A DNA stretch of 64,000 nucleotides from Achromobacter aloeverae (lineage in GTDB: Bacteria; Pseudomonadota; Gammaproteobacteria; Burkholderiales; Burkholderiaceae_B): positions 930,001 through 994,000 of the forward strand of contig NZ_PYAL01000001.1 in NCBI RefSeq assembly GCF_004121055.1, read 5' to 3'. The notes beneath the pieces were generated by a model that had not been told where the DNA came from, searched no databases, and saw only the letters and a program-made list of their open reading frames with translations. Each line of letters starts with the position of its first letter. Positions within the stretch are counted from its first letter, which is position 1. Position numbers and translations under genes: made by a program. Below are positions 1-64,000 of the stretch, piece by piece.

Positions 1-123
1 TTCGCGCCCCGTGGCTTCCAATTCTTCCTGGGTCGACTGGCCGGCCCAGTAGGCCTCGACCGCACGCTTCAGTTCGCGCTGCGCGCCGATACGAGGAAAA
101 CCCAAGTTATGAATTGTTGTCAT
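1..123 (-). CDS. metE: Cobalamin-independent methionine synthase, N-terminal fragment (runs off window)
   Basis: The 41 codons read [20 protein letters not shown] and then AVEAYWAG, which is the conserved N-terminus of MetE (5-methyltetrahydropteroyltriglutamate-homocysteine methyltransferase). MetE makes methionine from homocysteine and a folate methyl donor without B12. Only the first 41 residues are present; the gene continues beyond base 1. It is divergent from metR, the usual partner arrangement in proteobacteria, where MetR with homocysteine activates metE. The start is the ATG at 123-121. Identification rests on the N-terminal motif and on the metR neighbour. Confidence 0.9.
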
Positions 124-149
124 GAAATTTAGAAATAAAGAGAGGTTCG

Positions 150-186
150 CTCAAGTTTCAGCATTGTCTCCGCAAAGAGACTTGAG
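150..186. promoter_or_regulatory. metE/metR divergent control region with nested inverted repeats
   Basis: Between the two divergent starts lie a perfect 7-bp inverted repeat, CTCAAGT (150-156) with ACTTGAG (180-186), and inside it a tighter hairpin GTCTC (166-170), loop cgcaaa, GAGAC (177-181). LysR-type regulators bind dyads in such regions. No clear copy of the enterobacterial MetR box (TGAA-N5-TTCA) was found. This is a candidate operator by position and symmetry only. Confidence 0.35.
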
Positions 187-233
187 GCAAAATCAATCTC
201 TGCATTTATTTCATGAAATCAGCTCATACAACC

Positions 234-1166
234 ATGTTGGAAATCCGCCATCTCGAAACGCTCGCCGCCATCCGTGACGGGGGCAGCTTGCTGGAGGCCG
301 CCGAACGGCTGCACCTGACCCAGTCGGCGCTGTCGCACCAACTGCGCGAGTTGGAGGCCCGGCTGGGCACCCCGCTGCTGAACCGTCGCACCCGGCCCGC
401 GCGGCTGACCACCGCGGGCCTGCGCGTACTGGCCCTGGCCGACGACGTGCTGCCTCGCGTCCGCGCGACCGAACGCGAGCTGCAAAAGCTGGCCGCGGGA
501 CGCACAGGCCGCCTGCACATCGCCATCGATTGCCACTCCTGTTTCCAATGGCTGATGCCGGCGCTTGACGCCTTCCGCGCCCAGTGGCCGGAAGTGGCGC
601 TGGACCTGTCGGCGGCATTCTCCTTCGCTCCCCTGCCCGCGCTGGTGCGCGGCGACCTGGACCTGGTGATCACGTCGGACCCGCAGCCGCTGGAAGCGCT
701 GGAATACGAACCCCTGTTCACGTACGAAGTGGTGCTGGCGTTGTCCGGGGCCAATCCGCTGGCGAATGTGCGCTACGTGCAACCGGAACAGTTGGCCGAC
801 CAGGTGCTGGTCACTTATCCGGTGGACCGGCAACGGCTGGATGTCTTCACCCGTTTCCTCGATCCGGCCGGCGTCGAGCCCGCCGGCGTACGCAAGGCGG
901 AACTGACGCCCATCATCGTCCAGCTGGTCGCCAGCAACCGCGGGGTGGCGGCCTTGCCGAACTGGGCGTTGACCGAATACCTGGACCACGGATGGCTAAG
1001 CGTGAAGCCGCTGGGGCCGCAAGGCGTATGGAGCACGCTGCACGCAGCCGTTCGGTCCGAAGACATGGACGCGCCCTATATCAAGGACTTCCTGAGAATC
1101 GCGCGCGACGTGTGCTTCCGCAACCTGACGGGCATCAAGGCCGCGCAGCGGGAAAGCAAGGGATAG
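234..1166 (+). CDS. metR: LysR-family transcriptional regulator MetR
   Basis: Homocysteine-responsive activator of methionine biosynthesis genes. The N-terminus MLEIRHLETLAAIRDGGSL begins the LysR winged helix-turn-helix, and QSALSHQLRELEARLG is the recognition helix region. The effector domain starts near RLHIAIDCHSCFQWLMPAL, almost identical to the E. coli MetR segment containing CHSC.QWL. The predicted 310 residues match the family. I chose the ATG at 234 because E. coli MetR begins exactly at the equivalent M(I/L)E; an in-frame ATG at 213 would add seven residues without similarity. It is divergent from metE. Confidence 0.92.
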   Translation: MLEIRHLETLAAIRDGGSLLEAAERLHLTQSALSHQLRELEARLGTPLLNRRTRPARLTTAGLRVLALADDVLPRVRATERELQKLAAGRTGRLHIAIDCHSCFQWLMPALDAFRAQWPEVALDLSAAFSFAPLPALVRGDLDLVITSDPQPLEALEYEPLFTYEVVLALSGANPLANVRYVQPEQLADQVLVTYPVDRQRLDVFTRFLDPAGVEPAGVRKAELTPIIVQLVASNRGVAALPNWALTEYLDHGWLSVKPLGPQGVWSTLHAAVRSEDMDAPYIKDFLRIARDVCFRNLTGIKAAQRESKG

Positions 1167-1173
1167 GAGAGGA

Positions 1174-1878
1174 CTACTCGTCGTCGCTTTCACCCAAGAT
1201 GCGCCGGATGACATCGTGCGCGAACCCGCGGCCGGCGAGGAAACGAGCCTGCTTGGCATAGGCGGCGCGGTCGGCAGGCCGCTCGCCGTAGCGTTTTTCC
1301 CAGACGACGCGGGCCCGTTGGTACTCGGTGGCGCGCAGGTCCTGCTGCAACTCGCCCACCTGGGCCTCGGTTACACCTTTCGCGCGCAATTCCTGCACGA
1401 TGCGGGCCGTGCCCTGGCGCTCGGCGCGTCGATGCACCAGGCTCTGCGCATAGCGCTCGGTGGAGAGCCACCCTTCCCGCTCCAGATCGTCGAGGACCTT
1501 TTCCAGGTCGTCGTCGGCCTCGGCATACGCAGCCAATTTGCGCGCCAATTCAGGGCGCGCATACTCGCGGCGCGAAAGAAAACCGACCGCGCGGGCCTTC
1601 AGGCTGGGACCACGGCGCGGGGCCGGCGCCGTGGCATCGCTGGGATCGGCGGAAGCGCTGGGATCGGTGGTCGCGGTGGCGGTAGAGGCGTTGGAGCGCC
1701 CTGCCCCGCGGTGTGAACGACGGTCTGAAGTGCGGGTATAGACCTCGCCCGCATCGTTCCCGTCATCCTCGGTCGCTGACGGTCGCCCGCGGGCCAGTTG
1801 CTCGAAACCGCCGTCATCATCGTCCGCGCCAGGCCGCCCGGCCCGGCGCGGACGCGAAGGTCCGGTTCCCCAGACCAT
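1174..1878 (-). CDS. recX: Regulatory protein RecX
   Basis: RecX binds RecA filaments and damps recombinase activity. The 234-residue reading has a Pro/Ala/Thr-rich, probably disordered N-terminal third, followed by the RecX three-helix repeats: SLKARAVGFLSRREYARPEL, then KVLDDLEREGWLSTERYAQS and GTARIVQELRAKGV. The C-terminus holds the usual KQARFLAGRGFAHDVIRRIL repeat. The gene lies 5 bp downstream of recA in the same direction, so co-transcription and SOS induction are expected. The N-terminal tail is long compared with E. coli RecX (166 residues). The start is the ATG just after the recA stop; an ATG further inside recA was rejected because it would overlap recA by 175 bp. Confidence 0.88.
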   Translation of the reverse strand: MVWGTGPSRPRRAGRPGADDDDGGFEQLARGRPSATEDDGNDAGEVYTRTSDRRSHRGAGRSNASTATATTDPSASADPSDATAPAPRRGPSLKARAVGFLSRREYARPELARKLAAYAEADDDLEKVLDDLEREGWLSTERYAQSLVHRRAERQGTARIVQELRAKGVTEAQVGELQQDLRATEYQRARVVWEKRYGERPADRAAYAKQARFLAGRGFAHDVIRRILGESDDE

Positions 1879-1883
1879 ACGGC

Positions 1884-2948
<1,065 letters not shown>

Positions 2949-2984
2949 GAGGTGTGTCCTGTCTAAGTCCGGATGGGGATTTTG

Positions 2985-3020
2985 GGTCGAAATTCGGATC
3001 GAAATTCGGGTCGAGAGCGA
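2985..3020. repeat. 12-bp tandem repeat in the recA leader
   Basis: Two near-identical 12-bp units, GGTCGAAATTCG (2985-2996) and GATCGAAATTCG (2997-3008), are followed by a decayed third copy beginning GGTCGAGA. They lie between the recA promoter and start codon, so they would be part of the recA 5' untranslated RNA. No function can be assigned. Confidence 0.5.
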
Positions 3021-3079
3021 GGGCGAACGCGAGCGGGTACGCGATGGCCCGTTTGGCGAATGCTGGATTATGGCATTGG

Positions 3080-3109
3080 ATTCTACTGGACAAAAATCCA
3101 GTATGACAA
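3080..3109 (-). promoter_or_regulatory. recA promoter with LexA (SOS) box
   Basis: Read on the minus strand, TTGTCA (3109-3104) and TAGAAT (3085-3080) are separated by 18 bp and form a good sigma-70 promoter. The spacer is occupied by TACTGGA-caaaaa-TCCAGTA (3084-3103), a 20-bp palindrome with perfect 7-bp arms that fits the LexA operator pattern TACTG-N10-CAGTA. LexA bound here would block RNA polymerase directly. A LexA gel-shift or SOS expression assay would settle it. Confidence 0.85.
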
Positions 3110-3273
3110 GTCCGTCTCGGGATCTCGCGCCACAACCCGCCCGTGTATTCCCGGAATAGGCAAGCCCGTGCCGGCGTGCCAGAATCGCACCGGAGACACG
3201 AACCGGGCCACGAACCCGGTTCCCGCCCTGGCTGCGACCCCATAAATAACCAACACATAGCGAGCCCGGTCCC

Positions 3274-3963
3274 ATGCGTATTCTGATTGCCGAAGACGAC
3301 AGCATCCTGGCCGATGGCCTGTCGCGCTCGCTGCGCCACGGCGGCTACGCCGTCGACGCCGTGCGCGATGGCATGGCCGCCGACCTGGCGCTGACCGCGC
3401 AGGCCTTCGACCTGCTCATCCTGGACCTCGGCCTGCCCCAGTTGGCCGGCCTGGAAGTCCTGCGCCGCCTGCGTTCCCGCAATTCCCACCTGCCGGTGCT
3501 GATCCTCACCGCCGCCGACAGCGTCGAGCAGCGCGTCAAGGGCCTGGACCTGGGCGCGGATGACTACATGGCCAAGCCTTTCGCCCTGTCCGAGCTGGAG
3601 GCGCGCGTGCGCGCGCTCACCCGGCGCGGCGCCGGCGGCGGCGCCACGCTGGTGCGCCACGGCAGGCTGGTGTTCGACCAGACCGGCCGCGTGGCAACCG
3701 TCGACGACCAGACGCTGGACCTGTCGGCGCGCGAGGTCAGCCTGCTGGAAATCCTCCTGATGCGCAGCGGCCGCATGGTCAGCAAGAACCAGCTGGTGGA
3801 CCACCTGTGCGAGTGGGGCGAGGAAGTCAGCACCAATGCCATCGAAGTCTATGTGCATCGCCTGCGCAAGAAGCTCGAGCCCAGCGGCGTCAAGATCATG
3901 ACGGTACGCGGCCTGGGCTATTGCCTGGAACGGGAACCCGGTGCGAGTTTTCTCCCGAACTGA
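3274..3963 (+). CDS. OmpR-family response regulator (TctD-like)
   Basis: This 229-residue protein has a CheY-like receiver at about 1-115, with the acidic pocket EDD at 7-9, the phospho-acceptor Asp51 in LLILDLGLP, and the conserved Lys in [14 protein letters not shown]. The winged-helix DNA-binding domain is at about 130-222, with [14 protein letters not shown] and [10 protein letters not shown]. It resembles TctD-type regulators that control tricarboxylate or other organic-acid uptake. The downstream sensor kinase starts inside its last codons (23-bp overlap), so the pair is translationally coupled. The specific signal cannot be read from sequence. Confidence 0.9.
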
Positions 3964-5443
3964 ATCGACGACGCCGGCACCGCTGAACCAGGAGGCCCTG
4001 GACGTCGTGCGTGCCGGGGCGCGCGGCCCCAGCTTCCGGCCGCCGCGCCGTTCCCTGCTGGGCGAAATCCTCGACTGGATGCTGGCGCCGCTGTTCCTGC
4101 TGTGGCCGATGAGCGTCGCCATTACGTACGTGGTGGCGCAGCACATCGCCGACGTGCCCTATGACCGGTCGCTGGCCAACTCGGTGAACCTGCTGGCGCA
4201 CCAGGTGCGGGTGGTCGACGGCAAGCCGGTCCTGCCCATGAGCGATACGCTGCGCCAGGCCCTGCGCGCCGACGAAACCGCCAGCCTGTTCTGGCTGGTG
4301 GTCGATGGACAAGGCCGTTACGTGGCCGGCGACCGCGGCCTGCCGCTGCCCAAGGGCACCGGCCCGGCCGAATCCGGCGCCGTGCGCTTCGAAGACGACA
4401 GCCTGCGCGGCTTCGCCATCCGGGTGGCCTATACCCGCATCCAGACCGATCCACGCGTAGCGGGGCCGGTCACCGTGCTGGTCGCCGAAACCGGCGAAAA
4501 GCGGGCGCAGCTCGCCAACGAAATCATCAAGGGCGTCATCATCCCGCAGTTCGTGGTCCTGCCTATCGCGGTGCTGCTGGTGTGGTTCGGCCTGTCGCGG
4601 GGCGTGGCGCCGCTCAATGCCTTGCAGCAGCGCCTGCGCGCGCGCCGGCCCGATGACCTGTCGCCCATCGACGAACGCGCCGCGCCAACCGAAATCGCCC
4701 CCTTGGTCGGCGCCATCAACGACCTGCTGGACCGCCTGTCGGCGACGGTGCAGACCCAGCGCCGCTTCGTCGCCGACGCCGCGCACCAGTTGAAAACGCC
4801 GCTGGCCGGCTTGCGCACCCAGGCCGAACTGGCGCTGCGCGACGCCAGCGCCGACGAAATGCAGGCCAGCCTGCGCCAGTTGGTGACCGGGTCCGAGCGC
4901 GCGACCCGGCTGGTCAACCAGCTGCTGCTGCTGGCCCACGCCGAAAATCCCGCCGCGGTGGGCATGACGCTCATCGACCTGGCCGACGTGGCGCGCGAGC
5001 AGACCACCCAGTGGGCGCCGCAGGCGCTGGCCCTGCGCACCGACCTGGGCTTCGAGGATCCCGACGGCAGGGTCCCCATCGAAGGCAACCCCATCCTGCT
5101 AGGCGAGTTGCTTAACAATCTGCTGGACAACGCCCTGCGCTATACGCCCCGGGGCGGCCACATCACCGTGCGCGTGCGGCGCCAGGGTGATTTCGCGCTC
5201 CTGGAAGTGGAGGACTCCGGCCCCGGCATTCCGCCGGACGAGCGGGAACGCATTTTCGACCGCTTCTACCGCGTGCTCGGCACGCCGGCCGACGGCAGCG
5301 GCCTGGGGCTGGCCATCGTCCGCGAGATCGCCGGCAAGCATGACGCTACCGTCGCCGTCAGCGACAACCCGGACCCGGCCCGCGCCGCGCCCGGCACCCG
5401 CTTCACCGTTACGTTTCACCGCCACGTTCCGTCGCCAGGCTAA
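3941..5443 (+). CDS. Sensor histidine kinase (TctE-like)
   Basis: Membrane sensor kinase of 500 residues, GTG start inside the response-regulator gene. A first membrane segment lies near 47-65 (WMLAPLFLLWPMSVAITYVV). A periplasmic domain beginning PYDRSLANSVNLLAHQV is typical of TctE. A second membrane segment lies near 196-212. The dimerisation and phospho-acceptor box is FVADAAHQLKTPLAGL, with His282. The ATPase has an N box (LLNNLLDNALRYTP), G1 (DSGPGIPPDE) and G2 (GSGLGLAIVREI). All catalytic motifs look intact. The partner is the preceding regulator, and the likely target is the transporter gene that follows. Confidence 0.9.
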   Translation: MRVFSRTESTTPAPLNQEALDVVRAGARGPSFRPPRRSLLGEILDWMLAPLFLLWPMSVAITYVVAQHIADVPYDRSLANSVNLLAHQVRVVDGKPVLPMSDTLRQALRADETASLFWLVVDGQGRYVAGDRGLPLPKGTGPAESGAVRFEDDSLRGFAIRVAYTRIQTDPRVAGPVTVLVAETGEKRAQLANEIIKGVIIPQFVVLPIAVLLVWFGLSRGVAPLNALQQRLRARRPDDLSPIDERAAPTEIAPLVGAINDLLDRLSATVQTQRRFVADAAHQLKTPLAGLRTQAELALRDASADEMQASLRQLVTGSERATRLVNQLLLLAHAENPAAVGMTLIDLADVAREQTTQWAPQALALRTDLGFEDPDGRVPIEGNPILLGELLNNLLDNALRYTPRGGHITVRVRRQGDFALLEVEDSGPGIPPDERERIFDRFYRVLGTPADGSGLGLAIVREIAGKHDATVAVSDNPDPARAAPGTRFTVTFHRHVPSPG

Positions 5444-5568
5444 GTCGATTGCCAGGGTCCGCCATCAAGGTCCACCACCAGGGCCCACCACCAGTGGTTC
5501 GCCGCCCGGGGTCACGGCCGCATCATCGCACCGAAGTTACATAAAGAAACACATTCATCGCCACAGGC

Positions 5569-5593
5569 CTGACAAACGTCAGACCCCCGTCAG
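5569..5593. promoter_or_regulatory. Candidate response-regulator site upstream of the MHS transporter
   Basis: Within the 246 bp separating the kinase and transporter genes is CTGAC-aaac-GTCAG (5569-5582), followed by another GTCAG at 5589-5593. The two GTCAG copies start 11 bp apart, one helical turn, the usual spacing for tandem OmpR-family half-sites. The site is about 97 bp upstream of the transporter start. The link to the adjacent regulator is inference. Confidence 0.35.
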
Positions 5594-5689
5594 CCTCGCG
5601 TCCTAACTTGCAGGCTGCCCCGGACTGATAACCGTCGACCGGGATAAAGAGCACGGCGCCCGATCGCCGGCCATTTTCGAGGAGACATC

Positions 5690-7375
5690 ATGAGCACAGC
5701 ATCCATGCCGCGCGCAGGGGGAGGCCTGGCGGCCCCGCCTGCCATGACCCGCAACGAACGCAAGGTGATTTTCGCGTCGTCGCTGGGCACCGTATTCGAG
5801 TGGTACGACTTCTACCTGTACGGTTCGCTGGCACCCATCATCGCCATGCACTTCTTTTCAGGCGTCAATCCGACCGCCGGCTTCATCTTCGCCCTGCTCG
5901 CCTTCGCGGCGGGCTTTGCCGTGCGTCCGTTCGGGGCGCTGGTGTTCGGCCGCCTCGGCGACCTGGTCGGGCGTAAGTACACCTTCCTGGTCACCATCGT
6001 CATCATGGGCCTGTCGACCTTCCTGGTCGGCCTGCTGCCCAGCTACGGGTCCATCGGCATCATCGCCCCCATCTGCCTGATCGCGCTGCGCCTGCTGCAA
6101 GGCCTTGCGCTGGGCGGCGAATATGGCGGCGCGGCCACCTACGTGGCCGAACACGCGCCCATGGGCCGCCGCGGCTTCTATACCAGCTGGATCCAGACCA
6201 CGGCCACGCTGGGGCTGTTCCTGTCGCTGCTGGTGATCCTGGGGGTGCGCAGCTATGCCGGCGAGGAAGCGTTCCGCGATTCCTGGGGCTGGTGGCGCGC
6301 GCCGTTCCTGCTGTCCTTCGTCCTGCTGGCGATTTCGGTGTGGATCCGCATGCAGCTGAGCGAGTCGCCTACTTTCCAGCGCATGAAGGAAGAAGGCAAG
6401 ACCTCGAAGGCGCCGCTGACCGAATCGTTCGGCCAGTGGAAGAACCTCAAGGTCGTCATCCTGGCGCTGCTGGGCCTGACCGCCGGCCAGGCCGTGGTCT
6501 GGTACACGGGGCAGTTCTACTCGCTGTTCTTCCTGACGCAGACGCTGAAGGTCGACGCCAACACCGCCAACATCATGATCGCGGTGGCGCTGTTGATCGG
6601 CACGCCGTTCTTCGTGATCTTCGGCGCGCTGTCCGACCGCATCGGCCGCAAGCCCATCATCATGGCCGGCTGCCTGATCGCCGCGGTGACCTACTTCCCC
6701 ATCTTCCAGGGCATCACGCACTTCGCCAACCCGGCGCTGGAAAAGGCGCAGGCCAACGCGCCCGTGACGGTGCTGGCCGACCCCGCCGCCTGCTCCTTCC
6801 AGTTCAATCCGGTGGGCACGTCGTCGTTCACCAGCTCCTGCGACGTGATCAAGTCGTTCCTGGCGCGCAACTCGGTCAACTACAAGAACGAGGCCGCGCC
6901 CGCGGGCACGGTGGCCAAGGTGCGCATCGGCAATGACGAGTTCACCGCGTTCGAGGGCGCCGGCATGCCGGCCGCGGACTTCAAGGCCAAGGTCGCCGAC
7001 ATGGACAAGACGCTGACGACGGCGATCCGGTCCCACGGCTATCCCGCCAAGGCCGATCCCGCGCAGTCGAACAACGTCATGGTGGTGGTGCTGCTCACGA
7101 TCCTGGTCATCTACGTCACCATGGTGTACGGCCCCATCGCCGCCATGCTGGTGGAACTGTTCCCGACCCGCATCCGCTACACGTCGATGAGCCTGCCGTA
7201 TCACATCGGCAACGGCTGGTTCGGTGGCTTCCTGCCGCCCCTGGCCTTCGCCATCGTGGCAGCCACCGGCAACATCTATGACGGCTTGTGGTACCCCATC
7301 GTCATCGCCGCGATGACCCTGGTCATCGGCACCCTGTTCATCCGCGAGACCAAGGATGTCGACCTGAACCATTGA
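5690..7375 (+). CDS. MHS-family MFS transporter with a large extracytoplasmic loop
   Basis: A metabolite:H+ symporter of the major facilitator superfamily (ShiA/KgtP/ProP relatives). Hallmarks are SLGTVFEWYDFYLYGSLAP at the first helix, the loop motif GRLGDLVGRKYTF, LRLLQGLALGGEYGGAATY, and a second loop ALSDRIGRKPIIMAG. The length, 561 residues, is about 120 more than typical because a hydrophilic stretch at about 345-457 containing two cysteines is inserted before the last helices. The start has GAGGAG 6 bp upstream. Its place behind a TctDE-like pair suggests regulated uptake of a carboxylate or similar small solute. The substrate is unknown. Confidence 0.85.
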   Translation: MSTASMPRAGGGLAAPPAMTRNERKVIFASSLGTVFEWYDFYLYGSLAPIIAMHFFSGVNPTAGFIFALLAFAAGFAVRPFGALVFGRLGDLVGRKYTFLVTIVIMGLSTFLVGLLPSYGSIGIIAPICLIALRLLQGLALGGEYGGAATYVAEHAPMGRRGFYTSWIQTTATLGLFLSLLVILGVRSYAGEEAFRDSWGWWRAPFLLSFVLLAISVWIRMQLSESPTFQRMKEEGKTSKAPLTESFGQWKNLKVVILALLGLTAGQAVVWYTGQFYSLFFLTQTLKVDANTANIMIAVALLIGTPFFVIFGALSDRIGRKPIIMAGCLIAAVTYFPIFQGITHFANPALEKAQANAPVTVLADPAACSFQFNPVGTSSFTSSCDVIKSFLARNSVNYKNEAAPAGTVAKVRIGNDEFTAFEGAGMPAADFKAKVADMDKTLTTAIRSHGYPAKADPAQSNNVMVVVLLTILVIYVTMVYGPIAAMLVELFPTRIRYTSMSLPYHIGNGWFGGFLPPLAFAIVAATGNIYDGLWYPIVIAAMTLVIGTLFIRETKDVDLNH

Positions 7376-7453
7376 TGATTCCGGGCCTGGCGCCACGCGC
7401 GCCGGCGCCCGCGTTCCCCTGCCGGGCAGGATGCTGCACCTGCCTGGCCTTGG

Positions 7454-7480
7454 AAGCTCCCCCTGGGGAGCTTTTTTTTA
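7454..7480 (+). terminator. Rho-independent terminator after the MHS transporter
   Basis: AGCTCCCC-ct-GGGGAGCT is a perfect 8-bp stem with a 2-nt loop centre, followed by a run of T (7473-7479). It sits 80 bp past the transporter stop codon. Confidence 0.85.
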
Positions 7481-7561
7481 TGCGCCGGAACGCGCAACCA
7501 TGCCGCCGGACAACATCTCGCAAGAACCTCCCCCAATCGGGGAAACCGCGGATCCGGGTCC

Positions 7562-7685
7562 CCCGGTCCGCGGGTTTCGCCCCTGGAGGGGAACCGCGCG
7601 CGTAGCGCGGTTGGGGTGGGCCTTCCTCCCGGTCCGCCGGTGGCGCGTCCTGGGGGGCCGCGCGTAGCGCGGTAGGGGGGCCTCT
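7562..7685. repeat. Tandem pair of ~64-bp GC-rich intergenic repeats
   Basis: Two adjacent diverged copies begin CCCGGTCCGC (7562 and 7628). Each carries the imperfect palindrome CCGCGC-GTA-GCGCGG followed by a G-rich tract and GGCC. The copies differ by small indels. This fills much of the 533-bp gene-free stretch 7376-7908, in which I see no coding region. The pattern resembles dispersed intergenic palindromic elements of high-GC proteobacteria, but dispersal elsewhere in the genome cannot be judged from this window. Confidence 0.6.
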
Positions 7686-7686
7686 A

Positions 7687-7720
7687 CAAAAAAAAACGGC
7701 CCGCCTGGTAGGCAGGGCCG
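7687..7720 (-). terminator. Terminator for the small membrane-protein gene
   Basis: Read on the minus strand, CGGCCCTGCC and GGCGGGCCG pair (plus-strand arms 7697-7705 and 7711-7720), followed by nine T residues (7696-7688). It lies about 190 bp downstream of the minus-strand gene ending at 7909. Confidence 0.75.
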
Positions 7721-7908
7721 CTACGGGAGCACACGATGTCGCGCTGTTTAAGGCTCGCGGGGAGCGCGGCATCGGTGTCAGAGGGCGTCCATGCAGTCGG
7801 GGGACAGGGGGATCAATCGTCCTCCGACGGGTTGCATGACCGTCATCCGAGCAGGCAGTCTAGTTTCCCGCCTCTGACACCGTCCTGAAAAATTCAATAC
7901 GAAAAAAC

Positions 7909-8127
7909 TTAACGCCGCATTCCCGCGCCAACCACCACCACGCCCACCACGATCGCCGCGATGCCCGCCCATCCGGGTATCGGCACCGACTTCTCCGTTT
8001 CCGCGGTCGCCTTGATCGATCCAATCTGCAGCACGGTATCTTCCGATTTGTAGCTGAAGCCCCGATAAACCAGGGCGACGATGCCCAGCACGATCAGAAG
8101 CGCTCCGATAACGGTCGTGGTTTTCAT
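7909..8127 (-). CDS. Small two-helix membrane protein, unknown function
   Basis: This 72-residue protein starts MKTTTVIGALLIVLGIVAL, a first membrane segment, followed by a polar middle (QIGSIKATAETEKSVP) and a second segment GIAAIVVGVVVVGAGMRR. AGGACC-type purine-rich sequence precedes the ATG. Proteins with this architecture and the motif IG.IKATAE are, to my knowledge, widespread as conserved hypotheticals. The gene is monocistronic, with its own terminator downstream, and divergent from rdgC. No function is assigned. Confidence 0.75.
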   Translation of the reverse strand: MKTTTVIGALLIVLGIVALVYRGFSYKSEDTVLQIGSIKATAETEKSVPIPGWAGIAAIVVGVVVVGAGMRR

Positions 8128-8268
8128 GGCGGTCCTCTTCGAAGGATGAGTAGGGATGCGGCGGAAGATACCGCGCGGCCCCCCGGCCGTCAGTGACAGA
8201 ACGTGTCCAGTGTCATGATCGGCGACAGCGTCCAGGTCGTATAGAATCCATCCTTTTGCCCGACGCTC

Positions 8269-9171
8269 ATGTGGTTCAAGAATCTGAAGATATACCGTCT
8301 CTCCGCGCCCTGGACCGTCATGGGCGACGCCTTGGAAGACGCACTCGCCAAGTTCGCCTATCAAGGCGGCAATAACCTGGAAATGCAGAGCCTGGGGTGG
8401 ATCGCCCCGCGCGAAAATGGCGGCCTGGCGCATGTCGTCAACGGCCAGATCCTGCTCTCCCTGCGTGCCGAAAAGAAACTGCTGCCGGCGACCGTCGTGA
8501 ACCAGGTGACCAAGGCCCGCGCCCAGGAAATCGAGGAACAGCAAGGCTACAAGCCCGGCCGCAAGCAGATGAAGGAAATCAAGGAGCGCGTCACCGACGA
8601 GCTGCTCCCCAAGGCCTTCAGCATCTATCGCGACACCCGCGTGTGGATCGATCCACGGAATCACTGGCTGGTCATCGATGCCGCCGCGTCGGCCAAGGCC
8701 GACGAGGTGCTGGGCCTGCTGGCAAAGACCATCGATCCCTTCCCGGTCGAAGGGCTGTACGTCAACCAGTCGCCCGCCTCGGCCATGACGGGCTGGCTGG
8801 CCGCCGACGAAGCGCCGTCGAACTTCAGCATCGACCAGGACACCGAGCTGAAATCCTCCGGCGACAGCGGCGCGGCCATCCGCTACGTCAAGCACTCCAT
8901 CGACACCGACGACGTGCGCCGCCACATCCAGAACGGCAAGCAATGCACCCGCCTGGCCATGACCTGGTCGGACCGCATCTCCTTCGTCCTCACGGAAGGC
9001 CTGGACGTCAAGCGGGTCGCGCCCCTGGACGTATTGAAGGAGAACACCGACGCCATGGCGCAGAACGACGACGAGAAGTTCGACTCCGACATGGCGCTCA
9101 TGACGGGCGAACTGTCCAAGCTGATGGCCGAGCTGGTCGAGGCACTGGGCGGCGAAAAGAAAGGGATCTGA
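8269..9171 (+). CDS. rdgC: Recombination-associated protein RdgC
   Basis: RdgC is a ring-shaped dsDNA-binding protein that restrains RecA-mediated recombination. The 300-residue length and the start [11 protein letters not shown] match the family. Further family signatures are [24 protein letters not shown], the [16 protein letters not shown] segment, [16 protein letters not shown], and a C-terminal helical [21 protein letters not shown]. It is a single gene with its own start, divergent from the small membrane-protein gene. Confidence 0.95.
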
Positions 9172-9203
9172 GCCCGCGCGCGGGCACGGGATCTGACAAA
9201 TAC

Positions 9204-9263
9204 TTAATAGCCAGTCATTTCCAGGTATCCCGACCCGCCCGTCGACAGCCGCACCGGTCCTTC
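9204..9263 (-). pseudogene. Severed C-terminal tail of the AttH-like protein
   Basis: Immediately after the TAG stop of the preceding reading frame, in the same frame, 19 more codons read EGPVRLSTGGSGYLEMTGY and end at TAA (9206-9204). With a Trp codon in place of the TAG, the sequence would be PYWEGPVRLS...GYLEMTGY, the usual ending of this family. A TGG-to-TAG change explains it in one step. Confidence 0.8.
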
Positions 9264-10526
9264 CTAATAGGGAAAGGACGTCCCCATCCAGGCCTTGGGC
9301 TGCAAGGCGTCGACCGTGATGTCCACCTCGCCGTTGACATCGCCGGCGGCCTCGCCGCCGGTCACGCCGGCGATCCGCACGCGCCAGCGCGTAGGCACCT
9401 GGCGGCCATCGTCCTGGCGGCTCCACGCCAGGGCTTCCAACCGGACCTGGTCGCCGCGCAAGACGGTGGCGCGCCCATCCGCGTCTATCCACGTTCCCGC
9501 CCGATACGGTTCGCCGTTCGCCTGGCGCACCTGGAACAGCATCACCTTGGCGCCGGAAGCCAGGTGCAGGGAAAACCAGTCCCATCCCCGCTGGTCGGCG
9601 GACAAGGGCTGGCTGCTCCACTCGCGATCCAGCCACGCCCTGCCCTGTACCCGATGCACCTTGCCCGCGCGCTCCACTTCGCCGTTGACCCGGTAGAACG
9701 GCTGGCTGTAGTAATACGAAGCCTGTCCCTGCCCCGATTTCTCGCTATAACCGCCGTCGCCATGAAGCACCAGGGGACCGTCGGCCGTCAGGTCCAGGCT
9801 GTAGCGGAAGTCCTTGCCGCTCGCCTGCATGGTGAGGTGGTCGAAGTCCGGCCCCCGCAAGGACCAGTCATCTATCCAGGCGTTGAACGATGGCGGCGGC
9901 ATGGCGGACGCCTGCGAGGACACGGTCTCGGCGCCGGACACGGAGGGGTGCCGGGCGTCGGCCGGCGCCCGCACGATCACCCCGGCCTGCCCGATGCCGC
10001 CGCGCGCGAACTTCTCGGCGAACTGATGGGCGCTCGCATCGGTGAGGGCCGCATGGGCCATCCAGGCATTCGGGCTGTCCCACCCGGCCTGCTCGGCGCC
10101 GGGCCGCAAGGCCGAGCGGAACAGGGTCCATTGGACGCCCCAATCGTGCCCATCCTCGTCCTTCAGGTCCGCCGTCACGTACCACCATTCGATGCGATAC
10201 CCGTCATGCGGCCCGTGGTCGGCGGGAAAAACCAGGGGCCGGCCGCGCATGACGCGCGCATACGCGTCGGCGTCGCGTCCCAGGCCCGCATAGCCCGCGC
10301 GCGACGCCGGCGGCGCGGCAGCATCGTCACAACCGCCAAGCAGGCCGACCAGGAGCAGAAGGGCCATGAGCGCGCGGGCTACGGGTCGCGCGCGGGCTAC
10401 GGGTCGCGGGCGGGCCGCGAGTCGGCGGACCATCGACGGGCGGGAGCCGACCAGGCGGGCGCACGGCATGGCCAGCAGCCTCGCCGCGGAACGGATCCAG
10501 GAAAAGTCCCGCCTATTACGTCTCAT
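9264..10526 (-). CDS. AttH/CrtC-like lipocalin-fold lipoprotein, truncated by a nonsense codon
   Basis: Secreted protein of the AttH / carotenoid 1,2-hydratase-like family. Conserved segments are YRIEWWYVTADLKDEDG, WGVQWTLFRSAL, WMAHAALTD, and RAWLDREWSSQPL. A membrane-targeting segment ends in LLGGC at residue 66, a lipobox, so it should be a lipoprotein. The region before it is unusually long (about 53 residues) and contains an 18-bp duplication encoding ARPVAR twice, so the true start may be the in-frame ATG at 10433. The gene overlaps the permease gene by 11 bp. The frame stops at PY-TAG, 19 codons short of the natural end, so activity is doubtful unless the stop is read through. Confidence 0.75.
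   Translation of the reverse strand: MRRNRRDFSWIRSAARLLAMPCARLVGSRPSMVRRLAARPRPVARARPVARALMALLLLVGLLGGCDDAAAPPASRAGYAGLGRDADAYARVMRGRPLVFPADHGPHDGYRIEWWYVTADLKDEDGHDWGVQWTLFRSALRPGAEQAGWDSPNAWMAHAALTDASAHQFAEKFARGGIGQAGVIVRAPADARHPSVSGAETVSSQASAMPPPSFNAWIDDWSLRGPDFDHLTMQASGKDFRYSLDLTADGPLVLHGDGGYSEKSGQGQASYYYSQPFYRVNGEVERAGKVHRVQGRAWLDREWSSQPLSADQRGWDWFSLHLASGAKVMLFQVRQANGEPYRAGTWIDADGRATVLRGDQVRLEALAWSRQDDGRQVPTRWRVRIAGVTGGEAAGDVNGEVDITVDALQPKAWMGTSFPY
10372..10407. repeat. In-frame 18-bp tandem duplication in the AttH-like N-terminus
   Basis: GCGCGGGCTACGGGTCGC occurs twice back to back (10372-10389 and 10390-10407). On the minus strand this encodes two copies of ARPVAR just before the hydrophobic signal segment. 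It lengthens the basic n-region without changing frame. Confidence 0.7.
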
Positions 10527-13119
10527 CGGCGAACTGCCTGATCAACTCCGCCGGCTGCCGGCGCCGCAACTGCCACACCGGCCATGCGGCCGCCAGCAGG
10601 CTCGTCAGCAGGCCCAGCATCCCCAGCGTCAACAACTGCGATGGGAAGACATACAGCGGAAGCCGCCAGCCGAAGGCCTGCACATTGACTACCGCCACCA
10701 GCGTCCACGCCAGCAGCACGCCCAGGGGCATGGCGCATAGCACCGTCATCGAGGACAGCGTCAGCACCTGGCCCAGCGCCAGCCAGGCCAGGCGGCGGCG
10801 CGGCACGCCCAGCGCCCACAGCGGCGCCAGTTGCGCCAACCGTCCCTGGCTCAGCGTCAGCAGGCTGATGAACAAGGCGATCCCCGCCACGCCCAGCGTC
10901 AACGCGTTCAGCGCGCCAGTGGCGGCGAAGGTGCGTTCGAATACTTGCGTGGACCACAGCTTGATCGACGCCTGCTCGGCGACTTGCATGCCCTCCCCCG
11001 CATAACGCTGCTCCAGCGCCGCCCGCAGCATCGCGACGACGTGCTCGCCAGCGCCGGGCGCGGAGGCCGCATAGACGTTCACGCTGCGCAACACCGCTGC
11101 CGGATCCCGCCGCCGCAATACGTCGGCGTCCATCAGCACATGCCCGCGCGGATTGCCGTAATCGGCGTAACGGGCCACCACGGTAAACATGGATGACGGC
11201 GCCGACGCCCCGGCCGCGCCCGCGCCCAGGTCGAGCGCATCCCCCAGCCGCAGCCCCAGCCGTCGCGCCAACTGCTCGCTCACCATCACGCCGCGCCCGG
11301 CCGCGACCTGCCGCCACGCATCGGCCGACTGCTCCAGCAGGGGCCATTGCCGCGCGGTCTCGGGGTCATCGACGACGCCCTGCAACTCCACGGGCCAGCC
11401 CCGTACCTGCGTGGCGGCACGCCACTGCGGCAGCGCCGCGCGCACGTCGGATCGCGTCCGCAGCCATTGCACGGCTTCGACACCCTGGGCGCTGTCGCGC
11501 GGGTTCAGATAAATGTCGGCGGACAGGCGCTGGTCCAACCACCCAACGAAGGTCTTGCGAAAACCTTCGGTCATGCCGCCCACGCCCACGCTGGCGCCCA
11601 GGGCCAGCAACAGGGCCATCAAGGCCAGGCTCAAGGCCGGCAATTGCTGCCGGCTGTCGGCGATGAACCACGATGCCAGGGGCCCGCCCGCGTGCCGCGC
11701 GCCCCAGGCCAGCATCGCGTCCAGCAAGACGGGAAGCAGCAAGGCCGAGGCCAGCAGGATTGCCGCCTGCATCGCGAACGCCGTCGCCAGGCTGTCGCCC
11801 GCCAGCGCGCACGCGATCGCGAATGCCGCCAGCAGGGCGGCCTGCAGTACGTGGCGCCGCTGCCGCGACGCCTGCGCGCCGCGCCACGCCTGCGGCCGCG
11901 CGATGGCCAGCAGGGGCAGGCGGGACGCGCGCCAAAGGCTGCCGGCGCCCGCAGCCAGCGCGCCCAGCAGGGTCATGCCCATGCCTGCCCACCACCACCA
12001 GGCCGGCAGGCTCAGGTGTCCCGCCACCTCCGCGCCATACAAGCCGCGCAAGCTGGCGGCCATATTGCCCAGCAATAGTCCCGCCAGCACATAGCCGCTG
12101 GCGACGCCGGCCACCCCGCCCACCAGTGCGAACGCACCCAGTTCGACCGCCAGCGCGGCCATCAGCGCTCGCAGGCTCACGCCGCATGCCCGCAAGGTGC
12201 GCAACAGGGACCGGCGCTGCTCCAGGGCAAGGCCGATGGACGCATGCACGATGAACAGTCCCACGATGAAGGCGAGCATGCCCAGCGCCGTGAGATTGAG
12301 ATGGAAGCTTTCGGTCAGGCGTCCAAGATCGTCGCGGTCGTCGGCGCGCGCCAACACCAGTTGGTCGGACCACGGCGCGGGAGGCGCGAATTCGGCGCCC
12401 GCTCCCGCCGCCTGGCTTGCGCCGGCCACCAGCAGGCGCGACACCTTGCCCGGCTCGCGCAGCAGCGCTTGCGCATGGCCGATATCCGTCACCAGCACGC
12501 CCGGCGCCAGATCGGGTTGCACGTGCAGCACAGGCAGTTCCTTGCCGTCCAGCGTCACGGGCCTGGGACCCGCCCCCTGGCCATCCTTGCCCGCCATCCG
12601 GTCCTCTCCCGAGCCCTCTTTCGCCCCCTCTCGCTCGCCACCGCGCCAGCTTTCCGCCAAGCCCAGCCGCCGCACCGTATCCGGTCCGGCCCACACCTGC
12701 CCCGGCTCGCCGATGAACGTAGCCATATCGAAGGCCTTGGCGACCTGCCCCGCCACCGCCGTTCCGGGCGGCAGGCTGAACGGCTCGATGCCCATCACCC
12801 GCAGCGTCACGGGCGGCGTACCGGGAAACCGCAGCGAGCCCTCCAGCACGGGCGATACCTGCCATCCGGCGAGGCGCAGCCGCACGTAGACGTCCTGGTC
12901 GATAAAGTTGCCGTGGCGCGGCAGCCATTGCGTCTGCGCCGGTCCCAGCAGCACCGCGCTGGCGCGCGCATAATCGGCCCTGGCCTGCGCATTCAGGGCC
13001 TGGACGCCGCTCCACAGGGCCGTCGCCAGCCACAGGCCGCACGCGATGCTGGCGCATTGCAGGGGATGCCGGCGCCAATGGCCGGCCAGGGCCCGCATGC
13101 AGGAAAGAAATGCCCGCAT
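10516..13119 (-). CDS. ABC transporter permease, FtsX family (fused AttF/AttG type)
   Basis: An 867-residue inner-membrane protein. A first membrane segment lies near 18-38, followed by a large periplasmic region, a multi-helix FtsX core from about 285 onward (LNLTALGMLAFIVGLFIVHASI), a second extracytoplasmic domain, and a second FtsX core near the C-terminus (LTLGVAGIALFISLLTLSQG). This two-module layout matches FtsX-type permeases that work with MacB-like ATPases and do not import small solutes. The ATPase stop and this start share one base (TGATG), so they are coupled. The AttH-like gene follows, giving an AttEFGH-like operon. An earlier in-frame start inside the ATPase gene was rejected. 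Confidence 0.85.
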   Translation of the reverse strand: MRAFLSCMRALAGHWRRHPLQCASIACGLWLATALWSGVQALNAQARADYARASAVLLGPAQTQWLPRHGNFIDQDVYVRLRLAGWQVSPVLEGSLRFPGTPPVTLRVMGIEPFSLPPGTAVAGQVAKAFDMATFIGEPGQVWAGPDTVRRLGLAESWRGGEREGAKEGSGEDRMAGKDGQGAGPRPVTLDGKELPVLHVQPDLAPGVLVTDIGHAQALLREPGKVSRLLVAGASQAAGAGAEFAPPAPWSDQLVLARADDRDDLGRLTESFHLNLTALGMLAFIVGLFIVHASIGLALEQRRSLLRTLRACGVSLRALMAALAVELGAFALVGGVAGVASGYVLAGLLLGNMAASLRGLYGAEVAGHLSLPAWWWWAGMGMTLLGALAAGAGSLWRASRLPLLAIARPQAWRGAQASRQRRHVLQAALLAAFAIACALAGDSLATAFAMQAAILLASALLLPVLLDAMLAWGARHAGGPLASWFIADSRQQLPALSLALMALLLALGASVGVGGMTEGFRKTFVGWLDQRLSADIYLNPRDSAQGVEAVQWLRTRSDVRAALPQWRAATQVRGWPVELQGVVDDPETARQWPLLEQSADAWRQVAAGRGVMVSEQLARRLGLRLGDALDLGAGAAGASAPSSMFTVVARYADYGNPRGHVLMDADVLRRRDPAAVLRSVNVYAASAPGAGEHVVAMLRAALEQRYAGEGMQVAEQASIKLWSTQVFERTFAATGALNALTLGVAGIALFISLLTLSQGRLAQLAPLWALGVPRRRLAWLALGQVLTLSSMTVLCAMPLGVLLAWTLVAVVNVQAFGWRLPLYVFPSQLLTLGMLGLLTSLLAAAWPVWQLRRRQPAELIRQFADET

Positions 13120-13814
13120 CACATCCGCGCCGCCGTCGACGTGGCATCGGCATCGCCGTCGCCGCGGACCTGCCCCAGATGCAGGGTCACCCGCCGCGAC
13201 AGGCGCGCCGCCATGCGCATGCTGTGCGTGACCATGAGCAGGCTGCTGCCCGCGTCGCGCACCAGCGCCAGCAGCAGGTCCAGCACGGCATCGCTGCTGC
13301 CCTCGTCCAGGCTGCCGGTCGGCTCGTCCGCCAGCACCAGGCCCGGCCGGCTGGCCAGCGCGCGCCCGATGGCCACGCGCTGCTGCTGGCCACCGGACAA
13401 CTGCTCGGGATAGCGCGCCAACAGGGGCGCCAGTCCCAGGCGCTGCGCCAGGTGCTCGCTCCATGCCGCATCGTGGCGGCCCGCCAGGCGCGCCTGGAAA
13501 TCCAGGTTGGCCGCCACATCGAGGCTGCCGATCAGGTTGTACTGCTGGAACACCAGGCCGATGCCCGTTCGGCGCCACTGCGCGAGGCCCGCTTCGCGCC
13601 GCGCATGCAGCACCTCGCCGTGGACCCGTACGCAACCGCTGTCGGGGTAATCCAGGCCGGCGACCAGGTGCAGCAAGGTGCTCTTGCCGCTGCCGGACTC
13701 GCCGGTCAACGCCAGGCTTTCCCCCGCATCCAGGCGCAGGTTCACGCCGCGCAACACCGGCAGGCGGCCCTGCGCGGTAACGAACGATTTATGCAGATCC
13801 TCGACGACAAGCAC
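13119..13814 (-). CDS. ABC transporter ATP-binding protein (LolD/MacB type, AttE-like)
   Basis: A 231-residue nucleotide-binding subunit. Walker A is GESGSGKST, the Q-loop lies in GIGLVFQQYNLIGSLDV, the signature is LSGGQQQRVAIGRAL, Walker B is LVLADEPTGSLDE, and the H-loop is in MVTHS. The sequence LADEPTGSLD is typical of the LolD/FtsE/MacB subclass. I chose a GTG start at 13814 because it begins MLVVEDLHKSF with GGAGA 8 bp upstream; the nearby ATG is out of frame. It is first gene of the attE-attFG-attH-like operon. Confidence 0.88.
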   Translation of the reverse strand: MLVVEDLHKSFVTAQGRLPVLRGVNLRLDAGESLALTGESGSGKSTLLHLVAGLDYPDSGCVRVHGEVLHARREAGLAQWRRTGIGLVFQQYNLIGSLDVAANLDFQARLAGRHDAAWSEHLAQRLGLAPLLARYPEQLSGGQQQRVAIGRALASRPGLVLADEPTGSLDEGSSDAVLDLLLALVRDAGSSLLMVTHSMRMAARLSRRVTLHLGQVRGDGDADATSTAARM

Positions 13815-13949
13815 GCATGTCTCCTGGCGGCGCGTCCGGCCATGACAGCCCGGCCCGCCGACCGATGGAAAACCATGCCGCCCGCCATCCCGACGTACAG
13901 GATGCCGGCGGCGCAAAAACACGCAAACCCTCCGCAAAACACCCGCAAA

Positions 13950-13986
13950 AACAAAAGGCACTCCGCCCCAGGGGCGCGAGTGCCTT
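13950..13986 (-). terminator. Terminator after the aspartate carbamoyltransferase gene
   Basis: On the minus strand, AAGGCACTC pairs with GAGTGCCTT, with an inner GC-rich stem, and is followed by TTGTTTTT. It lies 32 bp beyond the stop of the ATCase gene and upstream of the ABC operon. Confidence 0.8.
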
Positions 13987-14017
13987 CCGAGACCACGCGG
14001 GGCGCGGTCCGACGAGC

Positions 14018-15310
14018 TTACTCCAAACCGTGGAACACCGAGTCGTCGGGTCCGACGTGCGAGGGATGCTGCCACGTCACGTCGCGCATCGAATGCTGCA
14101 CCAGGCCTTCCACGCCCAGCAGCACGGCGAAGATGGCCATGCGGATGGGAATCCCGTTGTCGGTCTGGCGGAAGATGGCCAGGCGCGGGTCGTGGTTGAG
14201 GTCGGTGCTCAGGTCGTTGGCGCCGGGCCGGCTGTCGCGCGGCAGCGGATGCATCACGATGGTATCCGGGCCGCAATAGGCGTCGATGGTGGCGCGGTTG
14301 ATCTGGAAATCCGGCGTATAGCCTTCTTGCGCCTCGTCGACGAAACGCTCCTTCTGCACCCGCGTCGCGTAGATGACGTCGGCGCCCGACAGGCCTTCGG
14401 CCAGGGACGTCTTCTGCTCGATCACATTCCCGTTGCGCGCGGCCTGCTCGATGATGTACGACGGCATTTCCAGCCCCGGCGGCGACACCAGCGTGAACTT
14501 CACGCCGCGATACAGGGCCAGCAGCTTGATCAGCGAATGCACCGTACGGCCGTATTTCAGGTCGCCCACCATGGCGATATGCGCGCCATCCAGCAGCTTG
14601 CCCAGGCGCGAGAACTCCGTGAGGATGGTGTAGAGATCCAGCAGCGCCTGGCTGGGGTGCTCGCCGGGGCCGTCGCCGCCGTTGACCACCGGAATATTGG
14701 TGGCGCGCGCGAATTCCGCCACCGACCCCTGCTCCGGATGGCGGATCACCATGGCGTCGACATAGCCGCTCATCACGCGGCTGGTGTCATAGATGGACTC
14801 GCCCTTGGCCATCGACGAGAACGTGAAACCGGTGGTGTCGCACACCGACCCGCCGAGCCGGCAAAACGCCGACCCGAAACTCACGCGCGTACGCGTGCTC
14901 GCTTCGAAGAACAGGTTGCCCAGCACCGCGCCTTCCAGCACCCGCGACACTTTCTGGCGGCGCGCGATGGGCTGCATCATGTCGGCCACGCGGAACAGGT
15001 CCTCCACCGACTCGCGCGTGAACTGGTCGACCGATAGCAGTTGCGGCTTGCCCTCCACGCTGATGCGTTCGCGCAGCGGCCCGGACAGCGCGCTCTGCGT
15101 ATATTTTTCGAGCAGCACATTGTTCTGCACGATTTCCGTGACGAAGCGCTCCACCACTTCCGGCATGGTGCGGAATTCCTGCGAACCTTCCGGCAGCAGC
15201 CAGGTATCGAGGGCGCGCCGCTTGACGCCGATACGCGTGGCGAAAACGTCGCGCGTGAGGTTGAGGCGACGCATGGCGTCGCGCAAAAAGGCTTGCTGGG
15301 AAATGGACAT
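14018..15310 (-). CDS. pyrB: Aspartate carbamoyltransferase with N-terminal HTH-like extension
   Basis: Catalyses carbamoyl phosphate + L-aspartate to N-carbamoylaspartate in pyrimidine synthesis. The catalytic motifs are present: STRTR at 138-142 (carbamoyl-phosphate loop), HPSQALLDLYTI, and MHPLPRDSRPGAND. The protein has 430 residues; E. coli PyrB has 311 with its STRTR near residue 52, so about 86 residues are added at the N-terminus. That part (SQQAFLRDAMRRLNLTRDVF, then ATRIGVKRRALDTWLLP) looks like a cI/XRE-type helix-turn-helix. As far as I recall the long form is common in betaproteobacteria. No pyrR, pyrI or pyrC is adjacent. Catalytic identity is firm, but the role of the extension is not. 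Confidence 0.88.
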   Translation of the reverse strand: MSISQQAFLRDAMRRLNLTRDVFATRIGVKRRALDTWLLPEGSQEFRTMPEVVERFVTEIVQNNVLLEKYTQSALSGPLRERISVEGKPQLLSVDQFTRESVEDLFRVADMMQPIARRQKVSRVLEGAVLGNLFFEASTRTRVSFGSAFCRLGGSVCDTTGFTFSSMAKGESIYDTSRVMSGYVDAMVIRHPEQGSVAEFARATNIPVVNGGDGPGEHPSQALLDLYTILTEFSRLGKLLDGAHIAMVGDLKYGRTVHSLIKLLALYRGVKFTLVSPPGLEMPSYIIEQAARNGNVIEQKTSLAEGLSGADVIYATRVQKERFVDEAQEGYTPDFQINRATIDAYCGPDTIVMHPLPRDSRPGANDLSTDLNHDPRLAIFRQTDNGIPIRMAIFAVLLGVEGLVQHSMRDVTWQHPSHVGPDDSVFHGLE

Positions 15311-15345
15311 GGTCGCCCCTGGGCGGTGGGAAGGATTATGTACGC

Positions 15346-15408
15346 TTTGCGTATATTAATCCCGAGCAAAAACCATGTCTATCGGATTTGCGCGACTTTT
15401 GCGTATAT
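15346..15408. promoter_or_regulatory. Repeated TTTGCGTATAT motif upstream of the ATCase gene
   Basis: TTTGCGTATAT occurs at 15346-15356 and again at 15398-15408, same orientation, 52 bp apart (about five helical turns). Both lie in the AT-rich region between the ATCase start (15310) and the end of the MFS gene. The nearer copy is 36 bp from the start codon, where a promoter would be. They are candidate operators, possibly for the HTH-like extension of the ATCase itself. Confidence 0.45.
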
Positions 15409-15442
15409 ATGACAGCAGGGTCGCGGCGCGGTCCAATCATCC

Positions 15443-16729
15443 TCAGGCCGACGGCTGCGCTGCTGCGGTGCGAGCGACCTTCGCGTTGCGCACCTGCAAG
15501 GCGATGAGGGCGGCGACGACGCCGGTGGCGCCGGAAATCAGGAACGCATTCAGGTAGCTGCCCTGCGCGGTGCGGACGGCGCCCGCCATGAAGGCCGCGC
15601 TGGCGGCGCCCAACTGGTGGCCGGCCACGATCCAGCCGAACACGATGGGCGCATCGCGCTCGCCGAACGATTCCACGGTCAGTCGCAGCGTCGGCGGCAC
15701 GGTCGCGATCCAGTCCAGGCCGTAGAACACCGCGAAAATGCCCAGGCTGTAGATGGAAAAATCGGAAAACGGCAAAAACATCAGCGACAGGCCACGCAGC
15801 CCGTAGTAGACGAACAGCAGCTTGCGCGGGTCGTAGCGGTCGGTCAGCCAGCCCGACGCCGTGGTGCCGACGAGGTCGAACAAACCCATCACGGCCAGCA
15901 AGCCCGCCGCGCGCACCTCGGCGATGCCCTGGTCATTGCAAAGCGCGATGAAATGCGTGCCGATCAAGCCATTGGTCGTGAAACCGCAAACGAAGAACGT
16001 GGCGAACAGGAACCAGAAGTTGCGGGTGCGCACCGCCCTGCCGAGCACGGCAAAAGCCGCTTTAAGGGGATTGGCATGCACCGGCGCGGGCGCCTTGTAG
16101 CCCACACCGGCGCCATAGGGGACCATGCCGATATCGGACGGCCGTTCAGGCAGGATCAGCCAGGCCAGCGGCAAAAGGCAGAAGCACACCGCGGATATCG
16201 TCAGGACCACGGGCCGCCACCCCCCGCTTTCAGCCAGGGCGGCCAGGCCGGGCAGGAAGATCAACGTGCCCGTGGCGGTACTGGCCGTCAACAGCCCCAT
16301 CATCAGCCCGCGATGCTTGACGAACCAGCGATTGACCACGGTGGCCCCGAAGACGATGGCCACGCAGCCGGTGCCGACGCCGGACAGCACGCCCCAGCTA
16401 AGGACCAGTTGCCAGGGCTGCGTCATCCAGGCGCTGGCGCCGGTGGCGACCGCCATCAGCGTCAACGCGCACAGCAGCGTGCGGCGCACGCCGAAGCTTT
16501 GCATCAGGGCCGCCGCGAACGGGCCAACCAGGCCGTAGAGAAAAATACCGATCGCCGCGGACAGCGAGGTGACATCGCGGTCCCAGCCAAACGCCTTCTC
16601 CAGCGGCACGATCAGCACGCCAGGCGCCGAACGCTGGCCCGCGCCCGCCAGCAGGGCCAGGAAGGCGATGGCGACCACGACGAACGCATATTTCTGCCCG
16701 AAGGGACGCCGAGATATCGTTGAATTCAT
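15443..16729 (-). CDS. MFS transporter (OFA / monocarboxylate-type)
   Basis: A 428-residue major facilitator with about 12 membrane helices. It begins with VVVAIAFLALLAGAGQRSAPGVLIVPLEKAFGW, has the central hydrophilic loop expected around 195-225, and the second-half loop GWLTDRYDPRKLLF. The overall pattern resembles oxalate/formate- or monocarboxylate-type facilitators. It is divergent from a TetR regulator with a dyad 5 bp from its start codon, so TetR control is likely. The substrate is unknown. Confidence 0.8.
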   Translation of the reverse strand: MNSTISRRPFGQKYAFVVVAIAFLALLAGAGQRSAPGVLIVPLEKAFGWDRDVTSLSAAIGIFLYGLVGPFAAALMQSFGVRRTLLCALTLMAVATGASAWMTQPWQLVLSWGVLSGVGTGCVAIVFGATVVNRWFVKHRGLMMGLLTASTATGTLIFLPGLAALAESGGWRPVVLTISAVCFCLLPLAWLILPERPSDIGMVPYGAGVGYKAPAPVHANPLKAAFAVLGRAVRTRNFWFLFATFFVCGFTTNGLIGTHFIALCNDQGIAEVRAAGLLAVMGLFDLVGTTASGWLTDRYDPRKLLFVYYGLRGLSLMFLPFSDFSIYSLGIFAVFYGLDWIATVPPTLRLTVESFGERDAPIVFGWIVAGHQLGAASAAFMAGAVRTAQGSYLNAFLISGATGVVAALIALQVRNAKVARTAAAQPSA

Positions 16730-16733
16730 GTTA

Positions 16734-16751
16734 CTGACCGGTACGTTTCAG
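16734..16751. promoter_or_regulatory. Candidate TetR operator between MFS and TetR genes
   Basis: CTGACCGGTACGTTTCAG is an 18-bp imperfect palindrome (12 of 18 positions symmetric) with perfect CTGA/TCAG ends and a GTAC centre. It lies 5 bp upstream of the MFS start and 53 bp upstream of the TetR start, so one bound dimer could control both genes. Confidence 0.45.
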
Positions 16752-16803
16752 ATTGGCGCATAATACGGATCTGGCCTTCGCACTGTCAAGGACATTCGTG
16801 ATC

Positions 16804-17487
16804 ATGAAAAAAGCCCCCTCGACACCGTCGCCCGCGCCCTCCCCGGAGGCCGCGAAACCCTTGCGCGCGGCCGACCGCATCCAGCGCACCGCCGCCGAGC
16901 TTTTCTATCGGGAAGGCATCAGGGCGGTGGGCGTGGACGAGATCGTCAATCGCGCCGGGGTCACCAAGCCCAGCCTCTACCGCAGCTTCGGCTCCAAGGA
17001 TGAACTGGCGGCCGCCTACCTGCGCGACTACGAATGCCAGTTCTTCGAGCGTTTCGAAGCGGCGATCGCCCCCCACCAAGGCGATCCGCGCGCCCAGCTC
17101 ATTGCCTATTTCACCCATATCGCCAATCGGACGGCCTCGTCGGCCTATCGGGGCTGCGGCATGACCAACGCCGCCGTGGAATACCCGCGCGCGGCCCACG
17201 ATGGCCCGCCGCACCCCGCCCGCCAGGTGGCGGAGGAGAACAAGCGGGAAGTCCGCCGCCGTTTCCGCGACATGGCGGCTGCCGCGGGCGTACGCGATGC
17301 GCAGGGGTTGGGGGACGCGCTGCTGCTGATCCTGGAAGGCTGCTTCATGACCGGGCAGTTGTTCGAAGCCGACGGCGACCGTCCCGCCAAGGCCGCGCCC
17401 GCGGCCGTGCGGCACCTGATCGATGCCTACCTGGCCGACAGCCACGATAGCCAGGCAGCGACCTGGCCAAGGACGGCCGGGCGGTAA
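16804..17487 (+). CDS. TetR-family transcriptional regulator
   Basis: A 227-residue repressor-type protein. The N-terminal helix-turn-helix is clear: RIQRTAAELFYREGIRAVGVDEIVNRAGVTKPSLYRSFGSKDEL, at about 22-68. The C-terminal ligand domain includes RGCGMTNAAVEYP, a motif typical of the subgroup with TetR_C domains binding small organic ligands. I placed the start at MKKAPSTP; an upstream GTG at 16798 is also possible. It most likely represses the divergent MFS gene. The inducer is unknown. Confidence 0.85.
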   Translation: MKKAPSTPSPAPSPEAAKPLRAADRIQRTAAELFYREGIRAVGVDEIVNRAGVTKPSLYRSFGSKDELAAAYLRDYECQFFERFEAAIAPHQGDPRAQLIAYFTHIANRTASSAYRGCGMTNAAVEYPRAAHDGPPHPARQVAEENKREVRRRFRDMAAAAGVRDAQGLGDALLLILEGCFMTGQLFEADGDRPAKAAPAAVRHLIDAYLADSHDSQAATWPRTAGR

Positions 17488-17493
17488 CGACGG

Positions 17494-17952
17494 CTAGGCG
17501 GACACCGGCGCCGGGACCGTGATCATCAGCATCGCCCTGCTGTTCTGGTAGGACGCATCGTCTCGTGTCATGTTCGCGCTGGCGCCTATCGCGCTCCAGC
17601 AGCCGAGCACGAAAGCGACCACCGCGCAGCCGTAGGCCAGCACGCTGACCAGCAGGGGCAGCCAATGGCCGCGACTGGCCCGGCCCGCCGCGATCTGGCG
17701 GAACAGGCAGAAATGGGAAAGATAGGAAAACAGCAGACCCACCGCGGCGCAGGCCAGCCCCGCCGTATACGCCAGCATCGCTTCCTGCAGGTCCGGCGGG
17801 TCGATATCCGGGCCCACGATGCCCAGCGTGAACGACAACGCCAGCAGCAAGGCGACGCCATTGGCCAGCCCCAGCAGCCGGAATCCCGCCAGGGCATGTT
17901 GGGTCAAGGCCTGGTAGGCGTTGGCGGGGCGCGTGTTTTCAGGCAAATCCAT
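17494..17952 (-). CDS. Three-helix membrane protein, unknown
   Basis: A 152-residue protein convergent with the TetR gene (6-bp gap). Three hydrophobic segments are visible: GLANGVALLLALSFTLGIVG (about 27-47), MLAYTAGLACAAVGLLFSYL (about 59-79) and LPLLVSVLAYGCAVVAFVLG (about 97-118). The start MDLPENTRPANAYQAL is an ATG at 17952; longer readings overlap the divergent small gene upstream. No family was recognised. Confidence 0.6.
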   Translation of the reverse strand: MDLPENTRPANAYQALTQHALAGFRLLGLANGVALLLALSFTLGIVGPDIDPPDLQEAMLAYTAGLACAAVGLLFSYLSHFCLFRQIAAGRASRGHWLPLLVSVLAYGCAVVAFVLGCWSAIGASANMTRDDASYQNSRAMLMITVPAPVSA

Positions 17953-18075
17953 GGGATGAGGGCTCAAGAACCGGGTAGAAGGACGGCCCCACAGCATAGC
18001 GGGGAAACGCCACCACGGGAACGAGGCTTGCGGAACGGCGTGTTCCGCTACAGTCGCCCGATGGGGAACCTGCTG

Positions 18076-18339
18076 ATGAACAAGCGACGCAACACGCAAA
18101 CATCCACCGATGATCGCGCTGACCCTCCGCGCGAGACCGGCCTGAACGCCCGGATATTCCCACCCACGAGCCCGGTCGAGGTACCGCGCCTGCCGCCCAG
18201 GAAAACGCCCGCCGCCGGCACGTCCTCCACGGACGCCGCCACGGCGCATGCTCCCGTGGAACTGGACGAGGACCATAACTGGGCCGACAACACGCGGCCG
18301 GCGCCCTACAAGAAGAAGGTCCGCACCTCGATCTTCTGA
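18076..18339 (+). CDS. Small hypothetical protein, charged and Pro/Thr-rich
   Basis: An 87-residue reading beginning MNKRRNTQTSTDDRADPPRE and ending KKKVRTSIF. No hydrophobic segment and low-complexity composition suggest a disordered protein. A GGGGAA element lies about 8 bp upstream of this ATG; an ATG at 18061 would add five residues. It precedes another small gene by 41 bp, with which it may form an operon. The evidence for expression is modest. Confidence 0.45.
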   Translation: MNKRRNTQTSTDDRADPPRETGLNARIFPPTSPVEVPRLPPRKTPAAGTSSTDAATAHAPVELDEDHNWADNTRPAPYKKKVRTSIF

Positions 18340-18380
18340 TTGTCCGAGCATCCGCGCCTCGTCAACGAACGGAGACCAAT

Positions 18381-18614
18381 ATGGCCACTACCGCACGCAC
18401 CCTCAGCCCCGCCACCGACAAACTGCGCGACTACCAGACCCAGGCCGATGCCCGTGATGGCACGCACGTCCTGCCCATGCCCGATCAGCAGCCCGTGGTG
18501 GCCGGCATGCCGCGCCGCGCGCGGGCGCTTAGCGACCCCGGTGATCCTGGGATTCCCCGTCCGGAAGACGACGTCTACGGCAACCAGGCGTCGGACCTGT
18601 CGGAAAAGCCCTAG
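18381..18614 (+). CDS. Small hypothetical protein
   Basis: A 77-residue hydrophilic protein (MATTARTLSPATDKLRDYQ ... EDDVYGNQASDLSEKP) with an excellent ribosome binding site, GGAGACCAAT-ATG. The sequence contains several Pro-Arg and Asp-Pro pairs (PRRARALSDPGDPGIPRPEDD) and looks disordered. No family was recognised. It lies just downstream of another small hydrophilic gene. Confidence 0.55.
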   Translation: MATTARTLSPATDKLRDYQTQADARDGTHVLPMPDQQPVVAGMPRRARALSDPGDPGIPRPEDDVYGNQASDLSEKP

Positions 18615-18676
18615 GGGTCCAGATCGGCGCCCCGCCCAGACCGCGGGCACCGCTCGCGGCAGGCTCAACGCCCCCG

Positions 18677-18755
18677 CAGTTGCCCGCTTCAGTTGCCCGC
18701 TTCAGTTGCTGGCTTCAGTTGCCGGCATCGGCTGCCCGGCATCAGTTGCCCGCAT
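18677..18755. repeat. 13-bp tandem repeat, six copies
   Basis: Units of CAGTTGCCCGCTT or close variants start at 18677, 18690, 18703, 18716, 18729 (14 bp) and 18743. The last unit supplies the final residues (DAGN) and the stop codon of the minus-strand lipoprotein gene, and the rest form its 3' flank. Thirteen is not a multiple of three, so this is not a coding repeat. Confidence 0.8.
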
Positions 18756-19254
18756 CAGGCAGTGGCACGCCCTGCAGTTCCGGAGCGCGCCGCTTCTGCA
18801 ACGGGAGCGCTTCGCTGCCCGGCCCCTTGCGGCAGCTCGGCGTCGCCGATTGTATGGACTGACGCGCCGCTTCCATTTCCTGCTGGTCCCACGGATCTTC
18901 TCCGAAGACGGTGACCGTCACCTTCGCATAGCGCGCGGTGTTGACCGGACCGTCGGGCCGCACCTTGATCACCTCCAGCAGCTTGGCCGGCTCGGTGCGG
19001 TTGAAGACGGTGAACGTGCCGGTGGCGGTCCGCTCGTCGTAGGTCACGTTGGACAGATAATTGACCCCGTAGGCGTACACCACATCGGTATGGCAGACGC
19101 GCACGAATTCAGCGGTGCGGCGTGCCGCGGCCTGGTAGTCGACCTGCACCGGGAAGGTCGACGTGGGGAAATTTCCCTCGGGGGTAATGCCCTCGGCGGC
19201 GCAACCGCCGAGAAGAACCAGGGCGCTCGCCAAGAGAGGCCGGAAGACGGACAT
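18742..19254 (-). CDS. Putative lipoprotein, unknown function
   Basis: A 170-residue protein with a signal peptide ending in LVLLGGC (lipobox, Cys18). The mature part has segments such as AAARRTAEFVRVCHTDVVYAY and ARYAKVTVTVFGEDPWDQ, suggesting a small beta-rich envelope domain. The C-terminus runs into a 13-bp tandem repeat that provides the last codons. No recognised family. It would be anchored in the inner or outer membrane; Ala at position +2 favours sorting to the outer membrane. Confidence 0.65.
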   Translation of the reverse strand: MSVFRPLLASALVLLGGCAAEGITPEGNFPTSTFPVQVDYQAAARRTAEFVRVCHTDVVYAYGVNYLSNVTYDERTATGTFTVFNRTEPAKLLEVIKVRPDGPVNTARYAKVTVTVFGEDPWDQQEMEAARQSIQSATPSCRKGPGSEALPLQKRRAPELQGVPLPDAGN

Positions 19255-19462
19255 GGATGCTCCAGGGCAAAGGAAGACTCGAAACCCGGGAATTATGCAT
19301 CAGCAGCGCGTGCCCCTGCCAGGCGGCCTGCCCGATCCGCGCTATCCCGTGCCTTTGGTTCGTCCATCCGCGCTATCCGCCGGTCCGTCCGGCCGGGCCT
19401 GCCGGTCCCCGGCCCGCGACGATACCCCGCCCACCGGTGCACCATGCGACCTCGGCGCCCCG

Positions 19463-19678
19463 TCAGCGCGCCGCCATCGGCCCCACGTAGGCGCCCAATG
19501 CGCTTGCTCCAGGCCGCGTCACGGCAATCTTGCCGGCACGCCGCTCGATGTAGTTCAGGGCTTCCAGTTGCCCCCGCACCGGCTGGGGAATCTCGAAACC
19601 CACCAGGGAAGCTTGCATACGCAATTCCTTCAGCCAGCGAAATTGCTCGGGCGTCAATCCAGGCGTCGTTCTGAACAT
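19463..19678 (-). CDS. Small hypothetical protein with a winged-helix-like C-terminus
   Basis: A 71-residue reading MFRTTPGLTPEQFRWLKELRM ... GAYVGPMAAR, with AGGGG 8 bp upstream of the ATG. The segment GQLEALNYIERRAGKIAVTRPGASAL resembles the wing of MarR-like helix-turn-helix proteins (L..L.YIE...G...VT..G), but it is too short to be confident. It is oriented with the entericidin gene upstream, 139 bp away. Confidence 0.5.
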   Translation of the reverse strand: MFRTTPGLTPEQFRWLKELRMQASLVGFEIPQPVRGQLEALNYIERRAGKIAVTRPGASALGAYVGPMAAR

Positions 19679-19817
19679 TCTTATGCCCCTAAGATCAAAA
19701 ATCGAGTCATCCTCGGGAAACAAAGCACGGGAAACGCGACCTTGCCGCCGCGCCCCCGCTCCGGCTACCGGATCAGCGCATCGGCCCTGCCGCCGCGCCG
19801 ACCCGGCCCAAGGCCGA

Positions 19818-19955
19818 TCACTTGTTACGATCGGCCGCGTTCTGGATTTTCTCGCCGCCGCGCTCGATGTCCTGGCCGGCGCCGTGCATGGTGTTGCATC
19901 CCGCTACGAGGGTGGAAAAGGCAAGCATCGCAATGAGAAGGGCTTTGTTCTTCAT
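19818..19955 (-). CDS. Entericidin A/B family lipoprotein
   Basis: This 45-residue protein reads MKNKALLIAMLAFSTLVAGC as signal peptide with lipobox VAGC, then NTMHGAGQDIERGGEKIQ and NAADRNK. This is the entericidin signature (CNT..GAG.DI..GGE.I..AA). Entericidins are tiny cell-envelope lipoproteins; in E. coli EcnA/EcnB are an antidote/toxin pair induced in stationary phase. Only one copy is seen here, and no second paralogue is adjacent. Confidence 0.85.
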   Translation of the reverse strand: MKNKALLIAMLAFSTLVAGCNTMHGAGQDIERGGEKIQNAADRNK

Positions 19956-20097
19956 GGTCTATCCTTTGTTGGCGATAAAAGAAAAATCGATGGAATACAT
20001 CGACTTCCCATGCCCATCAGCAAACGACATGCCCGCGGAATCCAGGCATGCGCCATGCCTGCATAGCGCACCATCGTCCCGGACCAGGAGGCCCGCC

Positions 20098-20307
20098 ATG
20101 TCCCGCTACGCACCCACCACGCGCCATCCGCGCCCCCCGCAAGCCTGCGACATCGCCGGCCCGGGCGCCCGCCTGGCCCTGTTCCGCATCCACCGCGAAC
20201 CGGCGCCGGGCGAACCGCCCTTGCCCGACGAGCCGCCGCTGCCCGGCGACCCGCCGCTGCCGGGCGATCCGCCGGGGTCGCCGCCCTCGCCCCAGGCCCA
20301 AGGGTGA
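20098..20307 (+). CDS. Small proline-rich hypothetical protein
   Basis: A 69-residue reading with AGGAGG 6 bp upstream of the ATG. The second half is a short Pro-rich repeat (PPLPDE, PPLPGD, PPLPGD, PPGSPP). It lies upstream of the FAD-oxidoreductase gene with a 71-bp gap. No family was recognised. The good ribosome binding site is the main argument that it is real. Confidence 0.45.
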   Translation: MSRYAPTTRHPRPPQACDIAGPGARLALFRIHREPAPGEPPLPDEPPLPGDPPLPGDPPGSPPSPQAQG

Positions 20308-20378
20308 ACTACACTTGCGGCTGCGGCCGCATGACGCGGCCGCCCTGCTTTGCGCCATAAGCGGCGCCGGATCTCACC

Positions 20379-22001
20379 ATGTTGCGTATTTCAGAAATCA
20401 AGCTGCCCCTCGATCATGCCGAGGATGCGCTACGCCCCGCCATCGTCCAAAAGCTGGAGATCGCGGACGACGATCTCATCTCCTTTTCCCTCTTCCGCCG
20501 CGGCTACGACGCCCGCAAGCAGGCCAACATCCTGCTGGTGTACTCGGTCGACGTGGTGCTGCGCGACGAAGCGGCCGTCCTGGCGCGCCATGGCGGCTCG
20601 CCGCACGTGGCCCCCACGCCGGACATGGCGTACCGCCCTGTCGCCAACGCCAGCGCGGCGCCCGGCGCCGCCCGCCCGGTGGTGGTGGGCATGGGCCCCT
20701 GCGGCCTGTTCGCCGGCCTGATCCTGGCGCAAATGGGGTTTCGTCCCATCATCCTGGAACGCGGCAAGGCCGTGCGCGAGCGCACCAAGGACACCTGGGG
20801 CCTGTGGCGCAAGGAGGTGCTCCATCCCGAATCCAACGTGCAGTTCGGCGAAGGCGGGGCCGGCACTTTCTCCGACGGCAAGCTCTACAGCCAGATCAAG
20901 GACCCCCGCCATCTTGGCCGCAAGGTGCTGGAAGAATTCGTGCGGGCGGGCGCGCCCGAGGAAATCCTCTACGTCAGCAAGCCCCACATCGGCACGTTCC
21001 GGCTGGTCAGCATGGTGGAAAAGATGCGAGCCAGCATCGAAGCGCTGGGCGGCGAAGTCCGCTTCGAGCAGCGCGTGGCCGACCTCGACCTGCAGCACGG
21101 CCAGCTGCGCGGCTTGACCCTGGCCAGCGGCGAATACCTGCCCTGTACGCATCTGGTGCTGGCCATCGGCCACAGCGCGCGCGACACCTTCGAGATGCTG
21201 CACGCGCGCGGCGTCTTCCTGGAGGCCAAGCCGTTTTCCATCGGCTTTCGCATCGAGCATCCGCAATCGCTCATCGACCGCGCCCGCTTCGGCAAGTTCG
21301 TGCGCCATCCCCTCCTGGGCGCGGCGGACTACAAGCTGGTGCATCACAGCGGCAACGGCCGCTCGGTCTACAGTTTCTGCATGTGCCCCGGCGGCACGGT
21401 GGTGGCCGCCACGTCCGAGCCCAATCGCGTCGTGACCAATGGCATGAGCCAATACTCCCGCGCGGAACGCAACGCCAATGCCGGCATCGTGGTCGGCATC
21501 ACGCCGGACGACTATCCCGGCGGTCCCCTGGCGGGGATCGCGTTCCAGCGGCAGTGGGAATCGCGTGCCTACGAACTGGGCGGCGGCGGCTACCATGCGC
21601 CCGGCCAGACGGTCGGCGACTTCATCGCGGGCCGGCCATCCACCGCGCTGGGCTCGGTACAGCCCTCCTACAAGCCGGGCGTCACGCCGACCGACCTTTC
21701 CACGGCCCTGCCCGACTACGCCATCGAGGCCATCCGTGAAGCATTGCCCGCCTTCGATCGCAAGATCAGGGGCTACGCCATGCACGACGCCGTACTCACC
21801 GGCGTCGAAACCCGGACGTCATCGCCGCTGCGCATCACGCGCAACAACGACGACTACCAAAGCGTCAATACCGCCGGCCTGTTCCCCGCGGGCGAAGGCG
21901 CGGGCTATGCCGGCGGCATCTATTCGGCGGCCATCGACGGCATCGAGGTCGCGGAGGCCGTGGCGCGCGACCTCGTGGCACGCCAGGCCAAGGCCGCGTA
22001 A
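20379..22001 (+). CDS. NAD(P)/FAD-dependent oxidoreductase (COG2509 type)
   Basis: A 540-residue flavoprotein. An N-terminal region of about 100 residues (MLRISEIKLPLDHAEDAL ...) precedes the FAD-binding Rossmann fold VVVGMGPCGLFAGLILAQMG. Further conserved parts are EGGAGTFSDGKLYSQIKD, the FCMCPGGTVVAATSEP segment, and the C-terminal FAD motif GLFPAGEGAGYAGGI. This is the architecture of the conserved family of uncharacterised FAD-dependent dehydrogenases. The physiological substrate is unknown. Confidence 0.85.
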   Translation: MLRISEIKLPLDHAEDALRPAIVQKLEIADDDLISFSLFRRGYDARKQANILLVYSVDVVLRDEAAVLARHGGSPHVAPTPDMAYRPVANASAAPGAARPVVVGMGPCGLFAGLILAQMGFRPIILERGKAVRERTKDTWGLWRKEVLHPESNVQFGEGGAGTFSDGKLYSQIKDPRHLGRKVLEEFVRAGAPEEILYVSKPHIGTFRLVSMVEKMRASIEALGGEVRFEQRVADLDLQHGQLRGLTLASGEYLPCTHLVLAIGHSARDTFEMLHARGVFLEAKPFSIGFRIEHPQSLIDRARFGKFVRHPLLGAADYKLVHHSGNGRSVYSFCMCPGGTVVAATSEPNRVVTNGMSQYSRAERNANAGIVVGITPDDYPGGPLAGIAFQRQWESRAYELGGGGYHAPGQTVGDFIAGRPSTALGSVQPSYKPGVTPTDLSTALPDYAIEAIREALPAFDRKIRGYAMHDAVLTGVETRTSSPLRITRNNDDYQSVNTAGLFPAGEGAGYAGGIYSAAIDGIEVAEAVARDLVARQAKAA

Positions 22002-22003
22002 CT

Positions 22004-22059
22004 AAGGCCACCTGAGCAAGGCCATCTGAGCAAGGCCATCTGGCCAAGGCCGCCTGAGC
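22004..22059. repeat. 14-bp tandem repeat, four copies, directly after the FAD gene
   Basis: AAGGCCACCTGAGC, AAGGCCATCTGAGC, AAGGCCATCTGGCC and AAGGCCGCCTGAGC lie end to end, starting 2 bp after the stop codon of the oxidoreductase and ending 16 bp before the convergent flavoprotein's stop. The 3' end of the gene itself (CAGGCCAAGGCCGCG) resembles the unit, so the array may have grown from it. Confidence 0.8.
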
Positions 22060-22075
22060 GCCGGGGCGGCCCTGG

Positions 22076-23338
22076 CTACGGACGCGCCCGCGCCAGCTCC
22101 AGGCGCCGCGCCGCGCCCGCCCCGGCCACCGCGCCGGCGGCAAAGCAGGCCGTCAGCAGATAGCCGCCAGTGGGCGCATCCCAATCCAGCATTTCACCGG
22201 TGCAGAAGACCCCCGGCATGCGGCGCAACTGCAGGTCCTCGTCCAGTTCGTCCAGGCAGACGCCCCCCGCGCTGCTGATGGCCTCGTCGATGGGCCTGGG
22301 CCGAGACAAGCGTATTGGCAGGTCCTTGATGCAACGGGCGAGCCACGCAGGGTCCTGGAATGCCTGCGCGGGCGCGCACTCGCGCAGCAAGGCCATTTTC
22401 ACGCCCTTGAGTTTCAGGCGGCTTTGCAGATGACTGGACCAGGAACGCGCGCCGCGTGGATGCGCCACGTCCATGGCGACGCGGGCGGCATCCATTTGCG
22501 GCAACAGGTCCACGCGCATTTCGGCGTACCCGCGCGCGCGCCATTGCTCCCGCAGCGCCGCCGACAGGGCATAGACCAGCCCGCCTTCCACGCCGGTGGC
22601 GGTCACGATGAACTCGCCGCGCCGCGGCTCGCCGTCTCCGACGCGTGCCGCCACGGCCTTGACCGGCTCGCCCGCATGCCGGTCACGCAGGAAAGGCGAC
22701 CAGGGCGCATCGAAGCCGCAGTTCGACGGCGCCAGCGCATGGACCGCCACGCCTTGCTCGCGCAGCACGGACACCCACGCCCCGTCCGATCCCAGCCGCG
22801 CCCAGCTGGCGCCTCCCAGCGCCAGCACCACGGCGTCGGCGGCAACGCTGGTCTCCCCTTGCGGACCAGCGAAACGCAAGGCGGCGGACGTGGAAGCGGG
22901 GCCTTCCGTCCAGCCTAGCCAGCGGTGCCGCATATGGAAATGCACGCCGTCCGCGCGCAAGCGCGCCATCCATGCCCGCAGCAACGGCGCGGCCTTCATT
23001 TCCTCGGGAAATACGCGCCCGGACGTGCCCACGAAGGTCCGCACGCCCAGGCCTAGCGCCCAGTCGCGCAAGGCTTGCGGCGACAGCGCTCCCAGCCAGC
23101 GCTCGATCCTGGGCCGTGCCGCGGCGTCGTAGCGGCCGAGAAAGGCTGGCAAAGGTTCGCTATGCGTCAGGTTCAAGCCGCCGCGCCCGGCCAGCAGGAA
23201 TTTTCGTCCGGCCGACGCCATGGCATCGTAAACCTCCACGCGCGCGCCGGCGGCGGCCAGCACCTGCGCCGCCATCAGGCCGGCGGGACCGGCGCCGACG
23301 ACGACGACAAGGGGCGGGGAATTGGGCGTAGGGGCCAT
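22076..23338 (-). CDS. HI0933/YhiN-family flavoprotein
   Basis: A 420-residue FAD protein with the dinucleotide-binding motif VVVGAGPAGLMAAQVLAAAGARVEVYD and the family motif GRKFLLAGRGGLNLTHSEP. Further signatures are GTSGRVFPEEMKAAPLL and the C-terminal GVFCTGEMLDWDAPTGGYLLTACFAAG. These identify the HI0933-like (TIGR03862-type) group of uncharacterised flavoproteins. The start MAPTPNSPP was preferred because it directly precedes the Rossmann strand. It is convergent with, but unrelated in family to, the COG2509 flavoprotein. Confidence 0.85.
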   Translation of the reverse strand: MAPTPNSPPLVVVVGAGPAGLMAAQVLAAAGARVEVYDAMASAGRKFLLAGRGGLNLTHSEPLPAFLGRYDAAARPRIERWLGALSPQALRDWALGLGVRTFVGTSGRVFPEEMKAAPLLRAWMARLRADGVHFHMRHRWLGWTEGPASTSAALRFAGPQGETSVAADAVVLALGGASWARLGSDGAWVSVLREQGVAVHALAPSNCGFDAPWSPFLRDRHAGEPVKAVAARVGDGEPRRGEFIVTATGVEGGLVYALSAALREQWRARGYAEMRVDLLPQMDAARVAMDVAHPRGARSWSSHLQSRLKLKGVKMALLRECAPAQAFQDPAWLARCIKDLPIRLSRPRPIDEAISSAGGVCLDELDEDLQLRRMPGVFCTGEMLDWDAPTGGYLLTACFAAGAVAGAGAARRLELARARP

Positions 23339-23456
23339 GAAAGCGATTGCGGACGGGCAAAGGCGTAATACTAACAACCCGCGACTAACCAACCCGCGGC
23401 GCCTCGGTTAGCATCGAGGTTGGCGCCATTTCGCGCGCGCAGCACAGGATGCCACC

Positions 23457-23813
23457 ATGAGCCATACGCCCCCCTCGACGCCCGATCAACCGCAATGGGG
23501 CTATGAACGTCCCGACTGCCGTGGCGCCAACGCGCTGGGCCTCTTCATCGACGATCTGCAACGGGTTCTGGACACCCACGCCGGGGACATCGCGGCGCAG
23601 CCGGCACAGTTGTACGAGGCACAGGCCCAGGCCAATGAACTGGTCCGCCGGTACGCGGCCCTGGACGGCGCCCCGGCGGCCTTCACCGGCCAATCCGTCA
23701 ACTTGCGCGTGGCGCGCAACAGTGCCGGCGCCGTACAGCTGGTGCCCCTGTTTTCCGCCTCGCTCAAGCAGGCCCTGATAACCTTGTTGAATGCCGGCGG
23801 ATCCAGGCAATAA
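23457..23813 (+). CDS. Hypothetical protein
   Basis: A 118-residue soluble-looking protein (MSHTPPSTPDQPQWGYERPD ... SLKQALITLLNAGGSRQ). The middle (QRVLDTHAGDIAAQPAQLYE) is predicted helical by composition. No family was recognised. The last 50 bp overlap the 3' end of the convergent gene, so one of the two C-termini may be mis-called, but both frames have no earlier stop. Confidence 0.5.
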   Translation: MSHTPPSTPDQPQWGYERPDCRGANALGLFIDDLQRVLDTHAGDIAAQPAQLYEAQAQANELVRRYAALDGAPAAFTGQSVNLRVARNSAGAVQLVPLFSASLKQALITLLNAGGSRQ

Positions 23814-24120
23814 CCGCGCGGGCATGCATCATCAAGCGGCCGGCGGCGCGCGCGGACCAGGGAGCCTGTTCAACCACGCGCACGTTCGCCGGCCCGTCCG
23901 CGTAAAACAGCACGCGGCCGCCGTAGGCCATCGCGTGCGCCTGGCCGGGCACCAACGGTATGCGTATGGAAAAAGCGTCGTCCCCCAAGGGAACCCATTC
24001 CTGCACCATGACACGGCTGCCACACACTCCCAGCACGGTGCTGTTGGCACGAACGAACAACATGCGGGATTCTCCTCGCGCCAAGCTGATATCGCGAATA
24101 CGCTCGATTTCTGTGTCCAT
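23764..24120 (-). CDS. DUF2917-like protein
   Basis: A 118-residue protein. The pattern ISLARGESRMLFVRANSTVLGVCGSRVMVQEW ... LVPGQAHAMAYGGRVLFYA resembles DUF2917, small beta-strand proteins of unknown role often encoded near regulators. It is divergent from the MocR-type regulator with a 179-bp shared intergenic region, and overlaps the convergent hypothetical gene by 50 bp. The family assignment is from pattern memory and is tentative. Confidence 0.5.
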   Translation of the reverse strand: MDTEIERIRDISLARGESRMLFVRANSTVLGVCGSRVMVQEWVPLGDDAFSIRIPLVPGQAHAMAYGGRVLFYADGPANVRVVEQAPWSARAAGRLMMHARAVIAWIRRHSTRLSGPA

Positions 24121-24299
24121 TTGACGGCTCCACCGATCAGAATTGATCTGCCGCCAGATTAGGTTTCGCGCAATCGTTCTGGCAGGTACACATTGCCCTT
24201 ATCTTCATCAAATCAGACGAACAAAGCCATCTCTGTTATTGTCGATTTCAAGACTATCTGTATCTACCCTGCCCATTCGGGCACCCGCATGATTGGGCC

Positions 24300-25733
24300 A
24301 TGGAACCACTGTATCAACGCTTGGCCGATCACTATCGGCAAGCCATTCGTTCTGGCGTATTGGCACCCACGGCACGCATGCCGTCCGTCCGTAACCTGGT
24401 AAGACTGCATCACGTCAGCCTGTCCACGGCGCTGCAAGCCTGCCGCCGTCTCGAAGACGACGGCCTCATCGAAGCCCGCCCCCGGTCCGGTTATTTCGTC
24501 GTCAAGCGCAAGCGGGCGACGCTGCCGCCCATCGATGAACCCGACATCGGCAAGGTGCTGGACCCCGCCTCCTACGTCGGCATACACGACCGCGTGTCGG
24601 ACTTCATCGCGAAGTGCGAAGTCCATCCCAACAAGTTCAATTTCGCCACCGCGGTAGCCACGCCGGACGCCTACCCCACGGATGCATTGAAGCAATCGAT
24701 GCTGCGCATGGTGCGGCGCCATCCCCAACTCCTGACCAGCGCCGTTCCGCATGGCGGCCATCCATGCCTGCAAGCGGCGCTGGCGCGCCGGGCCCTGGAC
24801 AGCGGCGTCAACGCGGCGCCCGACGACATCCTGGTAACGCACGGCTGCATCGAAGCCCTGAACCTGGCGCTGCGAGCGGTGGCCGGCCCCGGCGACACCA
24901 TCGCGGTGGAATCGCCCGCCTACTTCGGCCTGCTGCAAATCCTTGAAAGCCTGGGCATGCGTGCGCTGGAAATTCCGACCAGCCCGCACACCGGCATCTC
25001 CATCGAAGCGCTGGACCTTGCCTTCCAGACGCATGCGGGCATCAAGGCCGTGGTGGCGGTGCCCAATCTGCACAACCCCTTGGGCAGCATCATGAGCGAG
25101 GCGGACAAGGCCAGGTTGGTGGCGTTGTGCGAGCGGCAGCACATACCCCTGATCGAGGACGACACGTACGGGGCCCTGGCCGATGGCGACGATCCCCTGC
25201 GCGCCGCCAAGGCCTGGGATCGCGAAGGCAATGTGATCTACTGCGCGTCGCTGCACAAGACGCTGGCGCCGGGGTCGCGCCTGGGCTGGCTGATCGGCGG
25301 CCGCTGGAAAGCGCGCATCGCGATGCTGAAGTTCGTGCAAAGCCGTCCCAACGAACCCTTGATGCAGTTGGCTGTCGCGGACGTCCTGGGCGCCAAGGCC
25401 TACGATCGCCACCTGGTGCGGCTGCGCGGCCGCCTGAAGGCGCAGCGTGAACGCATGGCCCAGGCCATCGCCGACTACTTCCCGCCGGGTACGCGCTTGA
25501 GCATTCCGCACGGCGGCATGCTGTTATGGGTGGAAATGCCGGATGGACGTTCGTCCAGAAGCGTGTTCGAAACGGCGCTGCCCCTGGGTATCCGGGTGGC
25601 GCCCGGGCGCATGTTTTCCAACTCGGACCGCTACGAACACTTCCTTCGTATCAGTTGCGGCGCGGCCTTCACCGCCGACGTGGAAGCCGCGATCCGCACA
25701 CTGGGCCGCATCGTGGCCGAAAACCCGGCGTGA
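24300..25733 (+). CDS. MocR-type regulator: GntR DNA-binding domain fused to PLP aminotransferase
   Basis: This 477-residue fusion has a GntR winged helix at about 1-70 (LYQRLADHYRQAIRSGVLA, MPSVRNLVRLHHVSLSTALQ) and a fold-type-I aminotransferase domain from about 110. The PLP-binding Lys is in YCASLHKTLAPGSRLGW, and the PLP-phosphate and Asp region is PLIEDDTYGAL. MocR proteins usually use the aminotransferase domain as a sensor of amino-acid-derived ligands, not as an enzyme. The divergent DUF2917-like gene is the nearest candidate target. Confidence 0.9.
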   Translation: MEPLYQRLADHYRQAIRSGVLAPTARMPSVRNLVRLHHVSLSTALQACRRLEDDGLIEARPRSGYFVVKRKRATLPPIDEPDIGKVLDPASYVGIHDRVSDFIAKCEVHPNKFNFATAVATPDAYPTDALKQSMLRMVRRHPQLLTSAVPHGGHPCLQAALARRALDSGVNAAPDDILVTHGCIEALNLALRAVAGPGDTIAVESPAYFGLLQILESLGMRALEIPTSPHTGISIEALDLAFQTHAGIKAVVAVPNLHNPLGSIMSEADKARLVALCERQHIPLIEDDTYGALADGDDPLRAAKAWDREGNVIYCASLHKTLAPGSRLGWLIGGRWKARIAMLKFVQSRPNEPLMQLAVADVLGAKAYDRHLVRLRGRLKAQRERMAQAIADYFPPGTRLSIPHGGMLLWVEMPDGRSSRSVFETALPLGIRVAPGRMFSNSDRYEHFLRISCGAAFTADVEAAIRTLGRIVAENPA

Positions 25734-25772
25734 AGCGATCCCGCGGGAAAGCACGGCCTTGGCGGAATCAGT

Positions 25773-25808
25773 GGTCTTAGCGGTCTTAACGGCCTTAGCG
25801 GCCTTAGC
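25773..25808. repeat. 9-bp tandem repeat, four copies
   Basis: GGTCTTAGC, GGTCTTAAC, GGCCTTAGC and GGCCTTAGC lie in tandem between the stop codons of the MocR gene and the convergent small gene, followed by a degenerate CCCTAGCGGCC. Confidence 0.65.
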
Positions 25809-25818
25809 CTCAGCCGCC

Positions 25819-26106
25819 CTAGCGGCCGGCGCGCTCATTGGGGAAATCGGCCGAGCTCAGCAGAACAGGCAAGGGGTGGCTTTCCCGAAATTTCCGCTCC
25901 GCCAGCGCATGCAAGGTGCGCCGGTGCCCGTGATATGCGTCCAGCAGGCTTGCTTCCTCCGCGCCGGCGCCAAAGCGGGCGCGCAGTACCTCCCACGAAA
26001 CCCCCGCCTGTATCGTCCGTGCGCCCGCCGCGGCCTCGAACCAGATGACATGCGCGGCACGATCGTTTACGGCGTTGTCGTTTATGACGATATTATTCAT
26101 TGACAT
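25819..26106 (-). CDS. DUF1488-like small protein
   Basis: A 95-residue protein. The sequence HVIWFEAAAGARTIQAGVSWEVLRARFGAGA, then LLDAYHGHRRTLHALAERKFRE, follows the DUF1488 pattern: a strand with F, a V.W..L helix, and a helix with the R..L..LAERK.R signature. Members are small soluble proteins of unknown role. The start at 26106 follows an AGAG-containing sequence; an ATG two codons later is also possible. Confidence 0.55.
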   Translation of the reverse strand: MSMNNIVINDNAVNDRAAHVIWFEAAAGARTIQAGVSWEVLRARFGAGAEEASLLDAYHGHRRTLHALAERKFRESHPLPVLLSSADFPNERAGR

Positions 26107-26477
26107 GACACTCTCCGTAACGATTCTTGGGCTGTGCAGCGTCGAATAAACACGCTAGGCCATCGTAGCGAACGGCGGCTTTACCGTGTGTAACGCAGTT
26201 AAGCGTTCGACGTATTTGGGCAACATCATCCAAAAGAGAATTTGATTTTCCTCGAAAGCCTGCCCCAGCCCGCAGGCAAAACAAACCGCGAAGCGCGCGC
26301 GACCGCGATCGATCCGGTGTGTATCGGCCTCCGACGATGCCTGGCGCTGCCGACGGAAGCCGGCGCGATGTCGGGCGCGCTTCTTGCTTATTGCGCAGCA
26401 ACGGTTCAGCGCGCTCCCGCGCAACCGGAACGACTGGCGACGGTCCCTGCCCAAGGGGCGGATAGAAGGAGAAGACC
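26107..26477. other. Intergenic region with no gene recognised
   Basis: The 371 bp between the divergent DUF1488-like and DUF3309 genes hold only weakly coding readings and several AT-rich patches suitable for promoters. I see no RNA gene, strong hairpin or clear operator. The AAGGAGAAG at the right end is the ribosome binding site of the DUF3309 gene. Confidence 0.5.
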
Positions 26478-26636
26478 ATGACTCTCGGAACCATCCTGTT
26501 GATCATCCTGATCTTGCTGCTCATAGGCGCGCTGCCCAGCTGGCCGCATAGCCGGAACTGGGGCTATTACCCGAGCGGCGGCCTGGGCATCGTGCTGGTC
26601 ATCGTCATCGTGCTGTTGTTGATGGGACAGATATGA
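26478..26636 (+). CDS. DUF3309-family small membrane protein
   Basis: A 52-residue protein with two hydrophobic helices: MTLGTILLIILILLLIGALP, then the motif SWPHSRNWGYYPSGG, and GIVLVIVIVLLLMGQI. The middle motif P.WPHSR.WGY.PSGG is diagnostic for DUF3309, small proteins common in Proteobacteria and of unknown function. AAGGAG lies 9 bp upstream of the ATG. Confidence 0.85.
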   Translation: MTLGTILLIILILLLIGALPSWPHSRNWGYYPSGGLGIVLVIVIVLLLMGQI

Positions 26637-26664
26637 GGAAGGGTCGCCGCGGCCCACGGGTTGC

Positions 26665-26720
26665 TTGAGTGACACCCATTGAGTGCTGCTCATTGAGTGC
26701 CACCCATTGAATGCCACCCG
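26665..26720. repeat. 14-bp tandem repeat, four copies, after the DUF3309 gene
   Basis: TTGAGTGACACCCA, TTGAGTGCTGCTCA, TTGAGTGCCACCCA and TTGAATGCCACCCG follow each other without gaps, 28 bp after the stop codon and 5 bp before a strong hairpin. Confidence 0.85.
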
Positions 26721-26724
26721 TCGC

Positions 26725-26749
26725 GAACGCTCCCCCATGGGGAGCGTTC
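26725..26749. terminator. Bidirectional terminator hairpin
   Basis: GAACGCTCCCC-cat-GGGGAGCGTTC is a perfect 11-bp inverted repeat with a 3-nt loop, located between the convergent DUF3309 and YddG-type genes. There is no long T-tract, so it may act as a weak terminator or as 3'-end protection for both transcripts. It abuts the exporter's stop codon (26752). Confidence 0.65.
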
Positions 26750-26751
26750 CG

Positions 26752-27657
26752 CTATCCGGCGGAGGGACCGCGACGACGGGTTGCGTGCCAGCACAACAGC
26801 GACCCCGCGCAGACCATGAGCGCACCCTGCCAGAACGCGAACGATAGCGGCGCATCCAGCACCCAGGCCGCCAGCGCCGCCGATAGCAGCGGCGTGAAGT
26901 AAGAGGCCGCGGCCATCACGGTCACGTTCCCATGCAGGATGCCGACGTTCCACGCGGCATAGCCTCCCCCCATGGCGCCCGCGGCCAGCAGCACGTGCAG
27001 CAGCGCCGTGCCGTCCACCCGCGCGACGCCGCCGTCGTACCACGCCGCCTGCACCCAGAAGGCCAACGCGGTCAGCGCGAAGAAAAAAGTGATGCCATTG
27101 CGTCCGGCAGCCAGCCGGGTGGTCACCGTGCAATACGCCGCCCACAGTACCGCGCCCAGCAAGGCCAGACCATAACTGAAGGGGTTGTCGCCGACATGGG
27201 CGGCCAGGCTGGCAAGCGCCAGCGCGTCGCTTCCTTGCGCCCAGGCCACGCCCAGCAAGGCCAGCGCCAGCCCTGGCCAGACCAGCCGGCCGGCGCGCTG
27301 TCCGTTGAAAAAAATGGCGAAGGCAACGGTCAGGCTGGGCCAAAGGTAGTTGACCATGCTGACTTCGATCGCCTGCTGGCCGCTGTGGGCGTATCCCAGG
27401 GAAAGCGCCAGGCAAGTCTCGTAGGCGACGAACAGCAGGCTGCCCGCGTACAGATAACGGCGCGGAAACGCACGCAGCGACGGCCAGCCCGCCGCGAAGT
27501 ACAGGAACAAGGCGCCCACGGAATAAATCGCCGCCGCCCCCAGGGCCGGGCCGAGACTGACCGTAACGCTGCGAACGAGGCCGACCATCGCGCCCCACAA
27601 CAGGATCGCGGAAAGACCTATCAAGGTGGCGTGGTTGCGGGCTTGCTTGCTGGGCAT
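26752..27657 (-). CDS. yddG: EamA-family exporter, YddG-type (aromatic amino acid efflux)
   Basis: A 301-residue drug/metabolite transporter with ten predicted helices. The N-terminal TLIGLSAILLWGAMVGLVRSVTVSLGPALGAAAIYSVG closely follows E. coli YddG, which exports aromatic amino acids. VNYLWPSLTVAFA is also typical of the family. The gene is monocistronic with its own AT-rich upstream region. Export of aromatic amino acids is inferred from the similarity. Confidence 0.8.
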   Translation of the reverse strand: MPSKQARNHATLIGLSAILLWGAMVGLVRSVTVSLGPALGAAAIYSVGALFLYFAAGWPSLRAFPRRYLYAGSLLFVAYETCLALSLGYAHSGQQAIEVSMVNYLWPSLTVAFAIFFNGQRAGRLVWPGLALALLGVAWAQGSDALALASLAAHVGDNPFSYGLALLGAVLWAAYCTVTTRLAAGRNGITFFFALTALAFWVQAAWYDGGVARVDGTALLHVLLAAGAMGGGYAAWNVGILHGNVTVMAAASYFTPLLSAALAAWVLDAPLSFAFWQGALMVCAGSLLCWHATRRRGPSAG

Positions 27658-27797
27658 GGGTCCGGTTGTTCTTGCTTTGTATCAAAGCGCCAACAATACA
27701 AAAAAATCAAAATACAGCCCAATCTCAATAACACGGCGACACGCGCAAGGTCGCCTTGACGTCCTAGCGGCGATACGCGGCACATGGAGTTCGAAGG

Positions 27798-29756
27798 ATG
27801 CAGTTGCAGGGCCGGGGATTTCGCTGGAGCGTGTATGGCCTGCTCACGCTGGTGATCGTGGCGGGGCTCGCCCTGTCCGCCTTCATGGCGGCCAAGGCCG
27901 AAAGCGTGGGCCAGGCCCTGCGCCCCTTGCTCAGTGAAAAGCTGCCGGCCTACAAGCATCTGGGCGAGTTCGAACACGCGGTGCTACTGTACCAGCTCGC
28001 CCTGAACAAATACGCGACGCGGTCCATCGACCATGACCGCTTCCTGCAATTGACGGCGCATCAGCGCAAGGACATCGCGCGTGGACTGGACAGCCTGCGG
28101 CGCGACTTTCCCGATCACGCCGGCGTGTCGCCCATCGGCGCGGCAAGCGCCGGCCTGCTGCCGCTGGCCGGCCAGCTCGACGACATGCTGGCGGACGCCG
28201 CCGGCAATCCTCCTGGCGCGCGCGGCCTGCTGCAACTGGCCAACCGCTATGCCAACGACATCCACGACCAGCTTGGCTATTTGAAGCAAGGGGTCTCGAC
28301 CAGCCTGCTACAGGCGCAGGCCCTCACCCATACCGGCATCGACGCGATGTCGCGCCTCGTGCACGCCTATACGCTGCTTACCCTGGCCGCATCGCTGTTC
28401 ATGATGTACCACGTGCGCGCTCGGCTGCGCACCGAGCAGCAGCTGGCTTTCCAGGCCTCGCACGATCCCCTCACCGACCTGGCCAACCGCCGGTCCTTCG
28501 AACGGCGCCTGCGGGCCGTCAAGGACCGCTCGCACACGCTGGTGCTGGGCATGATAGACCGCTACGACCGCGTGGTCGGCGGCCTGGGATATGCCTACGC
28601 GGACCGGTTGATGCGCGAAATCGCCCACCGTTTGCGCGCCGCGGCGGAACGGCACGGAGGCGAGGTCTTCCGCCTGGACGGCGCGACCTTGGCGGTCCTG
28701 TATCGCGGCAAGCAAGACGCCGGCGGCAAGGAGATGGCCGCCACGCCGGACGCACTGGAGGCCCTGCGCGCCGCGATGCGCCATCCCTTCCGTTTCGGCC
28801 AGCACGAGGTCTTTCCCAGCCTGAGCCTGGGCAGCGCGCAGCATCCGGCGCAGTCCCGGGACGTGGCGCAACTGCTGACCCACGCCGACGCGGCGCTGCG
28901 CGCCGCCCGCGAAGCCGGCGGCGACCTGCTGGTCCCGTACTCCGAAGCCCTGGGCGAGCAGACCCGGCATACGCTGCAGCGCGAAGCGCAGCTGGCGCAT
29001 GCCCTGGAGCGCGAGGAGCTCGTGCTGTACTACCAGCCGCGGGAAAGACTGGCCAGCGGCGAACTGGCCGGCTTCGAGGCCCTGCTGCGCTGGCGGCACG
29101 ACGGCGAACCGATCTCGCCCGCCGAGTTCATCCCCATCGCGGAAGAGTGCGGGCTGATCATCCCGATCGGCGCATGGGTGCTGGAGCAGGCCTGCCGCCA
29201 GGCGCGACTGTGGCAGGCACTGGCGCCGGAGCTCGTCGTCGCCGTCAATATTTCGCCGCGCCAGTTCGCCCATCCGGACTTCCTGCGCATGGTGGCGCGC
29301 GTCGTGGCCGAGACCGGCGTCGATCCCGCGCGGATCGAGCTGGAAATCACCGAAGGCATGCTGATGCACGATCACCGCCGCGGCGAAGGCCTTTTGCACG
29401 CCCTGCGCGAACTGGGACTGCGCCTGGCCATCGACGATTTCGGCACCGGCTATTCCAGCCTGGCCTACCTGAAACGCTTCCCGGTGGACATGCTGAAAAT
29501 AGACCAGTCCTTCATCCGTTCCCTGCGTCCCGACGGCAACGATGCGGCCATCGTGCGGGCCATGATCAACATGGCCCGTCACCTGGGCTTGCGCGTCATC
29601 GCCGAAGGCGTGGAGACGACCGCGCAACGCGGCTGGCTGCGCGACTGGGGCTGCGACGAGATCCAGGGCTTTTGGTACGGCAAGCCCATGCCCGCGGCGG
29701 TGGCGGGGGTCTATGTCAGATCGCCGGCAACGGTATCGATACCCGCGTCAGCGTGA
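27798..29756 (+). CDS. Membrane GGDEF-EAL protein with degenerate GGDEF motif (probable c-di-GMP phosphodiesterase)
   Basis: A 652-residue membrane signalling protein. Membrane segments lie near 10-30 and 188-206, bracketing a periplasmic helical sensor. The GGDEF domain (about 218-385) begins HDPLTDLANRRSFERRL, but the active-site GGDEF is replaced by LDGATL within EVFRLDGATLAVLY, so cyclase activity is not expected. The EAL domain (about 395-635) has FEALLRW, VNISPRQF, ELEITEGML, IDDFGTGYSSLAYL, LKIDQSF and IAEGVET, all the usual metal and catalytic residues, so it should hydrolyse c-di-GMP. GGAG lies 8 bp upstream of the start. Confidence 0.88.
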   Translation: MQLQGRGFRWSVYGLLTLVIVAGLALSAFMAAKAESVGQALRPLLSEKLPAYKHLGEFEHAVLLYQLALNKYATRSIDHDRFLQLTAHQRKDIARGLDSLRRDFPDHAGVSPIGAASAGLLPLAGQLDDMLADAAGNPPGARGLLQLANRYANDIHDQLGYLKQGVSTSLLQAQALTHTGIDAMSRLVHAYTLLTLAASLFMMYHVRARLRTEQQLAFQASHDPLTDLANRRSFERRLRAVKDRSHTLVLGMIDRYDRVVGGLGYAYADRLMREIAHRLRAAAERHGGEVFRLDGATLAVLYRGKQDAGGKEMAATPDALEALRAAMRHPFRFGQHEVFPSLSLGSAQHPAQSRDVAQLLTHADAALRAAREAGGDLLVPYSEALGEQTRHTLQREAQLAHALEREELVLYYQPRERLASGELAGFEALLRWRHDGEPISPAEFIPIAEECGLIIPIGAWVLEQACRQARLWQALAPELVVAVNISPRQFAHPDFLRMVARVVAETGVDPARIELEITEGMLMHDHRRGEGLLHALRELGLRLAIDDFGTGYSSLAYLKRFPVDMLKIDQSFIRSLRPDGNDAAIVRAMINMARHLGLRVIAEGVETTAQRGWLRDWGCDEIQGFWYGKPMPAAVAGVYVRSPATVSIPASA

Positions 29757-30218
29757 GGCGGGCGTGGCCTGGGTCGCTTGCTGGGCGGCCTGCTGGGCGC
29801 CCTTGAAGTTTTCCTCCAGCAGGGTCAGCACCTGGTGAAAGACTTCCAGCTGCCTGGCCGACAGGCCGTCCAGCGCATGCTCGAAGAATTCCGCGCGGCG
29901 CGGCAGCGCGTCGGCCACCACGCGCTTGCCCTGCGCCGTCAGCGTGGCGTTGATCAGGCGATTATCCTGCTCGTCGATGCTGCGGCTGATCCAGCCCAGG
30001 CCTTCCATGGCCTGCAGCTGCCGCGTCAGCGACGCGGGATCCAGCCGGCAGCGCTCCGCCAGGAACTTCTGCGAGCAGCGTCCCTCTTCATGGAGCGCCA
30101 ACAGGATGCGCCAGCGCGGCAGGACATGCCCCACCTGGGCGCTGAAGGCGCTCATCATGACGCGATAGGTCTGGCCCAGCTGCTGGACGGTCCGCAGCCC
30201 CTGTTGTTCTTTTGTCAT
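29748..30218 (-). CDS. MarR-family transcriptional regulator
   Basis: A 156-residue regulator with the winged-helix region GHVLPRWRILLALHEEGRCSQKFLAERCRLDPASLTRQLQAMEGLGWISRSIDEQDNRLINATLT, including the wing motif D..DNR. The gene lies 4 bp downstream of a DHA2-type efflux pump gene and is co-directional, so it probably represses its own operon. A near-perfect dyad upstream of the pump gene is the likely site. The C-terminal end is Gln/Ala/Thr-rich. Its 3' end overlaps the convergent GGDEF-EAL gene by 9 bp. Confidence 0.88.
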   Translation of the reverse strand: MTKEQQGLRTVQQLGQTYRVMMSAFSAQVGHVLPRWRILLALHEEGRCSQKFLAERCRLDPASLTRQLQAMEGLGWISRSIDEQDNRLINATLTAQGKRVVADALPRRAEFFEHALDGLSARQLEVFHQVLTLLEENFKGAQQAAQQATQATPASR

Positions 30219-30222
30219 GACG

Positions 30223-31830
30223 CTATTCTGCCACGGGAGCGCTCGCCGGCTTGCCGGTCGCCCGCGCCAGCTTGATCGGCGGCACGCGCCGCACGCCCCA
30301 CAAGGTGAGGATGGCGACGACCAGGACCACGATCTGGCCATCGTGTATCGCGCTTACCAACGATTCGCGCGCCATCTCCAGCAAGGACGAACCGTTGCCG
30401 CCGGCCGCCGCGACCTGCCCCATGAAGTCCGACTGCGCCTGGGGATTGACCAGGATCTGCGGATCGTCCAGTTGCGCCATCCAGTGGCCCGCCTGGCTGG
30501 CCGCCAGCGAGGACTCGACGCCGCTGACGTAGCTGTGATTCACCATGGTGCCGACCACCGCCGTGCCTATCATGCCGCCTATCATGCGCAGCGACTGCAG
30601 CAAGGCCGTGGCAATGCCGAGATGGGAACGACCGGCGGTTTGCTGGGCGAACACCGTCAGGTTGGGCATCACGAAGCCCAGGCCCAGGCCGGCCATCAGC
30701 ATATAGGCCGCAATCAGCGCGCGCGGCGTGTAGTGGTGGGTGGTGATCACTCCCGCCGTCGCCAGGCAAAGCAGCAGGCACCCCACATAAAGCATATGGT
30801 TGGGATTCTTGATGCGCGTGACGATGCGGCCGTTGGTGATGCTGCCCACGGTGATGAACGCCACCATGGGCGTGATCAGCAGGCCCGCATCCTTGGGCGA
30901 CAGCCCGAAGCCGCCTTGCAGCAGCAGCGGCGCGTAGAACAGGAAGGAAAACATGGTCACGCCCAGCAGCAAGGCGAGGGTGAACAGCGCGGCCAGGCTG
31001 GGGTTGCGGAACATGTCCAGCGGCAGCAGGGGCTGGGCGCAGCGTCGCTCCCAGTAGATCAGCAGGACAAAGGCCAGCACGCTGGCGGCGGCCAGGCCGA
31101 AGGTCGTGGTGCTGGCGCCTTGCCCGGGCAGCAGTTCCACCATCAGCTGCAAGCCGCCCAGCGCAACCGCGATCAGCAAGGCGCCCGGCCAGTCCAGCCG
31201 GATATTGCCGCTGCGCTCGCCATGGCGCAGATGCGGAAGGTGGCGCACCACGAACCAGAGGCCCAGCAGGCCGACCGGCAGGTTGACGTAGAACACTGAC
31301 CGCCAGCCATAGTATTCCGTGAGATAGCCGCCCAGCGTCGGCCCGACGGCGTTGGCGATGCCGAAGGCCGAGCTGAACATGACCTGCCAGCGCAAGCGCA
31401 CGTGGGAATCGGGGAAAAGATCGGGAATACAGGCGAAGGCGGTACCCACCAGCATGCCGCCGCCTATCCCTTGCAGCGCCCGCGCCAGCACCAGGAAAAG
31501 CATGCTGTTGGCCGCGCCGCACAACACCGACGCCAGGGTGAAGAGGACGATGGCCCCCACCACGAATGGCTTGCGGCCGTAGTAGTCCCCCAGGCGGCCG
31601 AAGATGGGGATGGTCACCACGGACGTCAGCAGGTAGGACGTGGCCACCCAGGCATACAGGTCGAAGCCCTTGAGCTCGGCCACCACCGTCGGCAGCGCGG
31701 TGCCGACCACCGTCTGGTCGACCGCCACCAGCATGACGACGAAGCACATGCCCAGCATGGCCATCAGCGATTGACGGAAAGGCAGCACCTGGCCGGCGGA
31801 ATGAGGGGTGACTGGGGCACGCGGCGCCAT
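30223..31830 (-). CDS. DHA2-family (EmrB/QacA-type) multidrug efflux MFS transporter
   Basis: A 535-residue, 14-helix drug:H+ antiporter. It has VAVDQTVVGTALPTVVAEL (motif D1-type), the loop GRLGDYYGRKPFV, ARALQGIGGGMLVGTAFA (motif B with Arg), and AFGIANAVGPTLGGYLTEYYGWRSVFYVNLPVG (motif C), all diagnostic for DHA2. It is followed by a MarR gene 4 bp downstream. No periplasmic adaptor (EmrA) gene is present, so it should act alone across the inner membrane or with an adaptor encoded elsewhere. Confidence 0.9.
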   Translation of the reverse strand: MAPRAPVTPHSAGQVLPFRQSLMAMLGMCFVVMLVAVDQTVVGTALPTVVAELKGFDLYAWVATSYLLTSVVTIPIFGRLGDYYGRKPFVVGAIVLFTLASVLCGAANSMLFLVLARALQGIGGGMLVGTAFACIPDLFPDSHVRLRWQVMFSSAFGIANAVGPTLGGYLTEYYGWRSVFYVNLPVGLLGLWFVVRHLPHLRHGERSGNIRLDWPGALLIAVALGGLQLMVELLPGQGASTTTFGLAAASVLAFVLLIYWERRCAQPLLPLDMFRNPSLAALFTLALLLGVTMFSFLFYAPLLLQGGFGLSPKDAGLLITPMVAFITVGSITNGRIVTRIKNPNHMLYVGCLLLCLATAGVITTHHYTPRALIAAYMLMAGLGLGFVMPNLTVFAQQTAGRSHLGIATALLQSLRMIGGMIGTAVVGTMVNHSYVSGVESSLAASQAGHWMAQLDDPQILVNPQAQSDFMGQVAAAGGNGSSLLEMARESLVSAIHDGQIVVLVVAILTLWGVRRVPPIKLARATGKPASAPVAE

Positions 31831-31840
31831 TTATGGACTC

Positions 31841-31865
31841 ATCAATAATTGATCTATCAATGATT
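31841..31865. promoter_or_regulatory. Candidate MarR operator upstream of the efflux operon
   Basis: ATCAAT-A-ATTGAT (31841-31853) is a perfect 13-bp palindrome 10 bp upstream of the pump start codon, followed by a second partial copy ATCAATGATT (31856-31865). AT-rich dyads of this length and spacing are typical MarR-family sites, and autoregulation of the pump-MarR operon is the simplest reading. Confidence 0.7.
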
Positions 31866-32033
31866 CTACCGCAACACCCTCATTCGCGGCACGGGCCAGT
31901 TGGCGGAGCCGGATGGCGTTGCGCCGGTGGTACAGTGAAATCCCTCCGCTGCCCAGGCGCCGGGGCGCGAGCCATCGCGATCGTGCTTCTTGCATGCTTC
32001 GTGGTGCGCGCCCGCCGCGCCACCGCGACCGAC

Positions 32034-32465
32034 ATGCTAGACACGCTGGACGATCTCGACCACCGCCTTATCGCCCTTTTGCGCGACGACGGGCGACTGC
32101 CCACCGCCACGCTGGCGAAAAAACTCTCGGTTTCGCGCGGCACGGTGCAGAACCGCATCGACCGGCTGCTGCGCAGCGGCGTCCTGCTGGGCTTCACCAT
32201 CCGGCTACGCAGCGAGGTCGAGATCCCCGCGGTGCGCGCGATGACGCTGGTCGAGGTGCGCGGCAACGAAACGGACGCCGTGGTGGCGGCATTGCGGCGC
32301 CTGCCGGAAGTGGTCGAAGTCCATTCCACCAGCGGCCGCTGGGACCTGATGGTCGAAATCCGGGTACAGGACCTGGCGACCTTCGACCGCGTGCTGCGCG
32401 ACCTGCGCAGCATCAAGGGCATCGCCAATTCCGAGACCAACCTGATGCTGGCCCATTACAAGTAA
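32034..32465 (+). CDS. Lrp/AsnC-family transcriptional regulator
   Basis: A 143-residue protein. The helix-turn-helix is LDDLDHRLIALLRDDGRLPTATLAKKLSVSRGTVQNRIDRLLRSG, and the RAM-type ligand domain follows (TLVEVRGNETDAVVAALRRL, VHSTSGRWDLMVEI). The Trp-Asp in SGRWDL is typical. A longer upstream reading is rejected because similarity starts at MLDTLDD. Lrp-type regulators often respond to amino acids; the nearby ornithine cyclodeaminase is a plausible but unproved relative in function. Confidence 0.88.
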   Translation: MLDTLDDLDHRLIALLRDDGRLPTATLAKKLSVSRGTVQNRIDRLLRSGVLLGFTIRLRSEVEIPAVRAMTLVEVRGNETDAVVAALRRLPEVVEVHSTSGRWDLMVEIRVQDLATFDRVLRDLRSIKGIANSETNLMLAHYK

Positions 32466-32552
32466 ATGCCGGACAGGCGGCCGCCGGCCTTAAGGCGCGA
32501 CGCCGTCCCGCGTTGACGAGGCCATGGGGGGCGCTTAGAATCGTCTGATATC

Positions 32553-32566
32553 CGAACATTTGTTCG
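32553..32566. promoter_or_regulatory. Candidate IclR operator
   Basis: CGAACA-tt-TGTTCG is a palindrome with perfect 6-bp arms, 28 bp upstream of the iclR-like start codon. IclR-family sites commonly contain GAAC/GTTC arms of this kind. Binding would overlap the promoter of the regulator and of the catabolic genes behind it. Confidence 0.55.
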
Positions 32567-32594
32567 TATTCCGATCAAACATGACCCTGAGCGC

Positions 32595-33416
32595 ATGACC
32601 GCAGCCGCCCCCAATCCCAAGAACCAGGTCAACTCCGTCGCCAAGGCCTTCGCCGTGATCCGGGCCTTCGACGCATCGCTGCCCGAACTGACCATTTCCG
32701 AGATCGCCGCGCGCGCCGGTCTGGACCGGGGCACGGCCTTTCGCCTGATCCACACCCTGGAAACGCTGGGCTATGCGCACGCCGTGCCCGACAGCAAACG
32801 CTTCCGGCTGGGTTTGAAGTGCCTGGAATTGGGCTATGCGGCGCTGTCGGGCCGGCAGGAACTGGCCGACCACGCGCAAGCCCTGCTGCGCGACGCGGTG
32901 CCCGCCCTTGCCGACGCGGCCTCGCTGGGCGTGCTGGACCAAGGGGATGTGGTGTACCTGCGTCGCGTGCAGGCGGGCCTGGGTCGCCACAACATGCAAC
33001 GCGGACCGGGCACGCGCATCGGCGCCTATGCCTCCGCGCTGGGGCACGCCATGCTGGCCTTCCTGCCGCACGAGCAGAGGATCGCCGCGCTGGAGAGCGG
33101 GCCGCGCGTCAAGTTGTCCGAGCATACGGTGGTCGAGATGGATGCCTTGCTGGCGCGCCTGGACGAGGTACGGGCGCGCGGCTACGCGCTGTCCGATGGC
33201 GAGAACGCCTATGGCTTGCGCACCCTGGCCGCACCGGTGCTGGATGCCGACGGCATGCCGCTGGCGGGCGTCAGCCTCACCATCGACGCCGGCCGCATGA
33301 GCATGGCCGATTTCGTGACGCTGGCCGCCGCGCGCGTGCAGCGGATGGCGCGCGAACTGACCGATGCCGTCAGGCTATCGGGCGGCGCCATCCGCGTGGG
33401 CCGGCCGCCAGGTTGA
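32595..33416 (+). CDS. IclR-family transcriptional regulator
   Basis: A 273-residue regulator with N-terminal winged helix (NSVAKAFAVIRAFDASLPELTISEIAARAGLDRGTAFRLIHTLETLGY) and the IclR effector domain (KCLELGYAALSGRQELADHA, YASALGHAMLAFLP, YALSDGENAYGLRTLAAPVLD). Members of this pattern include PcaR/PobR-like regulators of aromatic and sugar-acid catabolism. It heads a cluster with an aldolase and a semialdehyde dehydrogenase in the same direction, 38 and 18 bp apart, and is presumably their regulator. Confidence 0.9.
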   Translation: MTAAAPNPKNQVNSVAKAFAVIRAFDASLPELTISEIAARAGLDRGTAFRLIHTLETLGYAHAVPDSKRFRLGLKCLELGYAALSGRQELADHAQALLRDAVPALADAASLGVLDQGDVVYLRRVQAGLGRHNMQRGPGTRIGAYASALGHAMLAFLPHEQRIAALESGPRVKLSEHTVVEMDALLARLDEVRARGYALSDGENAYGLRTLAAPVLDADGMPLAGVSLTIDAGRMSMADFVTLAAARVQRMARELTDAVRLSGGAIRVGRPPG

Positions 33417-33454
33417 ACGCCCTGCTCCTGGATTTTTCCACCGTGAGGATAGAC

Positions 33455-34219
33455 ATGGAATTGCGTACCAACCGCTTCAAGCGCGATCTCGGCCGCCGCC
33501 AGCAGATCGGGATGTTTTCCACCCTGGGCGGCGCCGTCACGACGGAAGTCTTCGGCGCCTGCGGCTTCGACTGGATCCTGCTCGACACGGAGCATTCGCC
33601 CAATGAGTTGCCGGACCTGATTCACCAGATGCAGGCGCTGGCCGCGCTGGACGTCAACGCCATCGTGCGGCCCGCGTGGTCGGACATGGTGCTGGTCAAG
33701 CGCATCCTGGACGCGGGCGCGCAAACCCTGCTGTTTCCCTATATCCAGAACGCCGAGGAAGCGGCTGCCGCGGTCAGCTATACGCGCTATCCACCGCACG
33801 GCGTGCGTGGCGTTTCGGGCAGCTCGCGCGCCGCGGCCTATGGCTTGATCCCCGGCTATTTCAACAAGATCGCCGACGAAATCTGCGTCCTGGTGCAAAT
33901 CGAAACCGCCGAAGGCTTGAAGAACCTGGAGGCGATCGCCGACGTTCCCGGCGTCGACGGGGTATTCATCGGGCCGGCCGACCTGTCGGCCTCGCTGGGC
34001 CACCTGGGCAATGCCACGCATCCGGACGTGCAAGCCGCGCTGGACGATGCCTTCGCCCGCCTGCAGGCCAAGGGCAAGCCTTCGGGCTACCTGACCACGC
34101 GCGAGGACGATGCCGCCCGCCGCCTGGCCCAGGGCGTGAGTTTCGTCGGCGCCGCCACCGACACCTCCATCATCACCAACGCCACCACCAGCCTGCTCGG
34201 CCGGCTGCGTCAACGTTGA
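33455..34219 (+). CDS. HpcH/HpaI-family class II aldolase
   Basis: A 254-residue aldolase that cleaves a 4-hydroxy-2-oxo acid to pyruvate and an aldehyde. Family motifs are FDWILLDTEHSPN (the His base), NAIVRPAWSD (substrate Arg), VLVQIETAEGLKNLEAI (metal-binding Glu), and GVFIGPADLSASLG (metal-binding Asp). The range includes HpaI (4-hydroxy-2-oxoheptanedioate) and GarL (sugar-acid) types, which cannot be separated here. The start has GAGGA 6 bp upstream. The downstream dehydrogenase would oxidise the aldehyde product. Confidence 0.88.
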   Translation: MELRTNRFKRDLGRRQQIGMFSTLGGAVTTEVFGACGFDWILLDTEHSPNELPDLIHQMQALAALDVNAIVRPAWSDMVLVKRILDAGAQTLLFPYIQNAEEAAAAVSYTRYPPHGVRGVSGSSRAAAYGLIPGYFNKIADEICVLVQIETAEGLKNLEAIADVPGVDGVFIGPADLSASLGHLGNATHPDVQAALDDAFARLQAKGKPSGYLTTREDDAARRLAQGVSFVGAATDTSIITNATTSLLGRLRQR

Positions 34220-34237
34220 TCCTGTCGCGAGCGCCCC

Positions 34238-35686
34238 ATGAAAGATGCTTCCATCTCCTATCCCGAACTTGCCCTCCTGATCGATGGCGAGTGGCTGGAC
34301 AGCGCCAGCCGTCCGGGCCGCACCATTACCAACCCCGCCACCGGCGCGGCCCTGGGCGCCCTGCCCTATGCCAGCGAGGCCGACCTGGCGCGCGCGCTGG
34401 ATGCCGCCGAGCGCGCGATGGCCGGCTGGCGTGCGGTGCCCGCCTATGATCGCGCCATCATCCTGAACCGCGCCGCGGCCCTGCTGCGCGAACGCTGCGA
34501 GGCCATCGCCACCGCCCTCACGCTGGAACAGGGCAAGCCCCTGGCCGAAGCGCGCGGGGAAATCCTGACCGCCGCCGACATCTTCGCCTGGAACGCCGAG
34601 GAAGGCCGGCGCGCGTATGGACGCATCGTGCCGTCGCGCACGCCTGGCCAGCGCAACATGGTGGTCAAGGAGCCGATCGGCGTCGTGGCCGCGTTCGCGC
34701 CCTGGAACTTCCCTGCCGCCACGGCGGCGCGCAAGATCGCCGGGTCGCTGGCGGCCGGTTGCGCCTGCATCATCAAGCCCGCCGAGGAGACCCCGGCCAC
34801 CGCGCTGGCGCTGGCGCGCGCCCTGGTGGACGCCGGATTGCCGGCCGGGGTGCTGAACGTGGTGTTCGGAGAGCCGGCGTACGTATCCGGCTACCTGCTG
34901 CGCTCCCCCGTCATACGCAAGGTGTCCTTCACGGGCTCGACCGCTGTGGGCATCCAGCTGACCACGCTGGCCGCCGCGGACGTCAAGCGCTGCACCATGG
35001 AGCTGGGCGGCCATGCGCCGGTCATCGTGTGCGACGACGTCGACCCACGGGAAGCCGCGCGGTTGGCCGTTGCCGCCAAGTATCGCAATGCCGGCCAGAT
35101 CTGCGTCGCCCCGACCCGCTTCTATGTGCAGGATGGCATTTTCGACGCCTTCGCGGCTGCCTTCGCGCAAGCGGCGGCCGACCTGGTCGTGGGCAACGGC
35201 CTGGATGCGGCGACGCAGATGGGCCCCCTCGCCAACCCGCGCCGCATCGACGCCATGGAAACGCTGACGGCCGAAGCGGTGGCGCTGGGCGGCAAGCTGC
35301 TCACCGGCGGCGAACGCCTGCCGGGCGCCGGCTATTTCTACCGTCCCACGGTCCTGGCCGAGGTGCCGGAACGGGCCCGCATCATGAACGAGGAGCCTTT
35401 CGGGCCGGTCGCCATCCTCAATCGCTACGCGGAGCTCCCGGATGCCTTGCGGGCGGCCAACCGCCTGCGCTATGGTCTTGCGGCCTATGCGCACACGCAC
35501 GATGCGCGCCGCGCCCAGCAGATCGCCGACGGCTTGCAGGCCGGCACCATAGGCTTGAACACCTATACGGTGACCCAGACCGAAATGCCTTTCGGCGGCA
35601 TCGACCACAGCGGCGATGGCAAGGAAGGCGGGATCGAAGGCCTGGACGGCTACCTGGTCACCAAGATGGTCATGCACTTGCCCTGA
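34238..35686 (+). CDS. NAD(P)-dependent semialdehyde dehydrogenase (succinate-semialdehyde type)
   Basis: A 482-residue aldehyde dehydrogenase. The cofactor fold has FAPWNFPAATAARKIAGSLAAGCACIIKPAEETP and the FTGSTAVG motif. The general base is Glu255 in MELGGHAP and the nucleophile Cys289 in NAGQICVAPTRF, 34 residues apart as in the family. The C-terminal NEEPFGPVAIL and TEMPFGGIDHSG are also conserved. This pattern fits the succinate-semialdehyde dehydrogenase (GabD-like) subgroup. With the HpaI-type aldolase upstream it suggests pyruvate plus (semi)aldehyde formation and oxidation. Confidence 0.9.
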   Translation: MKDASISYPELALLIDGEWLDSASRPGRTITNPATGAALGALPYASEADLARALDAAERAMAGWRAVPAYDRAIILNRAAALLRERCEAIATALTLEQGKPLAEARGEILTAADIFAWNAEEGRRAYGRIVPSRTPGQRNMVVKEPIGVVAAFAPWNFPAATAARKIAGSLAAGCACIIKPAEETPATALALARALVDAGLPAGVLNVVFGEPAYVSGYLLRSPVIRKVSFTGSTAVGIQLTTLAAADVKRCTMELGGHAPVIVCDDVDPREAARLAVAAKYRNAGQICVAPTRFYVQDGIFDAFAAAFAQAAADLVVGNGLDAATQMGPLANPRRIDAMETLTAEAVALGGKLLTGGERLPGAGYFYRPTVLAEVPERARIMNEEPFGPVAILNRYAELPDALRAANRLRYGLAAYAHTHDARRAQQIADGLQAGTIGLNTYTVTQTEMPFGGIDHSGDGKEGGIEGLDGYLVTKMVMHLP

Positions 35687-35728
35687 CGGGGGCAGCGGTG
35701 CGGGGGCCTTGGCGGGAGTCCTCCAGGC

Positions 35729-36832
35729 CTACGCAGCCGCGGACAGGCGCTGTTGCCCGGAAAGCGCGACCGGCGCCTGCCCGGCCGGGTTCGGATGCAT
35801 AGTCGAATTCGTGTTCGCCAGCGTGACGCCGAAGAGATTCTTGGGATCCCCAGCAGGCGGCACCAGTTGCACCAGCGTGCCGATGCCATGCGCCTGCGCC
35901 AGCCGGTCCAGGTAGCAAAGCGCGGAATAATCCTCCAACGCGAATCCCACGGAATCGAAGACCGTGACCTGCCCGTCGGACTCGCGTCCCGCGACGCTGC
36001 CGTCCAGCACGCGCCACAACTCCACCACGGGGAAGTCCGCCGGCATTTGCTGGATCTCGCCTTCGATGCGCGATTGCGGCTCGTACTCCACCACCACGCG
36101 CGCCGCGCCCAGGATGTCCGCGTGCAATTCGGTCTTGCCTGGACAGTCCCCGCCCACCGCGTTGATATGCATGCCCGGCTCCATCATCTCCGGCGTCAGG
36201 ATGGTGGCATAGGCCTTGTCCGCGGTAACGGTGGTGACGATGTCCGCGCCCCGCACGGCTTGCGCCGTGGATGCCGCGCAGGACACCGCCAGCCCGGGTG
36301 CCGCCTGCGCCAGGTTGCGCCGCAGCTTGGCCGTCGCGGCGGGATCGATATCGTATAGGCGCACCTCCTTGATACCCAGCAGTGTATGGAAGGCGATGGC
36401 CTGGAACTCGCTCTGCGCGCCGTTTCCTATCAACGCCATGCGCCGCGATCCATGCCGCGCCAGGATCCGCGCCGCCATGGCGGACGTGGCGGCGGTTCGC
36501 AGCGCCGTCATCAGGGTCAGCTCGGACAGCAATCGCGGGTAGCCCGTATCGACGTCGGCGAGCGCGCCGAAGGCCATGACAGTGGGCAGGCCCGTGGCCG
36601 TGTTGGACGGATGGCCGTTGACGTACTTGAATGTGTAGCGGACGCGATCGGCGACCGGCATCAGTTCGATCACGCCGCGCGCCGAATGGGCTGCGACGCG
36701 GGGCGTCTTGTCGAAGTCGTTCCAGCGCAGATAGTCCGCCTGGATGGCGTCCGCGAGTTCGGTCATGAAGCGGCCAGGGCCTATCGCGCGTACCAGGGCG
36801 GCAAGCTGGGGCACATCGATGAAGCGGGTCAT
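35729..36832 (-). CDS. Ornithine cyclodeaminase / mu-crystallin family protein
   Basis: A 367-residue NAD-dependent enzyme that in its best-known form converts L-ornithine to L-proline and ammonia. Family features are TFKYVNGHPSNTATGLPTVMAFG, the dinucleotide-binding region MALIGNGAQSEFQAIAFHTLLGI with RLYDIDP, and the conserved AVGGDCPGKTEL (catalytic Asp). The last 40 residues are a less conserved tail. It is convergent with the dehydrogenase gene. The exact amino-acid substrate is uncertain because the family also includes alanine dehydrogenases and imine reductases. Confidence 0.85.
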   Translation of the reverse strand: MTRFIDVPQLAALVRAIGPGRFMTELADAIQADYLRWNDFDKTPRVAAHSARGVIELMPVADRVRYTFKYVNGHPSNTATGLPTVMAFGALADVDTGYPRLLSELTLMTALRTAATSAMAARILARHGSRRMALIGNGAQSEFQAIAFHTLLGIKEVRLYDIDPAATAKLRRNLAQAAPGLAVSCAASTAQAVRGADIVTTVTADKAYATILTPEMMEPGMHINAVGGDCPGKTELHADILGAARVVVEYEPQSRIEGEIQQMPADFPVVELWRVLDGSVAGRESDGQVTVFDSVGFALEDYSALCYLDRLAQAHGIGTLVQLVPPAGDPKNLFGVTLANTNSTMHPNPAGQAPVALSGQQRLSAAA

Positions 36833-36979
36833 ATCGGGCTCTTTTTTCTGTCGAACAGGTATTGGGAGTGCCCCTCCATCATGCTCGAGCCCGAAAATAA
36901 CGAATAGACAGAGAACTGACTATCTTTCCAATAAAGGATGGCAGATAGTCAGGAAAAAATGTCGTTTTGCTGGAAAGCC

Positions 36980-37115
36980 GGCCGCCGAAAACGAAAGCGC
37001 GACCGGAAATCGGCGGCCGAAAACGAAAGCGCCGCCGGAAATCGGCGGCCGAAAATGAAAGCGCCGCCGGAACCGGCGGCCGAAAATGAAAGCCCCGCCG
37101 GAACCGGCGGCGCGG
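36980..37115. repeat. Array of four 31-32-bp hairpin-forming tandem repeats
   Basis: Units beginning GGCSGCCGAAAAYGAAAG start at 36980 (32 bp), 37012 (32 bp), 37044 (31 bp) and 37075 (31 bp), with a truncated fifth start at 37106. Each junction forms a hairpin, GCCGCCGg-aaat-CGGCGGC in the 5' units and GCCGCCGGaaCCGGCGGC in the 3' units. The array lies between the 3' end of the carboxypeptidase gene (37142) and the upstream region of the cyclodeaminase gene (36832); the 309-bp gap holds no gene. A transcript from the carboxypeptidase would carry a row of stable stem-loops. Confidence 0.85.
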
Positions 37116-37141
37116 GGCGCCCTGGCGGCGAACGGGCCTGT

Positions 37142-38479
37142 TCAGGCGGCGGGCTTGTCGCCCCCCATCATTTCATGCACCCACAGCTTGACGCCGTCCC
37201 AGCCGCGGCCGAAGAAACCGGCCTCTTCGACCGGCTCCAGCGCACGCACTGGGAAGTTCATCACCGCTTTGTCGTCGAGCATGACGTTGACGCGCCCGAC
37301 GGTATCGTCCTTCTGCAGCGGCGCGACAAGCGCATGGTCGCGCGGCGCCAGCGTCGGCTTCAGCCGACTGGCCCAGGCGCGCGGCACGGTGACGTACACG
37401 TCCCGCTCGAAGCCGATCTTCACGTCATCCTGCTTGCCCTTCCACACCTGCGGCGTGGCCAGCACCTGCCCCTTGGCGTAGAGCTTCACGGTCTCGAAAT
37501 TGCCGAAGCCCCAGTTCAGCAACTGCCCGGTCTCGGCCGTGCGCACCTTTTCCGAAGGCGTACCCATCACCACGGAAATGAGACGGCGCGGTCCCGAGGC
37601 GCCCGGCCGCACCGCCGAAACGATCATGCAATAGCCGGCGGCATCGGTATGCCCGGTCTTGCCGCCATCGACCGAAGGGTCGATCCACAGCATGCGGTTG
37701 CGATTGGGCTGCGTGATGTTGTTGTAGCGGAAGGACTTCTGGCTGTCGTAGCGCACGTAGAGATCCGGAAAGTCCTGGATCAGGCGTCCCGCCAGCTTGG
37801 CCAGGTCCGAGGCCGTCGAATAGGTCTGGGGATCCGGCAGGCCATGCGGGCTGTTGAAATGGGTGTGCGCCAGCCCCATGGCCTGCGCCTCTTCATTCAT
37901 CTTCTGCACGAAGGCTTCTTCCGAACCCGAAGCCGCCTCGGCCAGCGCCACCGCCGCGTCGTTGCCGGACTGGATCAGCAGTCCCGACAGCAGATCGTCG
38001 ATGCTGACCTGCTTGCCCGGCTCGATGAACATCTTGGAGCTGCCCGGCGCCACCTTCCAGGCGCGCACCGAGACCGTCGCCATCTGGTCCAGCTTCAGCG
38101 TGTGATCGCGCAGTCCGCGGAAGATCAGGTAGGCCGTCATGATCTTGGTCAGGGAAGCCGGCTCCACCCGATCGTCCGCGTTGCGCGACGCGATCACGGC
38201 GCCGCTGGTCTGGTCCAGCAGCAACCAGGCCTTGGCGTCCAGTGTCGGCAGGGGCGCGGTCGTGGCATCGTTCGGAATACCGAAGACGGGCGGCGGTCCA
38301 TTGTCGGCGACAGGCGCGGCATCGGCCGGGGGCGCGGACTGCGGGGCCTTGGCGGCTTTTTCGGTCTTGTGGCTTTTGTGGGGCGGCGGCGTGGTCGTGG
38401 CCTGCGCCGGCAGGGCGAGCGAGACGGAAAGACAGATGGCGTTCAGGGAAAACAGGGCTGCGGCAGTGCGTTTCTTCAT
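37142..38479 (-). CDS. dacA: D-alanyl-D-alanine carboxypeptidase (PBP5/6 family)
   Basis: A periplasmic serine peptidase that trims the terminal D-Ala of peptidoglycan pentapeptides. The signal peptide is followed by a Pro/Ala/Lys-rich linker (about 27-75), longer than in E. coli PBP5. The active-site SxxK is SLTK (Ser109, Lys112) in EPASLTKIM, then SGN in LIQSGNDAAVAL, and KTG in DGGKTGHT. The C-terminal PBP5 domain ends in an amphipathic segment (WDGVKLWVHEMMGG), the usual membrane anchor. The 445 residues exceed E. coli PBP5 mainly by the linker. Which dac paralogue it is cannot be decided. Confidence 0.92.
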   Translation of the reverse strand: MKKRTAAALFSLNAICLSVSLALPAQATTTPPPHKSHKTEKAAKAPQSAPPADAAPVADNGPPPVFGIPNDATTAPLPTLDAKAWLLLDQTSGAVIASRNADDRVEPASLTKIMTAYLIFRGLRDHTLKLDQMATVSVRAWKVAPGSSKMFIEPGKQVSIDDLLSGLLIQSGNDAAVALAEAASGSEEAFVQKMNEEAQAMGLAHTHFNSPHGLPDPQTYSTASDLAKLAGRLIQDFPDLYVRYDSQKSFRYNNITQPNRNRMLWIDPSVDGGKTGHTDAAGYCMIVSAVRPGASGPRRLISVVMGTPSEKVRTAETGQLLNWGFGNFETVKLYAKGQVLATPQVWKGKQDDVKIGFERDVYVTVPRAWASRLKPTLAPRDHALVAPLQKDDTVGRVNVMLDDKAVMNFPVRALEPVEEAGFFGRGWDGVKLWVHEMMGGDKPAA

Positions 38480-38805
38480 AAGGCGATGGGCGTCTCTATC
38501 TCTATGTGTCCGGTCTTACAAGTGGCTGACCGCCAGCGGCGCCATGCATGGCCGCCGCCAGGTCGGATCCGGCGAGCTCATTAGGTCGAAAAACCGGCGG
38601 CAAGTTCACATGACCGAAGGCTGCATCATACCCGTGCTCCTACCTGGGCTCATGCCTGTGCCTTAATACGCCAATCGGATAGGCGTGGCCCAGCGGACCA
38701 CCTAGACTGTTGGCACATAACGAACCGACGTCACCGGACTAATCCGCCGCGGCAATGGATCCGTACGGCGCAACGCGCGGGAAGCGGAATGGGACAGGAG
38801 ACACC
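38480..38805. other. Divergent intergenic region, no gene recognised
   Basis: The 326 bp between the carboxypeptidase start and the next gene contain no convincing reading, RNA gene or repeat. A TTGGCACATAA element near 38730 recalls half of a sigma-54 site, but the partner TTGC is missing. AGGAG at 38797-38801 is the ribosome binding site of the following gene. Confidence 0.5.
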
Positions 38806-39045
38806 ATGACTGCGGCCATTTGGGAAATCTCGATCTCCGAGAGCGGCGCGAAATTCTGGCTGGAGGATGGCCGGCGCTACGTCGTATGCCTATGCAGCCC
38901 GGAGGTATTGCGCAGGGTGGAGGCCCGCACCGGCCTGACGGGTACCGCGGCCCTGCGCGCGGCGCAGGGCGAGTTGATCCAGGAGGCGCACCAACGCCTG
39001 GTCGACCATGAAGCGCCCCCGCTGCGGCTGCAATATCACGATTAG
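38806..39045 (+). CDS. Small hypothetical protein
   Basis: A 79-residue soluble protein (MTAAIWEISISESGAKFWLE ... LRLQYHD). A strand-rich start (KFWLEDGRRYVVCLC) and a helical end (ALRAAQGELIQEAHQRLVDH) give a weak resemblance to DUF1488 proteins, not firm enough for a name. AGGAG stands 5 bp before the ATG, which is strong support for the gene. Confidence 0.6.
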   Translation: MTAAIWEISISESGAKFWLEDGRRYVVCLCSPEVLRRVEARTGLTGTAALRAAQGELIQEAHQRLVDHEAPPLRLQYHD

Positions 39046-39062
39046 GTACGGGGACCCGGCGC

Positions 39063-39368
39063 TCAGGCCCGCTTGTCGTCCGCCTTGCGCGATGCCGGCC
39101 CGAACAGGGATCGCCAACTCGACACCAGCAGCCACCATGCGCCCCATGCCAGCAGCAGGCCGGCGGCGATGCCCCATACGTTCTGCCGCTCCACGGGACG
39201 CAGCAATTGGGACCAGGCGCTGGCGCCCGCCCAGGCCGCCAGTACCAGGGCGATGAGGCCCGCCAGGACTCTCAATGCCAATGCGAGGACGCGGTGGGTG
39301 GAGCGGGACAGCGCCGCCACGCCGTGATGCCTGACTTGGCCGATATCGCTGGAATGTCTATCGTTCAT
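39063..39368 (-). CDS. Small two-helix membrane protein
   Basis: A 101-residue protein with two hydrophobic segments, RVLAGLIALVLAAWAGASAW and GIAAGLLLAWGAWWLLVSSW, and a basic C-terminus (SRKADDKRA). GAGGAG lies about 9 bp upstream of the ATG. It is convergent with the preceding small gene (17-bp gap). No family was recognised. Confidence 0.55.
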   Translation of the reverse strand: MNDRHSSDIGQVRHHGVAALSRSTHRVLALALRVLAGLIALVLAAWAGASAWSQLLRPVERQNVWGIAAGLLLAWGAWWLLVSSWRSLFGPASRKADDKRA

Positions 39369-39581
39369 GTCCTGGTCTCCTCGGCCGGGTTGGTCGGCCG
39401 GGCCTCGTCGTCCGGATTTGTCGGCCGGGCCCGGGCTTCCGTCCGGCCAGTATCGCTTCGATACCCGCGCGCCCTGCCCCTCGCAGCGACCCGCATAGGC
39501 AACACGTTAAAACGTTAGAGACTTGCCGTATACCTTCCCGGACCGCGCTGATGCATCGAAGCCACACCCGCGCGGGTTGCG

Positions 39582-40181
39582 TCAGGCCAGGGATTTCGCC
39601 CGCAGCGTGCGTCCCGCGCAGACAAAAACGCCGGCGCCGAGATGATGCAGGGTGTGCAGGTCGGCATTGGCGTCGTTGAATTCCCAGTGCCCCTGCGCGA
39701 ACACGCGCGGGTCGGCCGCGGCGCTTACCACCTCGACGAAAAAGGTGTCGTAGGCCGCTTCGGTATGGCGCTCGGGGATCAGGCGGCATTCCAGCCAGGC
39801 CGCCACGCCCTCCTCGACTAGCGGCAGTCCCAGCACCGGGCCCGTCACGGTGGGAATGGCATAGGCGTCGAATTTGTCCTGTGGCCCCAGGTCCCGGCCC
39901 GAGGTGCTGCCCACCGCATAGACCTTGTCGGCAAAGGCGGCGCCGGGCACGCAAATGCCGACGTGCCCGCTGGCCATGACCAGCTCGCGCGTATAGGTGC
40001 TCTTGTCGATGACCACCGCGATACGCGGCGGCGCGAACTCCACCGGCATGGACCAGGCGGCGGACATGATGTTGCGCTTGCCGCCCGCCGCGCTGGTGAC
40101 CAGCACCGTGGGGCCGTGGTTCAACAGGCGGCTGGCATGTTCCAGCTGCACGGGCGTGAAGCGGCTTGGCGTGGCGGGCAT
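39582..40181 (-). CDS. Flavin reductase-like / FMN-binding split-barrel protein
   Basis: A 199-residue protein. The segments NHGPTVLVTSAAGGKRNIMSAAWSMPVEFAPPRIAVVID and SGHVGICVPGAAFADKVYAVGSTSGRD match the flavin-reductase-like FMN-binding split barrel, and EEGVAAWLECRLI plus HTEAAYDTFFVEVVSA are the usual later strands. Such proteins use FMN for reductase or unknown redox roles. It lies 52 bp downstream of a Bug receptor gene in the same direction, so it may be co-transcribed with it. The substrate is unknown. Confidence 0.82.
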   Translation of the reverse strand: MPATPSRFTPVQLEHASRLLNHGPTVLVTSAAGGKRNIMSAAWSMPVEFAPPRIAVVIDKSTYTRELVMASGHVGICVPGAAFADKVYAVGSTSGRDLGPQDKFDAYAIPTVTGPVLGLPLVEEGVAAWLECRLIPERHTEAAYDTFFVEVVSAAADPRVFAQGHWEFNDANADLHTLHHLGAGVFVCAGRTLRAKSLA

Positions 40182-40233
40182 ATCGGGGCGGCCTCCAGGC
40201 TTGGGGCGACTTATGGGGAATGCTCGTTTGACT

Positions 40234-41226
40234 TCACTCGATCCGTGCGCCGGCCGCCTTGACCACCTCGCCGGCTTTCCTGTTGTCGTCGTCCAGCAGG
40301 GCCTGGAACTTCGCGACCGGCAGGGTGCCGGCCTCGACGCCGAGGCTGGCCAGGCGCTTCTGCACCACGGGATCATTCAGCACTTTTTCCACGGCCGCGT
40401 TCAATCGCTCGACTTCGGCGGGCGGCGTGCCTTTCGGCGCCAGCAGGCCAAACCAGGAGTCGAACACATAGCCCGGCAGACCGGCTTCGGCCACTGTCGG
40501 CAGCTCGGGCAGGAACTGGCTGCGCTTCTCGCCGGAATAGGCCAGCAGTTTGACGCGCGCGTCGTTGCGATAGGCGAGCATGCCCACCGTTGCGCCCGTG
40601 ACCACTTCGACGCGGCCCGACAGCAGTTCGGTGACGGCATCGCCCGTGGACTTGGTGGGAATGTGCTGCAGGGTCACGCCGGCCTGGGCCGCCAGCAAGG
40701 CGGTCGCCAGGTGCGAGGCGCTGCCGTTGCCCGCCGAGGCGTAATTGAGCTTGCCCGGCTCGGCCTTGGCGCGCGCGATCAGCGTCTTCAGGCTGTCGAT
40801 GCCCGAGGGCGCCGACACGCCGACCACATAGCCCGTGCGACCCAGGTACGACACGCCGATGAAGTCCCCCGCCGGGTCGTAAGGCAGCTTGCCATACAGG
40901 TGGCCGGCCAGGTAATGACTGGCGGCGGCCAGCACCAGCGTGTTGCCGTCCGGCGCCGAGCGGGCTACCAGGGCAGTCCCCAGCGTGCCGCCCGCGCCCG
41001 CGCGGTTATCCACCACCACGCTGGCGTTCAGCGCCTGCCCCAGCTCATTGCCGAAAGTACGGGCCACCGCGTCCTGCGTGGCGCCGGGGCCGTACGGCAC
41101 GACGATATGGATGACGCGTTCCGCGTGAGCGGGCGCCATCATGGCCAGGCAAAGCGCGCCCAATGCGGCGGCGAGACGCGTACGGAGACGGGTGTGGGAA
41201 CGGGGAAAACCAAAGGGGAACTTCAT
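40234..41226 (-). CDS. Bug-family periplasmic solute-binding protein (TctC-like)
   Basis: A 330-residue receptor with a signal peptide ending AMMAPAHA. Family motifs are RVIHIVVPYGPGATQDAVARTFG, VVVDNRAGAGGTLGTALVARSAPDGNTL, GKLNYASAGNGSASHL, and LPTVAEAGLPGYVFDSWFGLLAPKGTP. Bug proteins bind carboxylates and similar solutes; Bordetella relatives carry very many. No TctA/TctB membrane partners are nearby, so this is an orphan receptor. The start MKFPFGFPRS was chosen because the longer reading adds a non-signal stretch. Confidence 0.9.
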   Translation of the reverse strand: MKFPFGFPRSHTRLRTRLAAALGALCLAMMAPAHAERVIHIVVPYGPGATQDAVARTFGNELGQALNASVVVDNRAGAGGTLGTALVARSAPDGNTLVLAAASHYLAGHLYGKLPYDPAGDFIGVSYLGRTGYVVGVSAPSGIDSLKTLIARAKAEPGKLNYASAGNGSASHLATALLAAQAGVTLQHIPTKSTGDAVTELLSGRVEVVTGATVGMLAYRNDARVKLLAYSGEKRSQFLPELPTVAEAGLPGYVFDSWFGLLAPKGTPPAEVERLNAAVEKVLNDPVVQKRLASLGVEAGTLPVAKFQALLDDDNRKAGEVVKAAGARIE

Positions 41227-41420
41227 GTGAACTTCCAGGCTATCGTTGCAACCGACGTCCCGGGGGGACGTCACGGACGCGCGATGTTAGCGAAGCCTCC
41301 ACCAACGGACAACGACCGTATTGCAATAAGCATAGTCTTCGTCCCGTGGGAACGGCGACGCGCGCACCGACGCGCACCGATCAAGGTACCCACGGTCGGC
41401 GGCCGCGGCAAGGTCCGACC

Positions 41421-41456
41421 ATAAAAAAACAGCCGCCATTGCTGGCGGCTGTTTTC
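41421..41456 (-). terminator. Terminator downstream of the rpoD-tRNA unit
   Basis: AACAGCCGCC-attgct-GGCGGCTGTT is a perfect 10-bp stem flanked by A7 on the left and TTTT on the right, so it can stop transcripts from either side. On the minus strand it lies 28 bp beyond the tRNA 3' end. Confidence 0.85.
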
Positions 41457-41480
41457 GCACCCGAATAGTCAGGACGTCTT

Positions 41481-41559
<79 letters not shown>

Positions 41560-41590
41560 TTATGAAATCGATGCCTGCCCCGCCTGCGCC

Positions 41591-43867
<2,277 letters not shown>

Positions 43868-43956
43868 GGTCGCTTCCGTGGACGTTACAGGCCGCGAGGC
43901 CTGCCGCACCGCTATCGACGGCGCCGGCGCAGTGCCGATGCCGAGTCAAGTCGCGT

Positions 43957-43985
43957 ACTATAAAACTGCGCTAATAAGACAGCAA
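43957..43985 (-). promoter_or_regulatory. Predicted sigma-70 promoter of rpoD
   Basis: On the minus strand TTGCTG (43985-43980) and TATAGT (43962-43957) are separated by exactly 17 bp. The -10 box is 89 bp upstream of the rpoD start codon, in an AT-rich patch of an otherwise GC-rich spacer. It would allow rpoD expression independent of the rpsU-dnaG promoter. Confidence 0.65.
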
Positions 43986-44442
43986 AAACTGAATTACCGC
44001 TATCGCAATACGGCCGGCCCCGGTATCGCTGACGCTGGGCGGGAGTGCTGGCGGGCCCCAAAAGGCGGATCTGCTGGCACGTCGGCCCTAAGCAGTAATA
44101 GTTCGCTCTAGCACTACACCGGCCAACGGCCGAGATACCGGGGATAGGCCCCGGACCGGCAACACGATGGGCCACCGAGGACCCGGCCGCGATGCCGGCC
44201 TTATTCACTATTCTTCACTGCCCGCCTTGCCCTGCCGCCAGGCCGGAAACCTCCGGCCGGCCGCGCCAGGCCAGGCAGGCGCCCCGTACCACTACCACCC
44301 CGTCTACCGGGGCGGGCAGACAACTACATTAGACTGCGCCACGCCCCTGAAGTTCTCGGGCGGCAAGGGCACAATCCGTCACGCAGGCCGTGCAGCACCG
44401 TTCCATGATCAAGTGACTAATTCCGCCACGCAATGCCGACTC

Positions 44443-44472
44443 GTTAACCCTTCAGTTAACACTGAAGTTAAC
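44443..44472. repeat. Three GTTAAC motifs at 12-bp intervals forming a hairpin
   Basis: GTTAAC occurs at 44443-44448, 44455-44460 and 44467-44472. The outer copies are arms of a stem: CGTTAAC-cc-TTCAGT, loop taac, ACTGAA-GTTAACG. On the minus strand this lies about 120 bp after the dnaG stop. It could act as an RNA hairpin or as repeated protein-binding sites. Confidence 0.6.
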
Positions 44473-44594
44473 GGCCCAGCCCCCATCGGGACGCGCCGGA
44501 CGAGTGCCGCCGCGCACGCTGCTACCGTGGCCATCCGCCTGATTTACCTGAAAATGGACGGGGAAAACTCTCTATTTTACCGTAAATACCCTTG

Positions 44595-46685
44595 TCAAGC
44601 ACGCTTTAATATCGCGCAACGCTGCGAAAGTTCCTGGTAGCGTTCACGATCGGCGGCTTCCTTCAACCCGCCCTTGGCTAATTCGGCCATTTCGGCCCGC
44701 AGGGAGTCGAATTCGATACGGTGCAGCGCATCCTCCCACTCGGCTTGCGGGTGAGGCAGTTCCTCCTGCCCCAACACGTCCGCGCTCATGCTGCGCAGCA
44801 CCAGGTGGATGTCGGATTCCGGATCGGCGGCCTCCAGCAGCGCTCCCAGATGGCGGGCGCCGCTGCTCTGCGCCAGGACGATCAGGTCCCGCACCATACC
44901 AAGGTGGGGCCCCCGGTCGATAACTTCAAGTTGCTGGTCGCCCATGGTGTCCACCAACTCGGGATGCGACAGCAGCAACTGCAGCAGCCGCTTGGCCAGC
45001 GTGGGAACAGGACGGCGCGGTTCGATCACGCCGCCGACCTCGTTTTCCCTGCGCCAGCCGCCCTTGCCCTTGCCCTGCCCTTTACCGAAACCGCCGCCAC
45101 CGCCCTGCTTGCGCGGCTGCCATCCCTGTCCCTGGCCCGGGGGGTTCCCGCCACCCGGCGGTTCTGTCCCCATATCAGGAATAGGCTCATAGTCGTAGAG
45201 CGCCCCATCGAAGTCGCCGTCCAGGTAGCCGGGCACCTCGAAGGACGGCGTACCATCCTCGGCCACCGCTCCCTGCTCGCCTGCCGCGCCCTGCGGTGCC
45301 GGACGCGGCTCCGCCGCCGACGCGGCGCGTGCTTCCGCCGCGCGGGCCGGCTGGGCGCCATCCGCCGGGGCCCCATAGGGCTGCGGCTTGGCCTGCTGCG
45401 CCATGATCAGCGTCATTTCCTCGGGCGTCAGCTGCACCTGTCGTGCCAGTTCGCGCTCGATCTGTATGCGCAGGGCGCAAGGCGGAATCATCGCGATGAG
45501 CGGCTTGGCCTCGTGCAGGCAGGCCGCGCGGCCTTCGGCCTCGGCCAGGTTATGCCGCTGGCCCAGCTCGTCGAGCAGGAAACGCGACAAGGCGGGGGCT
45601 TCCGCCATGCAGGCCCGGAAGGCTTCCGCGCCGAACTCGCGAACGTAGGAATCCGGGTCGTGCTCATCCGGCAGGAACAGGAAACGCAGCGTGATATCGT
45701 CGCGCAGCAAAGGCAGGCAGGCCTGCAAGGCCCGCCAGGCGGCGCGCCGGCCGGCCTTGTCGCCATCGAAACTGAAGATCACCTTGTCGCTGGCGCGCAG
45801 CAGCTTCTTCACATGGTCCGGCGTGGTGGCCGTGCCCAGCGTGGCGACGGCATTGCCTATGCCCAGCTGTGCCAGGCCGACCACGTCCATATAGCCTTCG
45901 ACCACGATGACCTGGCCTTCCAGCCGTATGGCCTGGCGCGCTTCCCACAGGCCGTAGAGTTCCTGCCCCTTGGAGAAGACCGGCGTCTCCGGCGAATTCA
46001 GGTACTTGGGCTCGCCCTTGCCGATGATGCGGCCGCCGAAGCCGATCAGCGCCCCCCGCGCGTTGCGGATGGGAAACATGATGCGTTCGCGGAAGCGGTC
46101 GTACCGGCGGCCGTCCTCCGACTCGATCACGAGCCCGGATTCGACCAGCACCGGGTCGTCATAGCGGGGAAATACCTGCATCAGGCCCTGGCGGTCCGTA
46201 CCGGACCAGCCCAGGCCGAACTGCGCGGCGATTTCGCCGGTCAGCCCGCGCTGCTTCAGATAGCGGATGGCCGGCGCAGAAGCGCGCAATTGCTTGAGGT
46301 AGTAGGACTGGGCCGTATCCAGGGCCTGGGTGTGCCGCGAAACTTCTTCTTTGCGCCGCGCCGATTCGGCGCGCTGCTGCGGACTACGCCTGTCCTCCTC
46401 CGGCACCGCCAGGCCAACCGACCCCGCGAGCGTGCGCACGGCCTCGGGAAAACTGGCACCGGTGTGTTCGATCAGGAAGGTGATCGCACTGCCATGCGCG
46501 CCGCAGCCGAAGCAGTGATAGAACTGCTTGGTGGGGCTGACAGTGAAGGAGGGACTTTTTTCGTTGTGGAAAGGGCAAAGACCAAGCAGGTTGGCGCCGC
46601 CCTTCCGCAGCTGCACGTATCGCCCGACTACGTCGACGACGTCGACCCGGGCGAGCAGATCCTGTATGAATGATTCAGGAATCAA
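44595..46685 (-). CDS. dnaG: DNA primase DnaG
   Basis: A 696-residue primase that makes RNA primers at replication forks. The zinc-binding domain is LLGLCPFHNEKSPSFTVSP with YHCFGCGAHGS. The TOPRIM core has VIVVEGYMDVVGLAQ and VIFSFDGDKAGRRAAWRAL. The C-terminal third has an extended Gln/Gly/Pro-rich linker (GGGNPPGQGQGWQPRKQGGG region) before the helicase-binding domain. The frame requires a TTG start at 46685 (MIPESFIQDLL), 28 bp after rpsU, a rare start codon that lowers expression relative to rpsU. Confidence 0.95.
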   Translation of the reverse strand: MIPESFIQDLLARVDVVDVVGRYVQLRKGGANLLGLCPFHNEKSPSFTVSPTKQFYHCFGCGAHGSAITFLIEHTGASFPEAVRTLAGSVGLAVPEEDRRSPQQRAESARRKEEVSRHTQALDTAQSYYLKQLRASAPAIRYLKQRGLTGEIAAQFGLGWSGTDRQGLMQVFPRYDDPVLVESGLVIESEDGRRYDRFRERIMFPIRNARGALIGFGGRIIGKGEPKYLNSPETPVFSKGQELYGLWEARQAIRLEGQVIVVEGYMDVVGLAQLGIGNAVATLGTATTPDHVKKLLRASDKVIFSFDGDKAGRRAAWRALQACLPLLRDDITLRFLFLPDEHDPDSYVREFGAEAFRACMAEAPALSRFLLDELGQRHNLAEAEGRAACLHEAKPLIAMIPPCALRIQIERELARQVQLTPEEMTLIMAQQAKPQPYGAPADGAQPARAAEARAASAAEPRPAPQGAAGEQGAVAEDGTPSFEVPGYLDGDFDGALYDYEPIPDMGTEPPGGGNPPGQGQGWQPRKQGGGGGFGKGQGKGKGGWRRENEVGGVIEPRRPVPTLAKRLLQLLLSHPELVDTMGDQQLEVIDRGPHLGMVRDLIVLAQSSGARHLGALLEAADPESDIHLVLRSMSADVLGQEELPHPQAEWEDALHRIEFDSLRAEMAELAKGGLKEAADRERYQELSQRCAILKRA

Positions 46686-46713
46686 TCAGATTCAAGGAAT
46701 CAAAAAATACAGA

Positions 46714-46926
46714 TCAGTACAGACGGGGGGGCAGTTGCTGGCTGCGAATGCGCTTGTAGTGACGCTTGACCGCGGCGGCATGCTTGCGCTTGCGCTCGGC
46801 GGTGGGCTTTTCGTAGAACTCGCGCGAGCGCAGTTCGGTCAGCAGACCCGTTTTTTCAATGGTGCGCTTGAAGCGACGCAGTGCGGCTTCAAACGGCTCA
46901 TTTTCCTTCAGACGAACGATGGGCAT
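46714..46926 (-). CDS. rpsU: 30S ribosomal protein S21
   Basis: A 70-residue S21 protein: [20 protein letters not shown], then [35 protein letters not shown]. Length and sequence are typical. It heads the rpsU-dnaG-rpoD cluster linking translation, replication and transcription initiation. Confidence 0.97.
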
Positions 46927-47023
46927 AAATCGACTCAGTTATTCCCGATGCAGTTAACCAAAACAGGTCACCCACACAGGAGGTAGAGGGTAAGTGACAA
47001 CCAGCGATTCTAGCATGGAATTG

Positions 47024-47566
47024 CTAGTCCCCGGAACCTTTTCTCGTCCAGGCCTCCAGCTGGTGCGGCCGCAGGCTGTCGTAATCCTCGAAAGGCTGGT
47101 GTATCCAGGGATTGGTCGGCAGCTTGTCGACATAGAAGTCGGGTTCCACATGCGAGTGGCCCTTCCACCACAGGACGGCGCTGCGCAGCTCCGTAATGGC
47201 GGGAAACTGCTGCTTCAGGTGCTCGCGCACCTTGTTGAACGTCAGGCCGGTGTCCACCATGTCGTCCACCAGCAACACCCGGCCGGACAGGCTGCCGCGG
47301 GTAATGGTGATGAATTGGGCGATGTCCAGGGCCCCTTGCTTGGTGCCGGCAGCTTCGCGATAGCTGCTGGTGGCCAGGATGCCCAGCGGGACGTCGTAAA
47401 TGCGCGACAGGATGTCGCCCACCCGCACGCCGCCGCGCGCCAGGCACAGGATCTGGTCGAATTTCCAGCCGGAACGGTGCACCTGCAGGGCCAGGCGCTC
47501 GATCAGCTGGTGGTAGTCGTCCCAGCTGACCCACAGGTCTTTGTCGGTACTCGGAGGCAAGCTCAT
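47024..47566 (-). CDS. Phosphoribosyltransferase (purine type)
   Basis: A 180-residue type I phosphoribosyltransferase. The PRPP-binding loop is VLLVDDMVDTGLTF, and ILCLARGGVRVGDILSRIYDVP is the PPi-loop region. It resembles xanthine or hypoxanthine-guanine phosphoribosyltransferases of the Gpt-like group. AAGGAG precedes the ATG by 9 bp. It follows purA at a distance of 133 bp in the same direction, which fits a purine salvage role. The base specificity is not certain. Confidence 0.85.
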   Translation of the reverse strand: MSLPPSTDKDLWVSWDDYHQLIERLALQVHRSGWKFDQILCLARGGVRVGDILSRIYDVPLGILATSSYREAAGTKQGALDIAQFITITRGSLSGRVLLVDDMVDTGLTFNKVREHLKQQFPAITELRSAVLWWKGHSHVEPDFYVDKLPTNPWIHQPFEDYDSLRPHQLEAWTRKGSGD

Positions 47567-47699
47567 CGACGGCCACTCCTTGGTTCTGGACAGGATCTGG
47601 ATGGTTGGGAACGGGCGCTGGCGGACCAATGCAATACCGCCCGGCCCGCCCTTCTTCCGAAGGACGGCGCCGGGCGGCGGCCCGGGCAGCCTGCCCGGA

Positions 47700-49016
<1,317 letters not shown>

Positions 49017-49074
49017 TCAGGGGGAAATCAGCCGATTTCCCGGGACCTCCCGGCGACGGGAGGAGTGAGTCAAA

Positions 49075-50232
49075 TCAAATCTTGCGGACCGTCCAGGCGC
49101 CGTCCTGCTGCGCCAGTTCGCGGTCGAAAATGAATTCATCCTGGTCGTGCTCATGGCCAGGCAGGGTCTGGATGACGATATCGCCACCCTGGCGCAGCTC
49201 GCGCACCGCCTGCGCCAAGGCGGCGTCCTGTCCCCACGGCGCGCGCACCGCGCTGGCCCGTTCGGCCGGCGCCAGGCCGGCGGCCAGGCGGCGCAGGTCC
49301 AGGCTGAAGCCGGTGGCCGGGCGGGCCCGGCCGAAGGCGCGGCTGACGTTGTCATAGCGTCCGCCCGTCACCAGGGCGTTGTGCCAGCCTTCCGCATAAA
49401 GCGCGAAGGTCACGCCGGAATGATAACCATAGCCGCCCACGTCGCCCAGGTCGATGCTTACCGGCAGGTCCGGCAGGTAGCTCAGCAGTGCGTCCAGGGA
49501 GTCCAGCGCCCGTTCGATGCCGGGCAAGGCGGGCAGTTCCCGGCGCGCGCGCGCCAGCTCGGACGAGTCGCCGTACAGCGTGGTGAGCGTACGCAGGGCG
49601 TTGACGGTGTGCGCGGACGGGCCGTTGGGGCGTCGCGCCAGGTCATCCAGGCCGGGAATGTCTTTTTCCCGCAGCAGGCCCATGATGGTTTCGATATGGG
49701 GCTGGGCGGCGGGGTCCGCGTCCACGATGGCGCGCACGACGCCCGGGTGGCACAGGTCCAGGCGCGGCCGCACGACACCGGCGATGCGCACGGTTTCCAG
49801 CACCAGGCGGATGATTTCCAGGTCCGCCTCGACGCCGGCATGGCCATAGATCTCGGCGCCGATCTGCAGCAGTTCGCGGCTGGACAGCAGGTCGACCGGC
49901 TTGGCATGCAGCACGGTGCCGCAATAGCACAGCCGCGTCACGCCGGGACGGTTCAATAGATGCGCGTCGATGCGCGAAACCTGCGGGGTCATGTCGGCCC
50001 GCACGCCCAGCGTACGGCCGGACAGCTGATCGATCAGCTTGCAGGTGCGCAGATTCAAGTCCGTGCCGGTGCCCGACAACAGGGAATCGATGTATTCGAC
50101 CAGGGGCGGCGCGACCAGCTCGTAACCGTATGTGCGGTAGAGATCGAGCAGTTCGCGGCGCAGTTCCTCGATGCGCCGGGCCTCGGCCGGAAGGATGTCG
50201 GCCAGGCTCTCGGGCAGCAGCCAGTTACCCAT
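49075..50232 (-). CDS. hisZ: ATP phosphoribosyltransferase regulatory subunit HisZ
   Basis: A catalytically inactive histidyl-tRNA-synthetase paralogue (385 residues) that forms a complex with short-form HisG and brings histidine feedback control. It starts [40 protein letters not shown] and keeps the class II core ([23 protein letters not shown]), but lacks the HisS anticodon-binding tail. True hisS is present elsewhere in the window, supporting the HisZ call. An ATG 11 codons upstream is an alternative start. Its presence implies a short HisG encoded elsewhere. Confidence 0.92.
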
Positions 50233-50309
50233 GATGATGTGTACCTGATAACGCCTTTGATTCATGCATGGGCGTCGCCGGAACCTGACGGGTAAGCAAC
50301 GCCCAAACG

Positions 50310-50344
50310 AAAAGCGGCTGAGGGGCGTAAGCCCGCTCAGCCGC
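50310..50344 (-). terminator. Hairpin with TTTT tail upstream of hisZ
   Basis: GCGGCTGAG (50314-50322) pairs with CTCAGCCGC (50336-50344), with inner GGGC-gtaa-GCCC closing a tetraloop. Read on the minus strand it is followed by TTTTCGTTT. It lies 82 bp before the hisZ start and follows another strong hairpin, so it may be a back-up terminator or an attenuator for hisZ-purA. Confidence 0.65.
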
Positions 50345-50394
50345 GCGGAATTTTGAATAGCTTACGGGGTATTGTACATGAGGAATCGAGGAAA

Positions 50395-50424
50395 GAAAAA
50401 AGGCGCGCCGGGGCGCGCCTTTTT
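50395..50424. terminator. Strong bidirectional terminator after the hfl genes
   Basis: AGGCGCGCC-gg-GGCGCGCCT (50401-50420) is flanked by a run of A on the left and T on the right. It separates the hflX-hflK-hflC unit from hisZ-purA. Confidence 0.85.
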
Positions 50425-50483
50425 CATGGCGGAGGGGCCGGCCAGGCGGGCCAAACCAGGCTGCCCAGGCGGGCCCCGCCTGC

Positions 50484-50597
50484 GACCGTGACCGTGACCG
50501 TGACCGTGACCGTGACCGTGACCGTGACCGTGACCGTGACCGTGACCGTGACCGTCGCCGTGGCCGTGGCCGTCGCCGTTGCCGTCGCTGTGGCCGA
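50484..50597. repeat. Hexanucleotide microsatellite, 12 perfect copies plus 7 degenerate
   Basis: GACCGT is repeated without error 12 times (50484-50555), followed by related hexamers (CGCCGT, GGCCGT, GGCCGT, CGCCGT, TGCCGT, CGCTGT, GGCCG) to 50597. It lies 31 bp downstream of the hflC stop codon and upstream of the terminator. Slippage can be expected. As hexamers keep frame, any translated product would be a Val-Thr or Ser-Arg dipeptide repeat, but no real gene covers it. Confidence 0.95.
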
Positions 50598-50627
50598 AGC
50601 AAGCTCGGCTGCGGGCCCCTGCCCGCC

Positions 50628-51578
50628 TCAGCGGGCGGGAGCCGGCGCCGCGGCGGGCGCGGACGGGCTGCCCGGCAGGCCGCCCTGGGCGCCGGTGGGC
50701 GCCGCCGGGTTGCCCATCGAGGACTTGAAGAACTGGAAGAATTCCGAGCTCGGGTCCACCACCAGCAGGTCGCTGGGCTTGGAGAACGCGGTCCGGTAGG
50801 CTTCCAGGCTCTTGTAGAACGTGTAGAAGACCGGATCCTTGCCATAAGCCGCGGCGTAGACGCTGCTGGCCTGGGCATCGCCCTCGCCCATGATGGCCTG
50901 CGCCTTGGCATAGGCTTCGGCCAGGATGACCTCGCGGCGGCGGTCGGCTTCGGCGCGGATTTTCTCGCCTTCGGCGGCGCCGATGGAGCGCAGTTCGTTG
51001 GCCACGCGGGTACGCTCGGCTTCCATGCGGCGATACACGGACTCCGAAATCTCCGGCGCGAATTCGATGCGGCGCAGGCGCACGTCGACGATCTGCACGC
51101 CCAGGGGCTCGGCGCGCTTGGCGACGTTGGCCAGGATTTCCGCCATGACTTTTTCCCGCTCGGCCGACACCACGTCCTTGACGGTACGCACGTTGACGGC
51201 GGCGTTCAGCGCATCGCGGATCTGCGCTTGCAGGCGTTCCTGCGCGGCGCGCTCATTGCCGCCGAAGGTCACGTAGTACAGGCGCGGGTCGGCGATGCGC
51301 CATTTCACGTAGGAGTCGATCAGCAGGTTCTTCTTCTCGGACGTCTGGATGCGTTCGGCATCCGTCGATTCGATGGTCAGCACGCGCTTGTCCAGCGTGA
51401 CGACGTTCTGGAACGGCGGCGGCGCCTTGAAGTACAGGCCGGGTTCGTTGATGACCTTGCGCACTTCACCCAGCGAGAACACCAGGGCGTAATCGCGCTC
51501 GCGCACGATGAAGACGCAGGACGAGGCGGCGGCCAGGATGATCAGCAGGCCAACCAGGATGGGCAAAAGACGTTGCAT
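50628..51578 (-). CDS. hflC: Protease modulator HflC
   Basis: A 316-residue SPFH/Band-7 membrane protein that with HflK encloses FtsH and modulates its proteolysis. A single N-terminal membrane segment (PILVGLLIILAAASSCVFIV) precedes the Band-7 domain (RERDYALVFSLGEVRKVINEPGLYFKAPP). Long helical heptads (AEGEKIRAEADRRREVILAEAYAKAQAIMGEGDA) follow, then the conserved YKSLEAYRTAFSKPSDLLVVDPSSEFFQFF. The C-terminus is Ala/Pro-rich. It is last gene of hflX-hflK-hflC. Confidence 0.96.
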   Translation of the reverse strand: MQRLLPILVGLLIILAAASSCVFIVRERDYALVFSLGEVRKVINEPGLYFKAPPPFQNVVTLDKRVLTIESTDAERIQTSEKKNLLIDSYVKWRIADPRLYYVTFGGNERAAQERLQAQIRDALNAAVNVRTVKDVVSAEREKVMAEILANVAKRAEPLGVQIVDVRLRRIEFAPEISESVYRRMEAERTRVANELRSIGAAEGEKIRAEADRRREVILAEAYAKAQAIMGEGDAQASSVYAAAYGKDPVFYTFYKSLEAYRTAFSKPSDLLVVDPSSEFFQFFKSSMGNPAAPTGAQGGLPGSPSAPAAAPAPAR

Positions 51579-51595
51579 GCGAGTAGCTCCTCCGG

Positions 51596-52888
51596 TTAGC
51601 GCGACAGACGGTCGCGAGGCAGCGTATTGCTGTTGCTGCCGCTGTTGCCGGATTGCTGCCCGGAAGTGCGCGGAGGCTGCGGTATCGACGGCTGGCTGGC
51701 GCCAGGCAGGCTGCCGCCCGTGGCGGGCGCCTGCTTGCCGGCGTCCTGCGCCGCCTGCTGGATGATCTTGTCGATGGGCAGGTACAGCATGTTGTTGCCG
51801 TCCTTGCCGTCGATCATGACCTTGCTGGAGCGCGAATAGATCTCCTGCATGGTCTCCAGGTACATCCGCTCGCGCATCACCGCGGGTGCCTTGCGGTATT
51901 CGCTCACGATGCTGTTGAAACGCGCCGTATTACCCTCGGCGTCGCCGATGACCTTGGCCTTGTAGCCTTCGGCCTGCTCCGTCATGCGCGACGCCTGGCC
52001 CGAGGCCAGCGGCACGACCTGATTGGCATAGGCCTGGCCTTCGTTGATCTGGCGCTCGCGGTCCTGGCCGGCCTTGACGGCGTCGTCGAACGCGGCTTGC
52101 ACCTGTTCCGGCGGCTGCACGTTCTGGATGGCCACGGTGCTGACCTGGATGCCCGTGTGGTAGCGGTCCAGGATCTGCTGCATCAGCGCCTGCACTTCGG
52201 TGGCCACGTTGGTGCGGCCTTCATACAGCACATAATCCATGGGCTGCTTGCCGACGATCTCGCGCATGGCGGTCTCGGCCGCCTGGCGCACCGATTCATC
52301 CGGGTCGCGCGTGCGGAACAGGTAGTCCGGGGCGCCGTCGGCGCGCAGGCGATACTGCACCACGAATTGCATGTCGACGATGTTCTCGTCGGTGGTGAGC
52401 ATCAGGGCCTCGGGCAGCACCTTGTTGCGCGAGCTGCCGCGGAAACCGACCTCGAACGTGCGCAGTTGCGACACGTTGACGGTTTCCTGGTTCTGGAACG
52501 GATACGGCAGGCGCCACTGGAAGCCGGCCTGCGACGTGCTCTTGTACTTGCCGAACTGGGTGACGACCGCCACCTGGCCTTCCTGGACGATGTAGAACCC
52601 GCTGGCCAGCCACAGCGCCACCAGCACCAGGACGATCACTCCCAGCCCGATGCGGGCATTGCGCGGCGAAGGCGACGGGCCGCCGGTGCCGGTGGGCCGG
52701 TTGCCGCGGCCTCCGCCCTTGCGGCCGAAGATGGCGCCGATACGGTTATTGAAATCGCGCCAGACCTCGTCGAGATCCGGCGGACCATCGCCATTGCCCT
52801 GGGGGCGGCGCGGCGGCTCGTTGCCGTTTTGGTTGCCACGCCCCCAACCGGGATCATTCAGATTGAACAGTTTGGATATTAGACGCAT
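51596..52888 (-). CDS. hflK: Protease modulator HflK
   Basis: A 430-residue partner of HflC. The Gly/Asn/Pro-rich cytoplasmic N-terminus (about 10-75) is typical, followed by one membrane helix (IGLGVIVLVLVALWLASGFYIV), the SPFH domain (EGQVAVVTQFGKYKSTSQAGFQWRLPYPFQ) and a helical domain. The Gln/Ser/Pro-rich C-terminus is disordered. The start MRLISKLFNLNDPGWGRG is inside hflX (35-bp overlap), so translation is coupled. An earlier in-frame start further inside hflX is less likely. Confidence 0.95.
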   Translation of the reverse strand: MRLISKLFNLNDPGWGRGNQNGNEPPRRPQGNGDGPPDLDEVWRDFNNRIGAIFGRKGGGRGNRPTGTGGPSPSPRNARIGLGVIVLVLVALWLASGFYIVQEGQVAVVTQFGKYKSTSQAGFQWRLPYPFQNQETVNVSQLRTFEVGFRGSSRNKVLPEALMLTTDENIVDMQFVVQYRLRADGAPDYLFRTRDPDESVRQAAETAMREIVGKQPMDYVLYEGRTNVATEVQALMQQILDRYHTGIQVSTVAIQNVQPPEQVQAAFDDAVKAGQDRERQINEGQAYANQVVPLASGQASRMTEQAEGYKAKVIGDAEGNTARFNSIVSEYRKAPAVMRERMYLETMQEIYSRSSKVMIDGKDGNNMLYLPIDKIIQQAAQDAGKQAPATGGSLPGASQPSIPQPPRTSGQQSGNSGSNSNTLPRDRLSR

Positions 52889-53960
52889 TGTTTCCCGCAA
52901 TCTGACCAGCCTCTGCAATTGCCCCGCGCAACGCATCCAGACCGGCGCGCTCGGCGGCGCTTACAAACACCCGCGCAATCGTACCATGCGCGTTCCGGTC
53001 GACCCGCGGCGCCATTTGGACGCGGTCGATCTTGTTATAGACCAGGATGACCGGAATGGTTCCCGCGCCGATTTCCTCGAGGACCTTTTCGACCTCGTGG
53101 ATCTGTTCGTCGCGCTGCGGGCTGGCCGCGTCGACCACGTGCAGCAGCAGGTCGGCGTGCACGGTTTCCTCCAGCGTGGCGCGGAAGGCGGCGATCAGGG
53201 TGGGCGGCAGGTCGCGGATGAAGCCCACCGTATCGGATAGCACGACCGACCCCGCCCCTTCGATCCAGATGCGGCGGGTGGTGGTATCGAGCGTGGCGAA
53301 CAACTGGTCGGCCGCGTAGGCGTCGGCGCGGGTCAATGCGTTGAACAAGGTGGACTTGCCGGCGTTGGTATAGCCGACCAGCGACACCGACAAGGCGCCG
53401 CCGCGGGCGCGGGCGCGGCGCTGCGTCAGGCGCTGGCGCTCGACCTTCTCCAGCCGTTCGCGCAGCACCTTGACCTTGGCGCCGATCATGCGCTTGTCCA
53501 TTTCCAGCTGCGACTCGCCCGGACCGCGCATGCCTATGCCGCCGCGCTGCCGCTCCAGGTGGCTCCACATGCGGGTCAGGCGCGTGGTCAGGTGCTGCAG
53601 CTGGGCCAGCTCGACTTGCAGCTTGCCCTCGTGGCTCTTGGCGCGCAGCGCGAAGATATCGAGGATAAGCGCGACCCGGTCGACCACGCGCAAGTTGAAG
53701 GCGCGCTCCAGGTTGCGCTGCTGGGCAGGCGACAGGGGGTGGTCGAACAGGACGATGTCGGCGTCATGGGCCTTCGCCAGCAGCACCGCCTCGTCGACCT
53801 TGCCCGTACCGATGAAGTACTTCGCGTCGGGACGATCGCGCCGGGCCTTGACCGTATCGACGATCTCCGCGCCCGCGCCGCGCGCGAGCATGGCGAATTC
53901 CTCCGCATGCGCGACGTAGTCGGGATTACCCAGGTCGACACTGATGATCAGGGCTCGCAT
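52854..53960 (-). CDS. hflX: GTPase HflX
   Basis: A 368-residue ribosome-associated GTPase that rescues stalled or heat-damaged ribosomes. The N-terminal HflX domain (ARRDRPDAKYFIGTGKVDE, LFDHPLSPAQQRNLERAFN) is followed by a coiled region (RGPGESQLEMDKRMIGAKVKVL) and the G domain: G1 GYTNAGKSTLFN, G3 DTVGFIRDLP, G4 NKID. All motifs are intact. It follows hfq, the usual order. The 3' end overlaps the start of hflK by 35 bp. Confidence 0.96.
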   Translation of the reverse strand: MRALIISVDLGNPDYVAHAEEFAMLARGAGAEIVDTVKARRDRPDAKYFIGTGKVDEAVLLAKAHDADIVLFDHPLSPAQQRNLERAFNLRVVDRVALILDIFALRAKSHEGKLQVELAQLQHLTTRLTRMWSHLERQRGGIGMRGPGESQLEMDKRMIGAKVKVLRERLEKVERQRLTQRRARARGGALSVSLVGYTNAGKSTLFNALTRADAYAADQLFATLDTTTRRIWIEGAGSVVLSDTVGFIRDLPPTLIAAFRATLEETVHADLLLHVVDAASPQRDEQIHEVEKVLEEIGAGTIPVILVYNKIDRVQMAPRVDRNAHGTIARVFVSAAERAGLDALRGAIAEAGQIAGNNASNIQTVQSE

Positions 53961-54048
53961 AGGGCGCTAAACCTCCAAGCGTTGAACCACGGGCACTGCG
54001 ACCGGCGGCTCAATGCAAAACATACTCGAAAAAACCGGAGCCCCAGCG

Positions 54049-54083
54049 AAAATGCCCGCCGACACGAAAACGTGCGGCGGGCA
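54049..54083 (-). terminator. Stem-loop between hfq and hflX
   Basis: TGCCCGCC (54053-54060) pairs with GGCGGGCA (54076-54083), with an inner CACG-aaaa-CGTG stem. On the minus strand it is followed by TTTTCG. It can stop part of the transcription after hfq, giving more hfq than hflX message. Confidence 0.7.
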
Positions 54084-54109
54084 AAGGAACTGCGTGGCCG
54101 GAGCGGACT

Positions 54110-54346
54110 TTACTCAGCGGGGATTTCCACCTGGAAGTTGACCGGACGGGCCGGCACAACGGTCGAAATGGCATGCTTGTAGACCATTTGGGTCACGGTA
54201 TTGCGCAGCAGCACCACGTATTGGTCGAAAGATTCGATTTGTCCCTGCAGCTTGATGCCGTTCACGAGATAGATGGACACCGGCACATGATCTTTGCGCA
54301 GCGTATTCAAAAACGGATCTTGCAAGGTTTGCCCTTTATTGCTCAT
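54110..54346 (-). CDS. hfq: RNA chaperone Hfq
   Basis: A 78-residue hexameric Sm-like protein that pairs small RNAs with messages. The sequence is [20 protein letters not shown], then [20 protein letters not shown] (Sm1) and the YKHAIST Sm2 motif. It has the short C-terminal tail seen in betaproteobacteria. Followed by hflX and preceded by hisC. Confidence 0.98.
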
Positions 54347-54460
54347 TGGCCAGGCTCCATTGTGTTGTTTTGAGGTGGTGGCGAACGCCGAAATCGTTAC
54401 TCTACAGGGTTTTCCCGGGCGGTGCCACTTAAGTTGAACCCAAAGATGCCACCAGAAATT

Positions 54461-55531
54461 TCAGCCGAAAATGCCCTTCAGCGCTTGCACCAAGCTGTGG
54501 CATTCGGCATCGGTTCCCACCGAAATACGCAAGAATTGGTCGATGCGCGGATGGCGGAAATGGCGCACGATAATGCCTTCTTGCCGCAGCGCAGCAGCGA
54601 GTTGCGCCGCATCGCGACCAGGGTGCCGGGCGAACACGAAATTGGCCGCCGAGGGCAACACCTCGAACCCAAAACCGTGCAGATCGGCCGTCAACGCGTC
54701 GCGCGTACGCACCACGGCGGCGCACGTCTGCTGGAAATAGGCGTCGTCCTCGATGGCGGCGACGGCGCCGGCCAAGGCCAAACGGTCGATGGGATAGGAA
54801 TTAAAGCTGTTCTTGACGCGGTCCAGGCCCTCGATCAGGGCGGTTGAACCGATGGCATAGCCGACCCGCAGGCCCGCCAGCGACCGCGATTTCGACAACG
54901 TCTGGATCACCAACAGGTTGTCATGGCGCGCGACCAGGGGCACGGCTGACTCGCCGCCGAAATCGATATAGGCCTCGTCGACCACCACCACCACATCGGG
55001 ATTGGCCGCGACGATACGTTCGATGTCGCCCAGCGGCAGCGCACGACCCGTCGGTGCATTGGGATTGGGAAGAATGACCGGGCCGGCGCCCTTGCCCGCC
55101 CCCGGCAGGTAGTCGGCCGGGTCGATGCGGAAGTCGGTGGTCAACGGCACCGTTTGCTGGCGTATGCCGTAGAGACCGCAGTACACCGGATAGAAGCTGT
55201 ACGTAATGTCCGGGAAACGCAGCGGCGCGTCATGGTTGAGCAGGGCCTGGAAGGCCAGCGCCAGCACCTCGTCCGAACCATTGCCCACGAATACCTGGGC
55301 CGGCTCGACGCCGTAGCGCCGGCCTATGGCCTGGCGCAACTGCTCCGCGCCCGGATCAGGATAGAGGCGCAGGCTGTCGTCGCAGGCGGCGCGTATGGCC
55401 TCCAGCACCTTGGGCGAGGGACCGTAGGGATTTTCGTTGGTGTTCAGCTTGACCAGGTTGCGCAGCTTGGGCTGCTCGCCCGGCACGTAAGGGCTGAGGC
55501 CGGCGACCACCGGACTCCAGAAGCGGCTCAT
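54461..55531 (-). CDS. hisC: Histidinol-phosphate aminotransferase
   Basis: A 356-residue fold-type-I PLP enzyme that transaminates imidazole-acetol phosphate in histidine synthesis. Conserved are [59 protein letters not shown], and the PLP-Lys motif [18 protein letters not shown]. It lies between der and hfq, outside a his operon, so it could be a second HisC copy; HisC-like enzymes can also act on phenylalanine or tyrosine precursors. Confidence 0.92.
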
Positions 55532-55549
55532 GGACCTATCCTCGGGGAA

Positions 55550-56992
55550 TTATTTGTCCTTGTCCTGCGCGTAGGGATTGTGCGAGGACTTGAATTCGAT
55601 GCGCAACGGCGTGCCGCCCAGGTCGAAGGCGTTGCGGAAACGCGTTTCCAGGTAGCGGCGATAGGAGTCCGGCACGGCATCCAGGGCATTGCCGTGCACG
55701 ATGACCAGCGGCGGATTCTGGCCGCCCTGGTGGGCATAGCGCATCTTGGGCCGGAAGATGCCCTTGCGCGGCGGCGGCTGCTGCTCGACGGCGGCCTGCA
55801 GTTCGCGCGTCAGCCTGGGCGTGGACAACTTGGCGAAAGCAGCGGCATGCGCGGCGTTGACCGACTTCAACAAGGCCTTCACGCCAGCCCCCTTCAGGGC
55901 CGAGATCGTGTGCATGCGGGCGAACGACAGGAAACGCAGCTTGCGTTCGAACTCGCGCTGGATGCGTTCGCGCTGGTCGGCATCCAGGCCGTCCCATTTG
56001 TTGATTGCCACCACCAGCGCACGCCCGGTTTCGAGCACGAAGCCGGCGATGTGCGCGTCCTGCTCGGAAATCTCGGTCTGCGCGTCCAGCATCAACAGCA
56101 CCACGTTGCAGGCCTCGATGGCCTGCAAGGTCTTGATGACGGAGAACTTTTCCACCGCCTGGAAGACCTTGCCGCGCTTGCGCAGGCCGGCGGTGTCGAT
56201 CAGCGTATAGCGCTTGCCGTCGCGCTCGAATTCGATTTCGATGGCGTCGCGGGTGGTGCCGGGCATGTCGAACGCGATCACGCGCTCTTCGCCCAGCAGG
56301 GTATTGATCAGGGTCGACTTGCCGACATTGGGCCGGCCGACGATGGCCAGCTTGATGCGGTGATCCGCGGGCAAGGGTTGGTACTTGCCCTGCGACGGCG
56401 TATCGCCGTCTTCGCCGTCTTCGCCGGCGGCTTCCGCCGCATCGTCGAATTCGCCGGCGTCATCCATGTCCGAACCGGGCTCCGGTTCCGGGTCGACCAG
56501 GTCGCGCAGGGCCAGTTCGATCAGGTCGACGATGCCGTCGCCATGCGCGGCCGAAATGGGACGCGGCTGGCCCAGGCCCAGCTCATGGAAATCGGCGGTG
56601 GCGGCCATGCCCATGCCTTCGGCCTTGTTGACCGCCAGGATGATGCGGCGCTGCCCCGAGCGGCGCAGCAGCGCGGCAATCTCGTGATCGTGCGCGTTGA
56701 CGCCCGCGCGGCCGTCGACCAGGAAGATGACGACGTCGGATTCCGCGATGGCCTGCTTGGTCTGGCGCGCCATTTCCAGCAGGATGCCGTCCTTGGCCAC
56801 GGGCTCGAACCCGCCCGTGTCGATGGCGATGAACGGATAGTCCCCCACCCTGCCCTCGCCGTAATGACGATCGCGCGTAAGGCCCGAGAAGTCCGCGACC
56901 AGGGCCGCACGCGAACGCGTCAGGCGGTTGAAGAGGGTGGACTTCCCGACATTGGGGCGGCCTACCAGGGCGACGACAGGTTTGAAAGGCAC
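55550..56992 (-). CDS. der: Ribosome-biogenesis GTPase Der (EngA)
   Basis: A 480-residue essential GTPase with two G domains in tandem: G1 [13 protein letters not shown] at about 10-22, and again [17 protein letters not shown] near 222. The acidic linker ([19 protein letters not shown]) separates them and is longer than in E. coli. A C-terminal KH-like domain ([28 protein letters not shown]) binds rRNA. The start is GTG at 56992. Located after bamB, as in many Proteobacteria. Confidence 0.97.
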
Positions 56993-57044
56993 GGAAGAAG
57001 CGGTATCAGGTTCGAGAAAAATCGCCGGAATGGCGGAAAAATGT

Positions 57045-58199
57045 TCAGTTGGTGCTGAGCATCACCAGGTTGCCGTTGCCCGTCTGCACCAGCACGCCTT
57101 GCGTCGTGGTGGTCAGGGGCGAGACCACGGCATCGCCCCCTACCGAGATGCGCGCCAGCAGCTGGCCGCTGTCGCGCGACACGAAATGCACGTAGCCATC
57201 ATAATCGCCGACGGCAACCGCGCTGCCGATCACGGTCGGCGCGGTCAGGTGGCGATTCTTCAGGTTGTCCTGCTTCCAGAGCTGCTGTCCGCTGCGCAGG
57301 TCGAAACCATACAGCACGCTGCTCTGGTCCGGCGCATAGACGCCATGGTCATCCACGGCCAGGCCGACGGTGCTGGAGAAATCCTTGTTCCAGATCGGGC
57401 GGCCGCCCTGCGAGACGTCGAAGCAGACCACGCGGCCCTGGTAGGCAACGGCGCACATCAGCGGCCCCAGCAGCCTCGGCGCGCCGACCACGTCCGTCAG
57501 GCGTTCCAGGTCGCTGCCGCCCTTGGGCGTGGCCACGGTGCCTTCCCACTGCACGTCGCCGGAGCCGGCGTTGATGGCCATGAGCTTGCCGCCCGGCAGG
57601 CCCGTCAGGACCAGGCCCTGGGCGATCACCATCTGCGCGTTCGAACGCAGGGCCAGCGCCGGGCCGGGGCGCTGCACGCTCCAGACGCGCTCGCCGCTGT
57701 TCAGGTCGAACGCCTGGATGCGATAGTCGCTGCTGCGCACCACCGCCACGCCATTGCCGACCGCCGGCGGGATGTTGACCTCGCTGGTGGCCTGCGCCTT
57801 CCACTTGACCTTGCCGGTGTCGTCGAAGGCGATGACCTGGCCCGAGGGAGTGGCCACCACCGTGGTGGAACCGTCGCTGCCCGCGCCGGCCGACAGCTTG
57901 TCGGTGGAGACGGTCCAGATGGCGCGGCCGCTGAGCAGATCGTATTTGCCGACCTTGCCGTTGGGCGTGGCGGCGTAAACGGTATCGCCGACGACGGTCG
58001 GCAGGAAACCCAGGCCGCCCCCGCTGCCGATGGAGACCGACCAGGCCTGGTGCACCGACATGCCGGCCTTGTACTCGGTCAGCGGCGTCGGGTCATAGCG
58101 CTTGTCGTCCTTGGAGAACAGCGAGCAGGCGCTCAGGGCGACAGCGGTAGCCACGCAGGCGGCCAGCGTGAAAAAACGGCGGATAACAGGCGTGAACAT
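57045..58199 (-). CDS. bamB: Outer-membrane assembly lipoprotein BamB
   Basis: A 384-residue component of the BAM complex. The signal peptide ends in ALSAC (lipobox, Cys25) with an N-terminal basic region. The mature protein is an eight-bladed beta-propeller with PQQ-like repeats: [73 protein letters not shown]. It follows yfgM and precedes der, the standard order. Confidence 0.96.
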
Positions 58200-58204
58200 C
58201 GGAA

Positions 58205-58843
58205 TCAGGCTCCGGCGAGGGCATCGAGTTTGAGTTGCACGACAGGCACCAAGGCGTTGGATTGCCCCAGGCCGTCGATCGCATTCTGGTAGGCGGTGCG
58301 CGCTTCCTGGGCCTTGCCCTGGGCAGCCAGCACGTCGCCACGGCGATCGGCGAACAACGCGGCGAAGGCCGGCGGCGGATCGCTCAGTTGCGCCAGCGCC
58401 TCATCGTATTTCTTCTGGTCCAGCAGGATGCCCGCCAGGCGCAGCTTGGCGACCGGCTGCAAGGCGGTCTCGCGCTTCTGCGCGGCCAGCCATTCGAGCT
58501 GCTCGCGCGCGCCATCGATGTCGTTCTGCGCCTGCAGGGCCTGCGCGGCCACCAGCACGCCGCGTCCGGCATAGCCCGTCTTGGGATAGTCGCTGCGCAA
58601 GGTGCCGGCGGCGGCCTTGATGCGGGCGCTGGCGTCGGCGCCGCCCAGCCGCGCGGCATCTTCCAGCGCCTCGAAATACCCCATGGCCTGGCGACTGACG
58701 TGGCCCTGATAGGCGCGCCAGCCATTCCAACCGCCCCAGGCCAGGGCCGCGACCGCCACCACGATGCCCACCAGCAGGCCATATCTGGCCCACCAGGCCT
58801 TCAGCGCGTCGAGCTTTTCCTGTTCTTCGAGATCGTATGCCAT
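58205..58843 (-). CDS. yfgM: YfgM-like tetratricopeptide membrane protein
   Basis: A 212-residue inner-membrane protein. The N-terminus MAYDLEEQEKLDALKAWW is cytoplasmic, a membrane segment lies at about 20-42 (YGLLVGIVVAVAALAWGGWN), and the periplasmic part contains tetratricopeptide-like helices (LDQKKYDEALAQL, GKAQEARTAYQNAI). YfgM interacts with SecYEG/PpiD in E. coli. Gaps of 1 bp to hisS and 5 bp to bamB imply tight co-transcription. Confidence 0.93.
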   Translation of the reverse strand: MAYDLEEQEKLDALKAWWARYGLLVGIVVAVAALAWGGWNGWRAYQGHVSRQAMGYFEALEDAARLGGADASARIKAAAGTLRSDYPKTGYAGRGVLVAAQALQAQNDIDGAREQLEWLAAQKRETALQPVAKLRLAGILLDQKKYDEALAQLSDPPPAFAALFADRRGDVLAAQGKAQEARTAYQNAIDGLGQSNALVPVVQLKLDALAGA

Positions 58844-58844
58844 G

Positions 58845-60143
58845 CTAACCCTTCGATTTCAAAACCTGTGCGAGCTCGGCCAGCGGCACCTGCTGCTGCG
58901 CGTCGCCCTGCGCGCCGTCGGCGCGCAGATATTTGATGCTGGCCGCCTGCGCGGCCACTTCGTCGGCGCCAAGGATAACCGCAACCCGGGCGCCGCTGGC
59001 GTCGGCGCGCTTGAATTGCGACTTGAAGCTGGCCGAACCGGCGTGCACGATAACGGAAAGACCGGCATCGCGCAGGGTTTCACCCACGCGGGCGGCCAGG
59101 CGCTGGGCCGCGTCCCCCTGGTGCACCACATAAATTTCACATTCGGGCACCGTGGCGGCGGGCGCCGTCTGGTCCCACAGGTCCAGCAGGCGCTCCATGC
59201 CGATGGCAAAGCCCACCGCGGGCGCCGGCTTGCCGCCCAGCAGCTCGATCAGGCCGTCATAGCGGCCGCCGCCGCACACCGTCCCTTGCGAGCCAAGACG
59301 GTCGGTGACCCACTCGAACACGGTCAGGTTGTAGTAGTCCAGGCCGCGCACCAGGCGCGGATTCAAGCGGTACGAAATGCCGGCATCGTCGAGCAGGGCG
59401 CACACCCCGTCGAAGTGGGCGCGCGACTCGGCGCCGAGGAAATCGAACAGCTTGGGCGCGCTGTCGGCCATGGCCTGCATGGCCGGGTTCTTGGTGTCCA
59501 GCACGCGCAGGGGATTGCTGTACATGCGGCGCTGGCCGTCCTCGTCCAGGACGTCGCGATGCTTTTCCAGGTGCTCGATCAAGGCGGCGCGATGCGCGGC
59601 GCGCTCTTCGGCCTGGCCCAGCGAGTTGAGCTCCAAACGGACGTCCGTCAGTCCCAGCCGCTTCCACAGGCGGGCCAGCATGATGATCAGTTCGGCGTCG
59701 ACGTCCGGGCCGGCGAACCCCAGGGCCTCGACGTCGATCTGGTGGAACTGGCGGTAGCGGCCGCGCTGCGGACGCTCGTGACGGAACACGGGACCCAGCG
59801 AATAGACGCGCTGCGGACGGTCGTACAGAAGGTTGTGCTCGATGGAGGCGCGAACGATGCCGGCCGTCATCTCCGGGCGCATGGTCAGCGATTCGCCGTT
59901 GAGCGCGTCGGTGAAGGTGTACATCTCTTTTTCGACGATATCGGTGACTTCGCCGATGCCGCGCGCGAACAGCCGGGTATGCTCCAGCACCGGCGTGCGC
60001 AGGTTGCGATAGCCGTAGGCGTGCAGCCACTCGCGGACGATTTCCTCGAATTGCTCCCAACGGGCGCCCACGCCCGGCAGCACATCATTCATGCCGCGGA
60101 TGGCGGCGACTTTCTGGAACGCTTGCGTCATGTCCTTGGGCAT
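58845..60143 (-). CDS. hisS: Histidyl-tRNA synthetase
   Basis: A 432-residue class II synthetase charging tRNA-His. Motif 1 lies in RGMNDVLPG...[17 protein letters not shown], motif 2 is [16 protein letters not shown], the histidine-binding motif is [15 protein letters not shown], and motif 3 is [13 protein letters not shown]. The C-terminal anticodon-binding domain is present, which separates it from HisZ encoded at 49-50 kb. Confidence 0.97.
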
Positions 60144-60182
60144 GGCGGCCGCCTGCCGGCGGCCCCACGCCTCACCTTTTGC

Positions 60183-61484
60183 TTATTGTGAGACCGGCGC
60201 GCCATAGCGGCGCGCCACGTAGTTTTCGACAATGGCCTGGAATTCCTCGGCGATATGGTCGCCCTTGAGGGTCACCGTCCGCTCGCCATCGACGAAGACG
60301 GGCGCGGCCGGGACCTCACCGGTGCCAGGCAGGCTGATGCCGATGTCGGCATGGCGGCTTTCGCCGGGGCCGTTGACCACACAGCCCATGACCGCCACAT
60401 TCATGTTTTCCACGCCGGGATACCGGGTGCGCCAGACCGGCATCTGGCGCCGCAGATAGGACTGGATGCTGTCGGCCAGTTCCTGGAACACCGTGCTGCT
60501 GGTGCGGCCGCAGCCCGGGCAGGCGACGACCATCGGGGTGAAGGCGCGCAAGCCCATGCTTTGCAGGATTTCCTGCGCCACCACCACTTCGCGCGCGCGG
60601 TCGCCGCCCGGCTCGGGCGTGAGCGAGATGCGGATGGTGTCGCCGATGCCTTCCTGCAGCAGCACCGCCAGCGCGGCCGTCGAAGCCACGATGCCCTTGC
60701 TGCCCATGCCGGCCTCGGTCAGTCCCAGATGCGCCGGATAGTCGCAGCGCGCGGCCAGGTCGCGGTAGACCGCGATCAGGTCCTGCACGTGGCTGACCTT
60801 GCACGACAGGACGATCTTGTCGCCCGCCAGGCCAAGTTCCTCGGCGCGCCGGGCATTGCTGATGGCCGACACCACCAGGGCGTCGCGCATCACCGCCTGC
60901 GCTTCCCAGGGCTGGGCGCGCCGGTTGTTTTCGTCCATCTTGCGCGCCATCAGCTCATGATCCAGGCTGCCCCAGTTCACGCCGATGCGCACCGGCTTGT
61001 CGTAGCGGCAAGCCACTTCGATCATCTGCGCGAAATTGTCGTCGCGCCGCTTGCCGCCGCCCATATTGCCGGGGTTGATGCGGTACTTGGACAGCGCCTG
61101 CGCGCAATCGGGAAACTGCGTCAGCAGCTTGTGCCCGTTGTAGTGGAAGTCGCCGACCAGGGGCGTCGACACGCCCATGCGATCGAGCTGCTCGCGGATG
61201 GCGATGACCTCGCGCGCGGCTTCGGGGGTATTGACCGTGATGCGCACCAGCTCGGAGCCCGCCTGCGCCAGGTCGCGCACCTGGATGGCGGTGGCGATGG
61301 CGTCGGCGGTGTCCGTATTGGTCATGGACTGCACGACCACCGGCGCATTGCCGCCGATGGTGACGACGCGGTCGCCCCAGCGGACAGCCACGGCGCGCGT
61401 GCGGTGGCGCGCCGCCGCGCCCACCACGGGGGGAGGATTATCCTGGCAGGGCAAGGGCCCGCGGGGCAAAGTCGATTCTTCCAT
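60183..61484 (-). CDS. ispG: 4-hydroxy-3-methylbut-2-enyl diphosphate synthase
   Basis: IspG (GcpE) converts MEcPP to HMBPP in the MEP isoprenoid pathway with a 4Fe-4S cluster. The 433 residues include the TIM-barrel start VGSMTNTDT-type sequence ([17 protein letters not shown]), [20 protein letters not shown], and the cluster ligands in [10 protein letters not shown] and [21 protein letters not shown]. It sits between rodZ and hisS, the usual order. Confidence 0.96.
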
Positions 61485-61532
61485 GTCTGGCGTCGTAATC
61501 TGAACGCGGCGGACAGCGGCGCTGGGGCCGGC

Positions 61533-62021
61533 TCAGCCCGCCTGCCTGGATAACCAGGCGGGAACCCAGTGTTGCGGCAGCCAGCCCTGCCAATAGGCAT
61601 AGGCCAGGCCCGCGGCCACCACCACGAGGATGACGATCAGCCAGCCCCAGGACGAGGAGCCGCCGCGGTCTTCATCCACATGGGCGCCGCCCGTGGTCGA
61701 ATGCAAGGGCCCTTGCACCAGCCTGGCGGGCTGGGCGGCGTGCATGCTGGGGTCCAGCGAGGCGAGGATGGCCTGCGGATCGGCGCCCAGCAGGCGCGCG
61801 TAGCTGCGAACCAGGCCGCGCAGCGAGATACCCTTGGGCAGCTCGCTCCACTGCTCGTTTTCCAGCGCGTCGATCTGGCGCGGCGCGAACTTGATGCGGC
61901 TGGCCACTTCTTCCAGCGACCAGCCCTTGCTCTTGCGCAGCGAACGCAATGCCGCCCCCACGGATTCGCTCCCCGCTTGCGCGACGGTCTCGGATACGGG
62001 TTGAGCGGCTTCTTGCGTCAT
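61533..62021 (-). CDS. rodZ: Short RodZ-like helix-turn-helix membrane protein
   Basis: A 162-residue protein. The N-terminal HTH ([58 protein letters not shown], about 23-80) is that of RodZ, which links MreB to cell-shape control. One membrane segment lies at about 125-145 ([20 protein letters not shown]). The periplasmic beta domain of longer RodZ proteins (E. coli 337 residues) is missing, and the ispG start 48 bp away leaves no room for it. The start ATG overlaps the rlmN stop by 4 bp. Confidence 0.8.
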
Positions 62022-63187
62022 GCATGCACCTGTTTGATCGGAATGGCCCGGCGCTGCGCGGCAATGCGTTCCGTGATCTTGGTACGGTCGCGCACTTCGC
62101 CCGCCAGCTGGCCACAGGCGGCGTCGATATCGTCACCACGGGTCTTGCGCACCGTGGTGATGACGCCGGCATCCATCAGCCGCTGCGCGAAAATGCGTAC
62201 GCGCGCCATCGGCGAGCGCTTCAAGCCGGATTGCGGGAAGGGATTGAACGGGATCAGGTTGAGCTTGCAGCGCACTTCGCGCGCAATCGCAACCAGTTCC
62301 CGGGCATGCTGGTCGGAGTCGTTGACGCCGTCCAGCATGACGTATTCGAAGGTAATGAAATCGCGCGGCGCGTACGCCAGGTAGCGATTGCAGGCCGCCA
62401 ACAGCTCGGCCAGCGGGTACTTGCGATTCAGCGGCACCAGTTCGTCGCGCAGCGCGTCGTTGGGCGCGTGCAGCGAGACGGCCAGGGCCACCGGGCAGTC
62501 CTGCGACAGGCGGTCCATCATGGGCACCACGCCCGACGTGGACACCGTGACGCGGCGGCGCGACAGGCCATAGGCGTTGTCGTCCAGCATCAGGCGCAAG
62601 GAGGTCAACACCTGGTCGTAGTTGAGCAGGGGCTCGCCCATGCCCATCATGACCACGTTGCTGACCACGCGATTGTCGGCCGGCGCCGTGGCTTGAACGC
62701 CCTCGGCGGCCGGCAGGCGGGCACTGGCCAGGTCCGCTTCGAGCACCTTGCGGGCCCACCACAACTGGCCGACGATTTCGCTGGCGTGCAGGTTGCGGTT
62801 GAACCCCTGGTGCCCGGTGGAACAGAAGCGGCAATTGACCGTGCAGCCGGCCTGGCTGGAAATGCACAGCGTGCCGCGATCATCCTCGGGAATGAACACG
62901 GTTTCGATGGCATTGCCCTGCCCGACGTCGAACAGCCATTTGCGGGTGCCGTCGGACGAACGCTGCTGGGTCATGACCGGCGGCGCCTCGATGACGCAGT
63001 TCTGCGCCAGCTGGCCGCGAAAGTCGCGCGCCAGGTCGGTCATGGCGTCGAACGAATCGGCGCCGCGCTGGTGCACCCAGCGCTGCAACTGCTTGGCGCG
63101 GAAGGGCTTGCCGCCCCAGCGCGCCACCAGCCCGGCCAGCGCATCGCCGTCCAGGCCCAGCAGGTTGATACGTTCAACGGTTTCCAT
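62018..63187 (-). CDS. rlmN: Dual-specificity RNA methyltransferase RlmN
   Basis: A 389-residue radical-SAM enzyme that makes 2-methyladenosine in 23S rRNA (A2503) and in some tRNAs. The SAM cluster motif is CTVNCRFC within [21 protein letters not shown]. Other motifs are [31 protein letters not shown] and [19 protein letters not shown]. Located after ndk, 21 bp apart. Confidence 0.97.
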
Positions 63188-63208
63188 GTCGCATTCGCCC
63201 CAGCCGGA

Positions 63209-63634
63209 TCAGCGGCTGTGGATGTTGATTTCGGGGAAGAAGAAAGCCACTTCGACGGCGGCGGTTTCCGGCGCGTCCGAACCGTGCACGGCGTTGGCGT
63301 CGATGCTGTCGGCGAAGTCGGCGCGGATGGTGCCGGCGGCGGCCTTCTTGGGATCGGTGGCGCCCATCAGGTCGCGGTTCTTCTGGATGGCGTCTTCACC
63401 TTCCAGCACCTGGACGAAGACAGGACCGGAAACCATGAAGTCGACCAGGTCCTTGAAGAAGGGGCGTTCCTTGTGCACAGCGTAAAAACGCTCGGCGTCA
63501 GCGCGCGACAGCTGCTGCAGGCGGGCAGCGATCACCTTCAGGCCGGCCTGCTCGAAACGGGCCACGATCTGGCCGATAACGTTCTTCGCCACGGCGTCGG
63601 GCTTGATAATCGAGAGGGTACGTTGAACAGACAT
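63209..63634 (-). CDS. ndk: Nucleoside diphosphate kinase
   Basis: A 141-residue kinase balancing NTP pools. It starts [20 protein letters not shown] and keeps the phospho-His loop [12 protein letters not shown]. The start at 63634 is chosen because it is the family N-terminus; a longer reading upstream has no similarity. First gene of the long minus-strand series and divergent from valS. Confidence 0.97.
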
Positions 63635-63781
63635 GAAAACTCCAATAAAAACAGGGACTTCTAATAGGTTTATAGCAACCGGCCATTCTAGCATGCCTAT
63701 AAGGGCCGTCTACATCATAAAATCACAGGTTTGACCCGCCGACGTTGGATCGGACGGGAGATCTGTCCCCGGAAACGCGTA

Positions 63782-64000
63782 ATGAATAAAGCCGTGAACG
63801 ACGCCGCCTCATCCGCCGCGCCCCCCGCCGCCCCTGCCGAGACACAGGAGCTTGCCAAAAGCTTCGAGCCGGCCGACCTAGAAGCACGCTGGTACGCCGA
63901 ATGGGCGCGGCGCGGCTATTTCGATGGTGGCCGCCACGTCGATACAGGTTCTGGAGACAAAACTTACACCATCCAGTTCCCGCCGCCGAATGTAACGGGC
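63782..64000 (+). CDS. valS: Valyl-tRNA synthetase, N-terminal fragment (runs off window)
   Basis: The first 73 codons read [20 protein letters not shown], a non-conserved Ala-rich tail, then [24 protein letters not shown] and [13 protein letters not shown], the start of the ValS core leading to the HIGH motif. ValS charges tRNA-Val. The gene continues past base 64000. It is divergent from ndk with a 147-bp promoter region. Confidence 0.93.

What the first reader, a model, noticed from the sequence alone, without database searches (positions are those of the whole stretch)
9204..9270. Apparent TGG-to-TAG nonsense change severs the conserved end of an AttH/CrtC-like protein
The frame reads ...TSFPY-TAG and continues in the same frame for 19 codons as EGPVRLS...GYLEMTGY-TAA. 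Restoring Trp gives PYWEGPVR...GYLEMTGY, which is the family ending. The rest of the gene and its ABC-transporter partners look intact, so either decay is very recent, the base is a sequencing error, or the stop is suppressed or read through.
Basis: partly seen in the sequence, partly recalled or inferred. Interest (0 to 1): 0.7.

Follow-up and report, generated by a model that had tools for sequence, protein, structure and literature searches.

The report
Private stop codon truncates CrtC-like lipoprotein
In this bacterium one gene for a lipid-binding-type surface protein stops 20 amino acids early, at a spot where every relative examined has tryptophan; it looks like an ordinary recent loss-of-function change or a sequencing error, not a new genetic mechanism.

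Summary
On the minus strand a 420-codon CrtC/AttH-type lipoprotein ORF ends at TAG (9264-9266). The same frame continues for 19 codons, EGPVRLSTGGSGYLEMTGY, to TAA (9204-9206). All 96 distinct relatives examined, including the 5 other genomes held for the genus, have Trp at the TAG and the family ending beyond it. In a predicted orthologue the missing 20 residues form the last beta-hairpin of the second lipocalin barrel; solved relatives align out to the same end. The Lipocalin_9 match falls from 1-131 to 1-107 of 131 positions.

The lesion is private and isolated. In 800 kb of the genome it was the only internal stop that passed a coding-flank filter and lay in a real gene. TAG is an ordinary terminator there and no CUA-anticodon tRNA was found. 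The gene body shows no excess of amino-acid changes.

Most likely this is a recent nonsense mutation giving a truncated, probably non-functional protein. A consensus base error cannot be excluded without reads. Functional read-through has no positive support but is not excluded. Low interest: a new instance of a known kind.

The parts
9264..10526 (-). Truncated CrtC/AttH-type lipoprotein ORF, 420 aa (ATG 10526-10524, TAG 9266-9264)
   Evidence: Pfam CrtC residues 112-305 and Lipocalin_9 residues 308-420, the latter covering only profile 1-107 of 131; lipoprotein Cys66 aligned in all 16 rows
9264..9266 (-). In-frame TAG at a column that is Trp in all relatives examined
   Evidence: 87 of 87 close rows (85 distinct) and 11 of 11 order-level loci
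9207..9263 (-). 19-codon conserved continuation EGPVRLSTGGSGYLEMTGY, untranslated unless the stop is read through
   Evidence: Matches the ending of the relatives; differences from the five congeners lie mostly at third codon positions
9204..9206 (-). TAA, the position of the family's usual stop codon
   Evidence: the 87 close rows end there with TGA (38), TAG (33) or TAA (16) (one of them a codon later)
10516..13119 (-). FtsX/MacB-type ABC permease, 867 aa, overlapping the start of the CrtC-like ORF by 11 bases
   Evidence: Pfam FtsX and MacB_PCD on the longest ORF; start at MRAFLSC placed, start and stop codons checked
13119..13814 (-). ABC transporter ATP-binding protein (start codon uncertain; core placed from VLVVEDLHKSF)
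   Evidence: Pfam ABC_tran; best NCBIfam relatives YbbA, DevA and LolD, all below their cut-offs
8269..9171 (+). rdgC, convergent neighbour downstream (not part of the operon)
   Evidence: Pfam RdgC

Best explanation
A single-base nonsense change, private to this genome and recent, has turned a Trp codon near the 3' end of an ABC-transporter-associated CrtC/AttH-type lipoprotein gene into TAG. Shown: the stop, the conserved continuation, Trp in every relative examined, and no other lesion seen in the gene. Inferred: RF1 terminates there, the protein lacks the last beta-hairpin of its C-terminal lipocalin barrel, folds poorly or is degraded, and the transporter loses its lipoprotein partner. 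The gene is last in its presumed operon and no second copy was found, so the upstream ABC genes should be unaffected and nothing obvious compensates.
For: Trp at the column in all 96 distinct relatives examined. The five congeners all lack the stop (for the set, for the residues). One match to the protein in the own genome, so no paralogue was found. In a scan of 440 conserved ORFs (170,789 codons) four internal stops passed a coding-flank filter: this one, and three in two ORFs that are antisense to genes with Pfam domains. The tail corresponds to strands 433-441 and 444-451 of the orthologue model, with the TAG column at residue 434, and the 14 best-ranked solved structures, all of this fold, have aligned ranges that reach residue 453. 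Lipocalin_9 88 bits against 123-128 in three orthologues. Private changes in the gene body are 18 nonsynonymous and 28 synonymous, not different from three relatives pooled (Fisher p=0.47), so decay had not advanced.
Against: No reads, sister strain or expression data, so the base itself is unverified. The loss-of-function step rests on structure prediction of moderate quality (mean pLDDT 66) and on conservation. AlphaFold still models most of the truncated protein much as before; besides leader and loops only the last six residues fall under pLDDT 50. The timing test on the tail is weak: two private amino-acid changes, P=0.10 under neutrality along the whole branch.
Confidence: 0.62

Rival explanations
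1. The base is a consensus error in the assembly and the real gene is intact.
For: The stop is seen in one genome only and the rest of the gene is open and constrained. An isolated single-base oddity with no other sign of decay is what an error would look like.
Against: The assembly gives no other sign of errors in what was scanned: in 800 kb no other internal stop that passed the filter stands in a real gene. The scan does not cover stops near ORF ends or in genes under 55% identity. In 400 kb, 11 frameshift candidates were listed; in 10 the out-of-frame piece ends within the first 90 codons of a stop-to-stop ORF, where an upstream gene can overlap, and the eleventh is at 61-62% identity; none was resolved further.
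Confidence: 0.2
2. The TAG is real, but the protein without its last hairpin is still functional in this species (adaptive or neutral C-terminal trimming).
For: Both domains are otherwise matched and no relaxed constraint is seen in the body.
Against: The ending is kept in all 96 distinct relatives examined and the aligned ranges of the 14 best solved structures reach it. If the change is recent, body constraint says nothing about function after it.
Confidence: 0.1
3. The TAG is read through by near-cognate decoding or a suppressor, so some full-length protein is made.
For: The tail keeps a coding-like pattern against G004: differences at codon positions 1, 2, 3 are 2, 0, 9. A survey argues that read-through of in-frame stops is frequent in prokaryotes (PMC7918605, abstract start and passages).
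Against: The stop is not shared with any relative examined, whereas that survey kept only stops found at the same place in two or more genomes. None of 44 tRNAs nor the tRNA-Sec has a CUA anticodon, and only one Trp tRNA was found. TAG ends 48 of 263 conserved genes scored. The tail pattern would look the same under a recent mutation.
Confidence: 0.08

Closest known systems
AttH-like / CrtC-fold proteins (Pfam PF07143 CrtC plus PF17186 Lipocalin_9; solved relative 2ICH, NE1406 of Nitrosomonas europaea)
   Different: The window copy stops 20 residues before the family end; 24 of 131 Lipocalin_9 positions are missing.
Single-nonsense (nascent) pseudogenes of bacteria (kind recalled)
   Same: One in-frame stop at a conserved codon, conserved sequence continuing beyond it, stop private to one genome.
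   Different: Nothing distinctive; the lesion is very near the 3' end, so most of the protein would still be made.
In-frame stops proposed to be read through in prokaryotes (PMC7918605)
   Same: In-frame TAG with homologous sequence at least 10 codons on both sides.
   Different: That study required the stop in two or more genomes (passages); here it occurs in 1 of 97 distinct loci, the window included.

Membership tests
CrtC/AttH-type two-domain lipoprotein | N-terminal CrtC lipocalin domain | tested here: met
   PF07143, 183.9 bits against cut-off 22.5, profile 1-168 of 168
CrtC/AttH-type two-domain lipoprotein | Complete C-terminal Lipocalin_9 domain | tested here: not met
   Over the cut-off (88.4 against 26.2 bits) but profile 1-107 of 131; three orthologues 1-131 of 131, 123-128 bits
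CrtC/AttH-type two-domain lipoprotein | C-terminal YWEG...GYLExTGY ending inside the ORF | tested here: not met
   Beyond the TAG in the window; present in 98 of 98 relative rows, 96 distinct
CrtC/AttH-type two-domain lipoprotein | Lipoprotein-type leader with invariant Cys | tested here: met
   C66 invariant in the 16 rows aligned; no signal-peptide program was run
CrtC/AttH-type two-domain lipoprotein | Neighbouring Lol/MacB-type ABC transporter genes | tested here: met
   ABC_tran and FtsX/MacB_PCD genes directly upstream, overlapping starts and stops
Nascent pseudogene | Disrupting lesion absent from relatives | tested here: met
   0 of 96 distinct relatives has the stop
Nascent pseudogene | Loss of constraint after the lesion | tested here: inconclusive
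   Body shows none (Fisher p=0.47); tail too short, P=0.10
Nascent pseudogene | No functional product | not testable with these tools
   Needs protein or phenotype data
Evolved stop-codon read-through | Stop kept at the same position in more than one species | tested here: not met
   Not in the five congeners nor in any other relative examined
Evolved stop-codon read-through | Suppressor tRNA with CUA anticodon | tested here: inconclusive
   None among 44 tRNAs plus tRNA-Sec, but tRNA-Ser(UGA) was not found either, so the scan may miss some
TAG reassigned as a sense codon | Many in-frame TAGs at sense positions in conserved genes | tested here: not met
   One case in a real gene in 170,789 codons after filtering; TAG ends 48 of 263 conserved genes scored

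The most novel reading that the evidence does not exclude
The TAG is decoded at a useful rate in this species, so that two forms of the lipoprotein are made, a truncated one and a full-length one carrying the closing hairpin, and their ratio tunes the ABC transporter.
Probability: 0.05. Interest if true: 0.5.

Novelty: new member of a known kind. Interest (0 to 1): 0.13.

Why it matters
As a recent loss it is a small, clean example of a nonsense change caught before other decay, in a conserved but poorly understood ABC-transporter/lipocalin operon. Automatic annotation could easily take the gene for a slightly shorter intact protein; the comparison shows that the end is missing. It matters little beyond that unless translation past the stop is demonstrated.

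Tried and rejected
Natural end at PY in relatives: looked for, 0 of 96 distinct loci.

TAG reassignment or a noisy assembly: two scans of conserved ORFs (at least 55% identity, at least 80 codons aligned), own genome against G004, 400 kb (209 ORFs, 80,960 codons, 30 raw internal stops, 1 passing) and 800 kb including those 400 (440 ORFs, 170,789 codons, 70 raw, 4 passing). The filter wants at least 20 aligned codons before and 10 after the stop, half of the residues identical and third-position changes in excess; the 66 stops that failed it were not studied one by one. One of the four is this TAG. The other three lie in two ORFs opposite open frames of 495 and 392 codons, which carry a BPD_transp_2 permease domain and GntR plus FCD domains, while the two other long frames tested there carry none. 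An open frame of 721 codons also lies opposite the present gene, so opposite length alone decides nothing; here the Pfam domains are on the minus strand. The reverse reading (own ORFs in G004) gave 170 raw stops and 4 passing, not followed up. Searches were earlier, less filtered versions (one search's output was cut); no count is taken from them.

Frameshift scan (400 kb): 11 candidates in own, 12 in G004. In 10 of the 11 the out-of-frame piece ends within the first 90 codons; the other is at 61-62% identity. None was resolved, so I claim no frameshift count.

Suppressor tRNA: none found; sensitivity limit noted. Promoter- or terminator-like sites at 9100-9400: none. Timing of the mutation from the tail: too few sites. 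The first dN/dS run used over-long ABC and FtsX frames; one search replaces it for those genes. NCBIfam gives the CrtC-like protein no name. A paper search for AttH, lipocalin, ABC transporter and FtsX (three of four terms) listed only the 2ICH paper.

Full report
What is there. On the minus strand a CrtC/AttH-type lipoprotein gene starts at 10526 and its frame is closed by TAG at 9264-9266; 19 further codons (EGPVRLSTGGSGYLEMTGY) lead to TAA at 9204-9206. The 420-aa product has Pfam CrtC (183.9 bits) and Lipocalin_9 (88.4 bits) domains. It follows an ABC ATPase and an FtsX/MacB-type permease on the same strand, the permease end and the lipoprotein start overlapping by 11 bases, and it converges on rdgC. 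The window lies in a 6.49-Mb genome of 13 contigs. The nearest named relatives by this protein are Bordetella sp. LUAb4 and Achromobacter sp. HZ34 (records of the own genome may be left out there), whose loci are the same sequences as those of G004 and G003.

Comparison. I examined 7 close loci and 11 order-level loci (all 18 relatives with a match among 60 searched) and the best 80 of 154 loci found in the species-level genome collection. Two pairs are identical, leaving 96 distinct relatives. In 87 of 87 close rows (85 distinct) the TAG column is Trp and the protein ends GYLE[M/I]TGY (one with an extra Q); in 11 of 11 order-level rows the motif YWEG...GYLE[L/M]TGY is present. All five other genomes held for the genus have the intact form. 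Only 18 of the 60 relatives have the gene, so it is patchy at family and order level, and the own genome has a single match.

Is the genome otherwise sound, and is TAG a stop in it? Reading conserved G004 ORFs in 800 kb of the own contig C5 (about 12% of the genome) gave 440 ORFs and 170,789 codons with 70 raw internal stops. Four passed a filter for coding-like flanks. One is this TAG. The other three are in two ORFs antisense to genes with Pfam domains. The reverse reading had 170 raw and 4 passing stops, not followed up. TAG ends 48 of 263 conserved genes scored. ARAGORN on the 44 tRNA places and the tRNA-Sec found no CUA anticodon and a single Trp tRNA, which could hardly be spared to mutate into a suppressor; tRNA-Ser(UGA) was not found, so the list may be incomplete.

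Has the gene been decaying? Changes private to this genome, against G002, G003 and G004, are 28 synonymous and 18 nonsynonymous in the gene body (three relatives pooled: 80 and 39, p=0.47) and 91 and 64 in the permease (p=0.87 between the two genes). In rdgC the own genome has 33 and 11, its relatives 19-22 and 0-3, so the own branch is longer or slightly less constrained elsewhere too. The tail has 1 synonymous and 2 nonsynonymous private changes; if it had been neutral along the whole branch about 5.3 nonsynonymous ones would be expected, P=0.10. That hints at a recent stop but is not significant. Read-through would leave the same pattern.

Conclusion. A real, recent, private nonsense change that removes the closing hairpin of the C-terminal barrel is the best explanation (0.62). 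A consensus base error is next (0.2) and cannot be tested without reads. Functional truncation (0.1) and read-through (0.08) remain possible. A survey of in-frame stops (PMC7918605, passages only) argues for frequent read-through in prokaryotes, but it required the stop in two or more genomes to exclude errors; this case would not have qualified.

Noticed in passing
L002 (G000:C8:55765-55907): A second stretch 75% identical to the 3' part of rdgC (window 8900-9041) lies on another contig, about 1.7 kb from a tRNA-Lys gene (C8:54030-54102); perhaps a mobile-element copy of rdgC.
   Followed up: no
L035 (CAMAXE010000023.1): A metagenome-assembled record labelled Klebsiella pneumoniae carries an orthologue 60-61% identical to the window protein, while the other named loci are mostly Pseudomonas and the Bordetella group; the label or the bin may be wrong.
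   Followed up: no
window 10379-10414: Two direct copies of an 18-base unit (ctacgggtcgcg[c/g]gcggg) lie in the leader-coding part of the CrtC-like ORF and repeat an Arg-Pro-Val-Ala-Arg-Ala stretch not seen in the other 15 aligned rows.
   Followed up: partly
G000 tRNA set: A tRNA-Sec gene is present (C9:451899-451990), while no tRNA-Ser(UGA) was recovered by the tRNA search.
   Followed up: no
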